From Blautia sp. (GTDB lineage Bacteria > Bacillota > Clostridia > Lachnospirales > Lachnospiraceae), in contig JALEJS010000025.1 in the NCBI GenBank assembly GCA_022769545.1, forward strand, positions 1 through 64,000: 64,000 nt of DNA, in the 5' to 3' direction. Position numbers and translations under genes: made by a program. The notes beneath the pieces were generated by a model, which was not told the origin of the DNA, searched no databases, and saw only the letters and a program-made list of their open reading frames with translations. This document shows positions 1-64,000 of the stretch, in pieces. How positions within the stretch are numbered: position 1 is the first letter of the stretch; each line of letters starts with the position of its first letter.

Positions 1-89
1 ACCCCTAAATTGGAGATTACCGACTTCGGCAAGCGAACTCGCATGTCCTGCTGCAAAAGATAGGTGTCTAAGTATATTCTCTCATCCAT
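1..89 (-). CDS. Partial gene, possible AbrB/MazE-type DNA-binding protein (N-terminus only)
   Basis: Reading leftward from an ATG at 87-89, an open frame runs off the left edge after 29 codons. A good ribosome-binding site (AGAAGGAG, 98-105) lies 8 bases ahead, and a 17-bp-spaced promoter lies further upstream. The peptide contains VRLPKSVISNLGV, which resembles the beta-strand start of AbrB/SpoVT swapped-hairpin proteins. With so few residues the family call is a guess, but the start codon, RBS and promoter together make a real gene likely. Confidence 0.5.
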   Translation of the reverse strand, partial: MDERIYLDTYLLQQDMRVRLPKSVISNLG

Positions 90-117
90 ATCCTATTCTC
101 CTTCTAGTGATGGACTA

Positions 118-146
118 ATTTTACCCTATTTTTAGTCTAAAGTCAA
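118..146 (-). promoter_or_regulatory. Promoter of the left-edge gene, with a palindrome in its spacer
   Basis: On the minus strand TTGACT (146-141) is separated by exactly 17 bases from TAAAAT (123-118), a near-consensus sigma-A promoter. The spacer contains the odd palindrome TTTAGTCTAAA (131-141), which abuts the -35 box and could be an operator for the downstream gene product or another regulator. Confidence 0.6.
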
Positions 147-212
147 TCCGTTTGCTACTCTGGACAGTATAATGATATCAAGCCATCTGTACCAAAAAAC
201 GGGCTTTAACCT

Positions 213-295
213 GACAATAGTCCTATCGTCTCAACAGGCGAAAAAGTAGTTTCTTGTCTCAACCTGTCAAAAGGCAGACTATGACGCTATTGTCA
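213..295. repeat. Inverted repeat upstream of the left-edge gene
   Basis: TGACAATAG (213-221) pairs with CTATTGTCA (287-295). Inside, GTCTCAAC occurs twice in direct orientation (near 230-237 and 257-264). No open reading frame covers this interval. It may be regulatory or a decayed repeat; function unknown. Confidence 0.4.
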
Positions 296-302
296 AAACA
301 CG

Positions 303-353
303 AAAAAAGGGATTCCAGGAGACTGCCAAATGCGGCAAATCGCTCGGAATCCC
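303..353 (-). terminator. Terminator of the larB-larC-rlmCD operon
   Basis: On the minus strand GGGATTCC pairs with GGAATCCC (353-346 with 316-309), and an inner TGCC/GGCA pairing extends the hairpin. A run of six T follows (308-303). It sits just downstream of the leftward methyltransferase gene. Confidence 0.75.
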
Positions 354-381
354 TCTATTTCTGGGCTTTTATAGAACTTTT

Positions 382-1542
382 TTACTTGTTTCGTGACAGA
401 AGACATACCGTCTCCACATGATTTGTAAAAGGGAACATGTCGACCGGCTGGATCTTCATCACTCTGTAACGATGTTCCCGGAGATATGTCAGATCTCTGG
501 CCAGGGTTTCCGGATTGCAGGAGATATACACAATTCTGTCCGGGCCCATTTTCACCGCACTGGAGAGGAATTTTTCATCACTTCCCGCTCTGGGCGGATC
601 CATAAACAGGACGTCCAGCTTTTCCCCGGACGCTGCCATGGCCTGCATCACCTCTCCGGCATCTCCCTGACGAAACTGAATATTTTTGATCTTATTTTCT
701 TTTGCATTTGTCCTGGCATCCCGCACTGCGTCAGGATTCAGTTCTACCCCCAGTACCTCCTTAGCTCCCGCTGCCGCGGTAATGCCGATCGTGCCGGTTC
801 CGCAGTAAGCATCCAGCACGCGTTCTTTACCAGTCAGCGCCGCGTACTCCACTGCCGTGCGGTACAATATTTCCGTCTGAGCCGGATTAACCTGATAGAA
901 AGATCCCGGTGAGATCCGAAAAGAACATTCTCCCAGCCTGTCACGGATAAATCCCTTTCCATACAGCACAATATTCCGGTCTCCCAGCACCATGCTGGTT
1001 CTTTTGTCATTGATATTCAGAACCACCGTCGTTATCTGCGGATGTTCTTTTCGCAGCGCCTTTACAAAATTATTTTTGGAAGGAAAAATCGGCGAAACCG
1101 CAACCAGAACCACCATAATCTCCCCGCTGGCAAGGCCTCTTCGCACCAGAACATGCCGAAGAAGGCCATAACCGGTATCCTCATCATATGTGCGGATTTT
1201 AAAAGATTTCAGCATACCGCGGATCGTCCGGATGATTTCCTGACACTTCGCATCCTCAATCATACACTGCTCGATCGGAACAATCCTGTGTGATTTTTCC
1301 TCATATGTTCCCGAAATAATATTTCCCTTCCGGTCACGGCCAAACACCGCATGCACCTTATTCCGGTAACCGCAGGGATCCTTCATTCCGATGATTGGAT
1401 TAACCTTTCCGTATTTTCCCAGAAGAGACTGCATCTGCTTCTGCTTCTTTTTCAGCTGTTCCGGATATTCTGTTCCCTGAAGCTGACATCCTCCGCATTT
1501 TCGCGCGTGAGGACACTGATTTTTGCTGCTGCTATTTTTCAT
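382..1542 (-). CDS. rlmCD: 23S rRNA (uracil-5-)-methyltransferase, RlmCD/RumA type
   Basis: A 386-residue SAM-dependent RNA methyltransferase that makes 5-methyluridine in 23S rRNA. Visible features are N-terminal cysteines C10, C16 and C19 in a CX5CGGC arrangement typical of the family's 4Fe-4S cluster, the SAM-binding stretch VLDAYCGTGTIGI, the MDPPRAG motif, and the catalytic-cysteine motif ISCNPETLARDL. The usual N-terminal TRAM domain is absent; the protein begins directly at the Fe-S motif, so it is shorter than the usual 450 residues. The ATG follows GGGAGCAG and overlaps the end of larC by 11 bases, so it is probably translationally coupled as the last gene of the operon. RlmCD versus RlmD specificity cannot be read from the sequence. 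Confidence 0.9.
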   Translation of the reverse strand: MKNSSSKNQCPHARKCGGCQLQGTEYPEQLKKKQKQMQSLLGKYGKVNPIIGMKDPCGYRNKVHAVFGRDRKGNIISGTYEEKSHRIVPIEQCMIEDAKCQEIIRTIRGMLKSFKIRTYDEDTGYGLLRHVLVRRGLASGEIMVVLVAVSPIFPSKNNFVKALRKEHPQITTVVLNINDKRTSMVLGDRNIVLYGKGFIRDRLGECSFRISPGSFYQVNPAQTEILYRTAVEYAALTGKERVLDAYCGTGTIGITAAAGAKEVLGVELNPDAVRDARTNAKENKIKNIQFRQGDAGEVMQAMAASGEKLDVLFMDPPRAGSDEKFLSSAVKMGPDRIVYISCNPETLARDLTYLREHRYRVMKIQPVDMFPFTNHVETVCLLSRNK

Positions 1543-2905
1543 TCTGCTCCCTGCTGCAATTTATGATCATCTGATATACCTCAGTGAAATTGCTTCCGTT
1601 TTTTCTGCTCAGTTCCGCAGTACTTTCATACTCCGGATAAAATCGCTGTTTTCCGCCTGTCTCACATACCTTTACCCGGGCATCACCAAGCGGTGTGGAA
1701 ACGGTGATGGAACATCGTTTCAAAATCGAACGTTCCATGGCCGTTCTGCGAATTCCGATGGTCGTGGTTTCTTCAAAAATAATCTTTTCCATCCGGGATA
1801 CATCTTCTTCCCCGCAGATCACACTCAAAATCCAGGCCGGCCTGTTCTTTTTCATAAAGGCAGGAACATAGTGAACATCCCTTGCCCCGGCCTCAAACAG
1901 CCGTTCCATCACATATCCCAGAGCTTCTCCCGAACAGTCATCAATATTGCTCTCAAGCTTGATAATCCGATCCCGGAGTTCCTCCTCAGCCGGCCGGATC
2001 AGCATGGCTCTCAGGATTCCCGGGCACGCATAGTCCCTTTTTCCGGCACCTACACCGATTTTTTCAATGGTAAACGACTGCGGAAGTACCCTGTCGGTAC
2101 AAAAAGCAGCCGCGATCGCCGCTCCCGTAGGAGTGACCAGTTCTCCTGCAACATCCGTTCTTTTCAGGGTGATCCCGCATTCCTGTACGATATTTGCCAC
2201 TGCCGGAACCGGAACCGGCAGGATTCCATGCTGACAGCGGATCGTCCCGCAGCCCTCATACAGCACCGGAACGATCACATCTGTGATGCCAAGATCATCT
2301 ATACAAACCGCAGCAGAAAGAATATCCACGATCGAATCCACCGCTCCGACCTCATGGAAATGCACTTCCTCCACAGGTACCTGGTGTGCCTTTGCCTCAG
2401 CCTGAGCCAAAATCTGAAAAATGCGCTCTGCCATGCTTCTGGCGCGGTCACTCATCTCTGCCTGACGGATGATTTCTAGAATTTCCTTCAGCCCACGGTG
2501 CGCATGATGATGCAGATGTTCTTTTCCGAACTCCGAAGCAGCATGTTCATGCGAATGTTCTTTTTCAGACTCCATAAAAGCATGTCCATGAAAATGCTCT
2601 TTTTCGGACTCCATAGAAGCGTGTCCATGAAAATGTTCTTTTTCGAGCTCCATAGAAGCGTGTCCATGCAGATATTCCATGTCGTGATCATGATTCTCAT
2701 GTGCCTCATCCAGAATCACATCAAAGTCACAGGCATCCACACCTGATTTTTTCACCCTGGACACTCTGATCCGGAACCCTTCCAGCGGAAGGCTTCGCAG
2801 CATCCGGTCCAGAACCTCCCGGTTTGCTCCCAGATCCAGCAGAGCAGCCACTGTCATATCTCCGCTGATTCCGGAATAGCATTCCAAATATAAAGTCTTT
2901 TTCAT
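1532..2905 (-). CDS. larC: Nickel-pincer cofactor biosynthesis protein LarC (nickel insertion)
   Basis: A 457-residue LarC, the CTP-dependent cyclometallase that inserts nickel into the pincer nucleotide of lactate racemase and relatives. The N-terminus (YLECYSGISGDMTVAALLDLG) and the motif VEEVHFHEVGAVDSIVDI are characteristic. A His-rich, presumably metal-binding insert spans about residues 70-137 and is built of four 13-residue repeats. In Lactobacillus plantarum LarC is read through a programmed frameshift as LarC1/LarC2; here both halves lie in one uninterrupted frame. It lies 30 bp after larB. No larE or larA is present in the window. Confidence 0.93.
   Translation of the reverse strand: MKKTLYLECYSGISGDMTVAALLDLGANREVLDRMLRSLPLEGFRIRVSRVKKSGVDACDFDVILDEAHENHDHDMEYLHGHASMELEKEHFHGHASMESEKEHFHGHAFMESEKEHSHEHAASEFGKEHLHHHAHRGLKEILEIIRQAEMSDRARSMAERIFQILAQAEAKAHQVPVEEVHFHEVGAVDSIVDILSAAVCIDDLGITDVIVPVLYEGCGTIRCQHGILPVPVPAVANIVQECGITLKRTDVAGELVTPTGAAIAAAFCTDRVLPQSFTIEKIGVGAGKRDYACPGILRAMLIRPAEEELRDRIIKLESNIDDCSGEALGYVMERLFEAGARDVHYVPAFMKKNRPAWILSVICGEEDVSRMEKIIFEETTTIGIRRTAMERSILKRCSITVSTPLGDARVKVCETGGKQRFYPEYESTAELSRKNGSNFTEVYQMIINCSREQNEK
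2513..2668 (-). repeat. 39-bp tandem repeat, four units, inside larC
   Basis: Four in-frame 39-bp units encode the 13-residue motif HGHASMESEKEHF and variants (residues 80-131 of LarC). Units two and three are nearly identical, while the fourth has drifted. Each unit supplies three histidines plus acidic residues. Copy number may vary between strains through slippage without breaking the frame. Confidence 0.9.
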
Positions 2906-2935
2906 CTTGTTTCAGCTTTCTTTCCGATTATCTTT

Positions 2936-3700
2936 TTATTCTCTTTTCTGTTCCGGCCCGAGAACAGCCAGACGGTTGATCTGTGTGGCAATATATCCCG
3001 CACCGTATCCGTTGTCGATGTTGACCACGGCAATTCCGTTTGCACAGGAGTTGATCATAGTCAGAAGTGCGGACAGGCCGTGAAAGCTGGCACCGTATCC
3101 CACCGACGTAGGAACTGCGATCACCGGGCAGCTGACCAGCCCTCCGATCACACTGGCAAGTGCCCCTTCCATCCCGGCCACCGCCACAATGCAGTTGGCA
3201 CTGCGGATCTGCTCCGCCTTTGACATCAGGCGGTGCATGCCGCTCACTCCCACATCATAGAAACGCTCCACATTACTTCCGAAATATTCTGCCGTCTGCG
3301 CCGCCTCTTCCGCCACACCGATATCTGCCGTACCGGCAGTGCATACTGCAATTCTGCCGATCCGCTTTTTATTTTTTTTCTCGATTTTCAGGATCCCGGA
3401 AACAGGATCATAACAGGTTTGCGGAAAACGTGCTTTTACCAGCTCATACTGATGTGCGGAAGCACGGGTTCCCAGAACCTCTCCCTCCTCCTGATAAAGT
3501 CGTTCGACGATAGGAAGCAGGTGCTCATCTGCCTTGTTGCTGCAGTAGATCACCTCTGCAAAACCGGTCCGGGCCTTTCGTCCCGTGTCCAGCTTTGCAT
3601 ACCCCATTTCTTCATACCGTTCCTCCTGAAGAAGCTTTTGTGCATGCTCCACAGAAAGCTCCCCGTCTCTGACCTGTTCCAGAATCTGCTGAATTTCCAT
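2936..3700 (-). CDS. larB: Nickel-pincer cofactor biosynthesis protein LarB
   Basis: A 254-residue LarB, which carboxylates and hydrolyses nicotinic acid adenine dinucleotide as the first step of nickel-pincer cofactor synthesis. The C-terminal half is a PurE/AIR-carboxylase-like domain: AVCTAGTADIGVAEEAA, a VAGMEGALASVIGGLV stretch and VPTSVGYGASFHGLSALL are visible. The ATG has AGGAGATG just upstream, overlapping the stop of the aldo/keto reductase gene, so the two are closely coupled. With larC downstream this is two thirds of the LarB-LarE-LarC pathway. Confidence 0.94.
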   Translation of the reverse strand: MEIQQILEQVRDGELSVEHAQKLLQEERYEEMGYAKLDTGRKARTGFAEVIYCSNKADEHLLPIVERLYQEEGEVLGTRASAHQYELVKARFPQTCYDPVSGILKIEKKNKKRIGRIAVCTAGTADIGVAEEAAQTAEYFGSNVERFYDVGVSGMHRLMSKAEQIRSANCIVAVAGMEGALASVIGGLVSCPVIAVPTSVGYGASFHGLSALLTMINSCANGIAVVNIDNGYGAGYIATQINRLAVLGPEQKRE

Positions 3701-3711
3701 GTTTTCATCTC

Positions 3712-4737
3712 CTATCGGCGATTTGCCTCAAATTCTTTAAAATCACTCTCACATTTTTTTAACATTTCCCGAATGGGAAGATGGTATGGACATCGGCTCT
3801 CACATTCTCCGCAGTCCACGCAGGCATCCGGTTTCACCGGCAGAGCCTGATAGCGTCCATAGCCCCATTCTCCCAGGTCGTATCTCTGAAGATATCCCGC
3901 AAAGAGGAACACCCCTGAAATATTGATTCCTGCCGTACAGGGCTGGCAGTAATTACAGCGGCGGCAGAAATTTTCTCCCAGCTGCTGACGGATCGTCTCT
4001 ATCTTTTCCAGCTCTTCTGCACAAAGCGGTGTCGTATCTTCCACTGCCGCCAGATTCTGCTCCAGCTCCTCCACACAGTAAATACCTGGAATCACAATCG
4101 TGACATCCGGATTCGCACAGATATACCGCAGTGCCAGTGATGCATCTTCAATGGCTCCGCCGGCCATAGGCTTCATATCAATAAATCCCACATTTTTCTC
4201 AGCAGCTTTCCGAATCAGTTCTGCTCCCTGAGACTCCACAATGTTGTACGGAAACATGATGGTTTCCACCCAGTCCATTTCCAGAGCCCGCTCAAACACC
4301 TGCACCGAATGAGCCGTCAGACCGATATGTCTGATTTTTCCTTCTTCTTTTGCCTCCAGAAGGGCTTCCAGAGCACCTCCGGGTGCAACAACCTTATCCA
4401 GATCTGCTTCCGACGGATTGTGAACCTGATACAGATCAATATGATCTGTCCGGAAATTCTTCAGACTGATGTCAATGTCCGCTGCCATCGCTTCTCTGGT
4501 ACGGGACATACTTTTTGTCGCCAACACAAAACGGTTCCGTATTCCTTCGATTGCCTGTCCGATCAGCGATTCACTGACGGTATATCCTCTGGCACTGTCG
4601 ATATAATTTACACCACGCTCCGCCAGTGCCTTCATCAGAACGGTTACTTCTTTCTCACTGCATTTCTGGATGGGAATTCCTCCAAATCCCATTCTGGATA
4701 CCTTTAATCCGGTCTTTCCAAGTGTAACGTATTCCAT
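3712..4737 (-). CDS. Aldo/keto reductase with C-terminal 4Fe-4S ferredoxin domain
   Basis: A 341-residue protein. Residues 1-about 270 form an aldo/keto reductase barrel with recognisable active-site elements: aspartate and tyrosine in DSARGYTVSESLIG, lysine in VLATKSMSR, histidine in LYQVHNP. The C-terminus has two cysteine groups, CRRCNYCQPC and CVDCGECESRCP, so it probably carries an iron-sulfur cluster and may exchange electrons with ferredoxin as well as NAD(P)H. This fusion is frequent in anaerobic Clostridia; substrates are unknown. It is the first gene of the operon with larB, larC and rlmCD. The start is supported by AGAGGAGA. Confidence 0.9.
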   Translation of the reverse strand: MEYVTLGKTGLKVSRMGFGGIPIQKCSEKEVTVLMKALAERGVNYIDSARGYTVSESLIGQAIEGIRNRFVLATKSMSRTREAMAADIDISLKNFRTDHIDLYQVHNPSEADLDKVVAPGGALEALLEAKEEGKIRHIGLTAHSVQVFERALEMDWVETIMFPYNIVESQGAELIRKAAEKNVGFIDMKPMAGGAIEDASLALRYICANPDVTIVIPGIYCVEELEQNLAAVEDTTPLCAEELEKIETIRQQLGENFCRRCNYCQPCTAGINISGVFLFAGYLQRYDLGEWGYGRYQALPVKPDACVDCGECESRCPYHLPIREMLKKCESDFKEFEANRR

Positions 4738-4820
4738 GGCTTTCTCCTCTTAATCTCATTTATTGTTGGATATCCTTTTGACCCCTGGCATCACATGATG
4801 GAAAATCAACATATGCCAGA

Positions 4821-4835
4821 CGGATTGTTCCGCAT
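4821..4835 (+). repeat. Dispersed intergenic repeat, copy 1
   Basis: The 15-base core CGGATTGTTCCGCAT is followed by TACATGCTCC, matching the right flank of copy 3 (TTCATGCTCC). The left flank differs from the other copies, so this copy is partial. Confidence 0.6.
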
Positions 4836-5010
4836 TACATGCTCCCACAATCCTGCAAACATCATATCATACTTCTTCCTACTTTGCCATACACGCATTC
4901 GGGCAGCTGCCACTTTCTTCCTCCGCCAGTGAACAGTCATTTTCGCCGGCATCTTACGATGCTTTCCTATAAACAAATCATAAAATCATCGGTTTCCGTC
5001 ATTTTTTGCG

Positions 5011-5039
5011 TAGACTTTTTTCATTCGTCCTAGTATACT
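5011..5039 (+). promoter_or_regulatory. Putative promoter of the GH13 alpha-glucosidase gene
   Basis: TAGACT (5011-5016), a 17-base spacer, then TATACT (5034-5039). The -35 is weak and the -10 is good. Predicted transcription would start near 5046, placing dispersed repeat copy 2 inside the leader. Confidence 0.5.
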
Positions 5040-5047
5040 TTGGTGTT

Positions 5048-5087
5048 GAGGTCAAAAGATACCACACGGATTGTTCCGCATTTCATG
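5048..5087 (+). repeat. Dispersed intergenic repeat, copy 2 (40 nt)
   Basis: This 40-base segment matches 13135-13174 at about 36 of 40 positions, including the core CGGATTGTTCCGCAT and the flank TTCATG. Both copies are in the same orientation and lie about 8 kb apart, at either side of the region carrying the two GH13 genes. Confidence 0.7.
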
Positions 5088-5127
5088 GTATCACACTACA
5101 ACTCACCCGACACAGGAGGATACCGAC

Positions 5128-6804
5128 ATGAAAAAACAATGGTGGCATGATAAAGTTGCCTATCAGATTTATCCCAAAAGTTTCTGTGATTCCAATGGAG
5201 ACGGCATTGGTGACCTGCAGGGAATCATCAGCAAACTGGACTACCTGAAGGAGCTGGGTGTGGACATTCTGTGGCTGTCCCCGATTTACTGCTCCCCGCT
5301 GGCCGACCAGGGATATGATATTTCCGACTACTATAATATTGATCCGCGTTTCGGAACCATGCAGGACATGGATGAGCTTCTGGCAGAGGCCAAAAAAAGG
5401 GATATGTATATCCTGATGGACCTGGTGGTCAACCACTGCTCCGATGAGCACGAGTGGTTTCAGAAGGCCTGCCAGGATCCCGATGGAAAATACGGAAAAT
5501 ACTTCTACATTGAGGACGTGAAAGACGGGAAGCTGCCCTGCAACTGGCGCTCCTACTTTGGCGGTTCCGTCTGGGACAAGCTCCCGGGACACGAGAATAA
5601 ATACTACTATCACGCATTCCACAAAAAGCAGCCGGATCTGAACTGGGAGAATCCTCAGGTCCGGGAAGAAATCTATCAGATGATCAACTGGTGGCTGGAT
5701 AAAGGACTGGCCGGTTTCCGGATCGATGCGATCATCAACATCAAAAAAGTCCTTCCCTGGCGTGATTTCGTTGTTGACCAGCCGGAGGGACTGAGCCACA
5801 TTTCCAATATGCTGAAGGAAGCAACCGGCGTGGGCGAATTTTTAGGTGAGATGCGTGACCGTACCTTTAAACCGCACAATGCCTTTACCGTAGGAGAGGT
5901 TTTTAATGAAAAGCCGGAAGAACTGGCTGATTTTATCGGCGACGACGGATATTTCTCCACAAAATTCGACTTCAGCACCACGATATTCGGCGGTTCTCCA
6001 AAAGGCTGGTACGACCGCAAAAAAATCACAGCCGAAGATTACAAGCACTGCTGCTTTGAAAGCCAGAAGAAATCAGAAGGAATCGGGTTCCTTTCCAACA
6101 TTATTGAGAACCATGATGAACCAAGAGGCGTCAGCCATTACCTGCCGGACGGGGAAGTGAACGATACCGGCAAGAAAATGCTGGCAACACTGCAGTTCTT
6201 CTTAAAAGGGCTTCCCTTCCTTTACCAGGGTCAGGAAATCGGAATGGAAAACTATCCGTTTCAATCCATCGAGGAAGTAGATGATATCAGCACCCTGGAT
6301 GAATATCAGCTTGCGCGAAATGCCGGTCTCACCCCGGAAGAAGCCATCAAAGCCGTGGGATGTATGAGCCGGGACAATGCCCGCACGCCATTCCAGTGGA
6401 ACGCCGGCACAAATGCAGGATTTACTTCCGGAACCCCGTGGCTCCATGTCAATCCCAATTATAAACAGATCAATCTGGCATCTCAGAAAAATGATCCGGA
6501 TTCCGTTTATTCCTATTACCGCAGCCTCATTTCTCTTCGCAAAAATGAAAAATACCGTGAAACCATCGTTCACGGCAGGCTGACTCCTGTATGGGAAGAC
6601 CATCATAATCTGATGGCGTTTTATCGGACCGGTCCGAAGCAGACACTCCTTGTGATTGCCAATTATCAAAAGGATTCTCAGACAGTCACGCTGGAGCATG
6701 ACGTCCAAAATGTTCTGATCAACAACTGTTCCGATCTGAAGCTGCACGACCGCACCCTTCTGCTGGAAGGATATCAGGCAGTCGTTCTGGAGCTTTCCGT
6801 TTAA
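5128..6804 (+). CDS. GH13 alpha-glucosidase, subfamily 31 type
   Basis: A 558-residue cytoplasmic glucosidase cleaving short alpha-glucosides. The start is the ATG at 5128, which has AGGAGGA 7 bases ahead; an in-frame TTG at 5071 lies in the repeat and lacks an RBS. Seen motifs are the metal-site loop DSNGDGIGDL (21-30), nucleophile D200 in GFRIDAI, acid/base E257 in TVGEVF, and D330 in ENHDEPR. In GH13_31 the residue after the nucleophile tracks linkage preference: alanine, as here, is usual in alpha-1,4-active enzymes, valine in isomaltases. No signal peptide. It is monocistronic, with its own promoter and terminator. Confidence 0.92.
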   Translation: MKKQWWHDKVAYQIYPKSFCDSNGDGIGDLQGIISKLDYLKELGVDILWLSPIYCSPLADQGYDISDYYNIDPRFGTMQDMDELLAEAKKRDMYILMDLVVNHCSDEHEWFQKACQDPDGKYGKYFYIEDVKDGKLPCNWRSYFGGSVWDKLPGHENKYYYHAFHKKQPDLNWENPQVREEIYQMINWWLDKGLAGFRIDAIINIKKVLPWRDFVVDQPEGLSHISNMLKEATGVGEFLGEMRDRTFKPHNAFTVGEVFNEKPEELADFIGDDGYFSTKFDFSTTIFGGSPKGWYDRKKITAEDYKHCCFESQKKSEGIGFLSNIIENHDEPRGVSHYLPDGEVNDTGKKMLATLQFFLKGLPFLYQGQEIGMENYPFQSIEEVDDISTLDEYQLARNAGLTPEEAIKAVGCMSRDNARTPFQWNAGTNAGFTSGTPWLHVNPNYKQINLASQKNDPDSVYSYYRSLISLRKNEKYRETIVHGRLTPVWEDHHNLMAFYRTGPKQTLLVIANYQKDSQTVTLEHDVQNVLINNCSDLKLHDRTLLLEGYQAVVLELSV

Positions 6805-6820
6805 CGGAAAGCTCCTTTTT
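6789..6820 (+). terminator. Terminator overlapping the GH13 stop codon
   Basis: GGAGCTTTCCG (6789-6799) pairs perfectly with CGGAAAGCTCC (6805-6815), followed by five T. The stop codon TAA (6802-6804) lies in the 5-base loop, so the left arm is coding sequence. Confidence 0.9.
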
Positions 6821-6860
6821 ATCTCCGTCGAAAAAGACTCCCTCTGAGATAAACACTCCG

Positions 6861-8027
6861 CTATGCAAGAACCCCGCTTTCTTTTACTGCCTGCACCACT
6901 TCCTGCAGCTGCTGCGGGGGAAGCACCAGCGCAAACCGCACATATCCTTCTCCCAGACTTCCGAACGCGTCTCCCGGTGTACATAACACACCGGCCTTTT
7001 CCATCAGCGCCATCGTAAAGCTTCTGGAGGTATATCCTTCCGGCACAGGCGCCCACACAAACATGGTTCCTTCGCTGTCCGGCACATTCCAGCCAATGCT
7101 TCTCATTCCGCCGCAGAACGCATCTCTTCTTTCCTGATACATTCTGCACTGCTGCTTTACTCCATCCTTCGGACCACGAAGTGCCGCAATCGCACCCATC
7201 TGAACCGGAATAAACATTCCGAAATCAATCTGTGAACGAAGAAGCTTCATGGCATCTACCGCATCTTTTCTTCCGATCATAAAGGAAAGCCTTGCACCTG
7301 TCACGTTAAAGGATTTGGAAAGTGAAAAGAATTCTGCTCCCACTTCCATCGCTCCCTCGTGCTGCAGGAAGGAGCCTCCCACACGCCCGTCAAAAATAAT
7401 GTCCGAGTACGCATTGTCATGAAGAATAAAAATATCATATTTTTTTGCAAATGCAATCAGTTCATCATAAAAGGCATCCGGTGCTGCCTTGCATACCGGG
7501 TTATAGGGATAGGAAACGATCATCACCTTCGCCTTTTTTGCCACCTCTTCCGGAATTTCCGACAAAACGGGAAGGAAATGATTTTCTTCTCTCAGCTCAT
7601 AAAAATACTGTTCTGTCCCCGCCAGCCAGGCACCCGTCTCAAAAATGGGGTAACCCGGATTCGGAAGCAGAACCGTGTCTCCCGGGTCGCACAATGCCAT
7701 ACAGACATGTCCGATTCCTTCCTGGGAGCCATGCACACCCGTGATCCTATCCGGTGTGATCGTCACACCGAACCGCTCCTGATAATAATCTGCCACTGCT
7801 TCCAGAAGCTCCGGCAGATCCCGCAGAGAATATTTGTATGCCTCCGGCGTGGAAGCACTTTCCACAACCGCCCTGATCACATGCTCCTCGGGTGCAAAAT
7901 CCGGCGTACCGATGGAAAGATTATAAATCTTTCTTCCCTGTCGGATCAGTTCTTCTTTTTTTTCATTGATTTCCGCAAAAATTCCGGTTGAAAAATGATT
8001 CAGCCGGTTTGCCTGTATTTTGTTCAT
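6861..8027 (-). CDS. PLP-dependent class I/II aminotransferase (LL-DAP aminotransferase-like)
   Basis: A 388-residue fold-type I aminotransferase. The ATG at 8027 has AGGAGAGG at 8040-8033; an upstream in-frame start would add 11 unsupported residues. Motifs seen are the substrate loop IGTPDFAPEE, PNPGYPIFETG, the NxxNP equivalent YPYNPV, and the PLP lysine in SLSKSFNVTGARL. It resembles the LL-diaminopimelate/alanine aminotransferase group, but substrate cannot be assigned from motifs alone. It is the last of three leftward genes after murI and the permease (86-bp gap), with no lysine-biosynthesis genes alongside. Confidence 0.85.
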   Translation of the reverse strand: MNKIQANRLNHFSTGIFAEINEKKEELIRQGRKIYNLSIGTPDFAPEEHVIRAVVESASTPEAYKYSLRDLPELLEAVADYYQERFGVTITPDRITGVHGSQEGIGHVCMALCDPGDTVLLPNPGYPIFETGAWLAGTEQYFYELREENHFLPVLSEIPEEVAKKAKVMIVSYPYNPVCKAAPDAFYDELIAFAKKYDIFILHDNAYSDIIFDGRVGGSFLQHEGAMEVGAEFFSLSKSFNVTGARLSFMIGRKDAVDAMKLLRSQIDFGMFIPVQMGAIAALRGPKDGVKQQCRMYQERRDAFCGGMRSIGWNVPDSEGTMFVWAPVPEGYTSRSFTMALMEKAGVLCTPGDAFGSLGEGYVRFALVLPPQQLQEVVQAVKESGVLA

Positions 8028-8112
8028 GTTATCCTCTCCTGTATACTTCAACAAATTCACTCATATGGTCCATGTATCAAACAATAATAGAAAATCCCGA
8101 AATCCGGTTTTC

Positions 8113-8943
8113 TCACAGAAAAACATTGATCAGCCCTCCTGCGACAACCGCAGACAGATACAGCCAGCCCAGAATGATCAGATTTTCTTTCCGGCTCTTA
8201 TTGGTACGAAACAGAACCGCAATTCCAAGTCCCGCCCCGGAACAAAGGCCCGCTGCCAGAGAGCCGAACGCGATATGTCCCTCCAGATATAATTCTGTGA
8301 GTGCCACAGATGCGGCACAGTTCGGAATCAGTCCGATCAGCGCCGTGAGAAACGGCTGAAAAGCATTCCCGTCAAGGAACATTTTCCGAATGACATTCCC
8401 GCTCGCAAATTCCATCAGACCGCCCAGAATCAGATTCACAACCAGAAGAAAGATCCCCAGTTTCAGCGTGTGATATGCTGCGGACCGGATAAAGCTTCTT
8501 TCCTCACAATGACAGTCATGGCACAGTTCGTGGAACATTTCATGTTTTTCCTTTTTCTTCCACACCATATCCAGAAGAATTCCTGCCGCAATGGCAATGA
8601 TCAGTTTCAGCAAAATCATTTTCCACACAACCGGAAGCATTCCCGGTTCCGCAATCAGAATCGGTATGGCCTCATCGCTGGTGGCAAGAAAAACGGCCGC
8701 AAGTGTTCCGGCCGATATCAGACGGCTGGTATAAAAATTTGCTGCCGTCACAGAAAAACCGCACTGAGGAATCACACCAAGAAGCGCTCCCACCACAATT
8801 CCCAGCCGGTTATGTGTCATCAGTCTCTGCAGAAACTGCAGATTGACATGATGCTCCATATATTCGATCAATACATATGCAAAAAACAAAAAAGGCAGTG
8901 CTCTGAGTGTGTCTGTCAATGCTTCCGCTATAAATTCAAACAT
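8113..8943 (-). CDS. Polytopic permease of the ArsP_2 / putative heavy-metal exporter type
   Basis: A 276-residue membrane protein with about eight hydrophobic segments in two homologous halves. Each half carries a proline-centred cysteine motif, PQCGFSV (about 59-65) and PNCAASVALTEL (about 208-219), which is the hallmark of the ArsP_2-like putative metal exporter family. Between the halves is a cytosolic His/Cys-rich loop (FHELCHDCHCEE, about 138-149) that could bind metal. It lies 33 bp downstream of murI. Transported ion unknown; manganese and arsenic labels on relatives are not proof. Confidence 0.8.
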   Translation of the reverse strand: MFEFIAEALTDTLRALPFLFFAYVLIEYMEHHVNLQFLQRLMTHNRLGIVVGALLGVIPQCGFSVTAANFYTSRLISAGTLAAVFLATSDEAIPILIAEPGMLPVVWKMILLKLIIAIAAGILLDMVWKKKEKHEMFHELCHDCHCEERSFIRSAAYHTLKLGIFLLVVNLILGGLMEFASGNVIRKMFLDGNAFQPFLTALIGLIPNCAASVALTELYLEGHIAFGSLAAGLCSGAGLGIAVLFRTNKSRKENLIILGWLYLSAVVAGGLINVFL

Positions 8944-8976
8944 AAAACTCCTTTATTTCATATATTTTGAGTTACC

Positions 8977-9774
8977 CTACACATCGATATCCAGCTCCAG
9001 AAGCTTCCAGCTCAGATCGATCATCTTTTTATCCTTCGACGAATTCATAATGGTAATGTTTCCTTTCCGCTCTTCTTCTCTGAGCAGTTCCTTCTTGGCC
9101 AGTCGTCGTTTCAGTTCTCTGGATGTTCCAAGGCTTCCGTCGATCAGCTTAATATCTCTGTTTCCGAGATATTTCCTCAGCTGTGGCTTCAGAAACGGAT
9201 AGTGCGTGCAGCCCAAAACAATACTCTCGGTATCCTCTGTCAAAAACGGGCCGATATGTTCCTCAAAATAAGCATCCAGAAACTCTCCGTCCAGATTCCC
9301 CTGCTCCACGAATTCCATCAGACCTTTGCACGAAATCGGTACGATTTCTGCCTGGTCTTCATACTGCTCCAGAAGTCTGTGAAATTTCTCCTGCCGGATC
9401 GTCATAGGCGTAGCCATTACCAGGATCCGTCCTCCGTGATTGGTCTCCACAGCCGGTTTCACAGCCGGCTCAATCCCCACGATGGGCAGCTCCGGATACG
9501 TATTGCGCAGTGCCCGCACCGCCGCGCCGGTTGCCGTATTGCAGGCTACCGCCAGGCCCTTGATTCCTTTCTCCAGAAGCTTCTCCACCACTGCAAAGGT
9601 AAGGCGGCGGATTTCCTCCGTCGTCTTCGTTCCATACGGAGCATTTGCCGAATCTCCGTAATACAGGAAATCCTCATTCGGCATCAGGCGAACCGCTTCT
9701 TTGAGTACACTTAATCCACCCATTCCTGAATCGACGAAACCGATGGGCAGATTCTTTCTATTTTCCAGGTTCAT
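8977..9774 (-). CDS. murI: Glutamate racemase
   Basis: A 265-residue glutamate racemase that supplies D-glutamate for peptidoglycan. The family motifs are all visible: FVDSGMGGLSVL at the N-terminus, YYGDSANAPYG, first catalytic cysteine C78 in VACNTATG, and the second in LGCTHYPFL. Length is standard. It has its own promoter with 17-bp spacing and reads leftward, separate from the antiporter gene upstream. Confidence 0.96.
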   Translation of the reverse strand: MNLENRKNLPIGFVDSGMGGLSVLKEAVRLMPNEDFLYYGDSANAPYGTKTTEEIRRLTFAVVEKLLEKGIKGLAVACNTATGAAVRALRNTYPELPIVGIEPAVKPAVETNHGGRILVMATPMTIRQEKFHRLLEQYEDQAEIVPISCKGLMEFVEQGNLDGEFLDAYFEEHIGPFLTEDTESIVLGCTHYPFLKPQLRKYLGNRDIKLIDGSLGTSRELKRRLAKKELLREEERKGNITIMNSSKDKKMIDLSWKLLELDIDV

Positions 9775-9814
9775 GATACTTTTCCTCGTTCATTGTTATC
9801 CGCATTCAACTGCC

Positions 9815-9843
9815 ATTATAACTCCAGTCCGCAATTTGGTCAA
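9815..9843 (-). promoter_or_regulatory. murI promoter
   Basis: Minus strand TTGACC (9843-9838), 17-base spacer, TATAAT (9820-9815). The -10 is consensus. Transcription would start about 35 bases before the murI ATG. Confidence 0.8.
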
Positions 9844-9883
9844 CAAAGGATTCCGCCTCATTCCTGCCATTATTTTTTATTTT

Positions 9884-11110
9884 TTACGCAGCCTCACGAA
9901 TCTCTCCTGCCATGGAAAATCCCTTTTTTGCCAGGATCACTGCAATAATTTCATTGATGACTGCCGCAGCCGCAATGGTTCCTTTTACGATTACAGCCAG
10001 CTCCGGTTCTCCGCCGCCTTCCAGAGAAGCACATACAATCCCGGTAAAGACCAGTGAAACACCGGAATGGGGAAGCAGCGTCAGTCCCAGATATTTCTGT
10101 ACGGTTTCAGGCATTTTCATACATCCGGCTCCCACACGGGCTCCGAAATATTTTCCGCAGGCTCTGACCACAATATAAAGGAACGTATAAAGTCCGGCTC
10201 CCAGAATCAGATGATAGTCCAGCGGTGCCCCCAGATCCACGATGGCTCCCAGCAGACAGATCGCCAGAATCGGATGAAAATCGTTCGAAACCGTCTGCAG
10301 CTTCTCTTCCGAAATCATATTGGAAAAGACTGCGGAAAAAGAAACGCCAAGAAGCATATAATTCAGAGTAATGCTCATAAGCACCTCTGTGTTCAGCCAG
10401 TATCCAATCAGGACCGTCACTGTGATTCCAATACAGAGAACGGCCAGAATCTTTCCCTTCCCCTCTGTTTTTTTCAAAAAGATTCCTGCAGCAGCCCCTG
10501 TCACCGCACCCACGATCACAGGAACAAAAATCATCACCGGAATCATTGCCAGAGAGATTTCTCCGCCGGAAACCGTTCTCGTAATAAATGCGTTTACAGT
10601 AAAAAAGACAGCGATTCCTACCACATCATCCAGCACTGCCATAGGAAGCAGTGTATCTGTCACCGGTCCTTTCGTATGGAACTCACTGACAATGGAAAGC
10701 GCCGGTGCCGGTGCCGTAGCCAGTGCGATCCCGCCAAATGCAAACGCCAGATACACAGGAACTCCCATAAAATGGAACACAGCCGCAAACGCCAGACTGA
10801 CCAGTGCAAATGTCCCGAGCGACTGTGTCAGAGTCGTCACCACAAGTGCTTTTCCATATGCTCTGATTTTTTTCCATACCAGTTCTGTGCCAAGCATAAT
10901 ACCAAATGCACACTGCATCCACATAATGATGCTTCGGTACCAGACCGCATCCAGAAGATCCTGTGAAACCAGCTTCACTGCATGCGGACCGAGAAGCATT
11001 CCCGCAATCAGCCATCCCAGAATCGCCGGCAGTTTCCGTTTACTGACTGCCTTACCTGCCGCAAAGGCAGCCGCCAGTGTGAGAATCCAACAGAAAACAT
11101 TCAAAATCAT
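9884..11110 (-). CDS. Cation:proton antiporter (CPA2-like)
   Basis: A 408-residue integral membrane protein with about twelve hydrophobic segments and the glycine-rich pattern of sodium/hydrogen exchangers (LGWLIAGMLLGPHAV near 30-44; VLDDVVGIAVFF with paired aspartates near 160-171; AIVDLGAPLD near 288). The paired aspartates in a membrane helix fit ion binding in this superfamily. It lacks the C-terminal TrkA-N regulatory domain. Its start overlaps the stop of the upstream TetR gene by 4 bases, so the pair is one operon and the TetR protein probably controls it. Confidence 0.85.
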   Translation of the reverse strand: MILNVFCWILTLAAAFAAGKAVSKRKLPAILGWLIAGMLLGPHAVKLVSQDLLDAVWYRSIIMWMQCAFGIMLGTELVWKKIRAYGKALVVTTLTQSLGTFALVSLAFAAVFHFMGVPVYLAFAFGGIALATAPAPALSIVSEFHTKGPVTDTLLPMAVLDDVVGIAVFFTVNAFITRTVSGGEISLAMIPVMIFVPVIVGAVTGAAAGIFLKKTEGKGKILAVLCIGITVTVLIGYWLNTEVLMSITLNYMLLGVSFSAVFSNMISEEKLQTVSNDFHPILAICLLGAIVDLGAPLDYHLILGAGLYTFLYIVVRACGKYFGARVGAGCMKMPETVQKYLGLTLLPHSGVSLVFTGIVCASLEGGGEPELAVIVKGTIAAAAVINEIIAVILAKKGFSMAGEIREAA

Positions 11111-11721
11111 CGCTCTTCTCTTCCTCCTTTTGCAATCCCGTACAGGAGCAGATCCAGCACTTTCCGGATATTTTTTTCATGCAGCTGCAGCTGCTCCCGC
11201 GTCATTATTTTGCCATTTTGTTCTTTTGCGAATTCCATATTATAGATTTTCTGAATCATCAGAAAATAGTGCAGAGCATCCTCCCTGGAGATCGTTTCTC
11301 TAAGCTCACATTCTGCAAGCTCACTCTCAAACACATGCAGATTCATCTCGTCTAACGGAGCACCGATCTGCCGGAGAGCTTCCTCCAGATGAGACGGCGG
11401 GCTGGTCCTGGCTTCCAGAAAAACCACCGCTTCCGATTCATGTTCCGTAAAAAAGCGCATTCGGCTGCTCATGTATTCCACAAAGCAGATCTGTTTCATG
11501 TGTTCGGTAATATAATTCATCAGATTCTGACAGCATCTGTGAACACACTGCAGATACAGATCATCTTTGTCTTTAAAATTGTGATAGATCAGCCCTTTGT
11601 TGATCCCTGCCTTACAGATGTTATTTATTGAGCCGGCTGCATATCCGTTCCGGCTGAATTCCTGTATGGCAGCCTCAAAGATTTTATTTCTTGTAAGCTC
11701 AGTCTTCTCCTCTTTTTTCAT
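11107..11721 (-). CDS. TetR-family transcriptional regulator of the antiporter operon
   Basis: A 204-residue regulator. The start chosen is the ATG at 11721, preceded by GGAGG; an ATG four codons upstream has no RBS. The N-terminal TetR helix-turn-helix is clear (IFEAAIQEFSRNGYAAGSINNICKAGINKGLIYHNFKDKDDL), and the rest is a helical ligand-binding domain. It is the first gene of the operon with the antiporter, and two matching operator half-sets flank its promoter, so autoregulation is likely. Ligand unknown. Confidence 0.9.
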   Translation of the reverse strand: MKKEEKTELTRNKIFEAAIQEFSRNGYAAGSINNICKAGINKGLIYHNFKDKDDLYLQCVHRCCQNLMNYITEHMKQICFVEYMSSRMRFFTEHESEAVVFLEARTSPPSHLEEALRQIGAPLDEMNLHVFESELAECELRETISREDALHYFLMIQKIYNMEFAKEQNGKIMTREQLQLHEKNIRKVLDLLLYGIAKGGREER

Positions 11722-11739
11722 TGCATCCTCCATGGAACA

Positions 11740-11773
11740 GTTCAGCCATATAAAGAAATTTGAATGGCTGAAC
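11740..11773 (-). promoter_or_regulatory. Hairpin in the leader of the tetR-antiporter mRNA
   Basis: GTTCAGCCAT (11740-11749) is perfectly complementary to ATGGCTGAAC (11764-11773) with a 14-base loop. It lies between the predicted transcription start (near 11793) and the RBS. It could stabilise the leader or be a further protein-binding site; there is no U-run, so it is not a terminator. Confidence 0.55.
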
Positions 11774-11782
11774 CGGTAAAAA

Positions 11783-11830
11783 AATTGACCACTCAGTCAA
11801 TAATATCATTTTTTGACTGAGTGGTCAATT
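11783..11830 (-). promoter_or_regulatory. tetR-antiporter promoter flanked by twin operators
   Basis: AATTGACCACTCAGTCAA (11783-11800) and its exact reverse complement (11813-11830) enclose a 12-base spacer. Each arm is itself a dyad of the form TTGAC-N6-GTCAA. On the minus strand the right arm supplies the -35 TTGACC (11828-11823), and TATTAT (11805-11800) follows after 17 bases as the -10. A regulator bound to either arm would block RNA polymerase. Confidence 0.85.
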
Positions 11831-11849
11831 ATTCATTCTGTTGAATTTA

Positions 11850-13094
11850 TTACCGGCCGTTTTTTTCTTTTCCGTGTTCTTCCAGCCAGCGCATAGCCGT
11901 ATAGGCATAGACGGCACTTCCATCTGCAAGAGCCGCTTCATCAAATTTCACCATCGGATGATGCTGTGGATAAATATAGCCTTTCTCCGGCTGTCCTGCC
12001 GCAAGGGCCAGCATAACGGAGGGCACTTCCTGGCTGATATAGGCAAAATCTTCAGATCCTGCGGATTTGGACGATTTTTCAGAACCTCCCATGGCGTTCA
12101 GCTGCGCCACGGAAAATGCCTTTTCCGGTCCCAGAAGCTCCTTCACATATTTGTCGGCGCATTCCGACAATTCCTTATCATTTACCAGTGTGGGGCAGCC
12201 GCTGCCAAATGAAATTTCCGCCTCTGTGCGGAAGGCAGCTGCAATTCCCTCTGCGATTTCCTTCATTCTCTGCTTCAGATAAGAACGGGTATCTTCATCA
12301 TATGTGCGGATGCTTCCTCCCATCACCACGGTATCCGGAATCACATTGGCCGCAGTCCCCGCATTCATCGTTCCGAAGGTCAGCACTGCCTGATCACTCA
12401 TAGCCAGCTCTCTGGCATGGATTTCCTGCAGCCCGATCAGTATATGCGCTGCCGCGGTCAGCGGATCCTTCCCGGTATTCGGCATCGATCCGTGACAGCC
12501 CTTTCCCCGGACACGGATTTCAAAGTAATCGGCCGCCGGTGCGCTGACTCCTGGTGCAGAAACAACCACCGTTCCCGCCTCGAAAGGCATCCCGGCCATC
12601 ACATGGATCATCAGTGCCGCATCCACATCCGGATTTTTCAGAACTCCGGCCTGCAGCATGTCCTGTGATCCCTCGAAGATCTCCTCCGCAGGCTGGAACA
12701 TCAGCTTGACGGTACCCTGGATTTCATCCTCGTGAAGCTTCAGAAGCCTGGCTGCACCCAGCAGCATGGCCGTGTGCATATCGTGGCCACAGGCATGCAT
12801 GTTTCCGTTTTCTGACGGAAACTCCACATCTGCCTCTTCCCGGACCGGCAATGCATCCATATCACCGCGGATCAGAAAGACACTTCCCTCATTTTTTCCT
12901 CCGGCAATTGCCACAATTCCTGCCCTTCCGCACTCCATCGGTTCATATCCCATCTCTGACAGTTCCTTTTTTACATAATCCACCGTTTCCTTTATGTCGA
13001 AACCGGTCCCCGGATGCGTATGAAGAAAACGTCTGTCTGAGACAATGGTATCCTGAAAACGGGCCGCTTCTGCCCGCAGCTGTTCTGCTGTCAT
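11850..13094 (-). CDS. M20-family amidohydrolase (aminoacylase/hippurate hydrolase type)
   Basis: A 414-residue metallo-amidohydrolase of peptidase family M20D, which hydrolyses N-acyl amino acids or related amides in the cytoplasm. The ATG at 13094 follows AGGAGG; an earlier in-frame start reaches into the dispersed repeat and lacks an RBS. Metal and catalytic motifs are present: RGDMDALPV, HACGHDMHTAML, FQPAEE and AGSEDFAY near the C-terminus, with the dimerisation (lid) domain between. It follows the GH13 gene on the same strand after 172 bp containing repeat copy 3, so co-transcription is uncertain. Confidence 0.9.
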   Translation of the reverse strand: MTAEQLRAEAARFQDTIVSDRRFLHTHPGTGFDIKETVDYVKKELSEMGYEPMECGRAGIVAIAGGKNEGSVFLIRGDMDALPVREEADVEFPSENGNMHACGHDMHTAMLLGAARLLKLHEDEIQGTVKLMFQPAEEIFEGSQDMLQAGVLKNPDVDAALMIHVMAGMPFEAGTVVVSAPGVSAPAADYFEIRVRGKGCHGSMPNTGKDPLTAAAHILIGLQEIHARELAMSDQAVLTFGTMNAGTAANVIPDTVVMGGSIRTYDEDTRSYLKQRMKEIAEGIAAAFRTEAEISFGSGCPTLVNDKELSECADKYVKELLGPEKAFSVAQLNAMGGSEKSSKSAGSEDFAYISQEVPSVMLALAAGQPEKGYIYPQHHPMVKFDEAALADGSAVYAYTAMRWLEEHGKEKNGR

Positions 13095-13134
13095 ATAATT
13101 TCCTCCTTTGGTTTTTCCTCTGATATCATGAATT

Positions 13135-13174
13135 GGGGTCCAAAAATACCACACAGATTGTTCCGCATTTCATG
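13135..13174 (+). repeat. Dispersed intergenic repeat, copy 3 (40 nt)
   Basis: About 36 of 40 bases match copy 2 (5048-5087), and its right flank CATGCTCC matches copy 1. It lies between the GH13 and M20 genes. The three copies share orientation. Confidence 0.7.
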
Positions 13175-13266
13175 CTCCTGCAATCTCCTGGTATTATCCA
13201 TTATAATCCAATTCTCGCGTTTTTAAAGGCTCTGTACCCGGATATCCGATAAAAGTTTGGAAATAT

Positions 13267-14934
13267 TCAGCTGCTAAGCAGCACAAAAGCCTCATATGGC
13301 TTCAGCACACAGGCTTCCCGACTATAATCATTCGAAAGATTACAGATCAGACATTCACCGTTTCTGAATTCCTCCGGAATAACAAATTCCTGTTCCTGTT
13401 CTGAAAAATTGCATACGGTGAGCAGTTTCTGCCCATCCAGTTCCCTGGTATATACAAACAGATTTTCATCCTCTGCCATAAGCAGTTCGTATTTTCCGTA
13501 AACGATCAGCGGATACTGCTTTCTCAGCGCGATCAGCTTCTGATAATAATGAAAAACGGAATCCGGATCCTCCAGCTCTGCCCTGGCATTGATATCCTTA
13601 TAATTCGGATTTACCGGGATCCAGGGGGTTCCCTCCGTGAATCCGGCATTTGTGCTGTCATCCCACTGCACCGGTGTGCGCGCATTGTCACGGCTGGTAA
13701 ACAGCATGCAGGGCCAGAATTCTTCATGGCTGACTTTTTTGCTTTCACACCACTCCCTGTACGCATTTATACTCTCAATATCGCGAAACTCCTCCGGACC
13801 GGCAAACGGATAATTGGTCATTCCCAGTTCCTCACCCTGGAAAATATAAGGCGTCCCCTGCATCATATGAAGACAGGTGGCAAGCATTTTTGCAGAGACC
13901 TCCCGAAACGCAGGACTGTCATTTCCAAAACGGGATACCACTCTGGGCTGATCATGATTGTCCCAGAAAAGGCTGTTCCATGCTTTCCCGTAAAGCTGGG
14001 TCTGCCATCTGGACAGCGTTTCCTTCAATGTGGAAAGCGGCATTTTTTCATCGGTCCATTTTCCGTATTTTCCATGGACATCCACATGCTCAAACTGGAA
14101 CACCATATTCAGCTCATGGGCATCCTCTCCGGCATAAAGCTTCGCCTGTTCCACCGTCACACCGGAGGTTTCGCCCACCGTCATGATATCGTATTTTGAG
14201 AGAACCTGCTCATTCATTTCTCTGAGATACCGGTGCACATTGGGGCCATGGACACAGTAAGGGCCAAAATCTCCGTACAGTCCATGCACTTCACCATCCG
14301 GCATTTCCTCTGTCTTGGAGATCATACTGATCACATCCATCCGAAAACCGTCGATTCCCTTCTCACACCACCAGCGCATCATATCAAATACTTCCTGACG
14401 CACTCTGGGATTATCCCAGTTCAGATCCGGCTGCTTTTTGGAAAACAGATGCAGATAATACATCTGTCTGCTCTCGTCATACTGCCACGCGGATCCGCCG
14501 AAGCAGGAACCCCAGTTATTCGGAGGCTGATTTCCGTTTTTTCCTTCCCGCCAGATATAGTAATCGTGATACGGGTTTTCTTCTGATTTTCGGCTCTCCA
14601 CAAACCATCGATGTTCATCCGAGGTATGATTAACCACCAGATCCATGACAATTTTCAGTCCCCGGCTGTGTGCCTGGGAAAGCATTTCATCAAAATCCTC
14701 CATGGTTCCGAACTCTTCCATAATTGCCTGATAATCACTGATGTCATATCCATTATCGTCGTTGGGAGACTGATAAACCGGAGACAGCCAGATGACATCA
14801 ATGCCCAGTTCCTTCAGATAATCCAATCTGGAAGTGATACCTTTCAGATCTCCGATTCCGTCTCCATTGCTGTCCATGAAGCTCCTCGGATAGATCTGAT
14901 ACACAACCGCTTCCTTCCACCAGTTTCGTTTCAC
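13267..14934 (-). CDS. GH13 oligo-1,6-glucosidase (isomaltase-type)
   Basis: A 555-residue GH13 subfamily 31 glucosidase. The start is a GTG (14934) with AGGAGG 9 bases upstream. Catalytic elements are D200 in GFRMDVIS, E255 in TVGETSG, D328 in WDNHDQPR, and the metal loop DSNGDGIGDL (21-30). Valine after the nucleophile is the established marker of alpha-1,6 specificity in this subfamily, so isomaltose or panose hydrolysis is predicted, complementing the alanine-type paralogue at 5128. It lies 31 bp downstream of the acetyltransferase gene, probably in one transcript. No signal peptide. Confidence 0.92.
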   Translation of the reverse strand: MKRNWWKEAVVYQIYPRSFMDSNGDGIGDLKGITSRLDYLKELGIDVIWLSPVYQSPNDDNGYDISDYQAIMEEFGTMEDFDEMLSQAHSRGLKIVMDLVVNHTSDEHRWFVESRKSEENPYHDYYIWREGKNGNQPPNNWGSCFGGSAWQYDESRQMYYLHLFSKKQPDLNWDNPRVRQEVFDMMRWWCEKGIDGFRMDVISMISKTEEMPDGEVHGLYGDFGPYCVHGPNVHRYLREMNEQVLSKYDIMTVGETSGVTVEQAKLYAGEDAHELNMVFQFEHVDVHGKYGKWTDEKMPLSTLKETLSRWQTQLYGKAWNSLFWDNHDQPRVVSRFGNDSPAFREVSAKMLATCLHMMQGTPYIFQGEELGMTNYPFAGPEEFRDIESINAYREWCESKKVSHEEFWPCMLFTSRDNARTPVQWDDSTNAGFTEGTPWIPVNPNYKDINARAELEDPDSVFHYYQKLIALRKQYPLIVYGKYELLMAEDENLFVYTRELDGQKLLTVCNFSEQEQEFVIPEEFRNGECLICNLSNDYSREACVLKPYEAFVLLSS

Positions 14935-14965
14935 AACTCAATTCCTCCTGTATACTCATTTATTC

Positions 14966-15580
14966 TTATTTTTCAGATGTTCCTGCCAGCCCCATCTGCG
15001 TGATATGCGCCCATGCTTCCCCATCAAATTCCCGGTTTTTATAATAGAATTTCCGGTCTGCATCCGTGATCTTCCGAATCACCCGGCATGGATTTCCCGC
15101 TGCGACCGTCCAGTCCGGAATATCCTTTGTCACCACGCTGCCTGCACCGATCACAACATTGTCTCCGATGTGCACGCCCGGACAGATTACCGTATTTCCT
15201 CCGATCCAGCAGTTATCTCCGATCGTCACATCGATCCCATATTCGTACATACTTTTTCTGGAGTCCGGATGAACCGGATGTCCCGCAGTATAAATGGATA
15301 CATTCGGGGCAAACTGACAATCATCTCCGATGAGCACCTTTCCCACATCCAGAATCGTACAGTTATAATTTGCAAAAAAATTCTTTCCCACCTCGATACG
15401 GAATCCATAATCACAGTAAAAAGGCGGATTGATAAATGCATTCTCCGATTTTCCCAGAAGCTCTTTCACAATTTCTCTGATCGTGTCAAAATCAGCGCGA
15501 TCTGTGGTGTTCAGCTTCTGTGTCAGTATTCTCGCCCGCTTCTGCTGTTCAAAGACAGCATCGTCGGAAATATACGGCAT
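14966..15580 (-). CDS. Maltose/galactoside O-acetyltransferase family protein
   Basis: A left-handed beta-helix acetyltransferase of the LacA/Maa group, which transfers acetyl from acetyl-CoA to free sugars or glycosides. Hexapeptide repeats run through the second half (IGDDCQFAPNVSIYTAGHPVHP, IGDNCWIGGNTVICPGVHIGDNVVIGAGSVVTKDIP), including the catalytic histidine in TAGHPVH. The predicted promoter lies at 15672-15701, so starts before about 15665 are excluded; the ATG at 15580 (205 residues) has a modest GAGAGAAG site, while ATG 15637 is an alternative without an RBS. The next gene, 31 bp on, is the isomaltase. Confidence 0.88.
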   Translation of the reverse strand: MPYISDDAVFEQQKRARILTQKLNTTDRADFDTIREIVKELLGKSENAFINPPFYCDYGFRIEVGKNFFANYNCTILDVGKVLIGDDCQFAPNVSIYTAGHPVHPDSRKSMYEYGIDVTIGDNCWIGGNTVICPGVHIGDNVVIGAGSVVTKDIPDWTVAAGNPCRVIRKITDADRKFYYKNREFDGEAWAHITQMGLAGTSEK

Positions 15581-15671
15581 TTCCCGGTCTCTTCTCTCGA
15601 TATGATTCAATGTTTTGTTCCCTCTCTTCCTTTTCATGTTCCAGTCGGATACAAGTAAGACTCGTAATCTT

Positions 15672-15701
15672 ATCTTATCCATTCTCCGGGGGCAGTGTCA
15701 A
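15672..15701 (-). promoter_or_regulatory. Promoter of the acetyltransferase-isomaltase unit
   Basis: Minus strand TTGACA (15701-15696), 18-base spacer, TAAGAT (15677-15672). The -35 is consensus. It lies just after the terminator of the upstream ABC/GH31 operon, so this unit has its own start. Confidence 0.7.
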
Positions 15702-15738
15702 TCGTAAATTCCAAAGGAATTTCCAATGAAATAAAGAA

Positions 15739-15765
15739 TGCGGCAGAGAATTTCTCCCTGCCGCA
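15739..15765 (-). terminator. Hairpin ending the ABC transporter-GH31 operon
   Basis: GCGGCAG (15740-15746) pairs with CTGCCGC (15758-15764), extended by a T/A pair, with an 11-base loop. On the minus strand it is followed by ATTCTTTATTTC, a weak U-rich tail, so termination may be partial. Confidence 0.6.
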
Positions 15766-15824
15766 GACGTACAACATTTCATTTCACAGACAAATTATCC
15801 GTAAACATAACTCTATGCAGCCAT

Positions 15825-18224
15825 TCATCGCGCTGTCAGAAGCTCCATGAGAATGCCGTACAGATCATGATCCAGATCCATGGCACTGAATTCCGCCGCC
15901 AGGACTGTGACATCCTTTTCCTCCCGGATCCGTGCAAACAGCTGATCCTTCTGCAGGAAACCGATTTCTGCCTGATTCAGGAAATCGAAGCATCTCTCCT
16001 CCACATCATTCCGGACGGCCTGGTACACAGGCGCGATCTGTATCCTTACCTCTTCCTGAACCGATGTCTCCGGCAGCTCAACCACCACTGCCTTTTTCTG
16101 CTTTTCATAGGAAACCTGCTTCGGCATCACTGGATTTCCTCCCGCGGATACCCTCACCGTTTCCACCGCTTCCTCCTCATAGCCTGTCAGCTCCACAACG
16201 TAAGACCTTCTTCCAGGGATCAGTGACAAATCACCGCTTGCCGACGCAATTACAAACTCATTTACGGGACCTTCTGTATAGGTCATCTTTGTCACGACGC
16301 ACTGGCCGGCTTCATACCTGCAGGTCTCGTTGTCATCTTCATACAGCTCAAATGCTCCGTCTGCCCCGGCAAACACATAGATCCGAAGCATAACCGGGTT
16401 TTTGATTGCCTGAAGATTCTCTGTCTCATCCGTAAACGGAAGAATTCCTCCCGCTTTCACAAGAACCGGAATACTGTCAAGCGTACGGTACATATCCAGC
16501 ATCCGGTTTCCCCGGTACATAAGACCAGTGAACTTATCGTACCAGATGCCATCCGGCAGCCATACTCTGACCTTTGCCATATTCAGGCCGGAAATCCTTG
16601 GCTGTGTGACAGGAGCGACGATCATCTCCGTGCCAAACCAGAATTCATTTTTCACTTCATAGGCATATCGTTCCTCTGGATTTTCATAATACATCGGAAG
16701 GATCAGCGGCAGCTTTTCTTCGAAGCTCCTGTGATTCATGGTGTACAGATACGGAATCATTGCATGGCGAAGACGAAGCATATCCCCCATCACCACTTCT
16801 GTTTCCTTCTTGTATCTCCAGGGTTCTTTTCCGTTAAACTCACTGCTGGAGCTGTGCAGCCGCATAATCGGAGAAAACACCCCAAGCTGCGTCCACCGCG
16901 CCATCAGCTCATCATTTTTATATCCCAGCATATGCCCGCCGATGTCATGACTCCACCAGCCAAATCCGATGTTGGAAGCTGTCTGAGTAAAATACGGCTG
17001 AAACTCCAGGGATTCCCATGTGATCACCGTATCTCCGGAAAATCCCACCGGATATCGATGGCTCCCCGGCCCTGCATATCTGGAAAAGGTGAGCGGCCGT
17101 TTTCCGTTCCTTTTGCTGTCCAGAAAATGATAATGGTTGAAAATCCACAAAGGATCCAGACCTTCTATTTTGCAGTTGCTTCCCTGCTGCCAGTCAATCC
17201 ACCAGAAATCAACGCCTTCCTCTTCCCTTGGATGATGAAGGTATCGGAAGTACGCCTCCATAAATTTCGGGTCTGCCGGATCGCAGAGAACCGGGTCCTC
17301 TTTCTGTACATTGACTCCCATCTCCCGGGCAATTTCCTCATACATTTCCTCGTGCGCCTGAACGCCATCCGCAGGATGAACGTTCAGTGTCGTTTTCATC
17401 CCACGGCTGTGAAGTTCATCCAGGAATCTCTTCGGATCCGGAAAGAGCTCGCGGTTCCACGTGTATCCGGTCCAGCCGCTCCCGTATTTGGGATCAATAT
17501 CCACAAGATGCCAGTCCATGTCTATCACCGCAACCGTGAAAGGAAGGTTTTCACCGGCAAACCGGTTCATCAGCTCCAGATACGATTTTTCCGAATACCT
17601 GTAATACCGGCTCCACCAGTTTCCCAGTGCAAACCGTGGAAGCATGGGAGTCGTCCCGCACAGGCGGTAAAAGTCCTTAAGCGCCTCCTTGTAATCATGC
17701 CCGTATCCGAAAAAGTACAGATCCTGAACCCCCTTCTTTCTCGGCTCGATCCACCCGTCCGGCAGAAGCACCTGTGACCGGCTGTCATCAAGGACCGAAA
17801 AGCCAAACCAGGAAACAACTCCGGATCCCAGCTCAACCGCACCGTCTGCCTCATCCAGAGTTCTGGCGGTTCCTTTCAGATCATGGATTTCCTCGCCATA
17901 ATGCCAGATGCTGTGGTAGGCACTGATATTTCCCTTCAGCTGAATGCGCAGTCCATGACCGGAAAATTCTTTTTCATTGTAAACCAGGTGAAGCCGGGAG
18001 GTATGTATTTCAATTCCATCCTCATTCCTGATGAGTCTGTATTTTGTCTCAGGAAAATCCCTGTAAAATACCATCTGTGTAGCACGGTCTTCAAACAGGC
18101 CATCCTCACAATATTCGAGACGTACCAGTCCTTCTGTCAGCATGGTGATCCGGTATTTTTCTCCGGTCACCATATTTGCTGACAGAGCAGCCGGACGCGT
18201 ATTTACTCTGTAAATTTCCTGCAT
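15825..18224 (-). CDS. Glycoside hydrolase family 31 (alpha-glucosidase/alpha-xylosidase group)
   Basis: A 799-residue GH31 enzyme. The ATG at 18224 follows GGAGAAAG; an earlier in-frame start would overlap the permease gene by over 200 bases and has no RBS. An N-terminal beta-sandwich precedes the barrel. The nucleophile is D344 in WWIDWQQG, a less common form of the GH31 motif, and the acid/base is D398 in GFSGDT. It lacks a signal peptide, so it acts on imported oligosaccharides. It is the fourth gene of the operon, 11 bp after a permease. Family membership is secure; the glucosidase versus xylosidase choice is not. Confidence 0.92.
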   Translation of the reverse strand: MQEIYRVNTRPAALSANMVTGEKYRITMLTEGLVRLEYCEDGLFEDRATQMVFYRDFPETKYRLIRNEDGIEIHTSRLHLVYNEKEFSGHGLRIQLKGNISAYHSIWHYGEEIHDLKGTARTLDEADGAVELGSGVVSWFGFSVLDDSRSQVLLPDGWIEPRKKGVQDLYFFGYGHDYKEALKDFYRLCGTTPMLPRFALGNWWSRYYRYSEKSYLELMNRFAGENLPFTVAVIDMDWHLVDIDPKYGSGWTGYTWNRELFPDPKRFLDELHSRGMKTTLNVHPADGVQAHEEMYEEIAREMGVNVQKEDPVLCDPADPKFMEAYFRYLHHPREEEGVDFWWIDWQQGSNCKIEGLDPLWIFNHYHFLDSKRNGKRPLTFSRYAGPGSHRYPVGFSGDTVITWESLEFQPYFTQTASNIGFGWWSHDIGGHMLGYKNDELMARWTQLGVFSPIMRLHSSSSEFNGKEPWRYKKETEVVMGDMLRLRHAMIPYLYTMNHRSFEEKLPLILPMYYENPEERYAYEVKNEFWFGTEMIVAPVTQPRISGLNMAKVRVWLPDGIWYDKFTGLMYRGNRMLDMYRTLDSIPVLVKAGGILPFTDETENLQAIKNPVMLRIYVFAGADGAFELYEDDNETCRYEAGQCVVTKMTYTEGPVNEFVIASASGDLSLIPGRRSYVVELTGYEEEAVETVRVSAGGNPVMPKQVSYEKQKKAVVVELPETSVQEEVRIQIAPVYQAVRNDVEERCFDFLNQAEIGFLQKDQLFARIREEKDVTVLAAEFSAMDLDHDLYGILMELLTAR

Positions 18225-18235
18225 CTTACTTTCTC

Positions 18236-19057
18236 CTATCCTTTTACCGCCGATGCTGCAATTCCCGCAATAAACTGTTTCTGGAAGAACAGATAAATCA
18301 GAAGAACCGGAACAATGGAAATGGCTGTCGCTGCAAACAGTGCACCATAGTCGGTGGAATACTGTCCGTTGAACATCTTCAATCCCACTGCCAGAAGCTG
18401 TTTTTCCTGTGAATTGATGACCAGATATGGCCACAGGAAGTCTTCCCATGTCCACAGGAACTGGAAAATTGCAATGCTGGAAATTCCGTTCTTTGCCATT
18501 GGAAATACAATGCGGTGAAAAATATAAAATTCATTGGCTCCGTCAATTCTTGCAGCCTCCAGGATTTCATCCGGAAGGGATGAAATATGCTGCTTCATCA
18601 TAAAGATTCCAAATCCGCTGAACATTGCCGGAATGATCAGTGCCTTATAGCTGTCCATCCAGCCAAAGCTCTGAATCATGGAATACTTTGGAATAATGGT
18701 AACACACCACGGGATCATCATGGTAGAGAGAACAAATCCGAAAAGAACATTTCTTCCGCGGAATTTGTATTTGCTCAGCACAAAACCGCAAAGCGTACTC
18801 GTATAGATGACCAGTACCGTAACCACCAGTGTAACCACCAGACTGTTCAGGAAAAATCTGAGGAAGTTAAAGTGTGCATTCATATTCACATAATTGTCCA
18901 GCGTGAAGACCTGGGGAAGAAGATGCTGCTCCAGAGCCATGATCTCACTGTTCTTCTTAAAGGAAGACGAAAGCATCCATACAAACGGATATACGGTTAC
19001 CACTCCCAGCAGAAGAAGAAGGACATTTAATACCACTGCGCTTATTTTTCTTCTCAT
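18236..19057 (-). CDS. Carbohydrate ABC transporter permease (MalG type)
   Basis: A 273-residue inner-membrane permease with six hydrophobic segments. The binding-protein-dependent EAA loop is seen as EILEAARIDGANEFYIFHRIVFPM (about 168-191), which contacts the ATPase. It starts after AGGAGGG, 9 bp from the MalF-type gene. No ATPase gene is present in the operon, so a shared MsmX-like ATPase encoded elsewhere probably energises it, as is usual for Firmicute sugar importers. Confidence 0.93.
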   Translation of the reverse strand: MRRKISAVVLNVLLLLLGVVTVYPFVWMLSSSFKKNSEIMALEQHLLPQVFTLDNYVNMNAHFNFLRFFLNSLVVTLVVTVLVIYTSTLCGFVLSKYKFRGRNVLFGFVLSTMMIPWCVTIIPKYSMIQSFGWMDSYKALIIPAMFSGFGIFMMKQHISSLPDEILEAARIDGANEFYIFHRIVFPMAKNGISSIAIFQFLWTWEDFLWPYLVINSQEKQLLAVGLKMFNGQYSTDYGALFAATAISIVPVLLIYLFFQKQFIAGIAASAVKG

Positions 19058-19066
19058 AACACCCTC

Positions 19067-19945
19067 CTATTCTTCCGTTCCGGAAACCCGGAAGGACAGC
19101 CATGTAAATACAGCAGTGATCACAAACAACACAAAGGATAATGCAGACGCATAACCAAAGTTATATTTTACAAATGCCTCGTCATAAATAATATAGGAAG
19201 CCAGATATGTGGCAGTACCCGGTCCGCCCTCTGTCATGATCAGGATCTGTACATACGCCTGAATATAGGAAATGATCGAGGTGATCACCACAAACAGTGT
19301 CATCGGCTTCAGAAGAGGCAGCGTAATATACCGGAACGTCTGCCATGCATTGGCGCCATCCACCTTTGCCGCTTCCAGCGCATCGGCAGGAAGTGAATAG
19401 AGCCCGGCCATGTACATAACCACCGCATATCCGAAATCCTTCCAGATGGTCATCACCATGACCGCGAGCAGCGCCGTTTTGGGATTCATCAGCCAGTTGA
19501 TATCCAGCCCGAAAATCTGATTGATCGTACCGATCTGCGGATTGTACATAAATTTCCACACAAAAGCGACCGCAACCATCGGGGTAACCACCGGCATATA
19601 ATAAACGGCGCGGAAAAAGCTCTTATATTTTACCAGCGCCGAATAGATGGCGTAGGCAATGCCGAGCCCGAGTCCCACACGGAATATAATGACAACCACG
19701 GAAAAGATCACTGTGTTCAGCATGGATTTTCCGAACAGACCGCTGGTAAAGACTTCTTTATAATTTTCCAGCCCCAGGAAATTATAGGTTCCGCTTAACG
19801 GATTCCACTCATGAAAACTACCTGCGAATGCAATACCAATGGGAACAATGAGAAAGACTGTGAAAAAGATTACCATTGCAATTACTACAATATTCCGCAG
19901 AATAATCTCACTTTTGCTTTGCAGAGGATGTGTCTTCTTAAACAT
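19067..19945 (-). CDS. Carbohydrate ABC transporter permease (MalF type)
   Basis: A 292-residue permease with six predicted membrane helices and an EAA loop (ALEAAKVDGANAWQTFRYITLPLL, about 204-227). It partners the MalG-type protein to form the channel. A GGGAGG site precedes the start, and it follows the binding-protein gene by 47 bp. Confidence 0.93.
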   Translation of the reverse strand: MFKKTHPLQSKSEIILRNIVVIAMVIFFTVFLIVPIGIAFAGSFHEWNPLSGTYNFLGLENYKEVFTSGLFGKSMLNTVIFSVVVIIFRVGLGLGIAYAIYSALVKYKSFFRAVYYMPVVTPMVAVAFVWKFMYNPQIGTINQIFGLDINWLMNPKTALLAVMVMTIWKDFGYAVVMYMAGLYSLPADALEAAKVDGANAWQTFRYITLPLLKPMTLFVVITSIISYIQAYVQILIMTEGGPGTATYLASYIIYDEAFVKYNFGYASALSFVLFVITAVFTWLSFRVSGTEE

Positions 19946-19992
19946 CGCTACCTGCCTCCCTCTCTTGAATTTTTATCGGAGCGTATGCTGAA

Positions 19993-21366
19993 TTACTCAG
20001 CATACGCGTAAAGATTTTCCACAGAAACAAAGGAGCTGTTCTTCATATCTTTGATGATGTTTTCCTGTGCTTCTGCAAATGCCGTGTCGATATCGACACC
20101 ATTGAAGAAAATGTCCTGTCCGGCCTTTTTCAGAGAGGTTTCCATCGTAGACGGCATCGGGCCCGGCCAGATATAATGGTCAATATGCTCGGAAAGTACC
20201 CTCAGTGACGGATTTTCAAGAATCTTTTCATTCTCTGCAAGAGATTTCTTTGCCGGGAAGGTACTCATTGCCAGGTTGAATTCAATCTGTGCCTCATCGT
20301 TTGCAAGGAAGTATTTTACAAAATCCTGCGCAACTGCCTGCTGATCTTCCGGTGCATTTTTATTGATTCCAAAGGTAGATTCACCGTTGTAGCGGTTGTA
20401 TGCATACGGATTCCCGTCAAAGGTCGGAATCTCAAATACGCCGAAATCAATATCACTCCAGGTCGTTTTCAGAGTATTGTAGTAATGTCCCCACTGAATC
20501 ACCATCGCGGACTGACCCTGTCCAAAGCTGTCGGAACCCTTCTCTCCGAAATCCTTGGATCCGACTCCGTCTACCTCGTACATATCCACCAGCATCTGCA
20601 TCACCTGTTTCATTGCATCTGTATTGATGTTCGGAGTCTTTCCGTCTTCCTGGAACAGATTTTCACCCAGCTGATAATTCAGACCCAGCAGATAATTCTG
20701 ATGGAAATCATCATTAAAGTTCAGTCCTGCCTGAATCAGCTTATCTCCGTCGCGGACAGTCAGCTTTTTGGCAACCTCACGCATTTCATCCCAGGTCTTC
20801 GGGATATCATCCTCGGTAAGACCTGCTTCTTCCCACATTTTCTTATTGTAATATACAGAGCCGGTCATCATTCCGTAATCGATATAATAAACTTCTCCGT
20901 CGATCACATGCGCATCCACACCGGTAAAATCTGCCTGAAGGTCTTCCAGCGGAATATCCAGCGGAGCAAGATAGTTGATCAGATTTTCATGGTAGCTGTT
21001 GTGTATGTTAAAAATTGCCGGTCCTTTCTCGCCGTCCAGCGCAAGAGGAAGCTTTGTCCAGTAGTCTTCCCACGGATTGTTTACCAGCTTGATGGATACA
21101 TTCGGATGAATGGCCGTATATCCGTCGATCACCTTCTGGAAAAGATCATCACTTCCCCATTCCCATAATTCCACGGAAATATCTTTTCCATCATTGATTT
21201 CCACAGACGGATCATACTTTATGGTGTCACCAAAGGGTTCTGCAGGAACTTCTGCTTTTGCAGTTTCTTTTTCCTCGTTTTTCTGTTCCGTGCTTCCGCC
21301 GCATCCTGCAAGTCCTGTCACAGCAAGAGCTGCTGCCATCATAGCTGCAAAAATTCTTCTTTTCAT
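19993..21366 (-). CDS. Extracellular sugar-binding lipoprotein of the ABC importer
   Basis: A 457-residue family 1 solute-binding protein. The signal peptide ends in the lipobox LAGC (cysteine at 21), followed by a Glu/Lys-rich linker, so it is tethered to the outer membrane face. The body has the usual binding-protein features (DISVELWEWGSDD near 44-56, VIDGYTAIHPNVSIKLVN). With downstream isomaltase and GH31 genes the ligand is probably an alpha-gluco-oligosaccharide; that is inference. It is first in the operon, behind a promoter overlapped by a LacI-type operator. Confidence 0.92.
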   Translation of the reverse strand: MKRRIFAAMMAAALAVTGLAGCGGSTEQKNEEKETAKAEVPAEPFGDTIKYDPSVEINDGKDISVELWEWGSDDLFQKVIDGYTAIHPNVSIKLVNNPWEDYWTKLPLALDGEKGPAIFNIHNSYHENLINYLAPLDIPLEDLQADFTGVDAHVIDGEVYYIDYGMMTGSVYYNKKMWEEAGLTEDDIPKTWDEMREVAKKLTVRDGDKLIQAGLNFNDDFHQNYLLGLNYQLGENLFQEDGKTPNINTDAMKQVMQMLVDMYEVDGVGSKDFGEKGSDSFGQGQSAMVIQWGHYYNTLKTTWSDIDFGVFEIPTFDGNPYAYNRYNGESTFGINKNAPEDQQAVAQDFVKYFLANDEAQIEFNLAMSTFPAKKSLAENEKILENPSLRVLSEHIDHYIWPGPMPSTMETSLKKAGQDIFFNGVDIDTAFAEAQENIIKDMKNSSFVSVENLYAYAE

Positions 21367-21411
21367 AATCCTTTTCCTTTCTTCTTCATAGTTATTTCCG
21401 TTCGTTTTTGG

Positions 21412-21423
21412 TTTAGCGCTAAA
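21412..21423. promoter_or_regulatory. LacI-type operator
   Basis: TTTAGCGCTAAA is a perfect 12-base palindrome centred on CG, the form expected for LacI/GalR proteins. It lies about 10 bases past the -10 of the binding-protein promoter, a position suited to blocking initiation. The divergent gene at 21649 encodes a LacI-family protein. Confidence 0.8.
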
Positions 21424-21432
21424 TCTATTGTA

Positions 21433-21461
21433 AAAGTATCATATCCTGTTTGATTCGTCAA
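21433..21461 (-). promoter_or_regulatory. Promoter of the sugar ABC transporter operon
   Basis: Minus strand TTGACG (21461-21456), 17-base spacer, TACTTT (21438-21433). Confidence 0.7.
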
Positions 21462-21541
21462 TACCAATTTATTTTTTCATCGTTTTGTACAGTATTTTCA
21501 CTATGATTTATGCATTTTTTATAATTGCGCAGATCTCTTTC

Positions 21542-21570
21542 TTGATTTTCATAGGTTTATATAGTATAAT
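21542..21570 (+). promoter_or_regulatory. Promoter of the lacI-type gene
   Basis: TTGATT (21542-21547), 17-base spacer, TATAAT (21565-21570). Downstream, GGTTTATAA (21598-21606) and TTATAAACC (21623-21631) form a 9-base inverted repeat in the leader, a possible second control site. Confidence 0.75.
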
Positions 21571-21648
21571 AATTGAAAAGAAAATGGACAGAAATTTGGT
21601 TTATAAACTCATTTCATTTTTCTTATAAACCTGAAAAGAGGTGTTTCA

Positions 21649-22668
21649 ATGACATTAAAAGATATTGCCGAAAAAGCCGGTGTCAGTATGATGACGGTTT
21701 CCAACGTAATCAACGGCAAACATAATCGTGTTTCCGCAAAGACCATCGAAAAGGTGAATGCGATCATCAAAGAATGCGGCTATGTTCCGAATCTCTCAGC
21801 CCGCAGCCTGACAAATAAAAATTCCTCTATCATCGGCATCATCATCCACCTGGACGAGGATTCCGACAATGAAAATTATCTGGAAAATCCATATGTCAGC
21901 ACCATGATCGGCACCATTGAGCGGGAGCTTCGCCACAACGGCTACTATACGATGGTACGCTCAGTTTCCAGAAATGCAGATATCATGCAGCTTCTGAAAA
22001 ACTGGAATGTGGACGGAATTATTTTCCTGTACCCGGACCAGCGGGATCATTTCCGGAAATTCATTGAATCTGCCCCCTGTCCGATCGCTATCTTTGACAG
22101 TCATCTGAAAATCCCGGGACTGATCAATGTCTGCTCTGATGACGAAAAAGGTATCTACCTGGCAACAAAATATGTCATCAACAAGGGACATTCACACATT
22201 GCCTTTGTCGCCGATTATGAGGGAAACTATCTTCTTACCAAACGATTTAACGGCTACTGCCGGGCGCTGGAAGAGTGCGGCATTCCGTTCCGCGAGGAAT
22301 ATGTTCTGCGCTATCCGCCTTCCTATGAGGGGGGAATGCTTGCCGGAAAGGAAATCGCATCCGGAAAGGCAAGAGCCACTGCTGCGGTGACGACCGCAGA
22401 CATCTGTGCCATCGGCATCATGGAAGGGGCACGTCTGGGAGGACTTCGCGTCCCGGTAGATCTTTCTGTCATCGGATACGATAACCTCGGCCTGTGTCAG
22501 TATACCTCTCCAAAGCTGACTTCCATTTCCCAGCACATTCCCCAGAAGGCAGTTCTGGCAACACAGCTCCTTCTGAAAAAAATCCGAAACGAGGAAACAG
22601 ATCCCTCCGATCAGGTAACCATGGATGTGGAAATCATAGAACGCCAGTCCGTGATTTCTCTGTTTTAA
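21649..22668 (+). CDS. LacI-family transcriptional repressor
   Basis: A 339-residue repressor. The N-terminal DNA-binding domain is textbook LacI (MTLKDIAEKAGVSMMTVSNVINGK, then the hinge YVPNLSARSLTNK), followed by a periplasmic-binding-protein-like sugar domain ending in the family motif VIGYDNLGLCQYTSPKLTSI. It is divergent from the sugar ABC operon, whose promoter carries a LacI-type palindrome, so it is the probable local repressor. Its effector is likely a breakdown sugar of the imported oligosaccharide. Confidence 0.93.
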   Translation: MTLKDIAEKAGVSMMTVSNVINGKHNRVSAKTIEKVNAIIKECGYVPNLSARSLTNKNSSIIGIIIHLDEDSDNENYLENPYVSTMIGTIERELRHNGYYTMVRSVSRNADIMQLLKNWNVDGIIFLYPDQRDHFRKFIESAPCPIAIFDSHLKIPGLINVCSDDEKGIYLATKYVINKGHSHIAFVADYEGNYLLTKRFNGYCRALEECGIPFREEYVLRYPPSYEGGMLAGKEIASGKARATAAVTTADICAIGIMEGARLGGLRVPVDLSVIGYDNLGLCQYTSPKLTSISQHIPQKAVLATQLLLKKIRNEETDPSDQVTMDVEIIERQSVISLF

Positions 22669-22735
22669 TTTTGAACTGTTTGCGCAGGTATCTACTCAGA
22701 GCAGTTATTTTTTTCTCTGATATCCGAAAGAATGA

Positions 22736-22764
22736 TTGCATTCTTTTTTCTTTTCTCATATAAT
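22736..22764 (+). promoter_or_regulatory. Promoter of the unknown HTH-type gene
   Basis: TTGCAT (22736-22741), 17-base spacer, TATAAT (22759-22764). The start would be about 25 bases before the coding sequence, giving a short leader. Confidence 0.75.
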
Positions 22765-22795
22765 GGATGAAAAAAGAAAGGAGGGGTATTACAGA

Positions 22796-24325
22796 ATGGA
22801 TTTTTCAGATAAACTTAATTTCTTAATGAAAATCACACAGACGATGAACAAGGATCTTGCTGACGGAATTTCCGTCGACCGTTCTCTGATCAGTCTGCTT
22901 CGTACCGGCAAGCGTGGAATGCCGAGGAACCGTGAGCATATTTCCCGCATGGCAGATTATTTTGCCAGACACTGCACCGCCGATTTTCAACGCCATGCAC
23001 TTTCTGAAATGCTGGGTCAGACCGTGCTGCGCTCCTCCATGCCGACCGATTTTCTGGCTGGTTATCTGGAACGCTGGCTGGCAAATGAACCCGAGTTGAA
23101 TATGACGGAATTTGTTTTCCTTGAAGAGGATCCTTCAAAGCCTGCGGAAGCTCCACCGGTTCCGGATCTGCCGGCAGCATCGAGCTCCACCGGTTCCGAT
23201 TCGACCACATTCTATTACGGAAACGAAGGAAAACGAAATGCCATGCACCGTCTCCTTTCCGTCATCAGAGATATATCCGAACCCTGCACGATATACCACG
23301 CCTCGGAAGACAATCTGGAATGGCTGCTGGAAGATTATTCGTTCATCAAAGAATTTCAGTCCGCCATGATCGAAAATGTAAATAGAGGTTTCCATATCTG
23401 TCAGATTCTTCCGTCTGTGAATTATATGAACCGGTATGTGGAATCCCTGCGGTTCTGGCTTCCCATTTATACCACCGGACAGGCAGAGGTATATTATTAT
23501 CCCAGGCTCCGCGACAACCTCTACCGCTATTCCGCCATCGTCCTTCCCGGACACTGCGCGCTTACCTCCGTCAGCATCGGGCTGGAGCATGACCACATTG
23601 TCTGCTTTTCCAAGGATCCGACATTTGTAGATAAAACCTTCAACCAGTTTCAGGATTACCTCTCTTTGTGTCTTCCGGCAATGACACTGCATAATTCTCC
23701 GGAGGAATATTACACCTATTTCCAAAAGCTGTTTCAGAACACGGGTGACTATATTCAGAAGGTATTTCCCCTGTCTGCCAATACCCTTCCGAAGGAACTC
23801 CTGCAGCAGCTGACGGAAACCGTCGATCACCCGGGCTGGAAAAATACCTTTCAGATGTATCTGGATGAAGTTCCGCACTTTGAAGAACAGCTGCTCCACA
23901 ACGAATTTTTTGATATCTGCGAGCTGGCATCTGCAGCGGACGTGCGTGCCGGAAAGGTTCCCATCGGCTGCCCGTATAAAACATATGAAGGACATCCGGT
24001 TTATACTCCGGAAACGTATGTCCTTCATCTGAAAAATATCCTGCGTCTGATGGACCGGTATGACAATTACCACTTCATTCCGTACACTTATAAAGAAGCA
24101 AGGCACGATTACAGTCTGTTCGTCAACAGCAGCGCCCCCTCGCTCCTCGTCCGGAATCTTCCTCCGGCCATGATGTTTGAAATCAAGCGTCCGGAAATGG
24201 TCATGGCCTTCCGGGAGCATCTTCTTCGTATGGCAGAGAATCTGGGATACGGCGGTATGCATCAAACCAAAACCCGAATGAAAATTCTGTCATGCATCCG
24301 TGAGCTGCAGGAATCGGACAAATAA
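22796..24325 (+). CDS. Unrecognised 509-residue protein with HTH-like N-terminus
   Basis: I do not recognise the family. The ATG at 22796 follows AAAGGAGGGG. Residues 1-60 look like a Cro/XRE-type helix-turn-helix (GISVDRSLISLLRTGKRGMP, then HISRMADYFARHC), but without the usual full consensus. Residues 105-135 are a Pro/Ser linker. The 370-residue C-terminal part is soluble, rich in aromatic residues (tyrosine and phenylalanine), and has no signal peptide or membrane segment. The layout of HTH plus a large sensor-like body suggests a one-component regulator. It follows the LacI gene but has its own promoter and terminator, so its target is not evident from context. Confidence 0.75.
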   Translation: MDFSDKLNFLMKITQTMNKDLADGISVDRSLISLLRTGKRGMPRNREHISRMADYFARHCTADFQRHALSEMLGQTVLRSSMPTDFLAGYLERWLANEPELNMTEFVFLEEDPSKPAEAPPVPDLPAASSSTGSDSTTFYYGNEGKRNAMHRLLSVIRDISEPCTIYHASEDNLEWLLEDYSFIKEFQSAMIENVNRGFHICQILPSVNYMNRYVESLRFWLPIYTTGQAEVYYYPRLRDNLYRYSAIVLPGHCALTSVSIGLEHDHIVCFSKDPTFVDKTFNQFQDYLSLCLPAMTLHNSPEEYYTYFQKLFQNTGDYIQKVFPLSANTLPKELLQQLTETVDHPGWKNTFQMYLDEVPHFEEQLLHNEFFDICELASAADVRAGKVPIGCPYKTYEGHPVYTPETYVLHLKNILRLMDRYDNYHFIPYTYKEARHDYSLFVNSSAPSLLVRNLPPAMMFEIKRPEMVMAFREHLLRMAENLGYGGMHQTKTRMKILSCIRELQESDK

Positions 24326-24341
24326 ACATCCTCGCAAAATA

Positions 24342-24377
24342 CCCCCGGTCAGATTCCATCCGGAATCTGACCGGGGG
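24342..24377 (+). terminator. Strong terminator after the unknown HTH-type gene
   Basis: CCCCCGGTCAGATTCC (24342-24357) and its exact complement (24362-24377) form a 16-bp stem with a 4-base loop, followed by CTTTGTTTTTTT. It sits between convergent genes and may serve both. Confidence 0.9.
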
Positions 24378-24392
24378 CTTTGTTTTTTTCTC

Positions 24393-26948
24393 TCACGTCC
24401 GTCTGACGGTATTTTCCATCACCCGACTGATCTCACGCCGCATTTTGTCAACGTTGATCGGCTTCCCGATATGCCCGTTCATCCCGGCATCCATGGCAGC
24501 CTTTTTGTCCTCGTCAAACGCATTTGCCGTCATGGCAATAATCGGAATCCCGGCAAGCGCCGGACGAGTCAGCTTCCGGATGATTTCCGTTGCCTGGTAA
24601 CCATTCATGTTTGGCATCTGTATGTCCATCAGTATCAGGTCGTAATATCCGTCCGATGCATTTCTTACCATCTCAACCGCAGCCATTCCGTCTGTCGCCT
24701 CTTCCACAGAAAATTTTTCTGAAATCAGAATTTCCCGGGCAATCTCACGGTTCAGCTCATTGTCTTCCACCAGGAGGACCCGCATTCCGGCAAAGCTCAT
24801 TTTCTCCGTACCGGACACATCTTTTTTCATGAGCATCTCTTCCGTGGCTGTCCGGAAGCGGAATTGTATGATCACCTCCGTGCCCTCATTGAGTCTGCTG
24901 TTGATCCGGATGCTTCCGCCCATCAGCTCAACGAGACTTTTGACAATGCTCAGCCCCAGACCGGTTCCCTGAATTCCGGACACCGTAGAACTGCGTTCCC
25001 GCTCAAAGGCATCAAATACGCGGGACAGAAATTCTTCACTCATTCCGATACCGTCATCCCGAACCAGCAGTTCATATTCCGCATATCCATCCGTTTCTTC
25101 TCCCAGCTGTACCATGCGCAGAAGAACATTCCCTCTCTCCGGCGTGAATTTACAGGCATTTCCCAGAAGATTGATCATGATCTGATTCAGCCGCAGATCA
25201 TCACACATGACATACGGATTCGCAAGCTCTGCCTCCACACGGAAATGAACACCTGCTTCCTTCATGCTTTCCTCGAGCATTTCCTTTACGCCGTCCAGTC
25301 TCTCATAAAGATTTCTCGGAGAGTAGCGGATGGAAGCCTTTCCGCTTTCAATACGGGCCAGATCCAGAATATCATTGATGATTTTCAGCAGGATCTCACT
25401 GGATCGCTGAATTTTATGAATGTAGTCTCTGACGATTTCCTGCTGGCCGATCTTCTTTTCCGCCATATTGGCAAACCCGATGATCGCATTCATCGGCGTG
25501 CGGATATCATGAGACATATTGAACAGAAATGTGCTTTTGGCCTTATTGGATTTTTCCGCTGCTTTTCTGGCCTCCTCCAGAACCTTCTGTTTCGCCATCT
25601 CCGCTCTTTTTGCATCGGAAATATTCTGTTTCGTCAGAAGGATCTTTGTGGGAATTCCTTCTTTTCTCTCCAGACAGATCACACTGATCCGTCTCCATTC
25701 CTCGTCTCCTTCTGCCGAGCGGTACTCAAATTTCACTTCATACACATCGCCCTCCAGATTTTTCCGCATGTTTTCCGGATTCAGAAACTGTCGCAGCTGT
25801 GTTTTCTCCTCATCCTCAGAAGCGGTTTCTTCCATGTATTTTTCAAACACCGGGTAGCTTCCCGCATCCGGTATTTTCCCGAGAGACGGAGATTTTCCCA
25901 GCATATAGCGATAAGAGCCTGTATCCAGGTCGAGCTGTACAAACCGGTCATACAGTTTGGGGATACTTTGAATCACATAGTTCATATCCCGGTTTTCTTC
26001 CAGAAGTCTCCTGTTCTGCTGCCGGTTTCTCATGATAATGATGATAAGCGATATCAGGAACAGTATAATCAGCGATACTTCAAGAAAAATGCCTGCGCGG
26101 ATTGCCTCCTGGGACATACTTCCCGTCACCTGCGCCGGAAAGGTCTGGATCAGAAACCAGTTATTGCTCTCCAGTCTGGAAACATATCCGTTTCCAATCT
26201 GACGGTCAATGCGGAAGGTAAATCCGGTGGATTGCCCGGTTTTCAGTGCTTCCGCAATTTTCTCCCCGCCGTTTTTCCTGCCGTATTCATCGTTTGCCAG
26301 AGCGTCTTTCATGGTTTTCGCCAGTGTTTCTGCCTCCTGATTCGACGCGATCAGTGTCCCTCTTGCATCGCATAAAAACGATGCGGAATCCACACCGAAA
26401 AAAGAGGATTTCAGAATTTCCCTCATCCGGTCATTTGCAAGATATACCCCGCGAAGCACACCGATCACTTCACCGTTCCATCGAAGCGGCGTATAAAAGT
26501 TTACCAGTGTCTCATTCGTGATACGGGAGCTGGGCGTGACCGACATTCCCGTTTTTCCTTCCATTCCTTCCAGGAAGTACTCTCTGTCAGTAGAAATCGA
26601 GGTCCTCCCGTCTGCTGCCATATTGACCCCGTCCGCATCGGTATAGCGAACATAATCAAAATCCGAAAGCGCTGTCAGTTCCTGCAGATCCTGAACCGTC
26701 ACCTGCGTGGATTCCAGTGTTTTCCCAAACAGGCAGGACATCATTTCAATATCGTCCAGTGCCCTGGAAAGCATCTCATCCAGCTGTGCAGCGGTCTGCT
26801 CCGTACTGTCCTGTACATAATTTTCATTCTGTCGGAAGATACGTTTTCTGTTCTGTGTGGAAAACAGAAAAAAAAGAAGAATCACGATGACAAAGACCAC
26901 GATTCCCACTGTTATTTTTTCGATTTTCCTCTGTCTTTCATCCACCAT
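24393..26948 (-). CDS. Hybrid sensor histidine kinase with receiver domain
   Basis: An 851-residue membrane kinase. The ATG at 26948 has GGAGG close ahead; a TTG five codons upstream is possible. Order of parts: membrane helix (about 12-32), extracellular cache-type sensor, second helix (about 285-305), PAS-like region, H-box with phospho-acceptor histidine in [16 protein letters not shown], ATPase domain (DDGIGMS and [18 protein letters not shown]), then a receiver with [13 protein letters not shown] and the aspartate in [16 protein letters not shown]. No response regulator with an output domain lies beside it. Ligand unknown. Confidence 0.92.
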
Positions 26949-26986
26949 CTTTCCTCCAAACAACCTCGCTCCGTATTTCTGTCTCT

Positions 26987-27015
26987 ATTATAAAATGTGT
27001 CATAAATGATTACAA
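26987..27015 (-). promoter_or_regulatory. Promoter of the hybrid histidine kinase gene
   Basis: Minus strand TTGTAA (27015-27010), 17-base spacer, TATAAT (26992-26987). It is back to back with the symporter promoter. Confidence 0.7.
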
Positions 27016-27022
27016 GCCAATT

Positions 27023-27051
27023 TTGACAACGACAGAACAATCCTGTATACT
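27023..27051 (+). promoter_or_regulatory. Promoter of the AGCS symporter gene
   Basis: TTGACA (27023-27028), 17-base spacer, TATACT (27046-27051), a near-consensus sigma-A promoter. Confidence 0.85.
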
Positions 27052-27084
27052 GAAGAAAACTATCATAGTGATGAGGAATTAAAT

Positions 27085-28470
27085 ATGAAGCTGATTCAAC
27101 TGATTTACCAATTTCTCTGGGGTGATCTATTTTATCTTCCCCTTCCCGGCGGACAGAAAGCCGGTGTATCTCTTCTTGTACTGCTTTTGATTCCTACAGG
27201 TATCTATTTTACCATACGGACCCGTTTTCTTCCGATCCGGAAGTTTCCGGAAATGCTCCGCCTTACCGTCCGGAAACAGAACGGCCAGAGGCATGGGCTT
27301 TCCGGTGTTCAGGCACTGATTATTTCCACCGCCACCCGGGTGGGTATGGGAAACCTGGTCGGTGTGGTTGCCGCAGTATCTGCCGGCGGCGCAGGTGCTG
27401 TATTCTGGATGTGGGTCACAGCCATCATCGGATCCTCCACGGCTTTCATAGAAGCAGTTCTGGCACAGCTGCACAAGCAGAAGGATCCGCTGTACGGCGG
27501 ATACCGGGGCGGACCGGCATATTATATTGACAGTTATGTCAACAAAAAAAGGACCAAAAAAAGAAAGAGCATCATCGCCGTGCTGTTTGCACTGTCCGGA
27601 CTGCTCTGCTGGTGCGGAATCAGTCAGGTAATCAGCAATTCTGTCTCTTCCTCTTTTTTCTCTGCCTTCCGGATTCCGCCGCTGTATACAACGGTTGTCC
27701 TGGTGGCCCTGGCTGCCGTCATTGTCCTGCAAAAAAATGCGACGGTAAAGGTATTGGACATCCTGGTTCCCATCATGGCCGGATGCTATTTTATCATCAC
27801 GCTGTTTATTATTTTCAGACATTTCACGCAGATTCCGGCCGTCTTTTCCCGGATTATCCGGGAAGCTTTCGGCCTTCGGCAGGTTGTGGCCGGCGGCTTC
27901 GGCGCCGTATTGATGAACGGAGTCAAACGGGGACTTTTCTCCAATGAGGCCGGCTCCGGTTCTGCTCCCTGTGCAGCTGCCGCAGCGGATGCTGCACATC
28001 CCGTAAGTGCCGGACTGATGCAGGCCTTCGGTGTTTTTATTGATACCATTGTGATCTGCAGCTGTACCGCCATGCTGATGCTTCTTGTTCCCGAAGAAGC
28101 ACTGGCAGGACTTGGCGGAATGGAGCTTCTCCAGACTGCCATGAATTACCATCTTGGCCGGTTCGGTGTCATTTTTATCGCAGTCACACTCTGGCTGTTC
28201 AGTTTTTCCACGTTTATCGGAATCCTGTTTTATGCCAGATCCAATGTGGCATACCTGTTCGGGGACAACTGGATGTCCCAGACATTGTACAAGATTCTCG
28301 CTCTGGTCATGCTGTTTATCGGCGGTCTTGCCACATATACCTTTGTGTGGGACCTGGGTGATATCGGAATCGGACTGATGACGATTTTCAATCTTCTCAT
28401 TCTGATCCCACAGAGCCGTGAAGCCATCACCGCTCTGAAGGATTATGAAAACGGCACCCCTGTCAGATAG
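27085..28470 (+). CDS. Sodium:alanine/glycine symporter (AGCS family)
   Basis: A 461-residue membrane transporter with about eleven hydrophobic segments. The AGCS signature is clear: GVQALIISTATRVGMGNLVG followed by AGAVFWMWVTAIIGSSTAFIE, and the conserved GLFSNEAGSGSAP (about 285-297) used in substrate and sodium binding. It takes up small neutral amino acids. It has its own promoter and a GAGG site, and its end overlaps the convergent MATE gene by 8 bases. Confidence 0.94.
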   Translation: MKLIQLIYQFLWGDLFYLPLPGGQKAGVSLLVLLLIPTGIYFTIRTRFLPIRKFPEMLRLTVRKQNGQRHGLSGVQALIISTATRVGMGNLVGVVAAVSAGGAGAVFWMWVTAIIGSSTAFIEAVLAQLHKQKDPLYGGYRGGPAYYIDSYVNKKRTKKRKSIIAVLFALSGLLCWCGISQVISNSVSSSFFSAFRIPPLYTTVVLVALAAVIVLQKNATVKVLDILVPIMAGCYFIITLFIIFRHFTQIPAVFSRIIREAFGLRQVVAGGFGAVLMNGVKRGLFSNEAGSGSAPCAAAAADAAHPVSAGLMQAFGVFIDTIVICSCTAMLMLLVPEEALAGLGGMELLQTAMNYHLGRFGVIFIAVTLWLFSFSTFIGILFYARSNVAYLFGDNWMSQTLYKILALVMLFIGGLATYTFVWDLGDIGIGLMTIFNLLILIPQSREAITALKDYENGTPVR

Positions 28471-29848
28471 GCCGTGTCCGTTTCTGTTTGTAAAAGTAAT
28501 ACAGGGTCATTGCTGCTGCCGTCACCACCCAGGTGATCGGGTAGCACGCAATCACCTGTTCCAGTGTTCCGCCGGGCACAAGAAACATCACCCAGATCAC
28601 ACGTAGAATACAGACTCCTGTCATTGTCATCAGCGTGGTCACCAGCACGCTGCCCTGTGCCCGTAAAGAAGCCGAATAAATCTCGATAAACGCAAACACC
28701 CAGTATGCGGGCGAAATGATCCGGACCATCCGAAGTCCGATTGAAATCACTTCTGCATCATTCGTAAAAATCCCAAACAGATATTTTCCGACACAGACGA
28801 TAAACACGCTCAGCAGCATCAACGCGCCCAGCGTCATAAAAAGACAGTCTCTGGTTCCCCGGCGAACGCGATCCCATTTTCCTGCACCGAAATTCTGTCC
28901 CACAAAGGTGGTTGCAGAAATACCGAAGGCATTGTTGATCATCCAGACAATACTGTCAATCTTTCCAAACGCTGCCCAGGCAGCCATGGTATCCACGCCG
29001 AACCCATTCAGGGTGGCCTGTATGATCACGTTGGAAATATTATACATACAGGACTGAATTCCTGTCGGAAACCCGATTGCCAGCATCATAACCAGCATTT
29101 TTTTATGAAACCGGATGTTTTTGGGAATGAGCTTCAGTCCTTCTGTACGGATCATCAGCGCCTGGGTGACCAGCACCGCACTGACTCCCTGGGAGATCAG
29201 AGTTGCCACGGCCACACCCAGTACCCCCAGTCTGAGTCCGAGTACCAGGACCAGATCCAGAATAATATTGATCACACAGCACACGATCAGATAATAAAGA
29301 GGTCTTCTGGAATCCCCGATCGCACGCAGAATTGCTGCTCCCATATTATAAACCAGTACAAAAACCAGCCCTGCAAAATAGATCCGCACATACAATGTGG
29401 AATCTCTCATCAGCTCTGTGGGTGTATTCATCATTTTCAGAATCCACTGTGCAGACAGAAGCCCGAGTACTCCGACCAGGATTCCGAACGCCACGGAAAA
29501 AGCATATGCCGTATGCAGTGCTTCCTGAAGCTCCTTCTGCTTTCTGGCTCCGAAATACTGTGAAATGATTACCGTTGCCCCTGCAGACAGACCGGTAAAA
29601 AAACCTACCACCAGATTGAGCAGCTGACCGGAGGAGCCTCCGACACTGGACAGAGCCTCCTTTCCCGCAAATCTGCCCACGATCACAGCATCTACGGTAT
29701 TGTACAGCTGCTGAAAAAAAGTTCCCACCAGAATGGGAACAAAAAAAATCAGTATCTGCTTCCAGATCACACCCTCCGTGATCCCCTCTTTTCTTCCGGA
29801 TGCGCCCCTTTCTTCTGCGCCGGTGTTGTTTTCTGTTGTTAACATCAT
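28463..29848 (-). CDS. MATE-family efflux transporter
   Basis: A 461-residue multidrug and toxin extrusion protein with twelve membrane segments in two six-helix halves. Typical features are FFQQLYNTVDAVIVGRFAGKEALSSVG at the N-terminus and the second-half QNFGAGKWDRVRRG. It exports cationic or organic compounds using a sodium or proton gradient. It converges on the AGCS gene with an 8-base overlap and no obvious terminator between them. Substrate unknown. Confidence 0.93.
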   Translation of the reverse strand: MMLTTENNTGAEERGASGRKEGITEGVIWKQILIFFVPILVGTFFQQLYNTVDAVIVGRFAGKEALSSVGGSSGQLLNLVVGFFTGLSAGATVIISQYFGARKQKELQEALHTAYAFSVAFGILVGVLGLLSAQWILKMMNTPTELMRDSTLYVRIYFAGLVFVLVYNMGAAILRAIGDSRRPLYYLIVCCVINIILDLVLVLGLRLGVLGVAVATLISQGVSAVLVTQALMIRTEGLKLIPKNIRFHKKMLVMMLAIGFPTGIQSCMYNISNVIIQATLNGFGVDTMAAWAAFGKIDSIVWMINNAFGISATTFVGQNFGAGKWDRVRRGTRDCLFMTLGALMLLSVFIVCVGKYLFGIFTNDAEVISIGLRMVRIISPAYWVFAFIEIYSASLRAQGSVLVTTLMTMTGVCILRVIWVMFLVPGGTLEQVIACYPITWVVTAAAMTLYYFYKQKRTRPI

Positions 29849-29975
29849 TCTCTTACCTGCTTTTCCTCATAATCCATTTCCCGGAAATCTGCCGTCTCCC
29901 GACAGAATTCCCGGAAAATCATAGCACTATTTCGCAGTCGATTCAATACCTGTTTTCCATATTTTCTTTTCCGTG

Positions 29976-30004
29976 TTGTAAACAGGCGAAAAGCAGTCTA
30001 TAAT
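29976..30004 (+). promoter_or_regulatory. Promoter of the NSS transporter gene
   Basis: TTGTAA (29976-29981), 17-base spacer, TATAAT (29999-30004). Confidence 0.75.
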
Positions 30005-30065
30005 AGAACTCAGGTTTCGAAAAGCTTATGCTGAAGAAACAAACATATTTTGGGAGGATTTACTT

Positions 30066-31424
30066 ATGAAACGAGAAAGCTTCGGTTCCCGGCTGGGATT
30101 CCTTCTGGTAAGTGCAGGATGCGCCATCGGGATCGGCAACGTATGGCGTTTTCCTTATGTTGCCGGACAGAATGGCGGAAGTGTCTTTGTACTCTTCTAT
30201 CTGCTGTTCCTGCTGATCATGGGAGTTCCCGTCCTGACCATGGAACTGGCTGTGGGACGTGCAAGCCGCAAAAGTGCCGTCCTGGCATACCGGACTCTGG
30301 AAAAGCCGGGGAACAAATGGCATATTCACGGATGGTTCTGCATCGCAGGCTGCTGCCTTCTGATGATGTACTACACAACCGTATCGGGATGGATGCTTGG
30401 ATACTTTATAAAATTTGCTTCGGGAACCTTTAACGGACTGGATGCAGACGGCATCAGCGGCGTGTTTGGTTCCATGCTGGCAAATCCCACAGAAATGGGA
30501 ATCTGGATGCTCATCACTGTCGCTGCCGGTTTTCTGGTCTGTCAGTTCGGACTTCAGAATGGTCTGGAACGTATCACCAAATGGATGATGAGCATTCTTC
30601 TTGTCCTGATCCTTGTACTTGCCGTACACAGCCTGATGCTGCCCGGTGCAAAGAATGGTCTGTCCTTTTATCTGCTGCCGGACTTTTCCCGCGCTGCACA
30701 GGTCGGATTTAAAAATGTGATCACAGCTGCCATGAACCAGGCATTTTTCACTTTGAGCCTCGGCATTGCCGCCATGGAAATATTCGGAAGCTATATGTCC
30801 GATCGGCACACACTTACCGGTGAGGCTGTCCGTATCTGCGGTCTGGACACTTTTGTGGCAATTATGTCCGGTCTCATCATTTTCCCGGCCTGCTTTTCTT
30901 TCCACGTGCAGCCGGATGCAGGCCCTCAGCTGATTTTTGTCACACTTCCGAACGTTTTTGTGAACATGGCCGGCGGCCGGATCTGGGGAACGCTTTTCTT
31001 CCTCTTCATGACCTTTGCCAGCTTCTCCACCGTTATCGCGGTATTTGAGAATCTCATGGCCTCCGCCATAGACAATTTCGGCTGGAACAGAAAAAAAGCT
31101 GCCATTGTAAACTTTTTCTTCGTTCTCATCTCCAGTATCCCCTGTGTGCTGGGATATAACCTGTGGAGTCATCTGCACATCATCGGCGGACGTGATGTGC
31201 TGGATTCCGAAGATTTTCTGGTAAGCAATCTTCTGCTGCCGCTGGGATCCCTGATCTATCTTCTGTTCTGTGTCAGCAAATGGGGTTGGGGATATGATAA
31301 TTATCTGGCGGAGACAAATAAAGGAGAAGGTCTTCATCTTCCCCATAACAAAGCCATCAAATTTTATTTTCAGTTTATCCTGCCGGTACTGATACTGGTC
31401 ATCTTAATACAGGGTCTGCTGTGA
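30066..31424 (+). CDS. Neurotransmitter:sodium symporter-family transporter (SNF)
   Basis: A 452-residue sodium-dependent amino acid transporter of the LeuT fold. The N-terminal signature GCAIGIGNVWRFPYVAGQNGG matches the family helix 1, and ten or more further hydrophobic helices follow. GGGAGG precedes the ATG. Bacterial members take up amino acids such as tryptophan, tyrosine or leucine; specificity here is unknown. The terminator overlaps the stop codon. Confidence 0.94.
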   Translation: MKRESFGSRLGFLLVSAGCAIGIGNVWRFPYVAGQNGGSVFVLFYLLFLLIMGVPVLTMELAVGRASRKSAVLAYRTLEKPGNKWHIHGWFCIAGCCLLMMYYTTVSGWMLGYFIKFASGTFNGLDADGISGVFGSMLANPTEMGIWMLITVAAGFLVCQFGLQNGLERITKWMMSILLVLILVLAVHSLMLPGAKNGLSFYLLPDFSRAAQVGFKNVITAAMNQAFFTLSLGIAAMEIFGSYMSDRHTLTGEAVRICGLDTFVAIMSGLIIFPACFSFHVQPDAGPQLIFVTLPNVFVNMAGGRIWGTLFFLFMTFASFSTVIAVFENLMASAIDNFGWNRKKAAIVNFFFVLISSIPCVLGYNLWSHLHIIGGRDVLDSEDFLVSNLLLPLGSLIYLLFCVSKWGWGYDNYLAETNKGEGLHLPHNKAIKFYFQFILPVLILVILIQGLL

Positions 31425-31445
31425 CAGCAGCCCCTGTATTTTTGT
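31409..31445 (+). terminator. Terminator overlapping the NSS stop codon
   Basis: ACAGGG-T-CTGCTG (31409-31421) pairs with CAGCAG-C-CCCTGT (31425-31437) around a TGA loop that is the stop codon itself, followed by ATTTTTG. Confidence 0.85.
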
Positions 31446-31454
31446 TCTCCGTTC

Positions 31455-32270
31455 CTAACCCTTCAGATGACATTTTACCGTCTCTGCAAACAGCGGGTTG
31501 CCGATGAGCCCGGGCATATGAAGATCCTGACAAACCGCGGAAACCAGCTCCTGCAGCGAACCTGTTTCTGCCATTTTCGCATGTTTTTTTACAGAAGCCC
31601 CGATTCTGTGCACGATCCGCTTTCCCTCCCGGATCTTCTCCTCGCGTTCCGTCAGCGAAAAGACGTCATCCCAGGCCGGGCAAAACCACTGAACCCCGCT
31701 GATTTTTTCAAGCCGTTCCATGCTTTCCTGCGTTTTCATCCAGTCCACATAAATCGGAATCTCACCTCTGACCGGGATACTGTCTCCTGTGAAGATCCAG
31801 CTCGAAATACGATATGACACCTCATCTGCAGAATGGCCCGGAGTTCCGACCACCTGCAGCACAAGTCCTTTTTCCGGTTCTGTCATCATCCCGTCACGAA
31901 CGACCACATCCACCGGCACGGAACTTCCTGCAAGTCTGTAAAAGCCCGGAATCGGACGTTCTGCATACTGAATGTCAATGTTCTCGATCCAGCGCTTTTC
32001 TCCGGAACTGGCATACACCTTGCAGCCGGTCTTTTCCCGGAACCACGCCGCACTGCCGATGTGATCCGGGTGTGCATGGGTCAGATAAATTCCCTTCACA
32101 TCCGACAGCTTTCTGCCGATCTGCTGCAGTCTGGAACAGATCACATCCTGACAGCCTGCCACTCCCGCATCAATCAGATAACAGTATTCCGCCTCGATCA
32201 GATACACATATACAAATCTTCTGATCTTTTCTGTCACATGAAACTCAATTTTAATCGGATGTACTTTCAC
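31455..32270 (-). CDS. MBL-fold metallo-hydrolase
   Basis: A 271-residue metallo-beta-lactamase-fold protein. The binuclear metal motif is THAHPDHIG (near residue 70), with further ligands in GTPGHSADEVSY and FTGDSIPV. It starts at a GTG (32268-32270) behind GAGGAGG, within the end of the DUF1330 gene (20-base overlap), so the two are translationally coupled. Relatives hydrolyse thioesters, lactones or glyoxalase-type substrates; no specific substrate can be read. A TetR-type operator precedes the pair. Confidence 0.88.
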   Translation of the reverse strand: MKVHPIKIEFHVTEKIRRFVYVYLIEAEYCYLIDAGVAGCQDVICSRLQQIGRKLSDVKGIYLTHAHPDHIGSAAWFREKTGCKVYASSGEKRWIENIDIQYAERPIPGFYRLAGSSVPVDVVVRDGMMTEPEKGLVLQVVGTPGHSADEVSYRISSWIFTGDSIPVRGEIPIYVDWMKTQESMERLEKISGVQWFCPAWDDVFSLTEREEKIREGKRIVHRIGASVKKHAKMAETGSLQELVSAVCQDLHMPGLIGNPLFAETVKCHLKG

Positions 32271-32568
32271 AATATTCCTCCTCTCTGACGATCAGTGCCC
32301 GCGCATCCACGGTGCTTTCTCTCAGAAATTTTATATCCTGATATTCCGCTGATGCAAAACACCGTTCCAGGTGCTCCTGATCCGGGAAATGTATGATGAT
32401 GACACGCTGCGGTGTTCGCGTTTCGGAAAGCGGTGTGATGTTTTCTGACCGAAGCAGATATCGGCCGCCATACTTTTCCACCACCGGCTTCACCCTGCGA
32501 ATGTACGCATCGTATGAACTTCTGTCCTTTTCCGAGTCCACATAGGTATCAATTAAAAAATAGCACAT
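32251..32568 (-). CDS. DUF1330-type small protein
   Basis: A 105-residue protein of the DUF1330 alpha/beta-barrel dimer type: MCYFLIDTYVDSEKDRSSYDAYIRRVKPVVEKYGGRYLLRS, then RVIIIHFPDQEHLERCFASAEYQ. The ATG at 32568 has AGGAGGG upstream; longer in-frame starts would cross the operator at 32588-32607. Function of the family is unknown. It is the first gene of a two-gene unit with the MBL hydrolase. Confidence 0.85.
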   Translation of the reverse strand: MCYFLIDTYVDSEKDRSSYDAYIRRVKPVVEKYGGRYLLRSENITPLSETRTPQRVIIIHFPDQEHLERCFASAEYQDIKFLRESTVDARALIVREEEYCESTSD

Positions 32569-32587
32569 AACCGTTCCCTCCTTTTGC

Positions 32588-32607
32588 ATGCAAGTAAACA
32601 CTTGCAT
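32588..32607. promoter_or_regulatory. TetR-type operator before the DUF1330-MBL unit
   Basis: ATGCAAGTAAACACTTGCAT is a dyad with perfect 8-base arms (ATGCAAGT/ACTTGCAT). The reverse complement of the same 20-mer occurs at 33289-33308 ahead of the neighbouring tetR gene. On the minus strand TTGTCC-18-TATGCA is a possible promoter overlapping it. Confidence 0.85.
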
Positions 32608-32622
32608 ATTGTTTAAAGAATA

Positions 32623-32640
32623 AAGCGGACAAGTCCGCTT
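32623..32640 (-). terminator. Hairpin after the TetR gene
   Basis: AAGCGGAC (32623-32630) pairs with GTCCGCTT (32633-32640) around two bases. On the minus strand TATTCTTT follows. It separates tetR from the DUF1330-MBL unit. Confidence 0.6.
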
Positions 32641-32689
32641 CGAACTCCCTGTATCCATCAGTCCTTGCGGAACTCTCGCGCCGGGCGTT

Positions 32690-33268
32690 TTATTTCAGTC
32701 CGATTCCATGTACAAACACTTTCACACTGCTTTCGATATATTCTTCCTTCCGGATGTCGGATAACTTTTCCCCAAAAGAAGCCTCCAGAAACACGAAGCC
32801 AAAGTTCATGGATAGAAACTGCATGGCAAGTGCTTCTTCGTTCTGTCCGGCTAATTTCCCCTGCTGCTGCAGATTTCCGAAATAGCGAAGCAGTACCTTT
32901 TTAAAGGTCTGCGGAACACGCATGATTCCCGGAGCAGTTTCCCTGTACAGTTCCGGTGTCCGCAGTCCTATGGATACCTTCACCATCTGCGGCGTCACCT
33001 TTCGCATGTAGACCTTTGCGAAGGAGATCAGATCCTTTTCCACATCCCCGCTGAAAGAGAAATCTTCTTCCCGCAGGCAGGGATTCCATTGCGGAAGCTC
33101 CATGGCTGATAATACAATATCCTTTTTCCCCTGAAACCTGCGAAAGATCGTGCATTCATTAATCCCTGCCGCTTTTGCAATATCCTTCGTGGTCATCGCC
33201 GAATATCCTTTTTCCATGACAAGATTCATTGTCGCATCAATAATCTTTTTCTGAGTTTCATCGTACAT
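32690..33268 (-). CDS. TetR-family regulator of the DUF1330-MBL unit
   Basis: A 192-residue TetR protein with the HTH IIDATMNLVMEKGYSAMTTKDIAKAAGINECTIFRRFQGKKDIVLSAM spanning about residues 9-56. AGGAG precedes the ATG. Its promoter and that of the downstream DUF1330-MBL pair carry the same 20-base dyad, so it probably represses itself and both enzymes. Effector unknown. Confidence 0.9.
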   Translation of the reverse strand: MYDETQKKIIDATMNLVMEKGYSAMTTKDIAKAAGINECTIFRRFQGKKDIVLSAMELPQWNPCLREEDFSFSGDVEKDLISFAKVYMRKVTPQMVKVSIGLRTPELYRETAPGIMRVPQTFKKVLLRYFGNLQQQGKLAGQNEEALAMQFLSMNFGFVFLEASFGEKLSDIRKEEYIESSVKVFVHGIGLK

Positions 33269-33288
33269 GCGTACAACTCCTTTATGAT

Positions 33289-33308
33289 ATGCAAGTGTTT
33301 ACTTGCAT
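33289..33308. promoter_or_regulatory. TetR-type operator before its own gene
   Basis: ATGCAAGTGTTTACTTGCAT, exact reverse complement of the 32588-32607 site, overlapping the -10 of the tetR promoter by 2 bases. Confidence 0.85.
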
Positions 33309-33335
33309 TATATGTGATTTTCATCAGATCGTCAA
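33307..33335 (-). promoter_or_regulatory. tetR promoter
   Basis: Minus strand TTGACG (33335-33330), 17-base spacer, TATAAT (33312-33307). The -10 runs into the dyad operator. Confidence 0.85.
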
Positions 33336-33354
33336 TCCCTTTTTCTTCCCTTTT

Positions 33355-34023
33355 TCAACAGTGTCTGCTCAGGATAAAGCGATTTTTTTCAAACATTAAA
33401 ATTCCTTCGTCCCGCATTTTGCAAAGCTCATTGGACATGGCACTGCGGTCAACCGCGAGATAATCGGCCAGCTGCTGACGATTCAGCGGAATTTCAAACG
33501 ACGGAGTCCCTGCCCTCAGTGACTGTTCCGATAAATAGGACAGCAGCTTTTCCCGGGTGGTACGCCGGGACATATGCTCCAGCTTCTGTGTAAGTATTTT
33601 GTTCTTTGTGGCAATGACAGAGAGCAGATTCCGGATCAGGCGTCCATGGAACTGACATCCTGAGGGACACATCGTGATGATCCGGTTGATATCCAGAAAA
33701 AGCACTTCGCTCTGTCTCACAGCCACTGCATTGTTGATGATTTCTTCATTGCCCAGACAGGCATACACTTCTCCAAACACATCTCCTTCTGAAATCACGC
33801 TCAGGATACTGAGATTTCCCCAGAAATCTTCTTTCTGAATATGAATGCATCCTTTCAGCAGCATCGCAACAGACGCAATGTGCTCCCCTCTGCGAAACAC
33901 AGCTTCTCCCTTCTGATAAATTCGCTGTTCTGCCGACAGGCAATTCAGCATTGCCGTAAGCTCAGATTCTGTGATTCCTCTGAATAAATCTGTGTGCATG
34001 AAAAGATCCAGATATTTTTTCAT
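33355..34023 (-). CDS. Crp/Fnr-family regulator (HcpR-like by context)
   Basis: A 222-residue CRP/FNR protein: N-terminal cyclic-nucleotide-like beta barrel (about 20-120), dimer helix, and C-terminal HTH (IPLNRQQLADYLAVDRSAMSNELCKMRDEGIL, about 178-209). It lacks the four-cysteine N-terminal cluster of E. coli FNR. It is divergent from hcp, and an FNR-like dyad lies between them. Known HcpR proteins in Clostridia and other anaerobes activate hcp under nitrosative stress, so this role is inferred. AGGAG precedes the ATG. Confidence 0.88.
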   Translation of the reverse strand: MKKYLDLFMHTDLFRGITESELTAMLNCLSAEQRIYQKGEAVFRRGEHIASVAMLLKGCIHIQKEDFWGNLSILSVISEGDVFGEVYACLGNEEIINNAVAVRQSEVLFLDINRIITMCPSGCQFHGRLIRNLLSVIATKNKILTQKLEHMSRRTTREKLLSYLSEQSLRAGTPSFEIPLNRQQLADYLAVDRSAMSNELCKMRDEGILMFEKNRFILSRHC

Positions 34024-34036
34024 ATTTCTCCTTTTC

Positions 34037-34050
34037 GTTGTTTATACAAC
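34037..34050. promoter_or_regulatory. FNR/HcpR-type operator of hcp
   Basis: GTTGTTTATACAAC is a dyad with 5-base arms (GTTGT/ACAAC). The hcp -10 TATACT is at 34073-34078; a start near 34085 puts the dyad centre at -41.5, the classical class II activator position. For the leftward regulator gene it lies inside the leader or promoter, fitting autoregulation. Confidence 0.8.
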
Positions 34051-34108
34051 AGACTTTCTGAGATCATCGTAATATACTCAGGGCATGAAATCAAGGGAGG
34101 AATCTGTT

Positions 34109-35707
34109 ATGAATCATAAAATGTTTTGCTTTCAGTGCGAGCAGACTGCAGGATGTACCGCCTGTACCGGCCTGACCGGTGTATGCGGAAAAAGCTCTGC
34201 CATTGCAAATTTACAGGATGAGCTGACCGGTGCGCTGATCAGCCTTGCCCAGATCGCTCACAAAACGACCCCCACCGCAGACACAGACAAGGTGATGCTG
34301 GAAGGTCTTTTCACGACTGTAACCAATGTGAATTTTAATGAAGAGACGATTACGTCACAGATCAAAGCTGTGAAAGAGGAACGAAGAAAGCTTTGCACGC
34401 AGTGCGGCGCATGCCCGAAGCAGTACGATAAAACCGAAATATATAATATGAATAAGCTCTGGAACGCCGACGAAGACATCCGTTCTCTGAAATCTCTGAT
34501 TCTGTTTGGACTTCGCGGAATGGCGGCCTATGCCTGCCATGCCCGGATACTTGGTCATGTGGATCAGGAAGTCAACTCCTTTTTCTATGAGGGCCTGTCC
34601 GCTGTCGGTGAAGACCGGGATATAAACCAGCTTCTGCCCGTCGTCCTGAAAGTCGGAGAAATCAACCTGAAATGTATGGCTCTGCTGGATCGGGCAAACA
34701 CCGAAACATACGGTACACCGACACCGACAACCGTCCCCCTCAGAGTAGAAAAGGGGCCTTTCATTGTCATTACCGGACACGATTTGAAGGATCTGCAGCT
34801 GCTTCTGGAACAGACCGAAGGAACCGGCATTCAGGTCTACACCAACGGGGAAATGCTGCCAGCACACGCGTACCCGAAATTAAAAGCGTTTACCCATCTC
34901 AAAGGGAATTTCGGAACTGCCTGGCATAACCAGCAGAAAGAATTTGCCGATATCCCTGCCCCGGTTCTTTTTACAACCAACTGTCTGATGCCTCCAAAAG
35001 CAGACTATGCTGACCGTGTGTTTACAACAGAAGTTGTTTCCTACCCCGGAGTCACCCATATCGGAGAAGACAAAGACTTTTCCCCTGTGATAAAAAAAGC
35101 ACTGGAGCTTGGCGGATACCCGGAAGCAAAAGAATTCACCGGAATAAACGGAGGCAAAACCGTTACCACCGGTTTTTCTCATGGAGCTGTACTATCTGTC
35201 GCAGATACCGTGATCAACGCGATAAAATCAGGGACATTAAAACATATCTTCCTTGTAGGTGGGTGCGACGGTGCACGTTCCGGACGCAGTTATTATACAG
35301 AATTTGTAAAACAGACACCTGCAGATACTGCCATCCTTACGCTCGCATGCGGAAAATATCGTTTCAATGATCTTGACATTGGTACCATCGGCGGACTTCC
35401 GCGCATTATGGACATGGGCCAGTGCAACGATGCATACAGTGCCATCCGGGTCGCGACTGCCCTTGCAGAAGCTTTTTCATGTGATGTGAACGATCTGCCG
35501 CTGACCCTGGTTCTTTCATGGTATGAGCAGAAAGCCGTATGTATTCTTCTTACGCTTCTGCATCTTGGCATCAAAAATATTTACCTTGGACCGACTCTGC
35601 CGGCATTTCTTTCCCCCGGTGTGACAGAATTTCTGGTTAAAAATTATGACATCCATCCTGTCACCACTCCGGAGAATGATCTTGCACAGATTATGAATAT
35701 GAATTAA
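34109..35707 (+). CDS. hcp: Hybrid cluster protein / hydroxylamine reductase
   Basis: A 532-residue hybrid-cluster protein, now regarded mainly as a nitric oxide reductase and protein S-nitrosylase that protects anaerobes from nitrosative stress. The ATG at 34109 has GGGAGG ahead; an in-frame start eight codons earlier is unsupported. The N-terminal cysteine cluster MFCFQCEQTAGCTACTGLTGVCG ligates the cubane, and later conserved cysteine/histidine/glutamate motifs for the hybrid 4Fe-2S-2O cluster are present (LVGGCDGARSGRSYY, LACGKYRFN, MGQCNDAYSA). It lacks the insertion of enterobacterial Hcp. Divergent FNR-type regulator. Confidence 0.95.
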   Translation: MNHKMFCFQCEQTAGCTACTGLTGVCGKSSAIANLQDELTGALISLAQIAHKTTPTADTDKVMLEGLFTTVTNVNFNEETITSQIKAVKEERRKLCTQCGACPKQYDKTEIYNMNKLWNADEDIRSLKSLILFGLRGMAAYACHARILGHVDQEVNSFFYEGLSAVGEDRDINQLLPVVLKVGEINLKCMALLDRANTETYGTPTPTTVPLRVEKGPFIVITGHDLKDLQLLLEQTEGTGIQVYTNGEMLPAHAYPKLKAFTHLKGNFGTAWHNQQKEFADIPAPVLFTTNCLMPPKADYADRVFTTEVVSYPGVTHIGEDKDFSPVIKKALELGGYPEAKEFTGINGGKTVTTGFSHGAVLSVADTVINAIKSGTLKHIFLVGGCDGARSGRSYYTEFVKQTPADTAILTLACGKYRFNDLDIGTIGGLPRIMDMGQCNDAYSAIRVATALAEAFSCDVNDLPLTLVLSWYEQKAVCILLTLLHLGIKNIYLGPTLPAFLSPGVTEFLVKNYDIHPVTTPENDLAQIMNMN

Positions 35708-35742
35708 CCAAAAGATTTTTCTGCGATATGAAATAAAAAACC

Positions 35743-35779
35743 GGAGGAGCCGCTTTCCGTCCCCTGAAAGCGCTCCTCC
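35743..35779. terminator. Bidirectional terminator between hcp and the GNAT gene
   Basis: GGAGGAGC-C-GCTTTC (35743-35757) pairs with GAAAGC-GCTCCTCC (35766-35779). On the minus strand it is followed by GGTTTTTTATTTC; the plus-strand tail is weaker. Confidence 0.8.
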
Positions 35780-35829
35780 ACATTTTATCCGGAATGTTTT
35801 ATCAAAAAAGTCTCTGAAATCAATACTGC

Positions 35830-36342
35830 CTACAGGATCTTCTCAAACGCGATCCTTGCATCCCCGTCTTCACTTCCGCCTTTCAGAGTGATCATACCAC
35901 AGGGGGAAAATCCTGCTTTTTTCAGTGCCCGCTGCATCGGAAGATTGCCGGGATGGGTGTCGATCCGCACAGACCCGAAACCGAGACTTCGAGCCATCGA
36001 GAATCCTTTTGCAAACATCTGTCCTGCCACTCCCCTGCCCTTACTCTCATCCGATACGCATACTCTGTGCATGGATGCATACGCCCCATCTGTGAGCCAT
36101 GCTCCGTCAATCTCTCCATAGGAAGGATCCGGCACAGTCTGAAAGGCAAACACCCCCAGTATCTTCCCGTTTTCTGCTGCCAGCCAGGCAGTCTGATTCC
36201 GGATATCCTCCTCCCAGATTTCTCTGGACGGATATCCCTTCTGCCACTGATCAAGCCCCAGTCGTCTTAACTGCGCCTTTGCCTCCGTGGTAATTCTGCA
36301 CATTTCCTCCAGATGCTCCGACTTCGCCAAAATAAAGTCCAT
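35830..36342 (-). CDS. GNAT-family N-acetyltransferase
   Basis: A 170-residue Gcn5-related acetyltransferase. The acetyl-CoA binding motif A is seen as VCVSDESKGRGVAGQMFAKGF (about 94-114), with the following RIDTHPGNLPMQRALKKAGF typical of small-molecule acetyltransferases. The substrate is unknown. It starts after GAGGAG and stands alone between hcp and a MATE gene. Confidence 0.88.
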   Translation of the reverse strand: MDFILAKSEHLEEMCRITTEAKAQLRRLGLDQWQKGYPSREIWEEDIRNQTAWLAAENGKILGVFAFQTVPDPSYGEIDGAWLTDGAYASMHRVCVSDESKGRGVAGQMFAKGFSMARSLGFGSVRIDTHPGNLPMQRALKKAGFSPCGMITLKGGSEDGDARIAFEKIL

Positions 36343-36372
36343 TTTTCTCCTCCTGAATCTGTGTTTTCACCA

Positions 36373-37731
36373 TCATACCACAATGTTTTCATTCATACAA
36401 AAAGAATGCATCATATGATAATAGACCGGAATTAAAAGAGTACATGCACCGATCCATGCCAGCGGACTGGCAATGCATACTGCTGTATACCCGATGAAAG
36501 CGGAAAGGCCGGCAGTCGCGGCGATACGCATAACCAACTCAATCATACAGGCAGCAAAGGGTGCCTTTCCATTCTGCATGCTCTGAATTGCTGTCCGGTA
36601 TACGGCAAGAAGACCGAGGACAAAATAGAAGGGAGCAACTCCCATCAGATAACCATCTGCATAACGATAAATTTCCGAAGAAGGATCTGTGAGGAACATC
36701 CGCACAATGGGATGACGCAGCAAAAGCATTCCCACACACATGACAAGGTTCATCAGTTCCAGCTGAATCAGACAGGCACGGACGCCGGCCTGAATGCGTT
36801 CCTTCTTCCCGGCTCCGAAATTCTGTGCCACATAGTTGGAGATGGAGGTCATCATTGCATTATTGACCAGCACCGCCAGCTGATCTGCCTTCGTTGCCGC
36901 TGTGTATCCTGCGACGGCAGCCGTTCCGAGAGAATTGACCACCGCCTGCATGGCCAGCTGTCCGATACACATTACAGACATCTGAAAACCCATGGGAAAT
37001 CCTGTCTTCAGATGCATGACTGCCGCATCTTTGAGATCTCTGAAATCGTCTCTTCTCAGATGAAGGACCGGAAAAGCTTTCCATCCTGCCAGAAGGCTCA
37101 GAAGCCCGGAAAGAAACTGGGACAAAATGGTCGCCCAGGCCGCTCCTGCCACCCCCATTCTCAGAGGAACCAGAAACAGAACATCCAGAAAGGTGTTGAG
37201 CAGTGAGGAAAAAATCAGAAAGTACAACGGCGTTTTGCTGTCTCCGAGCGCACGGAGAATGTTGGAAATCATATTATAAAAAATCGTTGCACCGGTACCT
37301 GCCAAAACCACGATCATATAAGCATACGCCTGAGAAAAAATCCCCTCCGGAATCTGCATCCATCGAAGAACCGGCTTCGAAAGAATGCAGCAAAGCAGCG
37401 TCAGAACGATGGTAAAGCCTACGCTGAGCACAGTGGATACGGCAATGCTTTTGCGCATTCCTGTCTCGTCCTTTGCCCCGCAGCGCTGTCCCAGACAAAT
37501 ACCGAACCCACCGGTGAAACCATTGATAAAGCAGAACACAAAATAAATGATAATGCTGGTGGAACCCACCGCAGCAAGAGCCTCTGTTCCCAGTGCCTTG
37601 CCGACAATCACCGAATCTGCCAGTGTATAAAAAAGCTGAAACAGGTTCCCCAGAATCACCGGAATGGAAAATTTCAGAAGTGACCAGAAGGGGCTTCCCT
37701 GCGTCAGATCCATTTCCCTTGATTTTTCCAT
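36373..37731 (-). CDS. MATE-family efflux transporter
   Basis: A 452-residue MATE exporter with twelve hydrophobic segments; FQLFYTLADSVIVGKALGTEALAAVG is the N-terminal half signature and QNFGAGKKERIQAG its second-half match. It is similar in plan to the MATE at 28463 but clearly divergent in sequence. The ATG at 37731 follows GGGAGG. It is divergent from a frameshifted AraC-type gene, which may have been its regulator. Confidence 0.93.
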   Translation of the reverse strand: MEKSREMDLTQGSPFWSLLKFSIPVILGNLFQLFYTLADSVIVGKALGTEALAAVGSTSIIIYFVFCFINGFTGGFGICLGQRCGAKDETGMRKSIAVSTVLSVGFTIVLTLLCCILSKPVLRWMQIPEGIFSQAYAYMIVVLAGTGATIFYNMISNILRALGDSKTPLYFLIFSSLLNTFLDVLFLVPLRMGVAGAAWATILSQFLSGLLSLLAGWKAFPVLHLRRDDFRDLKDAAVMHLKTGFPMGFQMSVMCIGQLAMQAVVNSLGTAAVAGYTAATKADQLAVLVNNAMMTSISNYVAQNFGAGKKERIQAGVRACLIQLELMNLVMCVGMLLLRHPIVRMFLTDPSSEIYRYADGYLMGVAPFYFVLGLLAVYRTAIQSMQNGKAPFAACMIELVMRIAATAGLSAFIGYTAVCIASPLAWIGACTLLIPVYYHMMHSFCMNENIVV

Positions 37732-37748
37732 AATCACAATCCTCCCTC

Positions 37749-37778
37749 TTGTACATGTGATGCAATTTCAGATATAAT
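37749..37778 (+). promoter_or_regulatory. Promoter of the AraC-type gene
   Basis: TTGTAC (37749-37754), 18-base spacer, TATAAT (37773-37778). Confidence 0.6.
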
Positions 37779-37870
37779 AATGAATCGAGGAAAAAATCGA
37801 CGTCAGACTCATTTGTCGGACAACTCATCATCATTCTCGAATGGTATCTTACAGATTGGAGAATTGTAAT

Positions 37871-38780
37871 ATGGCAGGAAAAAAAATATTTGTGGATGAA
37901 ACCAGACGGGAAATCTCGGAGCATGGTACAGCCGGTTTCCCTGTCACAGTCAATCATGATGATCTCTGGATGTTTGAAGGAAAAACCGTCCCCGTCCACT
38001 GGCACAGCGATCTGGAAATCGGCCTTCCCAGAGAAGGAAAAGCCACATACCAGATCTATCAGAACCGCTATACACTTAAGCCCGGTGAAGGTATTCTGAT
38101 CAACAGCAATGTACCGCACAGCTGCTGCTCCCCGGACAACCGGCGGGTAAAATACCACAGTATCATCCTTCGACCGGATTTTTTATACGGAGATTTCGGC
38201 AGCGATGTCGAAAAGAACTGTTTTCGGCCTTTTTTACAGAATCACGCAGTTCCCTGTCTTCTGTTCCGCTCGGAAGACGACTGCGGAAAGCAGCTTTTAC
38301 AGCTTCTGAATCAGGTGGATTCTCTTTTCTGTCAGCGTCCTCCCTGCTTCGAGCTTCTCATTAAAGGACTCCTGTGTCAGGCCTTCGGCCTGTTTTTTTC
38401 CAGCCAGTCTGAAACCGTCACAGAATTTGTTCCGGAAAACAAGATTGATCTGGATCGTCTGGAAAAAAATGCTTTACTACATCCACACCCACTATGAATC
38501 CGTTTTCTCACTTCAGAAGCTGGCAGACGAGATTCACCTGTCCCGCGAGGTATGCTGCCGTCTCTTTAAAAAAATGACAGGACGCACGATCACACGCTAT
38601 CTGGAAGAATATCGCGTCAGTCAGAGCCTCCCTCTGGTGCAGAGCGGACAATATTCCATGGCAAGAATTGCCGAACTGACAGGCTTCAGCAATTCCAGCC
38701 GTTTTGCTCATGCCTTCAAAGATCATATCGGCTGTAATCCCGGAGATTACAATTCTCTGAATCAATCGCATTTATTATAG
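37871..38780 (+). pseudogene. AraC-family regulator, broken by a one-base frameshift
   Basis: Two overlapping frames encode one AraC protein. The first (37871-38497) gives a cupin-type sensor (VPVHWHSDLEIGL, LKPGEGILINSNVPH) and stops soon after the domain linker. The second resumes with MLYYIHTHYESVFSLQKLADEIHLSREVCCRLFKKMTG and the second HTH IAELTGFSNSSRFAHAFKDHIGCNPGDY, the complete AraC DNA-binding domain. The switch occurs at a run of seven A (38463-38469); six A would restore EKMLYYIHTHYE in frame. It could be a real pseudogene, a slippage-controlled gene or a sequencing error. The start follows GGAG. Confidence 0.88.
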
Positions 38781-39000
38781 TGAGATTTGTCATCAAAAAC
38801 CATTCCTGTATTGCCCTGAGTGATACAGATATTGACCAGCTTGACGATATCGAAAAAACAATGTCAGGCTCATTAATCGGGCAATCATATACGAAAAAAG
38901 GGAGCCTCGCTCCCCAACGGACTCATCATCTGTGAATCATCCGTCATCCTGCGATGCTCCCTTTCCTGTTTTTATCTCCGGTATCTGAAATTGCCGAACC
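38781..39000. other. Intergenic region between the AraC gene and surface protein gene
   Basis: No supportable gene. It contains GGGAGC and GCTCCC elements (about 38900-38915 and 38954-38962) able to form a hairpin before a T-rich tract (CTGTTTTTAT), a possible terminator for the rightward AraC gene. Confidence 0.4.
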
Positions 39001-39909
39001 CTATTTCTGTGTATACGATTTTCTTCCTAAAACAAAGATTACGGCAAGACTGAGTACTGCCATGATACCATACAGAGCCCACGGAGTGGAATCCCCTGTC
39101 TGAACCGCTCCTGAAACGGACTGGCCTCCGGCTGTTTTCGCATTTTCTACATAAACAACGGCACTGGCACTTCCATTTTCAAATTCAACCGTTATCTCAT
39201 GTTTTCCTGCAGAAAGCTGATCCATATAGGAACTTTTCACTGTAATATTTGTTACAGCTCCCGAAGCCGCCTGAACCTCATCTGCCCCAAACATGGAAAG
39301 GAGCTGTCCGAAAAGGCTTCCGGAATCAGAATCCAGAGATTCATATGTACCCATGGTAGGTGCCGGTTCTTCTGTTCTCGGATAATCACTTTCCGATGGC
39401 TCCCATGGTTCTATTGGTACCGCTGTTGTATACGGTGCCGCTGTTGTATACGGCGTCTCTGTCGTCGGATCCCATGGTGCCTCTGTTGTATCCGGTGCCT
39501 CACTGGTCGCCGGTGTCTCACTCGGTTCCGGCGCTTCACTCGTCGTCGGTGTCTCACTCGGTTCCGGCGCTTCGCTCGTTGTCGGTGTCTCACTCGGTTC
39601 CGGCGTCTCACTCACTGCCGGTGCACTACTGGTCTGCGTACCCGAATTCGAATTATAGCCGTCCGTTCCCGAAACGGTATAATCATTCTGCGAAAGCACA
39701 TTCTGATCGATCGAAATATCGATAAATTCGCTGACAGGCGCTGCAATGGAAAGAGAAAATCCATTTGCAGATCCTTTATAATAAGCATCCCCGTTTCCTC
39801 TTGTCACAGGATATGTCGCTCCCGCTGCACTTACGCTTTCCGCAAACAGCACAGAAATCAGAAATGCGCTCATAAGCGTTTTTCTGACTTTATGATTACG
39901 TCTTTTCAT
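39001..39909 (-). CDS. Secreted, mucin-like Ser/Thr/Pro-repeat surface protein
   Basis: A 302-residue exported protein I cannot assign to a named family. The ATG at 39909 has a perfect AAGGAGGT site. A signal peptide covers 1-28 (cleavage after SVSA). Residues 33-80 are a small folded region. Residues 95-185 are Ser/Thr/Pro/Glu-rich with four 12-residue repeats. A second small beta-rich region spans 218-256 (ITVKSSYMDQLSAGKHEITVEF). The C-terminus has QTGDSTPW, a membrane helix (277-295) and a basic tail, resembling the TGD-type sorting signals of Clostridia but not canonical LPXTG. It has its own strong promoter, directly downstream of a PMT glycosyltransferase operon. It is a plausible glycosylation acceptor. 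Confidence 0.85.
   Translation of the reverse strand: MKRRNHKVRKTLMSAFLISVLFAESVSAAGATYPVTRGNGDAYYKGSANGFSLSIAAPVSEFIDISIDQNVLSQNDYTVSGTDGYNSNSGTQTSSAPAVSETPEPSETPTTSEAPEPSETPTTSEAPEPSETPATSEAPDTTEAPWDPTTETPYTTAAPYTTAVPIEPWEPSESDYPRTEEPAPTMGTYESLDSDSGSLFGQLLSMFGADEVQAASGAVTNITVKSSYMDQLSAGKHEITVEFENGSASAVVYVENAKTAGGQSVSGAVQTGDSTPWALYGIMAVLSLAVIFVLGRKSYTQK
39469..39612 (-). repeat. 36-bp tandem repeat, four units, in the surface protein gene
   Basis: Four 36-bp units encode SEAPEPSETPTT and variants (residues 100-147 of the protein). Units two and three are nearly identical and the fourth is degenerate. Each offers five or so hydroxyl side chains among prolines, the classic pattern of O-glycosylated stalks. 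Confidence 0.9.
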
Positions 39910-39940
39910 ACTGGTACCTCCTTCGACGCATATTTTATTC

Positions 39941-39969
39941 ATTTTATCATTTCCCCAAATCTCTGTCAA
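39941..39969 (-). promoter_or_regulatory. Promoter of the surface protein gene
   Basis: Minus strand TTGACA (39969-39964, consensus), 17-base spacer, TAAAAT (39946-39941). It lies in the gap after the glycosyltransferase operon, so the acceptor-like protein can be made independently and strongly. Confidence 0.9.
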
Positions 39970-40045
39970 TTAATCCGCCCGACAAAATATTCTTTTTTTT
40001 GCCAGCTGTATGGCTGAACGGATACCCAAATGAATCAATGTATCA

Positions 40046-41488
40046 TTAAAGAAAACAATAATGCAGGCAGGAACCTGTCATATATCCCCACAAGATCAGA
40101 TCGGCCCACATCTGCCCTTTTTCGTATTTTTCCATAAATTTTCCGAACAGCACACTAAACGGAACCACCATGAAAATCATATACCGGAAATCCATGCTGC
40201 ACGCAAATGGATATTTATAATAAAACCATAGCATACTGCAATAAAAGACAACAGCAGACAGCAACAGAAGATTTCCGGGCCGGTCACTTCTGTTCCTCTT
40301 TATCTGCCATATACAGGCGATCACAGCGCCGACTGACAGGATTGCCGCGCAAAGCAGGAGAAGTACCGGTATCCACCCCGGCACCGCATGAGAAAATTCT
40401 CCAAACAGTGCCGATTTCAGATAATATACCGGAGCATTATAGTCTTCTGAGATGCTCACATACGGACTTCGCAGCAGACCGGAAATATCTATCCCTGCAA
40501 AGCGCTGAAACAACGAATGTGTTCCGGTATATAAATCCAGTGTTTTATCCAGCGGAAGAACATATGTCAGAGACTGACCAAACCGGAAATAGTTTCTTAT
40601 TCCATACCACAATCCCAGAGGAAGACTGATCAGCCCGAATATCACATATTTTTCCAAAATCGGACGCACATCACCCTCATGGATTTTTTTCATCAGCATC
40701 TTCAGAAATACCATTGCCGTAACCAGTGCCACGACGGCACAGGATATTTTCGTCATGACGCCGAAGCCGTAGAGCAGCGCAAGAATCACGGTGTTTTTCC
40801 AATCCGGATTTTTTGTCCAGCGCAGTGTGTATAAAAGCGCATATATCATAAACATCCCTGCCAGTGAATCCGGATTTACACGGCCGCCGGTCAGGTAAAA
40901 TGCGGGAAGAAAAGCCGTCAGCATCATTGCCGCTTTCTTTCCGAAACCATGAACGCCGCATTCTTCACAGATTCTTTTGCATCCGATCAGACTGATGCAG
41001 GAAGCGGCACAGGAAACGGTTTTTGCGGCATCTACGAGATAAAAGGAATCGCGGCATCCCAAAAAACCGTTCATCACACCGGAAAACAGTGCACCCGTCA
41101 GATAAAAAAACGGCTGCTGATACAACTGAACCGCATTGCTGTCCGGCAATTTTCCGTTTTCCAGAAGCCGAAGCAGATATCCGGCATGTCCCAGCCCCTC
41201 TGCATCGATTTGCCACAGATCATGACTTCGCACATTACATGGTGTATAAAGCATATATCCAATCCGAAACACCATCCCTAGTACAAGGATAACCCGGATT
41301 TCTTTTTCATTGCCTCCCCTGTTCAGAATCAGACAGACCGCCGCGGCGAAAAACATCCCCAGCATAACCAGCTGTATCTGTCCCTTCTGGATATCCACTC
41401 TGAATAATCTGCAGAGCAGATAACTCAATACCACTGCTGCCGTGATTAATACATTCTGAAACATTTCCGTTCGTATTATTTTTTTCAT
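40046..41488 (-). CDS. Membrane glycosyltransferase-like protein (GT-C/GT39-type)
   Basis: A 480-residue protein with about eleven membrane segments. The first external loop carries NVRSHDLWQIDAEGLGHAGYLLRLLENGKLPD, with aspartates in the place where GT-C enzymes keep their catalytic DD/DE pair, then QLYQQPFFYL. That layout marks a GT-C fold glycosyltransferase using a polyprenyl-phosphate sugar donor. The ATG at 41488 follows GAGG; an upstream ATG overlaps the PMT gene. It is last in the four-gene operon, overlapping or abutting the PMT gene. Confidence 0.8.
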   Translation of the reverse strand: MKKIIRTEMFQNVLITAAVVLSYLLCRLFRVDIQKGQIQLVMLGMFFAAAVCLILNRGGNEKEIRVILVLGMVFRIGYMLYTPCNVRSHDLWQIDAEGLGHAGYLLRLLENGKLPDSNAVQLYQQPFFYLTGALFSGVMNGFLGCRDSFYLVDAAKTVSCAASCISLIGCKRICEECGVHGFGKKAAMMLTAFLPAFYLTGGRVNPDSLAGMFMIYALLYTLRWTKNPDWKNTVILALLYGFGVMTKISCAVVALVTAMVFLKMLMKKIHEGDVRPILEKYVIFGLISLPLGLWYGIRNYFRFGQSLTYVLPLDKTLDLYTGTHSLFQRFAGIDISGLLRSPYVSISEDYNAPVYYLKSALFGEFSHAVPGWIPVLLLLCAAILSVGAVIACIWQIKRNRSDRPGNLLLLSAVVFYCSMLWFYYKYPFACSMDFRYMIFMVVPFSVLFGKFMEKYEKGQMWADLILWGYMTGSCLHYCFL

Positions 41489-41498
41489 AAACATTTCC

Positions 41499-43829
41499 TC
41501 AGCCCAGTGCAAATTTCCACGTCGGAAGCCACTCCAGAATCATATTCACATACTCTGAATCCACAGCACTCCCGGATAAAACAGGGAAAAACAAAATGAA
41601 CAGCGCAATCGACAGACATGCCGTTCCTATCATCATCCATTTTCTTCTTCGCAAATGATTCAGAGAATTTGTCACCATCAGTACAAGAAGGAGAATTCCT
41701 GCAAAATACTGATAAATAAATACCGTTCTGTGAATAAACAGCCACGGAATCACCACCGATGCATACGCAATACACAGAAACTGTGCATTTTTGCATTTTC
41801 TGCATCTCCACAGATAAATCTGATGAACCAGGGACACCAGTCCGCCCCAGAGCAGCAGCGGATTTCCAAACGTGGCAATGGAACTGATTTTTCCATCCGC
41901 AAAAACTGTATAGCAGTCCAATAACGGCTGGCAGTCTGTCAGCCATTCATACCATTCCGATGAATAAGGATGTTCAAAAACCGTAACGGAATGATATCCC
42001 AGCATAAGCTTCCCGTTATCAATAACGGTCCTGATAAGACCTTTATCCCTGTAGACTCTGGTAAACGGAAGATACGACCAGAAGTAGACAATAGCAGGAA
42101 TTACAATAAAACAGATTACACAGACAAATCCCAGCTTTCTCAGATATCTGCTGTGCATCTTCACATTCCCGATTCCGCCGACCGTCTGAACGACAGCGGT
42201 AAAAAAAATGACAGCAATGCCCACTACAGCATAACAGCCGGTCCACTTGGTGGAAATCGCACATGCCATGGAACAGCCGCACAAGAGCAGCCACATCACC
42301 TGCTCCGCAAATTTTCCCTCTGCACTGCAGCTTCTGACAAAACCGTACATGAAGAAAAACATCAGCAGAATAAATAACCCGACAATGATATCGATCGTCG
42401 CAATTCTTGCAAGAACATAATTCATAAACGCAGTGGCAAGCAGAATGGTCGAGCAGCAGGCTCCCGCCGTCCCACCGAACATTTTATGAGAAAAACAGTA
42501 TATAACGGGAATCATCAGGATTCCGAACAGTGCGCACATAATCCTCCATCCAAACGGATTCATACCGAATGCACGGATTCCCAGGGAAATGATGCTTTTT
42601 CCCAACGGCGGATGTGTATTCTCATAAATTGGCAGCTGATGCAGAAATTCATAAGCCGTACGCGCGTGGTATACCTCATCAAACATCGTCTGATCGTAAT
42701 AAGTTCTCACTTCCGGGAACAATCCCTGCTCGTCGAAAAGATTTTTATAATAACCGGCGTTATCCGGCAATACCCTGTTTCCGCCCGCATCCAGACAGAC
42801 AATCTCATGAATTCTGGCATTTCCTTCCATCAGCACCATACCAAGCATGGTCAGTGAACGGTTCACCGGTATTTCATTCCATTTGAACGCAGACTCGATG
42901 GTACGTTTGCTGTCAAACACGTCCCAATCTGTACTTTGCTCATCGAGACAGGAAAAGGATATGACCCTTTTGGACGTATATCCCAGATATATGTAGACCT
43001 TCGACAATGTCACTCCTTTATCAAACGACAGAATGATCTCATTCTCACCGTTTTCCCCGACACGGAAATCCTCATATGTCTCCGGCACACGTGTACTTCC
43101 CAGCCGAAACAGAACGACTGCCGCAAATATCACCGTAAAAAGCAGCATCAGCACAATATCTCTGACCGTCATCCGGTTCTCAGATCTGAAATGGCGCTGA
43201 CAGCCGCAGTCCTCTGTCTCATCCGCCATCTGCCATTTCCTCCCCTGCGGTCCGGTCACGGCCTTTCTGAGAATACCTGCAGCCGCACCGATCATCAGCA
43301 GAACAGAAATAATATACAGCACCGGAATCTGATCCGTATGGACAACCTCTGATAAATGCTGATCCAATATCTCCGTCGCCCAGAACCAGCCATATACTCC
43401 CAGCCCCGCCAGCACATATTCCGGCAGGAACTGCATCAGAGTGCCGTTTTTCTTTTTGATCATCCTGTCGCAGACACATAACAGTGCCAGCATAAGAAAA
43501 AGAAGGCATACTCCTTCTATGCGGCCGGACAGAATGCATATCCCGGTAAATGGCTGAAAAAGATAACATGCATATATGGTACTGTGCAAAGCTTTCTTTT
43601 TCTGCCTCCGCACATAATATACCAGCAGAAGAAGCACTGCACACTCCAGGATCACATTCCGCCATACAGAAATCTGACCGCTCTGAAGCATTGCCGCAGG
43701 ACCGATCCGCGTAATCAGATAAAAACAGAACAATTCAAATTTCGAGTATGTACAATACTGTCCGCGGCAAAAGCATATGAACCAAAAACCAAAATAAACA
43801 ATACCTGTCGCAACTAAAACAGAAATCAT
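41499..43829 (-). CDS. PMT-family phospholipid-carrier-dependent glycosyltransferase (GT39)
   Basis: A 776-residue protein. The second half is a protein O-mannosyltransferase-type core: catalytic DE pair D384-E385 in [21 protein letters not shown] (406-411), then about nine membrane helices and the C-terminal loop [18 protein letters not shown]. The first 190 residues add six helices, and residues about 245-365 form a soluble beta-rich insert resembling a galactose-binding/discoidin-like fold. The donor would be a polyprenyl-phosphate hexose, made by the GT2 enzyme upstream. Overlaps the FAD-protein gene by 4 bases. The acceptor could be protein or wall polymer. Confidence 0.88.
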
Positions 43830-45391
43830 CCCCGGGCACCTTTCTCTTCCTCATGATATTCCTTTTCTGTATTCACATTCCATATTACAGATTTGTCTGA
43901 TTTTCCGGATAAAAGCGCTTTTACCGCCTCCATCGCTGTGATCATGGAATGATCCATATTGTTGTATCTGTGCTGACCGTTTCTGCCAATACAGTACAGA
44001 TTATCGATTCCGTTCAGCCACTCTTCCAGCTTTGCAATGTTTTCGTAAGTGTCAAAATAGGCCGGATAAGCTTTCTTTACTCTCTCACAATGGTAATCCA
44101 GAATCTTTACATCTTTTTCCAAAACTCCCATCTTTATCAGCTCTCTCTGCCCGAATTCCTTCCATTCTTCATCCTTCATGTTCCAGAATTCATCATTTTC
44201 ACTGCAGAAATACTCCAGTCCCATCCATACCGTATCTTCCGGACATTTCACCATATATGGAGACCAGTTGTTAAAAATCTGTATTCTTCCCAGTTTTACA
44301 TCCCTGTTCTGAACATAGATCCAGCAATCCGGAACGATATCTCCCAGCGTTTTTATCGCCGTTTTATTCCGGATTTTCAGCTTGCTCACCAAAAGTCCCA
44401 CCGTGACAAAGTCACGATAAGGCAAGCCCTGCGCAATCTGCCTCACAGAATCCGGAGCTGTCTCCATGCCATTGACCAGATCCTTCAGAGGCATACTCGA
44501 AAAAACCGCATCGGCCATTTCCTCAAATGCTGCGCCATCTGCAACGCCGGAGACACCTGTCACCTTCCTCTGATCCAGAATCAGTCTGCGCACCTCACAG
44601 CCGGTCCGGATTTTTCCGCCCATCCTGCAAAATCGTCCGGCCACCTCTTCCCAGAGCTGACCCGGTCCATATTTTGGATAATAAAAGGATTCGATCAGTG
44701 AAGTTTCCACCTGCCTTTTCTCTTTCCAGACCATTTTTCCGAATATATCTTTCAAAACCGCCAGAACAGACAGACCTTTTACTCTCTGTGCACCCCAGTC
44801 CGGAGAGATTTCCCTCGGATGGCGTCCCCAGAGTTTTTCCGTATAGCCTTCAAAAAACATACTGTACAGTTTTTTTCCAAAACGATTGATATAAAAATCC
44901 TCCAGACTGTTTTCCTGTCTGGGGAACGCAGCCGCTTGCAGATAGCTGAGTCCTACATGAATCGTGGAGATCATACCAAGATTCCTGATTGTGGTCATAT
45001 TCATTTTCACAGGATAATCAAAAAAATTTCCGCCATAATAAATCCTGGAAATTCTTTTTCTTTTCAAAAATACCGTTTCCTCTTTTTCCGGATCCGGTCC
45101 GCCTTCCTCGAGCTCAGCCGGCCGCCCAAGAATCCGGTCATCATAGGCAGGCGCTCCCTGGACCGGAAGAATTTCCTTCCACCACTCCATCACTTCCGCA
45201 TTTTTGGAAAAGAAGCGATGTCCGCCAATATCCATCCTGTTCCCATTACAGCAGATGGTTCTGGAGATACCGCCGATTTCATGACTCGCCTCCAGAATTG
45301 TGACCTCATACTGATCTGTCTGTTTCAAAAGTTCATATCCCGCAGTCAGACCTGCCGGTCCGGCTCCGATAATCAATATTTTCTTTTTCAT
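43826..45391 (-). CDS. FAD-dependent oxidoreductase, UDP-galactopyranose-mutase/protoporphyrinogen-oxidase-like
   Basis: A 521-residue flavoprotein. The N-terminal dinucleotide motif [17 protein letters not shown] and [11 protein letters not shown] belong to the amine-oxidase/UGM superfamily. The ATG at 45391 overlaps the GT2 stop by 4 bases; a longer frame exists but is an extension through the GT2 gene. Members in glycan operons act on nucleotide- or lipid-linked sugars, for example ring contraction, and a redox-neutral flavin role would fit. Substrate unproven. Confidence 0.85.
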
Positions 45392-46356
45392 GTTTGATTT
45401 TCCTTGTCCATCTCTTCTGTATACTCTGCAATAATATACCGGGGCCGTGCCTTTGTTTCCAGATACATTTTTCCTATATATTCCCCGATAATTCCAATAC
45501 AAACAAGCTGCACACCACCCAGAAAGCAGGTGATACTTGCAAGGGAGGCCCATCCTGCGACAGAATTTCCCGTGAGCGCGGCATAGATCGCCCACAAAAT
45601 TCCAATGGCACTGAGCAAAGCAACCACAAATCCCAGCGTCGTGATCAGACGAATCGGTTTTACGGAAAAACTGGTAATTCCGTCAAACGCAAGGGACAGC
45701 ATTTTCCGCAGCGGATAATGGCTCTGGCCGGCGATCCGCTCCGTACGTTCATAATAAACGCAGGTGCTCTTAAATCCCACCAGCGGAAACATTCCGCGCA
45801 GGAAAATATTGACTTCCTTAAAATTTGCAAATTCCTTCAAAACCTTTGAAGAAACAAGCCGGTAATCTGCATGGTTATACACGATCTCTGCTCCCAGAAC
45901 ATTCAGTAATCTGTAATATCCCTGTGCAGTCGTTCTCTTAAAAAACGAATCTTTCTTCCGGCTGCTCCGCACTCCATATACAACCTCTGCTCCATCCAGA
46001 TATTCATCCAGCATCTGATCCATGGCATGGATATCATCCTGTCCGTCACAGTCAATGCTGATTGTAATATCACATTTGTCCTTTGCTTCCATAAGTCCCG
46101 CCAGAAGAGCATTCTGATGGCCCCGATTCCGGCTGAGAGAAATCCCCTGGAAAACAGGATTGTCTGCTGACAGCTTCTGAATGATCTCCCATGTAGCATC
46201 TTTGCTGCCGTCATTCACAAAAAGGACACGGCTGTCCTCACGAATCTTTTTTCTTTCCATCAGACTTTTTATTTTCTCCAGAAACAATGGTGCTGTGATC
46301 GGCAGCACTGCCTCTTCATTGTAACACGGAATAACAATATACAATCTCGGTACCAT
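45388..46356 (-). CDS. Polyprenyl-phosphate glycosyltransferase, GT2 (DPM1/GtrB-like)
   Basis: A 322-residue enzyme. The GT2 catalytic domain (about 1-230) shows [12 protein letters not shown], the DGSKD motif ([15 protein letters not shown]), and [10 protein letters not shown] with the metal-binding aspartates. Two C-terminal membrane helices (about 232-295) are as in GtrB/YkcC-type polyprenyl-phosphate sugar synthases. It should move a hexose from a nucleotide sugar to undecaprenyl phosphate, feeding the two GT-C enzymes downstream. First gene of the operon, with its own promoter. Confidence 0.92.
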
Positions 46357-46413
46357 GCTTTTTCTCCATACATCTTTTCCGTTTTTTCCGTAACAGAAAG
46401 TAATTCCATTCAG

Positions 46414-46442
46414 AGCATAAATAGTTACCGGATATTTGTCAA
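46414..46442 (-). promoter_or_regulatory. Promoter of the glycosylation operon
   Basis: Minus strand TTGACA (46442-46437), 17-base spacer, TATGCT (46419-46414). Confidence 0.8.
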
Positions 46443-46477
46443 GATGCTTCTAATACAATATCTCCTTCTGTTTTCCC

Positions 46478-46508
46478 GGCAGCAGAGGTTTCCTGCCTGG
46501 CTGCTGCC
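46478..46508 (-). terminator. Hairpin after the large hybrid kinase gene
   Basis: GGCAGCAG (46478-46485) pairs with CTGCTGCC (46501-46508) around a 15-base loop. Neither side has a good U-run, so its function as a terminator is uncertain. Confidence 0.4.
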
Positions 46509-46577
46509 CTGTGACTGAATCACATTCGAAAACATCCGGAGATATTCTATATCCTGTATAAATTCCATGTGTCCGGA

Positions 46578-49500
46578 TTACCGCTTCTTCCGGATCCATT
46601 TTTTCAGTATTCTTGCCAGTGTGTTCAGATCAAGCGGCTTGGCAATATGCTCATTCATCCCTACCGTCTTCGCAGCATGCACATCCTCGGCAAATGCATT
46701 TGCCGTCATGGCAATAATCGGAACCTGCCTGCAGTACTCTCTGCCCATGGCACGGATTGCCCTTGTCGCATCATATCCATTCATCTTCGGCATCTGAATA
46801 TCCATAAAAATCATGTCATAATATCCATCTGCACAATCGGCCATTCTGTCGACCGCTTCCATTCCATTTTCTGCACGCTCAACCTCCAATCCTGTCATCT
46901 TCAGGATTTCCATTGCAATCTCCGCGTTCAGATCATTGTCCTCTGCCAGCAGGACACGGCATCCGGACAGATCCATTGCTTCCAGCACAACCATCGGTGT
47001 TTCCTGCACTTCCGGATCTTCCGTTCCCACGAGATTGCTGAAGGTCTTTGCAAGCCTGGAGCGAAACAGCGGCTTGCTGATAAATGCATTTGCACCGGCC
47101 GCGCGGGCCTCCTGTTCAATATCCGACCAGTCATAGGCAGAAATAATGATGATCGGCACATCCTTCCCAACCAATTTCCGGATTTCCCGTGTGGTTGCAA
47201 TTCCGTCCATATCCGGCATTTTCCAGTCGATGATGCAGGCAAAATAGTCTTTCTCCATCTGGTGATGAAGCACAACCTGTCTGACCGCCTCCGTGCCGGC
47301 AGAAACACCGTCTGCTCTCATCCCGAGATCCTGCAGCATTCCGCAGCAGGACTCCAGACTCATCTCATCATCATCTGCCACCAGCACATTCAGATCAATA
47401 AATTTATCATAACGGATCTCCGAAGTATCCTGAAGCCTGAGATAAATCGTTACTGTGAAACGAGAACCTACGCCCTGACTGCTTTCCACTTTGATATCGC
47501 CGCCCATCATGCGGACAATATTACGGCTGATCGACATTCCCAGTCCCGTTCCCTGAATTCTGTGCACCTGTTCATCCTGGGCTCTTGCAAACGGTTCAAA
47601 AATCTGATCCAGAAATTCTTCGCTCATACCGATACCGTTATCTTCCAAAACAAATTCAAAGCATCCGACTTTCGCCTGCATGGACGGTTTTTCTGAAATC
47701 GAAAGCTGAATTTTACCGCCATCCGGCGTAAATTTTACCGCATTTCCCATCAGATTGGTAAAAATCTTCTGGATGCGCAGGCTGTCACCGATTACCGCCT
47801 CATGCTTCACACCGGAAATATTCACTGACAGCTCATGATGATGTGCTTCGATCTGGGAACTGGTCATAGAAAGCAGGTTGTCAATCAGATCCGACAGATT
47901 AAATTCCTCTTCCACCAGGTCCACCTTTCCCGATTCAATTTTGCTCATATCCAGAACTTCATTGATCAGACTCAGCAGGTGTTTGCTCGCCTGTGTGATC
48001 TTCTGCAGGCTGTCCTGCACACGGTCTCTGTCATCCAGGTGCGCCGCGGCAATGGCCGTCATACCTATGATTCCATTCATCGGTGTACGGATATCATGAG
48101 ACATATTGGACAAAAAATCCGTCTTGGCTCTGTTTGCCGCTTCCGCAGCGTCGAATGCTGCCTGAAGAGCCATCTCCTGCTGGCGCTCCCTTTTAATCAG
48201 GTCATCCACATTTCTTGTCCCGACAACTGCCACCAGATTGCCGTCCTTTTCATGGACAAACGACACTCTCGCCTGAAGATAGACGATTCCTTCCTCTGTC
48301 CTTTTCTCATAAGTGAAGGAATAGTCTTTTCCGTCCTCCCGGATGTGATCCAGTGACAGCTTTTCAATGAATTCCCTGCGGCTTGCATCCGAGATCAGTT
48401 CCTGTGAATAGCTGCGAATTCCTCTGGACCAGCAATTGTCATGTCTGCGGAAATATTCTGCAATTGCTATGCCCTCTTCCTCCTCCGCACGATATATCGT
48501 CACCTTGTCCAGATTCGGATCCACGAGAAGTACCGAGTAATACTCTGAACCGAGCCCTTCAATGATCTCACGCTGCATCTCCATCTCTCTGGTCTGTTTC
48601 AGCTGTCGGCGTGTTTCTGCATCCACATCGCGCATACCCAGAATAAATGTGATCGTCCCGTTTTTGTCAACCGTTTTTACCGTATTCATCTCATAATAGG
48701 AAATGATACCGTTCATGCTTCTTCTGTACCCGAGCTTGTATAAGCCAACCTCCGGAACCCGCTCCATCAATACGGAAAGTCCGGTAGATTCCCTTATCCG
48801 GTCACGGTCCTCCGGTACAACAAATATGTCAATATATTTAGACAGAACCGTCTCATAATCCCCCATCGCAAGGAGCTTCTCCAGAAGATCCGGCTTTATG
48901 CCGATTCCGTCTGTCCGATAGAGAGTCATCTTTCCGGTCCCTGCATCAATTTTGAAAAGACTGCTGTATTCCTGACTCAAAGCCTCCGAAACCACAGACT
49001 CCTCCTGCAAAGCTGCATTGACCTTCTCCACTGCGGCCAGCGCTTCCTCCACCTTTCTCTGCTGAGCAAGCTCTGTGTTTTTCTCTTCATTGACATTTTT
49101 GAATCCGATCACAAACTCATTTTTTTCGCGATTTGGCTTGACGAGCTGACACTGAAAATACTGAATCCGGTCATTTCGAAAAACCCGGTAATTAAAGTAA
49201 TAGGTTTTTTTGTCCGACAACAGATCGTTTACACCGGACACAGTGCGAATCCTGTCAAACAGCCTGTGGTCTTCTTCCAGTACATCATTATCGATATAGG
49301 TCTGAATGTTTTTTTCATAATTGCCGACAGCAAACTTCTGACCATAACGGTCATTCATCGTCTGCCCCATACGGTAGCAGATCGCCTCACAGGTATCGGC
49401 ATTAACGGTATAGATATTCTCGTAGGGAATGGCAAGTGCCTGAATCAGATTGTCCTGAAATTCCACCTCTTCTTTTTCTGCCGTGATCCAGCGAAGTGTG

Positions 49501-50441
49501 CAAAGAACCGTACGGTTTTTTCCGTTTTCGCCCTTTTCCACGGGAAAGAAAGAGCAGCGGGTCCATCCTCCGGATCTGGCCAAATATTCCTGCACAATGA
49601 TTTTTTTATCTCCCAGACGCTGATCGAGCGTATCAAAATCTGTAAAGCTGCGCATGAGTGATTTGTGAGGATCACCAACCAGTTCCTCGGTAATATGTCT
49701 GAGTACCTCCCTGGCATCTCCTTTTTCCCCAAGCGTATGATGAATCTTATCGAGCGAAATCAGCTCCTGAAACGTATTTTCTTCCAGATCTATGTAATAA
49801 AGCGCAAAAAACACATTGCTCATCGCGCCGATAATCGCCGTATGCTGTTTCTCTGCTTCGAGAAGTTCCGTGAGATTCTCATTCGTCTCACGCAGCTTCT
49901 GCTGCACCTCCAGGTCTCTGAGTTGTGCACCATGAATGCTCTGTGCTGTGCCGCAGATCGATAACACCACCGGCAAAAGCAGAAGATCCCCTGTATTTCT
50001 GTGCGGATTTTCCATGCAAAGAAAGCCCATGACCGCCCCATTCTCAATCAAAGGGGCTGCCATCAGACCGTCCGCCGCCCGATATTCCAGAATCCGACAT
50101 TCCTTTTCATCTGCTTTATCGCTCCCAGACTTAGCTGAGATAAAGAAATCTCCCTTTTTCTCAAGCACTTCGAACCAAAGCTTCCATTCTTCCGGTGAGA
50201 AATTCTGCTGATCGCCGGTTTGGGCAGAGCCTTCGTCGCGGCACCACGAAAGGATTGTGCCGGCACAGGTATTTTCTGCATTTCCCGGCACCAGATATAC
50301 CCGTTCTGCCTCATAATAGCTGCCCAGATCCGCAAGGATTTGCCTCATTGTCTGTTCGTTTATTAATCTGCCCTGATATTTTTGCAGAAAGCTTTTTATT
50401 GTTTTTTCCTGTCTGGACATTTGCATTGTTTCTTCGTTCAT
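46578..50441 (-). CDS. Large hybrid histidine kinase with two receiver domains
   Basis: A 1287-residue soluble kinase. The ATG at 50441 follows AGAGGTG. The N-terminus is a GAF-like domain (about 20-170), followed by a coiled coil and three PAS-like regions. The H-box is [19 protein letters not shown], the ATPase motifs are DNGIGMS and [18 protein letters not shown], and two receivers follow: one with DDDE and D in [12 protein letters not shown], the other with LAEDNDLN and D in [15 protein letters not shown]. No membrane helix is evident, so it senses a cytoplasmic signal. The last receiver closely resembles that of the kinase at 24393. No response regulator gene is adjacent. Confidence 0.9.
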
Positions 50442-50682
50442 AAAACACCTCTGAAATACGATAACACACTTCTGAAACACTAATTGACAATGGATTTTAT
50501 AAAAGGGAGTCCTGATTAATACTATTTAACCTTGATTCGGCCACAAAAATCAAGAAATTTTGTTGATTTTTTATATTTATTGCCTTTCCATTCCTCCTCT
50601 GGTGCATATGTTGCGTCATCAGAAATTGCATTATTTTTAACAATGTACTTCGTCTGCAACGAGCCGTATGATCGGCACAATC
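50442..50682. other. Intergenic region upstream of the large hybrid kinase gene
   Basis: AT-rich, no gene. AAAAATCAA (50545-50553) and TTGATTTTT (50563-50571) form a 9-bp hairpin that could end the leftward pseudogene transcript. Possible leftward promoter boxes exist but none is convincing. Confidence 0.4.
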
Positions 50683-51406
50683 CTATTCCGTTTCGGCGCT
50701 TTCTCTGTTCAAAGTATAAACTTTATATCCGTTCTTTCCGTTCCGTTTCGTCTCATAAAGAGCCTCGTCGGCATGATGATACAATTCCAGATATGTCTTT
50801 CCATGATCCGGTGCATAGGAAACACCCATACTGACAGACAGTCTTTTTCCCTCCAGTTCCGGAATCTGCAGCTCACGATTCTTTTCCATGAGTTCACGAA
50901 CCTTGGTCTGAATATGATCCGCAGAGTCCACCAGCATCTTCTGCCGCTTCTTTATTCTGCGCACAATTACAAATATCAGAATAAGCGCTGCTGATGTCAT
51001 TGCCAGACATAGGGCAATCTCATAGCAGGTGATAAACTGATACGCACTGCGTGCACTTTTACAGGGAATCGAATAGCAGACAATCCATCCGTTGTAGGAA
51101 AGAGGCGCATATGCCATATACCAGTCATTCTTCCGATGTCAGCTCACCGCCATGCGCCACGCTCTCAGCCACACTTTCCAGATGCTGAAACTGCAGATCC
51201 AGAATTGTCTGAAGGTGATGGTTCTGCCGTTCCACATTATCCATCAGGGCTTTTTTTACATTTCGATCCACATCTTTCTGGACAAAACAGAAAAAAGCAA
51301 GCAGTACCATTGCCGTAAATACCAGAAACGCCACACCACATTTGATGTATAATTTAAAATCCTTCTCATTTTTTATTTTTAAACTCTCATTCATCGACGT
51401 ATTCAT
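50683..51406 (-). pseudogene. Degraded membrane cache-GGDEF diguanylate cyclase
   Basis: Two fragments of one former gene. The upstream part (from about 51406) has an N-terminal membrane helix and the start of a cache sensor, ending at TGA (51125-51127). The second frame begins with the cache end (DWYMAYAPLSYNGWIVCYS), a second membrane helix, then jumps straight to the C-terminal half of a GGDEF domain (GKRLSVSMGVSYAPDHGK, ADEALYETKRNGKNGYKVY). The catalytic GGDEF/GGEEF motif is missing. So there are two internal deletions: one in the cache that shifts frame, one removing the active site. No cyclase activity is expected. Confidence 0.85.
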
Positions 51407-52440
51407 CCCAGAAATAATTTTTTCCATCTTTCTTCTGTTTTCAGAAATCCATACGTTTCTTCATCCTGAAAGCACAGCAGAAGATTCTTTTTTAATTCCG
51501 TCAGGAAAGCTTCATTTTCTTTAAAATCCATATCCGCATAAAGCAAGGATTTCGTAAAACTGTTGATTTCATTTACACTGTCAAGCATTTCTTCCATAAT
51601 CGACAGAACCTTATCCGCATCCTTTTCCAGTGTTGCTATTTCCAGCTGACTGGACACCTCACGATATCTGCCCATTTCAAATAATCTTGCGGTCTCCGAT
51701 TGTTTGTCGGCAAACAAATGTGCTTTTTCAAAATCATTTTCCTGAAGTGCCAGAAGATACAGCCCCTGAAACGTGGCATTTATCCTCTGACAATCCTCAA
51801 ACAACAGCTCTTCATATGCCTGATACGCCTTCTTTTTCTGATTTGTGAAGCTGTAAAGCTGAGCCTGTTTTCTTTTTCTTTCCGGATTTTGTTCTGAAAA
51901 ATAACACAGATATTGCTCTGCCTTCGCATATTCCTTCTTCCTCAGATAATAGCTGTACAGGGAATCGGCACTTCTCTGACGTACCATCTCATCCTTACTT
52001 TCCAGCGCTCTCTGGTACCAGCTGCAGATAATGGAATCATATCTTTCGCCATCCGGTATCTCTTTCATAATTTTTCCGGCATTGAACACCACCGCAATCT
52101 GCCAGAGCAGCATCTCGCAGTCCGGATATTTCTCTATGATCTGCTTCGCCCAGGAAAATGCATCTTCAAAGGACTGTTCTTTTAGCCGCCGGTCAGCCTC
52201 ATCTATAATATCCTTTATCTCCTTTTCCGTCAGTTTCCCGCCAAAAGATAATAGCTCATCCGTGGTAATCCCCAGAAGTCTCGCAATTGGTGCCAACAGC
52301 AGAATATCCGGCATAGAATTTCCATTTTCCCATTTATTAACGGCTGGTGCAGACACGCCCAGCCGTACAGCCATCTCTTCCTGTGTCAGATTTTTTATTT
52401 TCCGATATTTTCGTATCACCTGTCCCAGTTCCATCTCCAA
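51403..52440 (-). CDS. XRE-family regulator with TPR-like helical domain
   Basis: A 345-residue protein. Residues 1-65 are a clear Cro/XRE HTH (LGQVIRKYRKIKNLTQEEMAVRLGVSAPAVNKWENGNSMPDILLLAPIARLLGITTDELL). The rest is all-helical with TPR-like repeats. Such proteins in Firmicutes regulate in response to peptides or metabolic signals. It ends at the start of the GGDEF pseudogene, with a few bases of overlap. Target unknown. Confidence 0.88.
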   Translation of the reverse strand: MEMELGQVIRKYRKIKNLTQEEMAVRLGVSAPAVNKWENGNSMPDILLLAPIARLLGITTDELLSFGGKLTEKEIKDIIDEADRRLKEQSFEDAFSWAKQIIEKYPDCEMLLWQIAVVFNAGKIMKEIPDGERYDSIICSWYQRALESKDEMVRQRSADSLYSYYLRKKEYAKAEQYLCYFSEQNPERKRKQAQLYSFTNQKKKAYQAYEELLFEDCQRINATFQGLYLLALQENDFEKAHLFADKQSETARLFEMGRYREVSSQLEIATLEKDADKVLSIMEEMLDSVNEINSFTKSLLYADMDFKENEAFLTELKKNLLLCFQDEETYGFLKTEERWKKLFLG

Positions 52441-52587
52441 GCCTCCTCATGCATTGGTCTTTGCTAAAACAAGCATACCAGAATAAAAATCATTCCACAA
52501 CTGAATAGATATTAATTATATTTCAAAAAAGTTAACCAGCCTTCATGTGCTGATACAGATCATCAATAAACCGCTTTTGCTTCCGGT

Positions 52588-53439
52588 TTACTTTACTTCT
52601 ACAAGTTCAATTCTGAAGTTCAGTTCCTTTCCGGCCATCTCATGATTGGCATCCAGAGTCACGGTTGTCTCATCTTTCGCTGTGACCTTAACCGGGAATG
52701 GCTGCCCCATTGCATTGGACAGATAAACCTGCTGACCGACTGTCAGATCTTCTGATCCGGGAAGCTGTGCAATCTCAAATGTCATAATGGCATTGGGATC
52801 CGGCATTCCATATGCCTCCTCCGGCATAAGATGAACATCGGTAATCTGACCTGTTTCCATATCTGCCACCGCCGCATCAAATCCTTTTATCATCATACCT
52901 GCGCCGCATACAAACTCCAGAGGTTCTCCCCGATCATATGAGGAATCAAACTGAGTACCGTCATTGAATGTGCCTCTGTAATGTACTCTGCACGTTTTTC
53001 CCACATTTTTTCCTTCCAGAGTGCTGTGGCTGCCGCATCCGCCGCAGGAGTGTCCTTCTCCATGTCCGCCGCATCCATGTTCTCCACAGGAATGTCCTTC
53101 TTCATGGTCATGGTGATGACAGTTTGAACCGGTTGAGATCAGCTCTCCTCTCAGATATGTCTCCACCGCCTCATCCGTGCTGCCTTCTGCGCCTGCAACC
53201 AGTTCGATTCCAGCTTCCGTAAGTGCCGTCTGTGCTCCGCCGCCGATTCCGCCGCAGATCAGGACATCAATGCCTGCTTCCGCAAGAAGACCTGCCAGTG
53301 CACCATGCCCTGTGCCATTGGATCCGATCACTTCACTGGAAACAACTTTATTCTCTTCTACTTCATATACCTTAAAATACTCTGTTCTTCCAAAATGCTG
53401 AAATATTTTTCCATTATCGTATGTAACTGCTATTTTCAT
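52588..53439 (-). CDS. NifX/NifB-like domain fused to SlyD-type FKBP peptidyl-prolyl isomerase
   Basis: A 283-residue fusion. The ATG at 53439 follows GGAGG. Residues 1-104 are a dinitrogenase iron-molybdenum-cofactor-binding (NifX/MTH1175-like) domain (KIAVTYDNGKIFQHFGRTEYFKVY, ICGGIGGGAQTAL). Residues 105-138 are a metal-binding His/Cys linker (CHHHDHEEGHSCGEHGCGGH). Residues 145-283 are an FKBP isomerase with the SlyD insert-in-flap chaperone domain (about 213-262; FDSSYDRGEPLEF, GKELNFRIELVEV). SlyD binds nickel in hydrogenase maturation, so a metal-delivery chaperone is likely. It stands alone on the strand. Confidence 0.9.
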   Translation of the reverse strand: MKIAVTYDNGKIFQHFGRTEYFKVYEVEENKVVSSEVIGSNGTGHGALAGLLAEAGIDVLICGGIGGGAQTALTEAGIELVAGAEGSTDEAVETYLRGELISTGSNCHHHDHEEGHSCGEHGCGGHGEGHSCGGCGSHSTLEGKNVGKTCRVHYRGTFNDGTQFDSSYDRGEPLEFVCGAGMMIKGFDAAVADMETGQITDVHLMPEEAYGMPDPNAIMTFEIAQLPGSEDLTVGQQVYLSNAMGQPFPVKVTAKDETTVTLDANHEMAGKELNFRIELVEVK

Positions 53440-53544
53440 TTTCGATTCCTCCACATGACTGTATTTTTCATATTTTGATTTATCATATCACATATCGGAG
53501 AACTTCTCCACACAAAAATATGTCTGAAAAAACGCGCAAAAAAT

Positions 53545-53565
53545 GCCCAGAGCACTACTCTGGGC
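53545..53565. terminator. Bidirectional terminator downstream of the HAD gene
   Basis: GCCCAGAG (53545-53552) pairs with CTCTGGGC (53558-53565) around CACTA; GTTTTTC follows on the plus strand and ATTTTTTG on the minus strand. Confidence 0.85.
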
Positions 53566-53650
53566 GTTTTTCTGACATTGTTTCATCTTTTCGATCTGAT
53601 GAGCCACATAAAGAGCATTCTTATAACCGCAGAAAAAATACGGAATCTGT

Positions 53651-54295
53651 TTATAAAATCGTAAGAATATCTATCACTTTGCTGACCAGATAATCCGGTC
53701 CTGCCTGCTCGGTAAGTGTTTCAGCTGAAAAGCTGGTTGCGACGCCGATGGCCTTCATTCCACCTGCGTGCGCTGCCTGGATTCCGTTTGGGGCATCCTC
53801 CACAACCATGCATTCTTCCGGTGCAACCCCAATCATCTTTGATCCTTTTAAATAGATTTCCGGATCCGGTTTCTTATTTATGATGTCATCACCGGTGATG
53901 AACGCGTCAAAAATATCCTCACGTGCACCGATGGCACGCAGATTTGCAGATGCTTTCATGTAATCCGATGAAGTACATACGGCAAGTTTGTAACCCCGTT
54001 CTTTTAAGGTGTCAAGCAGTTCGAGAATACGTTCCGGACGTTTTGCCTCATCTGCAACCAGCTGACCATAATATTCATAACAACGTCTCTTCATGGCAAG
54101 ATCATATTTTACACCATATTTCTCGGATACGCCTCCGATATATTTGTCTTCTCCACTGCCGACAAAGGGAATAAAATCCTCCGGTTTTGCATGCACTCCG
54201 AAATCAGCAAGTGCCAGAATGGCACATTTTGCAATCAGTTCTTCTGATTCAATCAAAACACCGTCCATATCAAACAATACTGCCTTATATTTCAT
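53651..54295 (-). CDS. HAD-superfamily phosphatase (beta-phosphoglucomutase-like)
   Basis: A 214-residue subfamily IA HAD hydrolase with a helical cap. Motif I is FDMDGVLIES (nucleophile D9), motif II CTSSDYMKA, the motif III lysine lies in INKKPDPEIY, and motif IV VVEDAPNGIQAAHAGGMK. This motif IV context (EDAPNGIQAA) is shared by beta-phosphoglucomutases and sugar phosphatases. The substrate is not assignable. AAGGAGG precedes the ATG. Confidence 0.9.
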   Translation of the reverse strand: MKYKAVLFDMDGVLIESEELIAKCAILALADFGVHAKPEDFIPFVGSGEDKYIGGVSEKYGVKYDLAMKRRCYEYYGQLVADEAKRPERILELLDTLKERGYKLAVCTSSDYMKASANLRAIGAREDIFDAFITGDDIINKKPDPEIYLKGSKMIGVAPEECMVVEDAPNGIQAAHAGGMKAIGVATSFSAETLTEQAGPDYLVSKVIDILTIL

Positions 54296-54391
54296 TTTTC
54301 CTTTTCCTCCTTCTCAATTTTTTAAGAACTGCCATTTTCCGTGTTCATTATAGCAATCGGTGCCGGTCACTGTAAACACCTTCATACCAAA

Positions 54392-54432
54392 AAAATAGCT
54401 AAAACCAGTTTCATCCTGATTTTAGCTATTTT
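54392..54432. terminator. Terminator of the sodium:solute symporter gene
   Basis: AAAATAGCTAAAA (54392-54404) is complementary to TTTTAGCTATTTT (54420-54432), a 13-bp AT-rich stem; on the minus strand a run of seven T follows. Confidence 0.8.
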
Positions 54433-54501
54433 CTATAAAAGTCCTGGACAGCAGCCATGTGACAGAGCATGCCTGCATGCGCAGACACATGGATATTTAC
54501 A

Positions 54502-56037
54502 CTATTTTCCAAGCGCTGTTTTCTGTGAAACGACAGTTGCCTTATCATAACATGCAAAGGCATCGTCTACCAGCTTCTTGTCCGGCTTAGGAGTGATAAG
54601 GCTGACAATCGGTACGATGATAAGTCCGCCAAGCATAGCGATTGCTCCTGTATTGATCGGAGACTGCATAATTGCCGGCAGGCTCGATCTTGCAAACATA
54701 TTGATAAAAGTAAGACCACAGCCCCAGATAAAGGATACCCAGCAGGATGCTACGGTTGTCTTCTTCCAGTACAGCGAATACAGGAACGGTGCCAGGAAGG
54801 AACCTGCAAGTGCTCCCCAGGACACACCCATCAGCTGTGCGATGAACGTCACGGAACTCTTGTACTGAATCAATGCGAGAATCGCAGAAATTGCAATAAA
54901 TACTACGATAAATCCACGAATCACTGCAACCTGCTTTTTATCATCCATATCTTTCACGACATTATCTTTAATAAAGTCGATCGTCAGAGTCGAACTAGAT
55001 GCAATTACCAGAGAAGACAGCGTGGACATGGATGCGGACAGTACCAGGATTACCACCAGTGCAATCAGCATCGGACTTAAGCTCTCCAGCATAGTCGGAA
55101 TCACAGAATCATATCCATTCGCAGCAATATCGATCTTGTCAGAAAACAGACGGCCAAAACCGCCAAGGAAATAACATCCGCCGGCTACAACAAGGGCGAA
55201 CAGAGTGGAAATAATCGTTCCTTTCTGGATCGCGCTCTCATCTTTGATCGCATAAAATTTCTGAACCATCTGAGGAAGTCCCCATGTACCAAGGGAAGTA
55301 AGAATTACCACAAACATCAGATTCAGAGGATCCGGTCCAAAGAAGGAAGCAAAGATACCAGGTGTGGAAGCAACTGTTTCATCCGAAATCTGCGCAAGCC
55401 CCCGATATGCTTCCATAAATCCGCCTTTGCTGGCAAGAACCGCTGCGATCACTGCAACAATACCAATCAGCATAACCATACCCTGAATAAAATCATTGAT
55501 TGCCGTTGCCATATATCCGCCGGCGATTACATAAACAGCGGTAAGAACAGCCATCAGAACAATACATACGGAATAATCAATGTCAAACGCCATTCCGAAC
55601 AGTCTGGAAAGACCATTATACAGAGATGCTGTATACGGAATCAGGAATACAAAGATAATCAGAGAGGCACAAAGCTTCAGCGCTTTGCTGTTATATCTCT
55701 GTCCAAAAAACTGCGGCATCGTCGCTGAATCGAGATGCTGGGTCATAATTCTGGTTCTTCTTCCAAGGACTACCCACGCAAGGAGGGAACCGATGATGGC
55801 ATTTCCAATACCTGCCCATGTAGCAGCAATACCATATTTCCATCCAAACTGACCTGCGTATCCTACAAATACGACAGCGGAAAAATAAGAGGTACCGTAT
55901 GCGAAAGCAGTGAGCCACGGACCAACGGAACGGCCGCCCAATACGAACCCGTTTACATCTGTTGCTGTTTTGCGGCAATACAGTCCGATTGCGATCATCA
56001 GTCCAAAGTATGCCAGGAGTAATATTACTTTTAACAT
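54502..56037 (-). CDS. Sodium:solute symporter (SSS family, PutP-like)
   Basis: A 511-residue transporter with thirteen hydrophobic segments in the LeuT-like plan. Characteristic stretches are GGRSVGPWLTAFAYGTSYFSAVVFVG (helix 2 region), AGGYMATAINDFIQGMVMLIG and LSASMSTLSSLVIASSSTLTIDFI (sodium-site helix 8 region). Proline, pantothenate and sugar transporters share this family; neighbouring aryl-acid genes make an aromatic or amino acid substrate possible, by inference. Its promoter carries a dyad also suggested at the acyl-CoA synthetase promoter. Confidence 0.9.
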   Translation of the reverse strand: MLKVILLLAYFGLMIAIGLYCRKTATDVNGFVLGGRSVGPWLTAFAYGTSYFSAVVFVGYAGQFGWKYGIAATWAGIGNAIIGSLLAWVVLGRRTRIMTQHLDSATMPQFFGQRYNSKALKLCASLIIFVFLIPYTASLYNGLSRLFGMAFDIDYSVCIVLMAVLTAVYVIAGGYMATAINDFIQGMVMLIGIVAVIAAVLASKGGFMEAYRGLAQISDETVASTPGIFASFFGPDPLNLMFVVILTSLGTWGLPQMVQKFYAIKDESAIQKGTIISTLFALVVAGGCYFLGGFGRLFSDKIDIAANGYDSVIPTMLESLSPMLIALVVILVLSASMSTLSSLVIASSSTLTIDFIKDNVVKDMDDKKQVAVIRGFIVVFIAISAILALIQYKSSVTFIAQLMGVSWGALAGSFLAPFLYSLYWKKTTVASCWVSFIWGCGLTFINMFARSSLPAIMQSPINTGAIAMLGGLIIVPIVSLITPKPDKKLVDDAFACYDKATVVSQKTALGK

Positions 56038-56109
56038 TTTTCTTTCCTCTTTCCCTAAGACCTGTTTTCTCAGTCTTTGTATTTTTCTTTAATGCAAAAA
56101 AGTTTTAAA

Positions 56110-56125
56110 CTTTAAATTATTAAAG
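56110..56125. promoter_or_regulatory. Candidate operator at the symporter transcription start
   Basis: CTTTAAATTATTAAAG, a dyad with arms CTTTAA/TTAAAG and a 4-base centre, immediately downstream of the -10. The adjoining TTTAAAGTTTAAAA resembles the sequence at the acyl-CoA synthetase start (63143-63160). Confidence 0.5.
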
Positions 56126-56132
56126 CAATTTG

Positions 56133-56161
56133 ATTGTAACATACCGATCATTATCTGTCAA
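56133..56161 (-). promoter_or_regulatory. Promoter of the sodium:solute symporter gene
   Basis: Minus strand TTGACA (56161-56156), 17-base spacer, TACAAT (56138-56133). Confidence 0.85.
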
Positions 56162-56234
56162 TCCAATTGCCCGTATTACTGCTTTTTTCTATCTATTCCG
56201 GAAATGGAAATGCAGCTCCACCGGGATTCTTTAA

Positions 56235-56274
56235 TTGACAAATAAAAAAAACTGCTCTATCATTATTACAGTAA
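56235..56274 (+). promoter_or_regulatory. Promoter of the aminotransferase gene with adjacent palindrome
   Basis: TTGACA (56235-56240), 17-base spacer, TATCAT (56258-56263). ATTACAGTAAT (56265-56275 region) is an odd palindrome at the expected start of transcription and may be an operator. Confidence 0.75.
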
Positions 56275-56332
56275 TGCGTTAATGTACAGCAATAACAGCA
56301 TCAAAAAATAACAGAATCACGAGGTAATCGTC

Positions 56333-57523
56333 ATGGCAGATTTAAATGAAAGAATGGTTGCTCTGGGTACTTCCCGTTCCGTAATCCGCGAGCTTTTTGA
56401 ATATGGAAAACAAAGAGCTGCAATCGTCGGCGCAGAAAATGTATTTGATTTTTCCATCGGAAATCCAAGTGTTCCATCCCCGGACGCAGTCAATGAAACT
56501 GCAATCAAACTTCTCCAGGAAACCGATCCTGTGGTCATTCATGGATATACCAGCGCACAGGGAGACATCGGTGTCAGGAAGCTTCTTGCAGATTCCGTAA
56601 ACAAACGATTTGAAACCTCCTTCGGACCTGATAATTTTTATGTATCCGTTGGTGCTGCTGCAGCCCTTTGCTGCTGTCTGAACGGTCTGTGCAACAGAGA
56701 TGATGAAGTGATTGTATTTGCTCCGTATTTTCCGGAATATAAAGTATTCATCGAAGGGGCAGGCGCCAAAATCAAGCTCATCCCTGCAGATACCAAAGCT
56801 TTTCAGATTGACTTTGAAAAATTTGAATCTGCTATTAATGCGAAGACAAAAGCAGTCATCGTAAACTCTCCCAACAATCCCTGTGGTGTCGTGTACTCCC
56901 ACGAGACCTGCACCAGGCTTGCACAGATTCTGAAGGAAAAATCCGCAGAGGTGGGGCATCCCATTTATCTTATTGCAGATGAGCCATATCGGGAAATTGT
57001 TTTCGATGGTATCGAAGTTCCGTATCTTCCGAAATATTACTGCAATACTCTGGTATGCTATTCCTGGTCCAAATCCCTTTCCCTTCCGGGAGAACGTCTG
57101 GGATATGTTCTTGTTCCGGATGAAGTAGAAGAACATGAACTGGTATACGCAGCGGTTGCAGGTGCCGGACGTTCCCTTGGATATGTAAATGCACCAGGCC
57201 TCTTCCAGCGGGTATGTGCTATGTGTGCAGATATGACTGCCGATATCACTGTCTACGAGACCAACCGCAATCTTCTTTACAACGGACTTCGTGATCTTGG
57301 CTTTGAAGTGGTTAAACCGGATGGCACTTTCTACATCTTCCCGCAAACGCTGGAAGAGGATGATATTGCTTTTTGTGAAAGAGCAAAACAGTATGATATT
57401 CTCATCGTTCCGGGAACCGGTTTCGGCTGTCCGGGACATGCACGTATTTCCTACTGCGTACCTACCGAAAGAATCGAACGTGCTCTGCCCGCGTTCAGAA
57501 AACTGGCAGAGTCGTATAAATAG
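56333..57523 (+). CDS. PLP-dependent class I/II aminotransferase
   Basis: A 396-residue fold-type I aminotransferase. Features are FSIGNPSVPSPDAVN, the NSPNNPCGVVYS motif (NNP), DEPYREIVFDG and the PLP lysine in CYSWSKSLSLPGERLGYV. Located at the head of an aryl-acid locus beside indolepyruvate oxidoreductase, it is a candidate to convert aromatic amino acids to arylpyruvates; aspartate-type activity is the alternative. GAGG precedes the ATG. The amidohydrolase gene follows at 45 bp. Confidence 0.9.
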   Translation: MADLNERMVALGTSRSVIRELFEYGKQRAAIVGAENVFDFSIGNPSVPSPDAVNETAIKLLQETDPVVIHGYTSAQGDIGVRKLLADSVNKRFETSFGPDNFYVSVGAAAALCCCLNGLCNRDDEVIVFAPYFPEYKVFIEGAGAKIKLIPADTKAFQIDFEKFESAINAKTKAVIVNSPNNPCGVVYSHETCTRLAQILKEKSAEVGHPIYLIADEPYREIVFDGIEVPYLPKYYCNTLVCYSWSKSLSLPGERLGYVLVPDEVEEHELVYAAVAGAGRSLGYVNAPGLFQRVCAMCADMTADITVYETNRNLLYNGLRDLGFEVVKPDGTFYIFPQTLEEDDIAFCERAKQYDILIVPGTGFGCPGHARISYCVPTERIERALPAFRKLAESYK

Positions 57524-57567
57524 CACCTTTTGACCTCAACCAACCTATGCTTAGAAGAGAAACATCC

Positions 57568-58410
57568 ATGATTATTGATTTTCATACTCATATATTTCCT
57601 GAGAAGATCGCAGCTCGTGCACTTTCCAAACTGGCAGCAGTCGTAAACATCACCCCCAGTATTGACGGCTGTGCAGAGGGCTTACGGGCTTCCATGAAAA
57701 AAGCCGGCATCGACATAAGTATTGTACTTCCTGTCGTAACCGACGTAAAACAGTTTGATTCCATCTTTCGTTTTGCATCTTTAATCAATGAAACCTACGC
57801 TTCTGTAACGGAGCAGCGGCTGATTTCCCTTGCAGGCATCCATCCGGATGACCCTGACTACAAGGCTCATCTGGCACAGATAAAACGTGAAGGATTTGTC
57901 GGAATCAAGGTTCATCCGAATTACCAGAATGTGGAATTCAACGACATCCGCATGAAAAACATCCTCTATGCCGCATCCGAAATCGGTCTTCCGGTCATCA
58001 CTCATACCGGTCTTGATCCTTATACGCCGGATCATGAGTTTTGTACTCCGGACATGATATTGGATGTGTTAAGGGATGTCGCGCCGGAAAATCTGATTCT
58101 CGCACATCTGGGATGCAACGAAAATTATGATGAGGCCGAAGAAAAGCTCTGCGGTCAGAATGTCTACCTTGACACAGCCTACTCGATCACCCATGTGAGC
58201 GAAGCCCGGTTTGTCCGTATGGTGCGCAAACACGGAGCAGACAAAATTCTGTTTGCCACCGACTGTCCCTGGGCAGAGCAGAAAACATGCGTCGAGATAC
58301 TAAAAAAATCTCCCCTCACCGATTGGGAGAAAAATTTGATTTTATCTGCAAATGCAGGCAAATTACTTGGCATAAAACAGTCGCAGGAACAAAGCAGAGT
58401 TGTTTCCTGA
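57568..58410 (+). CDS. Amidohydrolase-superfamily metal-dependent hydrolase
   Basis: A 280-residue TIM-barrel hydrolase/decarboxylase of the amidohydrolase_2 group. It opens with the metal motif MIIDFHTHIFPEKIA, then VGIKVHPNYQN, PVITHTGLD, and ends with FATDCPWAEQ (metal aspartate). The ATG at 57568 is chosen because homologous proteins begin at the HxH motif. The substrate is unknown; relatives handle aromatic or carbon-carbon bonds. It shares a transcript with the aminotransferase. Confidence 0.85.
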   Translation: MIIDFHTHIFPEKIAARALSKLAAVVNITPSIDGCAEGLRASMKKAGIDISIVLPVVTDVKQFDSIFRFASLINETYASVTEQRLISLAGIHPDDPDYKAHLAQIKREGFVGIKVHPNYQNVEFNDIRMKNILYAASEIGLPVITHTGLDPYTPDHEFCTPDMILDVLRDVAPENLILAHLGCNENYDEAEEKLCGQNVYLDTAYSITHVSEARFVRMVRKHGADKILFATDCPWAEQKTCVEILKKSPLTDWEKNLILSANAGKLLGIKQSQEQSRVVS

Positions 58411-58455
58411 AAAACAGGAAACCCACCGGAGATTTTTCAGTGGGTTTACTGTTTT
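58411..58455. terminator. Bidirectional terminator between convergent units
   Basis: AAAACAG-G-AAACCCAC (58411-58426) pairs with GTGGGTTT-A-CTGTTTT (58440-58455), giving U-rich tails in both directions. It separates the amidohydrolase gene from the leftward ACT gene. Confidence 0.85.
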
Positions 58456-58462
58456 ATTCACC

Positions 58463-58888
58463 TTACTTCATTGCTTCCGAATCTACGCTCTTAAATCCCT
58501 TCGCTTCCAGAATCTTTGCTGCCTGTGCATCGGCATTCGTTCGAATGATCATATATGCAACGTTTGTTTTCTTTCCCAGAATAGTATACATATACTCGAT
58601 ATTGATTCCTTCCGCACCAAGGACACCGAGCATATTCGCAAGCATGCCAGCCTCATCCTGAACCTCCACAGCACGAACATCGGTAAGTGAGCAAATATAG
58701 TTTTCACTCTTCAGACCGGTAACCGCATTGAAAACATCATCCACGATGATACGGACAATACCAAAATCCGAAGCTTCTGCCACCGAAATGGCACGAAGGT
58801 TAATCTTCTGTGTGGAAAGGACTGCTGCGAGCTCAGCAAGTTTTCCAGGCTGATTTTCAAGAAATACGGAAATCTGTTTAACTGCCAT
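58463..58888 (-). CDS. Tandem ACT-domain protein
   Basis: A 141-residue protein made of two ACT domains (QISVFLENQPGKLAELAAVLSTQKINLRAISVAE, then AVEVQDEAGMLANMLGVLGAEGINIEYMYT). ACT domains bind amino acids. The gene follows the phenylacetate-CoA ligase gene by 19 bp, an arrangement common in anaerobes and archaea, so it probably regulates the ligase or the oxidoreductase in response to an aromatic amino acid. AGGAGG precedes the ATG. Confidence 0.88.
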   Translation of the reverse strand: MAVKQISVFLENQPGKLAELAAVLSTQKINLRAISVAEASDFGIVRIIVDDVFNAVTGLKSENYICSLTDVRAVEVQDEAGMLANMLGVLGAEGINIEYMYTILGKKTNVAYMIIRTNADAQAAKILEAKGFKSVDSEAMK

Positions 58889-58907
58889 GAATTTTTCCTC
58901 CTATTCA

Positions 58908-60215
58908 TTAACCCTGATACAGGTTTCGTTTATCAATCACTCGAACTGCTTTGCCTTCACTTCTTACAATGGACTTAGGCGCAACCAGCTTCACCTTTGC
59001 ATAAATGCCAAGCATCGCTTTCAGTCCGTTCACGAGTTCTTTCTCTTTTTCTGATACGACACTTAAATTGTCGGAGAACATTTCCGGTGTCATTTCTACC
59101 TGTACTTCAATCGTATCGCTGTTGTTTACGCGGTCAACAATAATCTGATAGTTTGCCGGATATCCCTGGTTCATAAGAACCGTCTCGATCTGGGACGGGA
59201 ATACATTTACACCCTTAACGATCAGCATGTCATCACTTCTGCCAAGCGGTTTGGTCATCTTCACATGCGTTCTTCCACAGGAACATTTCTTTCTGCTTAA
59301 TATGCAGATGTCACGGGTACGATATCTCATAAGAGGGAACGCTTCCTTGGAAATACTGGTAAATACAAGCTCTCCCTTCTCACCATCCGGAAGGACTTCT
59401 CCTGTAACAGGATTGATGATTTCCGGAATGAAATGATCCTCATTTACATGCATACCGGTCTGCTCTTCACATTCAAAGGATACGCCCGGACCGGAAATCT
59501 CTGTAAGGCCATAAATATCATATGCTTTGATGCCAAGCTTTTCTTCGATATCGCGGCGCATCTCCTCTGTCCATGCTTCCGCTCCGAAAATACCCGCCTT
59601 TAATTTGATCTGATCGCGAACGCCTCTCTCTTCGATGCTTTCTGCAAGATAAGCCGCATAAGACGGAGTACAGCAAAGAATCGTGGAGCCCAGGTCTGTC
59701 ATAAACTGAATCTGTCTTTCCGTATTTCCGGAGGACATAGGAAGTGTCAGACATCCTACTTTATGAGATCCTCCGTTCAGTCCGGGGCCGCCGGTAAACA
59801 ATCCATAGCCATAGCTTACATGACAGACGTCTTCTTTGGTTCCCCCGGCAGCTACGATTGCTCTGGCGCAGCACTCTTCCCAGAGATCAATATCATGCTG
59901 AGTATAAAAGGCAACCACACGTCTCCCGGTCGTACCACTGGTAGACTGAATGCGAACGCACTCGGAAAGCGGACGCGCAAGCAGTCCATATGGATACTGA
60001 TCTCTCAGATCATCTTTTTCTATAAATGGCAATTTGGAAAGGTCATCCACGGACTTGATATCGTCAGGGGTAAGGCCTTTTTCTTCCATTCTTTTCCTGT
60101 ACATCGGCACATTGTCCCAAACGTTCTTTACCTGTTTCACAAGTCTCTCACTCTGGATTCTGCGAATCTCTTCCCTGGATGCACACTCGATCTCTGGCTG
60201 AAAATATCTGCTCAT
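58908..60215 (-). CDS. paaK: Phenylacetate--CoA ligase (aryl-acid, AMP-forming)
   Basis: A 435-residue PaaK-type adenylate-forming enzyme. The phosphate-binding loop is IQSTSGTTGRRV, followed by DIYGLTEISGPGVSFECEEQ and the A8-like YRTRDICIL. It interconverts aryl acetate, ATP and CoA with arylacetyl-CoA; with IorAB it may run backwards to conserve ATP. Its C-terminal part carries KMTKPLGRSDDMLIVKGVNVFPSQIE. It is the fourth gene of the leftward operon; AGGAG precedes the ATG. Confidence 0.92.
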   Translation of the reverse strand: MSRYFQPEIECASREEIRRIQSERLVKQVKNVWDNVPMYRKRMEEKGLTPDDIKSVDDLSKLPFIEKDDLRDQYPYGLLARPLSECVRIQSTSGTTGRRVVAFYTQHDIDLWEECCARAIVAAGGTKEDVCHVSYGYGLFTGGPGLNGGSHKVGCLTLPMSSGNTERQIQFMTDLGSTILCCTPSYAAYLAESIEERGVRDQIKLKAGIFGAEAWTEEMRRDIEEKLGIKAYDIYGLTEISGPGVSFECEEQTGMHVNEDHFIPEIINPVTGEVLPDGEKGELVFTSISKEAFPLMRYRTRDICILSRKKCSCGRTHVKMTKPLGRSDDMLIVKGVNVFPSQIETVLMNQGYPANYQIIVDRVNNSDTIEVQVEMTPEMFSDNLSVVSEKEKELVNGLKAMLGIYAKVKLVAPKSIVRSEGKAVRVIDKRNLYQG

Positions 60216-60301
60216 CTCTTTTCCTTCTCCTCACTTTGTATAAATTGCTTTGTTTTATTTATCACTGCTTATTCAGGCATACCGTGATTTCTGTCTGTCA
60301 T

Positions 60302-60868
60302 TTAGCCTCTTCCCAAAGCAAAGGCTTTTTTGTTCATCTCCACAAATTTTGCCGGAACACACTGCTCAATGGCAGCGATCCACTTTTCTTCCGGGATCTC
60401 AAAATATCTGGATAATCTGCCCATCAAAACCAGATTTACGGCTTTGGCAGAACCGGCCTGCTCTGCGAGAGAAAGGCAATCCATTGCATCCACTGCAATT
60501 CCTTTTTCCTGCATTTTTTCAATCAGGTTCTCCGGGTAAGAAGCAGCGCCGATAATGACCGGCATCGGATCGATCTGCTGTGTATTAACCACAATACGAC
60601 CGCCCTTTTTCAGGTATTCCACGTAGCGTGCCGCTTCCAGCTTCTCAAAGGATACAATAAAGTCTGCTTCCCCTCTGTCAATGACCGGTGAATTAACCTT
60701 TTCCCCAAACCTTACATATGTAACCACGCTTCCGCCGCGCTGACTCATTCCATGTACCTCAGATTCTTTTACATCATATCCTTCATTCAGCAGAAGATAG
60801 CCCAAAAGCTTGCTGGCAAGAAGTGAACCCTGGCCCCCCACACCAACAATCATTACATTCTTTGTCAT
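60302..60868 (-). CDS. iorB: Indolepyruvate:ferredoxin oxidoreductase, beta subunit
   Basis: A 188-residue gamma-type 2-oxoacid oxidoreductase subunit (MTKNVMIVGVGGQGSLLASKLLGYLLLNEGYDVKESEVHGMSQRGG). The ATG at 60868 has GAGGAAT ahead and starts 4 bases after the iorA stop, so it is coupled to IorA. It completes the enzyme with the alpha subunit, catalysing oxidative decarboxylation of arylpyruvates with CoA and ferredoxin. Confidence 0.94.
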   Translation of the reverse strand: MTKNVMIVGVGGQGSLLASKLLGYLLLNEGYDVKESEVHGMSQRGGSVVTYVRFGEKVNSPVIDRGEADFIVSFEKLEAARYVEYLKKGGRIVVNTQQIDPMPVIIGAASYPENLIEKMQEKGIAVDAMDCLSLAEQAGSAKAVNLVLMGRLSRYFEIPEEKWIAAIEQCVPAKFVEMNKKAFALGRG

Positions 60869-60872
60869 TTCT

Positions 60873-62609
60873 TTATTCCTCCCCGCTCTGTAATGCATCA
60901 AACTTACACAGCTGCTGGCATACACCACAGCCAACACACAGTGTTGTATCGATCACCGCTTTTTTGTCCCTGACACTGACTGCCGGGCATCCAAGACGCA
61001 TACAGGATTTACATCCCACGCAGTTTTCTGCCGCAACTTTCAAAGGAGCTTTATGTTTCACATATTTGAGAAGTGCACATGGACGGCGGCTGATAATCAC
61101 AGACGGTTCGTCTGCCGCAAGTTCTTCTTTTAGTACTCTGTCGCATTCTTCCAGATTATACGGATCCACAACGGCTACACGGCCAAATCCCATCGCTCTG
61201 CACAACGCTTCCAGATCGATCTTTCCAGCCGGATCCCCCTTGATGTTGTATCCTGTGGTAGGATTCTGCTGATGTCCCGTCATACCGGTAATGGAATTAT
61301 CCAGAATAATAATCGTGGAGTTACTCTGATTGTATGCGACATTTGCCAGACCGGTCATACCGGAATGCATAAAGGTGGAATCCCCGATTACCGCAACCGT
61401 CTTTTCTTCACTTTCCCTGCCCAGTGCTTTGTTAAATCCATGGATGGAACTGATGGATGCCCCCATACAAAGAGTCATTTCCATAGCAGCAAGAGGCGCA
61501 ACCGCTCCAAGTGTGTAGCAGCCGATATCGCCAAGAACCGTACATTTATTCCGGGAAAGGGTATAAAACAATCCTCTGTGAGGACATCCTGCACACATCA
61601 CGGGAGGTCTTCCCGGAAGCTGCTCTTCGAGGGAACAGAAGCTGGCATCTTTTCCTTCAATCTTCTTTGCAATCAGATTCTGGGAGAATTCACCACAGAT
61701 CGGAAGCAGATCTTTTCCGGATAAGGTCAGACCAAGCTGTCTGCAGTGATTTTCAATAATCGGATCCAGTTCTTCAATAACGATCAGTCTCTCAACCTTT
61801 TCTGCAAAATCTCTGATCAGTTTTTCCGGCAGAGGGTTTACCATACCAAGCTTCAAAATACTCGCGCTGTCACCGTAAACCTCCTTCGCATACTGATAAC
61901 AGGTGGAAGAAGTAATGATACCGAGAGCAGTTTCTCCCATCTCCACCCGGTTCAGCGGGCTGGTCTCTGCATATTCGATCAGCTTTCTGGTACGCTCTTC
62001 CACGATCGGATGACGGCGGATTGCATTGCCCGGCATCATCACATATTTCTGAATATTCTTTTCATATGGTTTCTGCTGCGGAAGCACACGCTCACCCGGA
62101 ACGACCACACTCTGTGAATGCGCTACACGGGTACACATTTTTATTATGACCGGAGTGTCAAAGGTTTCCGAAATCTCATATGCAGTCTTTGCAAATTCCA
62201 GCGCTTCCCCGGAATCGGATGGCTCAAGCATCGGTACTTTGGCTGCAATTGCATGATGACGCGAATCCTGTTCATTCTGAGAGGAGTGCATTCCCGGATC
62301 ATCTGCCACACAGATCACCATACCGGCATTGACACCTGTATAGGAACATGTGTAAAGTGGATCCGCCGCCACATTAAGACCGACATGCTTCATACCGCAA
62401 AAGCTTCTTTTTCCTGCAAGACAGGCTCCGAAAGCCACCTCCATGGCTACCTTTTCATTTGGCGCCCACTCGCAGTAAACCTCATCATATTTTGCAATTT
62501 CTTCGGTTACCTCTGTACTTGGAGTTCCAGGATAACTGGAAACCACACTGCATCCTGCCTCATATAACCCTCTGGCAAGTGCCTTATTACCTAGCATTAA
62601 CTGTTTCAT
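60873..62609 (-). CDS. iorA: Indolepyruvate:ferredoxin oxidoreductase, alpha subunit
   Basis: A 578-residue thiamine-diphosphate enzyme. The N-terminal pyrimidine-binding half starts MKQLMLGNKALARGLYEAGCSVVSSYPGTPSTEV; the ThDP motif GDIGCYTLGAVAPL and later GDSTFMHSGMTGLANVAYNQSN are clear. The C-terminus has two 4Fe-4S motifs (CVGCKSCMRLGCP and CVGCGVCQQLC), as in archaeal and clostridial IorA. It decarboxylates indolepyruvate, phenylpyruvate or hydroxyphenylpyruvate to the acetyl-CoA thioester. It lies 19 bp after the TrpR-like gene; AAAGGAG precedes the ATG. Confidence 0.96.
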   Translation of the reverse strand: MKQLMLGNKALARGLYEAGCSVVSSYPGTPSTEVTEEIAKYDEVYCEWAPNEKVAMEVAFGACLAGKRSFCGMKHVGLNVAADPLYTCSYTGVNAGMVICVADDPGMHSSQNEQDSRHHAIAAKVPMLEPSDSGEALEFAKTAYEISETFDTPVIIKMCTRVAHSQSVVVPGERVLPQQKPYEKNIQKYVMMPGNAIRRHPIVEERTRKLIEYAETSPLNRVEMGETALGIITSSTCYQYAKEVYGDSASILKLGMVNPLPEKLIRDFAEKVERLIVIEELDPIIENHCRQLGLTLSGKDLLPICGEFSQNLIAKKIEGKDASFCSLEEQLPGRPPVMCAGCPHRGLFYTLSRNKCTVLGDIGCYTLGAVAPLAAMEMTLCMGASISSIHGFNKALGRESEEKTVAVIGDSTFMHSGMTGLANVAYNQSNSTIIILDNSITGMTGHQQNPTTGYNIKGDPAGKIDLEALCRAMGFGRVAVVDPYNLEECDRVLKEELAADEPSVIISRRPCALLKYVKHKAPLKVAAENCVGCKSCMRLGCPAVSVRDKKAVIDTTLCVGCGVCQQLCKFDALQSGEE

Positions 62610-62628
62610 CGGTATCGTATCTCTCCTT

Positions 62629-62937
62629 TCACTTTTCTTCCTTTGCTTCGCTCTCTTCCAAACGCTTCATAGATTTCTCCAACATACCCGTTCCACCGTT
62701 CAATACACGATTCACGCGGCTGATGGTCGCTGTACTGGCACTCGTTGTACTCAAAATGTCCGAATAGACCTTTCCCTGTGAAAGCATTTTTGCCACCTCG
62801 AAGCGCTGCTCTATGGAACGAAGTTCCGTTTCAGCACAAATATCCTCAAAAAAGTCCATACATTCTTCCATTGTTTCCAACTGAAGAATTGCCTTGTACA
62901 TATCTTCTTTTCTGGTTCTCTGAAAATTCTTTTTCAT
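62629..62937 (-). CDS. YerC/YecD-type TrpR-related regulator
   Basis: A 102-residue TrpR-superfamily protein. The HTH (QGKVYSDILSTTSASTATISRVNRVLNGGTGML, about 54-86) and the preceding ERFEVAKML match the family. The ATG at 62937 has AGAAGAGG ahead. It heads the operon with iorAB, paaK and the ACT gene, and a dyad spans its own promoter, so it is a probable aromatic-responsive local regulator; this is inferred. Confidence 0.88.
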   Translation of the reverse strand: MKKNFQRTRKEDMYKAILQLETMEECMDFFEDICAETELRSIEQRFEVAKMLSQGKVYSDILSTTSASTATISRVNRVLNGGTGMLEKSMKRLEESEAKEEK

Positions 62938-62980
62938 GTAAACCTCTTCTTTCTGCATCATAGACACGCTTTACTGCTAT

Positions 62981-63009
62981 ATTGTACCATTTTTATCCTG
63001 CATGGTAAA
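62981..63009 (-). promoter_or_regulatory. Promoter of the iorAB operon with overlapping dyad
   Basis: Minus strand TTTACC (63009-63004), 17-base spacer, TACAAT (62986-62981). TACCAT (62985-62990) and ATGGTA (63002-63007) form a dyad across the promoter core, suited to a dimeric repressor. Confidence 0.65.
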
Positions 63010-63111
63010 CAATTATTTTACATCTTTAAAAGGTTAAATAGTTAAAATAAACAAAAAAACAACCTATTTCGATTTTATTATGGATTACTTTTAAAGTATC
63101 CGGTCAAAATA

Positions 63112-63160
63112 TTGACTTTATCCTGCAAATATGCTATCTTGATTTAAAGTCTTAAAGTTT
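63112..63160 (+). promoter_or_regulatory. Promoter of the acyl-CoA synthetase gene with repeated boxes
   Basis: TTGACT (63112-63117), 17-base spacer, TATCTT (63135-63140). TTTAAAGTCTTAAAGTTT (63143-63160) sits at the expected start and repeats TTAAAG twice, 8 bases apart. Confidence 0.7.
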
Positions 63161-63178
63161 GAATGGAGAGGAAAAAAA

Positions 63179-64000
63179 ATGCCTGTTACTGATTTACTTG
63201 AGCGAAATCACAGATTATACGGGGATGAAGTTGCCCTGGTGGAATTAAATCCTTCTATAAAAGATACACCACGAACCAGCTGGCGGGAATACAGTCTGGT
63301 ACAGCCCACTTCCTACGAACCCTACCGCAGAGAAATCACCTGGAGTGTCTTCGATGAAAAAGCAAACCGCGTAGCAAACATGCTGATCCATCGAGGGATC
63401 AAAAAAGGAGACCGCGTGGCAATTCTGATGTTTAACTGTCTGGAATGGCTTCCGATTTACTTCGGTGTTCTGAAAACCGGTGCCATCGCAGTTCCTTTTA
63501 ACTTCCGTTTTGATTCCGATGAAATCAAATATTGTGCAGACCTGGCAGAAGTTCATGTCTTATTCTTTGGTCCGGAATTCATCGGACGAATAGAAGCGAT
63601 TGTAGATGAGTTGTCCAAGGGACGACTTCTTATTTATGTTGGGGACACCTGCCCGACTTTTTCCGAAAGCTATCATGAAATGGTTGCTGACTGTTCCAGC
63701 CAGTCTCCTATGATTCCCCTGAAAGAAGAAGACGATGCAGCCATCTACTTTTCTTCCGGAACCACAGGATTCCCAAAAGCCATTTTACATAACCACGAAA
63801 GCCTGACCCAGGCTGCTGAAATGGAACAGAAACATCATCTGACGAACCGGGATGATACCTTCCTTTGCATTCCGCCTCTTTATCACACCGGGGCAAAATT
63901 CCACTGGATGGGAAGTCTCTGTGCCGGAAGTAAGGCAGTTCTTCTGAAAGGCACGACTCCGGAGATTATTCTGGATGCTGTTTCCAGAGAAAAATGTACG
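63179..64000 (+). CDS. AMP-dependent acyl-CoA synthetase, N-terminal part
   Basis: An open frame of 274 codons from the ATG at 63179 (GAGAGGA upstream) to the right edge. The adenylation core is clear: FDEKANRVANMLIHRGIKKGDRVAIL, LKTGAIAVPFNFR, and the P-loop IYFSSGTTGFPKAI, then FLCIPPLYHTGA. It belongs to the ANL acyl-CoA ligase family; chain length or aryl specificity cannot be told from this part. It is divergent from the iorAB operon with a start sequence resembling that of the symporter gene. It is truncated by the window, not by mutation. Confidence 0.9.
   Translation, partial: MPVTDLLERNHRLYGDEVALVELNPSIKDTPRTSWREYSLVQPTSYEPYRREITWSVFDEKANRVANMLIHRGIKKGDRVAILMFNCLEWLPIYFGVLKTGAIAVPFNFRFDSDEIKYCADLAEVHVLFFGPEFIGRIEAIVDELSKGRLLIYVGDTCPTFSESYHEMVADCSSQSPMIPLKEEDDAAIYFSSGTTGFPKAILHNHESLTQAAEMEQKHHLTNRDDTFLCIPPLYHTGAKFHWMGSLCAGSKAVLLKGTTPEIILDAVSREKCT

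Follow-up and report, generated by a model that had tools for sequence, protein, structure and literature searches.

A Pgf-like gene cassette with a UGM-superfamily flavoenzyme, probably serving protein O-glycosylation, in a Blautia genome

We analysed a window of DNA, a whole stretch of 64,000 nucleotides, and found a five-gene cassette that, judging from sequence comparison, probably encodes a Pgf-like protein O-glycosylation system with a furanose-making flavoenzyme. The five genes were confirmed on the minus strand, in the order GT2, FAD protein, PMT/GT39, a second GT-C (GTC2) and a secreted repeat protein. The features of the locus are as follows.

46414..46442, minus strand: promoter-like site before the GT2 gene, TTGACA-17-TATGCT (10/12 matches)
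45388..46356, minus strand: GT2, putative polyprenyl-phosphate sugar synthase, PgfS-like (PF00535)
43826..45391, minus strand: FAD, UGM-superfamily flavoenzyme of the PRK07208 family, proposed furanose-forming mutase (NF005546, fold, catalytic residues)
41499..43829, minus strand: PMT/GT39, predicted protein O-glycosyltransferase, 776 aa (PF02366, PF13231, PF16192; motifs)
40046..41494, minus strand: GTC2, second GT-C transferase, 482 aa, proposed glycan extender (PF13231; model)
39941..39969, minus strand: promoter-like site ahead of the repeat-protein gene, TTGACA-17-TAAAAT with extended -10 (pattern scan)
39001..39909, minus strand: repeat protein, 302 aa, proposed acceptor (signal peptide, CBM_X2-like domain, QTGD, membrane helix and RK tail)
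39355..39630, minus strand: Ser/Thr/Pro/Glu repeat segment, proposed O-glycosylation sites (Tandem Repeats Finder, composition)
38899..38915, minus strand: intrinsic-terminator-like site 3' of the repeat-protein gene (7 pairs, 5 G-C, T run)

A preliminary description of this DNA had depicted four tightly packed genes, with overlaps of 4 to 14 bases or nearly abutting ends, running directly into the repeat gene. The tight packing held: the FAD gene (ATG at 45391, stop at 43826) overlaps both GT2 and PMT by 4 bases (ATGA). PMT and GTC2, however, lie 4 bases apart, and the 14-base overlap arises only with an upstream TTG start of GTC2. The repeat gene is indeed adjacent, but it starts 136 bases past the end of GTC2 and is preceded by the promoter-like site at 39969-39941, from which it seems to be separately promoted. 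This site has the top score among the 20 promoter-like sites in the 14 kb scanned (21 in shuffles), and its pattern, which was derived from the site itself, has its sole exact match there in the 64,000-nt window, with 0.02 expected. Terminator-like sites numbered 22 in the region scanned and 11 in shuffles. The description of the locus as self-contained was not supported, given this promoter-like site and the lack of a GtrA-type flippase gene in the locus. Two GtrA-domain proteins are encoded elsewhere in the genome, each paired with or fused to another GT2, and a MATE-family protein lies at 36373-37737, 1.3 kb past the locus, from which it is separated by an AraC-type gene of opposite orientation.

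The Ser/Thr/Pro repeats of the secreted protein were borne out by both Tandem Repeats Finder (36-base unit, 3.4 copies, score 190) and residue composition, the 92-residue segment containing 31 Ser+Thr, 21 Pro and 20 Glu+Asp. From the sequence, the repeats look as if they interrupt a CBM_X2-like domain, of which the second half only is matched, at 25.0 bits against a cut-off of 28.9. The protein ends in QTGD, a membrane helix and RK. An LPXTG motif is absent from this tail, and TIGR01167 scored 13.7 bits, below its cut-off of 15.9; three sortase matches were found genome-wide. No full-length relative of the protein is present in the 59 other genomes sampled from the genus.

The GT2 matches PF00535 (E 2e-22) and has hydrophobic helices at its C-terminus; its best NCBIfam match is PgfS (NF047588). 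PMT scored above the cut-offs of PF02366 (52.3 bits, cut-off 22.7) and PF16192, or PMT_4TMC (41.9 bits, cut-off 32.4), and likewise of PF13231, but reached 62.5 bits against the 800 of the equivalog NF058602. The catalytic motifs of GT39/PMT enzymes are Asp-Glu and His-Pro-Pro; the motifs FDE and HPPxGK, with D384 E385 and H406 P407 P408, are invariant in all seven aligned sequences, including that of the window. PMT also carries an extra N-terminal membrane region, at about residues 1-218. GTC2 matches PF13231 (PMT_2; 34.2 bits, cut-off 26.1), and its predicted model (pLDDT 69.8) matches STT3, Pmt4 and ArnT. With PMT and PMT_2 domains above their cut-offs, the locus has two PMT-type membrane proteins.

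The FAD protein scored 761.3 bits against NF005546 (cut-off 418), a family that NCBIfam labels 'hypothetical protein'. UGM is its top match by sequence and, in a predicted model, by fold. On this evidence and its catalytic residues it is a member of the UGM superfamily, and it looks like a flavoenzyme able to reshape a sugar ring. The flavin, sugar and pyrophosphate residues of UGM are retained, including Tyr104 and Phe158, which sandwich the uracil. Positions Gln107, Arg160, Asn163 and Tyr334 are not matched, Asn207 (a mutated position in the chain compared) aligns with an Ile beside a gap, and the match to Tyr453 falls in a stretch of the model with pLDDT below 50 (472-477). In a hand-picked alignment of 56 FAD proteins, comprising that of the window and 55 of 109 listed, all 56 conserve the Gly-Gly-His loop of UGM together with its pyrophosphate Arg/Tyr set, and the place of Gln107 is taken by Ser (38), Lys (15) or Thr (2). 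Gln107 of the fungal enzyme hydrogen-bonds uracil, a type of contact that bacterial UGMs lack, according to the available part of a review (PMC3624792).

The retained residues are compatible with a variant of our explanation, in which the protein is a second UGM that makes cytoplasmic UDP-Galf, to be loaded on the lipid by GT2. We regard this as possible but somewhat unlikely. The uracil-contacting Gln107 of the fungal enzyme is not retained, and the family models TIGR00031 (37.5 bits, cut-off 303.75) and GLF PF03275 (13.2 bits, cut-off 26.3) both failed. Moreover, the same genome already encodes a bona fide UGM (GLF), and in another genome's locus, L066, FAD, GT2 and GLF genes lie within one gene run. 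It is also quite improbable that the protein is a redox enzyme with a DprE1-like role, which would epimerise or oxidise a lipid-linked sugar and not act as a ring mutase: the cassette has no partner reductase gene, and the UGM loop and Arg/Tyr set are invariant.

We examined the neighbourhoods of FAD relatives at 117 loci. L061, L063 and L065, which are still within the 117, were dropped as duplicates of L101, L106 and L119; L139, L170 and L171 were dropped because the ORF caller gave no FAD frame; and of the 114 loci left, 110 cleared the FAD score filter. At 46/110 loci a GtrA lies no more than two genes away or a GT-C no more than three, and in one case the FAD relative is fused to a GT-C. 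Together with the UGM kinship, these neighbours support the earlier suggestion of a FAD protein that acts on the sugar or its carrier to modify it. PMT was near a FAD relative in just 4/117 loci, so the FAD family must serve other glycans too.

The same neighbourhoods bear on whether the cassette instead adds sugars to a polymer of the wall, be it teichoic acid, lipoteichoic acid or capsule, in the manner of three-component systems known from Bacillus and Listeria, with the repeat protein as a mere neighbour. GT2, GtrA and GT-C form the layout of such polymer-modifying systems, as far as the available source text describes them. At least 42 of the 110 loci have GtrA or a GT-C without PMT, and a few FAD genes have nucleotide-sugar epimerase or dehydratase neighbours (3/75 upstream, 2/81 downstream). 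We nevertheless consider this distinctly unlikely for the cassette described here, in view of the GT39 signatures of PMT, including PMT_4TMC, and its invariant motifs. In addition, in three lineages the neighbours of the full-length PMT subfamily are cellulases or exported proteins rich in Ser/Thr/Pro, and none of the six typed flanking genes of the window locus (prismane protein, GNAT, MATE, AraC, histidine kinase and GGDEF) is a known polymer gene.

Linkage in relatives, proposed earlier as a check, gave a divided answer. The cassette was found in 1/60 sampled genomes of the genus, that of the window itself. FAD relatives occur in 3/60 and PMT relatives in 2/60 (own genome included), with the two linked in the window only; linkage was absent from the 59 other sampled genomes of the genus and from 199 others of the family, and among 200 genomes sampled in the family no other one carries the two on a single contig. 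In other lineages, however, the cassette recurs with changed gene order. At L111 it adjoins another secreted Thr/Pro/Glu-repeat protein, and in several Ruminococcus genomes it adjoins dockerin-bearing GH9 cellulases with Ser/Thr/Pro linkers. A Ser/Thr/Pro-rich neighbour is missing from the cassettes at L107 and L212, FAD and GTC2 are absent within the 20 kb fetched for L212, and the GH9 linkers at L155 and L211 are short (11/30). The Ser/Thr/Pro threshold of 18/30 was set after the loci were seen and the estimate is weaker at 16/30; the background count leaves out the four cassette loci.

Recurrence beside repeat-rich secreted proteins supports protein O-glycosylation, and with the pgf-like layout it strengthens the original proposal of a PMT-type locus with the repeat protein as acceptor. 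Alternatively, the repeat protein could be an unmodified spacer or stalk, placed beside the cassette by chance after horizontal acquisition. Its own promoter-like site would fit this, and most sampled genomes of the genus have relatives of neither gene. Yet repeat-rich exported neighbours recur in unrelated contexts and the base composition bears no sign of recent transfer; we judge the spacer reading to be improbable.

For the preferred O-glycosylation system, we propose the following pathway. GT2 would place a hexose, most likely galactose, on undecaprenyl phosphate, and the FAD protein would interconvert the pyranose and furanose forms of galactose by UGM chemistry, on either the lipid carrier or UDP-galactose. 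A flippase from elsewhere, either one of the genome's two GtrA-domain proteins or the nearby MATE protein, would turn the lipid-linked sugar outward. PMT, judged by its family and recurring neighbourhood, would start the glycan on Ser/Thr residues in Ser/Thr/Pro-rich segments of exported proteins (in the window, the adjacent repeats) by joining the first sugar, and GTC2 may add a further sugar, perhaps the furanose. The sugar coat may protect the repeat protein from proteolysis, as glycosylation does for Cnm and CelA in the available portions of two reports (PMC5856776, PMC6151902). More specifically, though we think it rather unlikely, the FAD protein could be a polyprenyl-phosphate-galactopyranose mutase. 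Ring contraction on the lipid would then yield polyprenyl-phosphate-beta-Galf, from which an inverting GT-C would form alpha-Galf on exported proteins, such as mucin-like surface proteins and enzymes of cellulosomes, and, in other loci, on polysaccharides.

To our knowledge, little has been described of how gut and rumen Clostridia O-glycosylate their proteins. In C. bescii a GT39 has been linked to the glycosylation of cellulases, but we know of no established further genes for building the sugar coat of cellulosomal enzymes. A cassette beside repeat-rich surface proteins and dockerin cellulases provides concrete gene candidates for this coat. If the flavoenzyme acts on a lipid-linked sugar, it would represent a new kind of glycan-assembly step, comparable to DprE1 in role, and could account for alpha-furanoses on proteins. 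Cellulosome O-glycans contain alpha-Galf, which a lipid-linked Galf route would explain, and the PRK07208 family would gain a function.

Among known systems, the S. mutans pgf operon (cnm-pgfS-pgfM1-pgfE-pgfM2) shares with the window two PMT-type membrane proteins and, between them, a sugar-converting enzyme (in the window a proposed one), and its PgfS has a PgfS-like GT2 as candidate counterpart. An adjacent Ser/Thr-rich surface protein is likewise present in both and recurs at L111; in S. mutans its Thr-rich region was shown to be modified, according to the available text (PMC5856776). In contrast, the sugar enzyme of S. mutans is a UDP-glucose 4-epimerase (PgfE), whereas the window has a UGM-superfamily flavoenzyme, and the window GT2, at 215.8 bits, falls far below the PgfS equivalog cut-off of 500. 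Similarly, the window resembles Caldicellulosiruptor bescii in having a PMT-family gene close to genes of exported proteins. The available part of that study (PMC6151902) places the GT39 O-glycosyltransferase gene Cbes_1864 near genes of exported Thr/Pro-linker proteins, reports no detectable protein glycosylation in its deletion mutant, states that it exists in most organisms that degrade cellulose, among them those that form cellulosomes, and makes no mention of a FAD protein. By length alone, the 556 aa of Cbes_1864 come close to the part of the window PMT that begins at residue 219, the latter protein adding its N-terminal membrane region. With eukaryotic-type UGM, the FAD protein shares the fold, the Gly-Gly-His loop and the pyrophosphate-binding Arg/Tyr, but it lacks Gln107 and fails the UGM family cut-offs. 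Finally, a sugar change on polyprenyl phosphate is described or inferred, in the accessible part of the source (PMC11127046), for DprE1/DprE2 with Rv3789 and arabinosyltransferases and for Citrobacter undecaprenyl-phosphate ribose. As presented there, these systems transfer pentofuranoses onto polysaccharides and change the sugar with enzymes of other families, with a MATE-type flippase in Citrobacter; in common with our proposal, the sugar is changed, then flipped and then transferred by a GT-C.

All genes and signals of the locus are on the minus strand; in order of transcription they are as follows.

46356-45388, minus strand: GT2, a PgfS-like polyprenyl-phosphate sugar synthase, first gene
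45391-43826, minus strand: FAD protein, a flavoprotein of the UDP-galactopyranose mutase superfamily, second gene
43829-41499, minus strand: PMT, a GT39-type protein O-glycosyltransferase, third gene
41494-40046, minus strand: GTC2, a second GT-C transferase, fourth gene
39969-39941, minus strand: promoter-like site (TTGACA-17-TAAAAT, extended -10) preceding the repeat gene
39909-39001, minus strand: secreted repeat protein, fifth gene, after a 136-base gap
38915-38899, minus strand: terminator-like hairpin closing the locus after the repeat protein gene

The neighbouring ends of the first four genes (hereafter the cassette, in any order) either share 4 bases or are separated by 4, and they therefore very likely form one operon. 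The site ahead of the repeat gene scored highest among the promoter-like sites in the 14 kb scanned, so this gene could probably be transcribed independently. The five-gene arrangement of the preliminary description was confirmed, with the gap and this promoter-like site as small corrections. On the same strand, a hybrid histidine kinase (46578-50480, minus strand; 1300 residues, two receiver domains) stops some 220 bases ahead of GT2 and might sense for, or co-regulate, the locus. Elsewhere in the window, two short minus-strand ORFs at 50683-51427, of which the second retains just the end of a GGDEF domain, look like a diguanylate cyclase remnant, and a 39-base tandem repeat (2510-2677, minus strand) encodes His-rich repeats within ORF 1532-2905, possibly for metal binding.

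GT2 is nearest to the NCBIfam model of streptococcal PgfS, at 215.8 bits and thus under the equivalog cut-off of 500. PMT carries PMT and PMT_4TMC domains, both above cut-off, and its FDE and HPPxGK motifs are invariant in all seven aligned sequences. GTC2 has a PMT_2 domain above cut-off, and its structural model, of modest confidence (pLDDT 69.8; 5 sequences), matches oligosaccharyltransferases, Pmt4 and ArnT. The FAD protein belongs to the PRK07208 family (761 bits; cut-off 418). The repeats of the secreted protein, proposed earlier as the glycan acceptor, are real: a 92-residue segment contains 31 Ser+Thr, 21 Pro and 20 acidic residues. A CBM_X2-like domain appears to be split by them; Pfam matched its second half alone, below cut-off. 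The tail (QTGD, membrane helix, RK) narrowly misses the LPXTG model; the genome has three sortase matches. Among 59 other genomes of the genus, none encodes a full-length relative, and four gave partial matches, confined to parts of residues 71-166 and mostly to repeats.

The substrate of the FAD protein was considered from its neighbours in 110 FAD loci. GtrA-like (flippase-type) ORFs stand directly before FAD at 24 of 101 positions and directly after it at 5 of 109 (Pfam GtrA: 24/75 upstream, 5/81 downstream). Within two genes of FAD they make up 33 of 403 ORFs, against 3 of 973 farther away; for GTC2-type GT-C ORFs the figures are 28/403 near FAD and 1/973. Altogether, 46 of the 110 loci have GtrA within two genes or GT-C within three, and the other 64 have neither. 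Judged from gene content, these neighbours point to a lipid-linked sugar. In one locus, from a Lentisphaeria MAG, a single open frame joins the FAD protein to a GT87 glycosyltransferase (L152:9854-12835). That the FAD protein is a mutase acting on lipid-linked galactose is possible, if less likely than not, and would be the most interesting outcome. A second UDP-galactopyranose mutase and a DprE1-like redox enzyme are the competing proposals; since they fall within the best explanation of the cassette, the odds of our readings do not sum to one. In L066 (1749-5411), FAD, a PgfS-like GT2 69% identical to that of the window and a bona fide UDP-galactopyranose mutase share one gene run. Three FAD proteins (L090:8993-14065, L102:9998-12919, L110:9998-13201) bear long, charged low-complexity tails of about 450-1150 residues, in which no Pfam match was found; upstream of each lies a gene whose product starts MKILVINGPN, resembling type II dehydroquinate dehydratase.

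The window locus contains no GtrA gene. Two GtrA-domain genes occur elsewhere in the genome, one adjoining and one fused to another GT2. A MATE-family gene (PF01554; 36373-37737, minus strand) is found 1.3 kb past the repeat gene, and an opposite-strand AraC-type gene stands between the two. Because MATE proteins can flip such lipids, according to PMC11127046, its product is a candidate flippase; it could equally well be an ordinary efflux pump. The AraC-family regulator (37841-38780, plus strand) is split into two overlapping frames with separate Pfam matches (ligand-binding, 37841-38497; HTH, 38427-38780); either the gene is disrupted or the sequence is in error.

Conserved linkage had been suggested as a check, and it failed in near relatives but was found in distant lineages. 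Strong FAD relatives occur in 3 and PMT relatives in 2 of 60 genus genomes, and only the window's own has both. In 200 family genomes the counts are 35 (E at most 1e-97) and 24, with both on one contig only in the window's own. In a wider survey of 117 loci (the best 80 of 589 FAD relatives in GTDB genomes plus 37 family-sample loci), PMT lies close to FAD in four. Gene orders are FAD-PMT-GTC2 (L107), PMT-GTC2-FAD-GT2 (L111), GtrA-FAD-PMT-GTC2 (L118) and GtrA-FAD with convergent PMT (L155). Among 149 genomes around the L118 genome, seven have full-length PMT. Two of these are the genomes of L118 and L155; of the loci in the others, L208 and L209 share the gene order of L118, L211 carries PMT-GTC2 where its contig ends, the 4-kb contig L210 carries only PMT-GTC2, and in L212 PMT is accompanied by a divergent GT2, with FAD and GTC2 absent from the 20 kb fetched. 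Identities to the window proteins are 61-66% (FAD), 37-41% (PMT), 42-43% (GTC2) and 61-63% (GT2 of L212 and L111). In a phylogeny of 56 FAD proteins, the five PMT-linked members need three label changes, at least two forced by supported branches; the pairing thus probably arose, or was retained, on more than one occasion.

Repeat-rich exported proteins recur beside the cassette. In L111, the product of the gene ahead of PMT is a secreted protein with choline-binding repeats, and its 283-residue tail is made up of TEAP, PTVEPSATP and ETERPQ repeats. In L118, the gene after the cassette encodes a GH9 cellulase in which Pfam finds CBM3 and dockerin domains, and L208 and L209 each have two genes 64-99% identical to it; the linkers of these cellulases, e.g. 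ASPKPTASPKPTESAKPT, contain 18-22 Ser/Thr/Pro per 30 residues. GH9-dockerin neighbours in L155 and L211 have short linkers only (11/30), and no Ser/Thr/Pro-rich or GH9-dockerin neighbour was found around the cassettes of L107 and L212. As expected for putative cellulosome builders, the L118 genome has at least 150 dockerin matches and the L155 genome 72; the same search found none in the genomes of the window and L111. Older structural work reportedly found alpha-galactofuranose in cellulosome glycans. Counting the Ruminococcus group as one, an exported neighbour with at least 18/30 Ser/Thr/Pro adjoins the cassette in three of five lineages, compared with 6 of 1360 ORFs in other loci. The binomial chance of at least 3 among 10 flanking genes is 1.0e-5, and of at least 2 of 8 is 5.4e-4 without the window, which had suggested the idea; at 16/30 the values are 2.2e-4 and 4.2e-3. 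Because the threshold was fixed after the loci were seen, these values are guides, not tests. Taken together, the earlier interpretation is supported in part: protein O-glycosylation is the best reading of the cassette, and a fairly probable one, with linkage to Ser/Thr/Pro-rich neighbours in far-off lineages, whereas linkage in the sampled near relatives and a GtrA gene in the locus are missing.

Similar systems have been described. The S. mutans pgf locus (PMC5856776) joins a surface acceptor to PgfS, a pair of PMT-type membrane proteins and an enzyme that converts the sugar; the logic is common to both, although the converting enzyme is an epimerase in pgf and a flavoenzyme here. For C. bescii, PMC6151902 reports that a GT39 encoded near cellulases with Thr/Pro linkers is required for their glycosylation, and that GT39 also occurs among cellulosome formers. 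Kelly et al. 2024 (PMC11127046) show that an added epimerase gene determines the pentofuranose transferred by a GT-C; they infer that the sugar changes on the lipid carrier, and account for alpha-pentofuranoses in this way. From its likeness to these three, the window system is a form of an already known type, in which the flavoenzyme is the new part.
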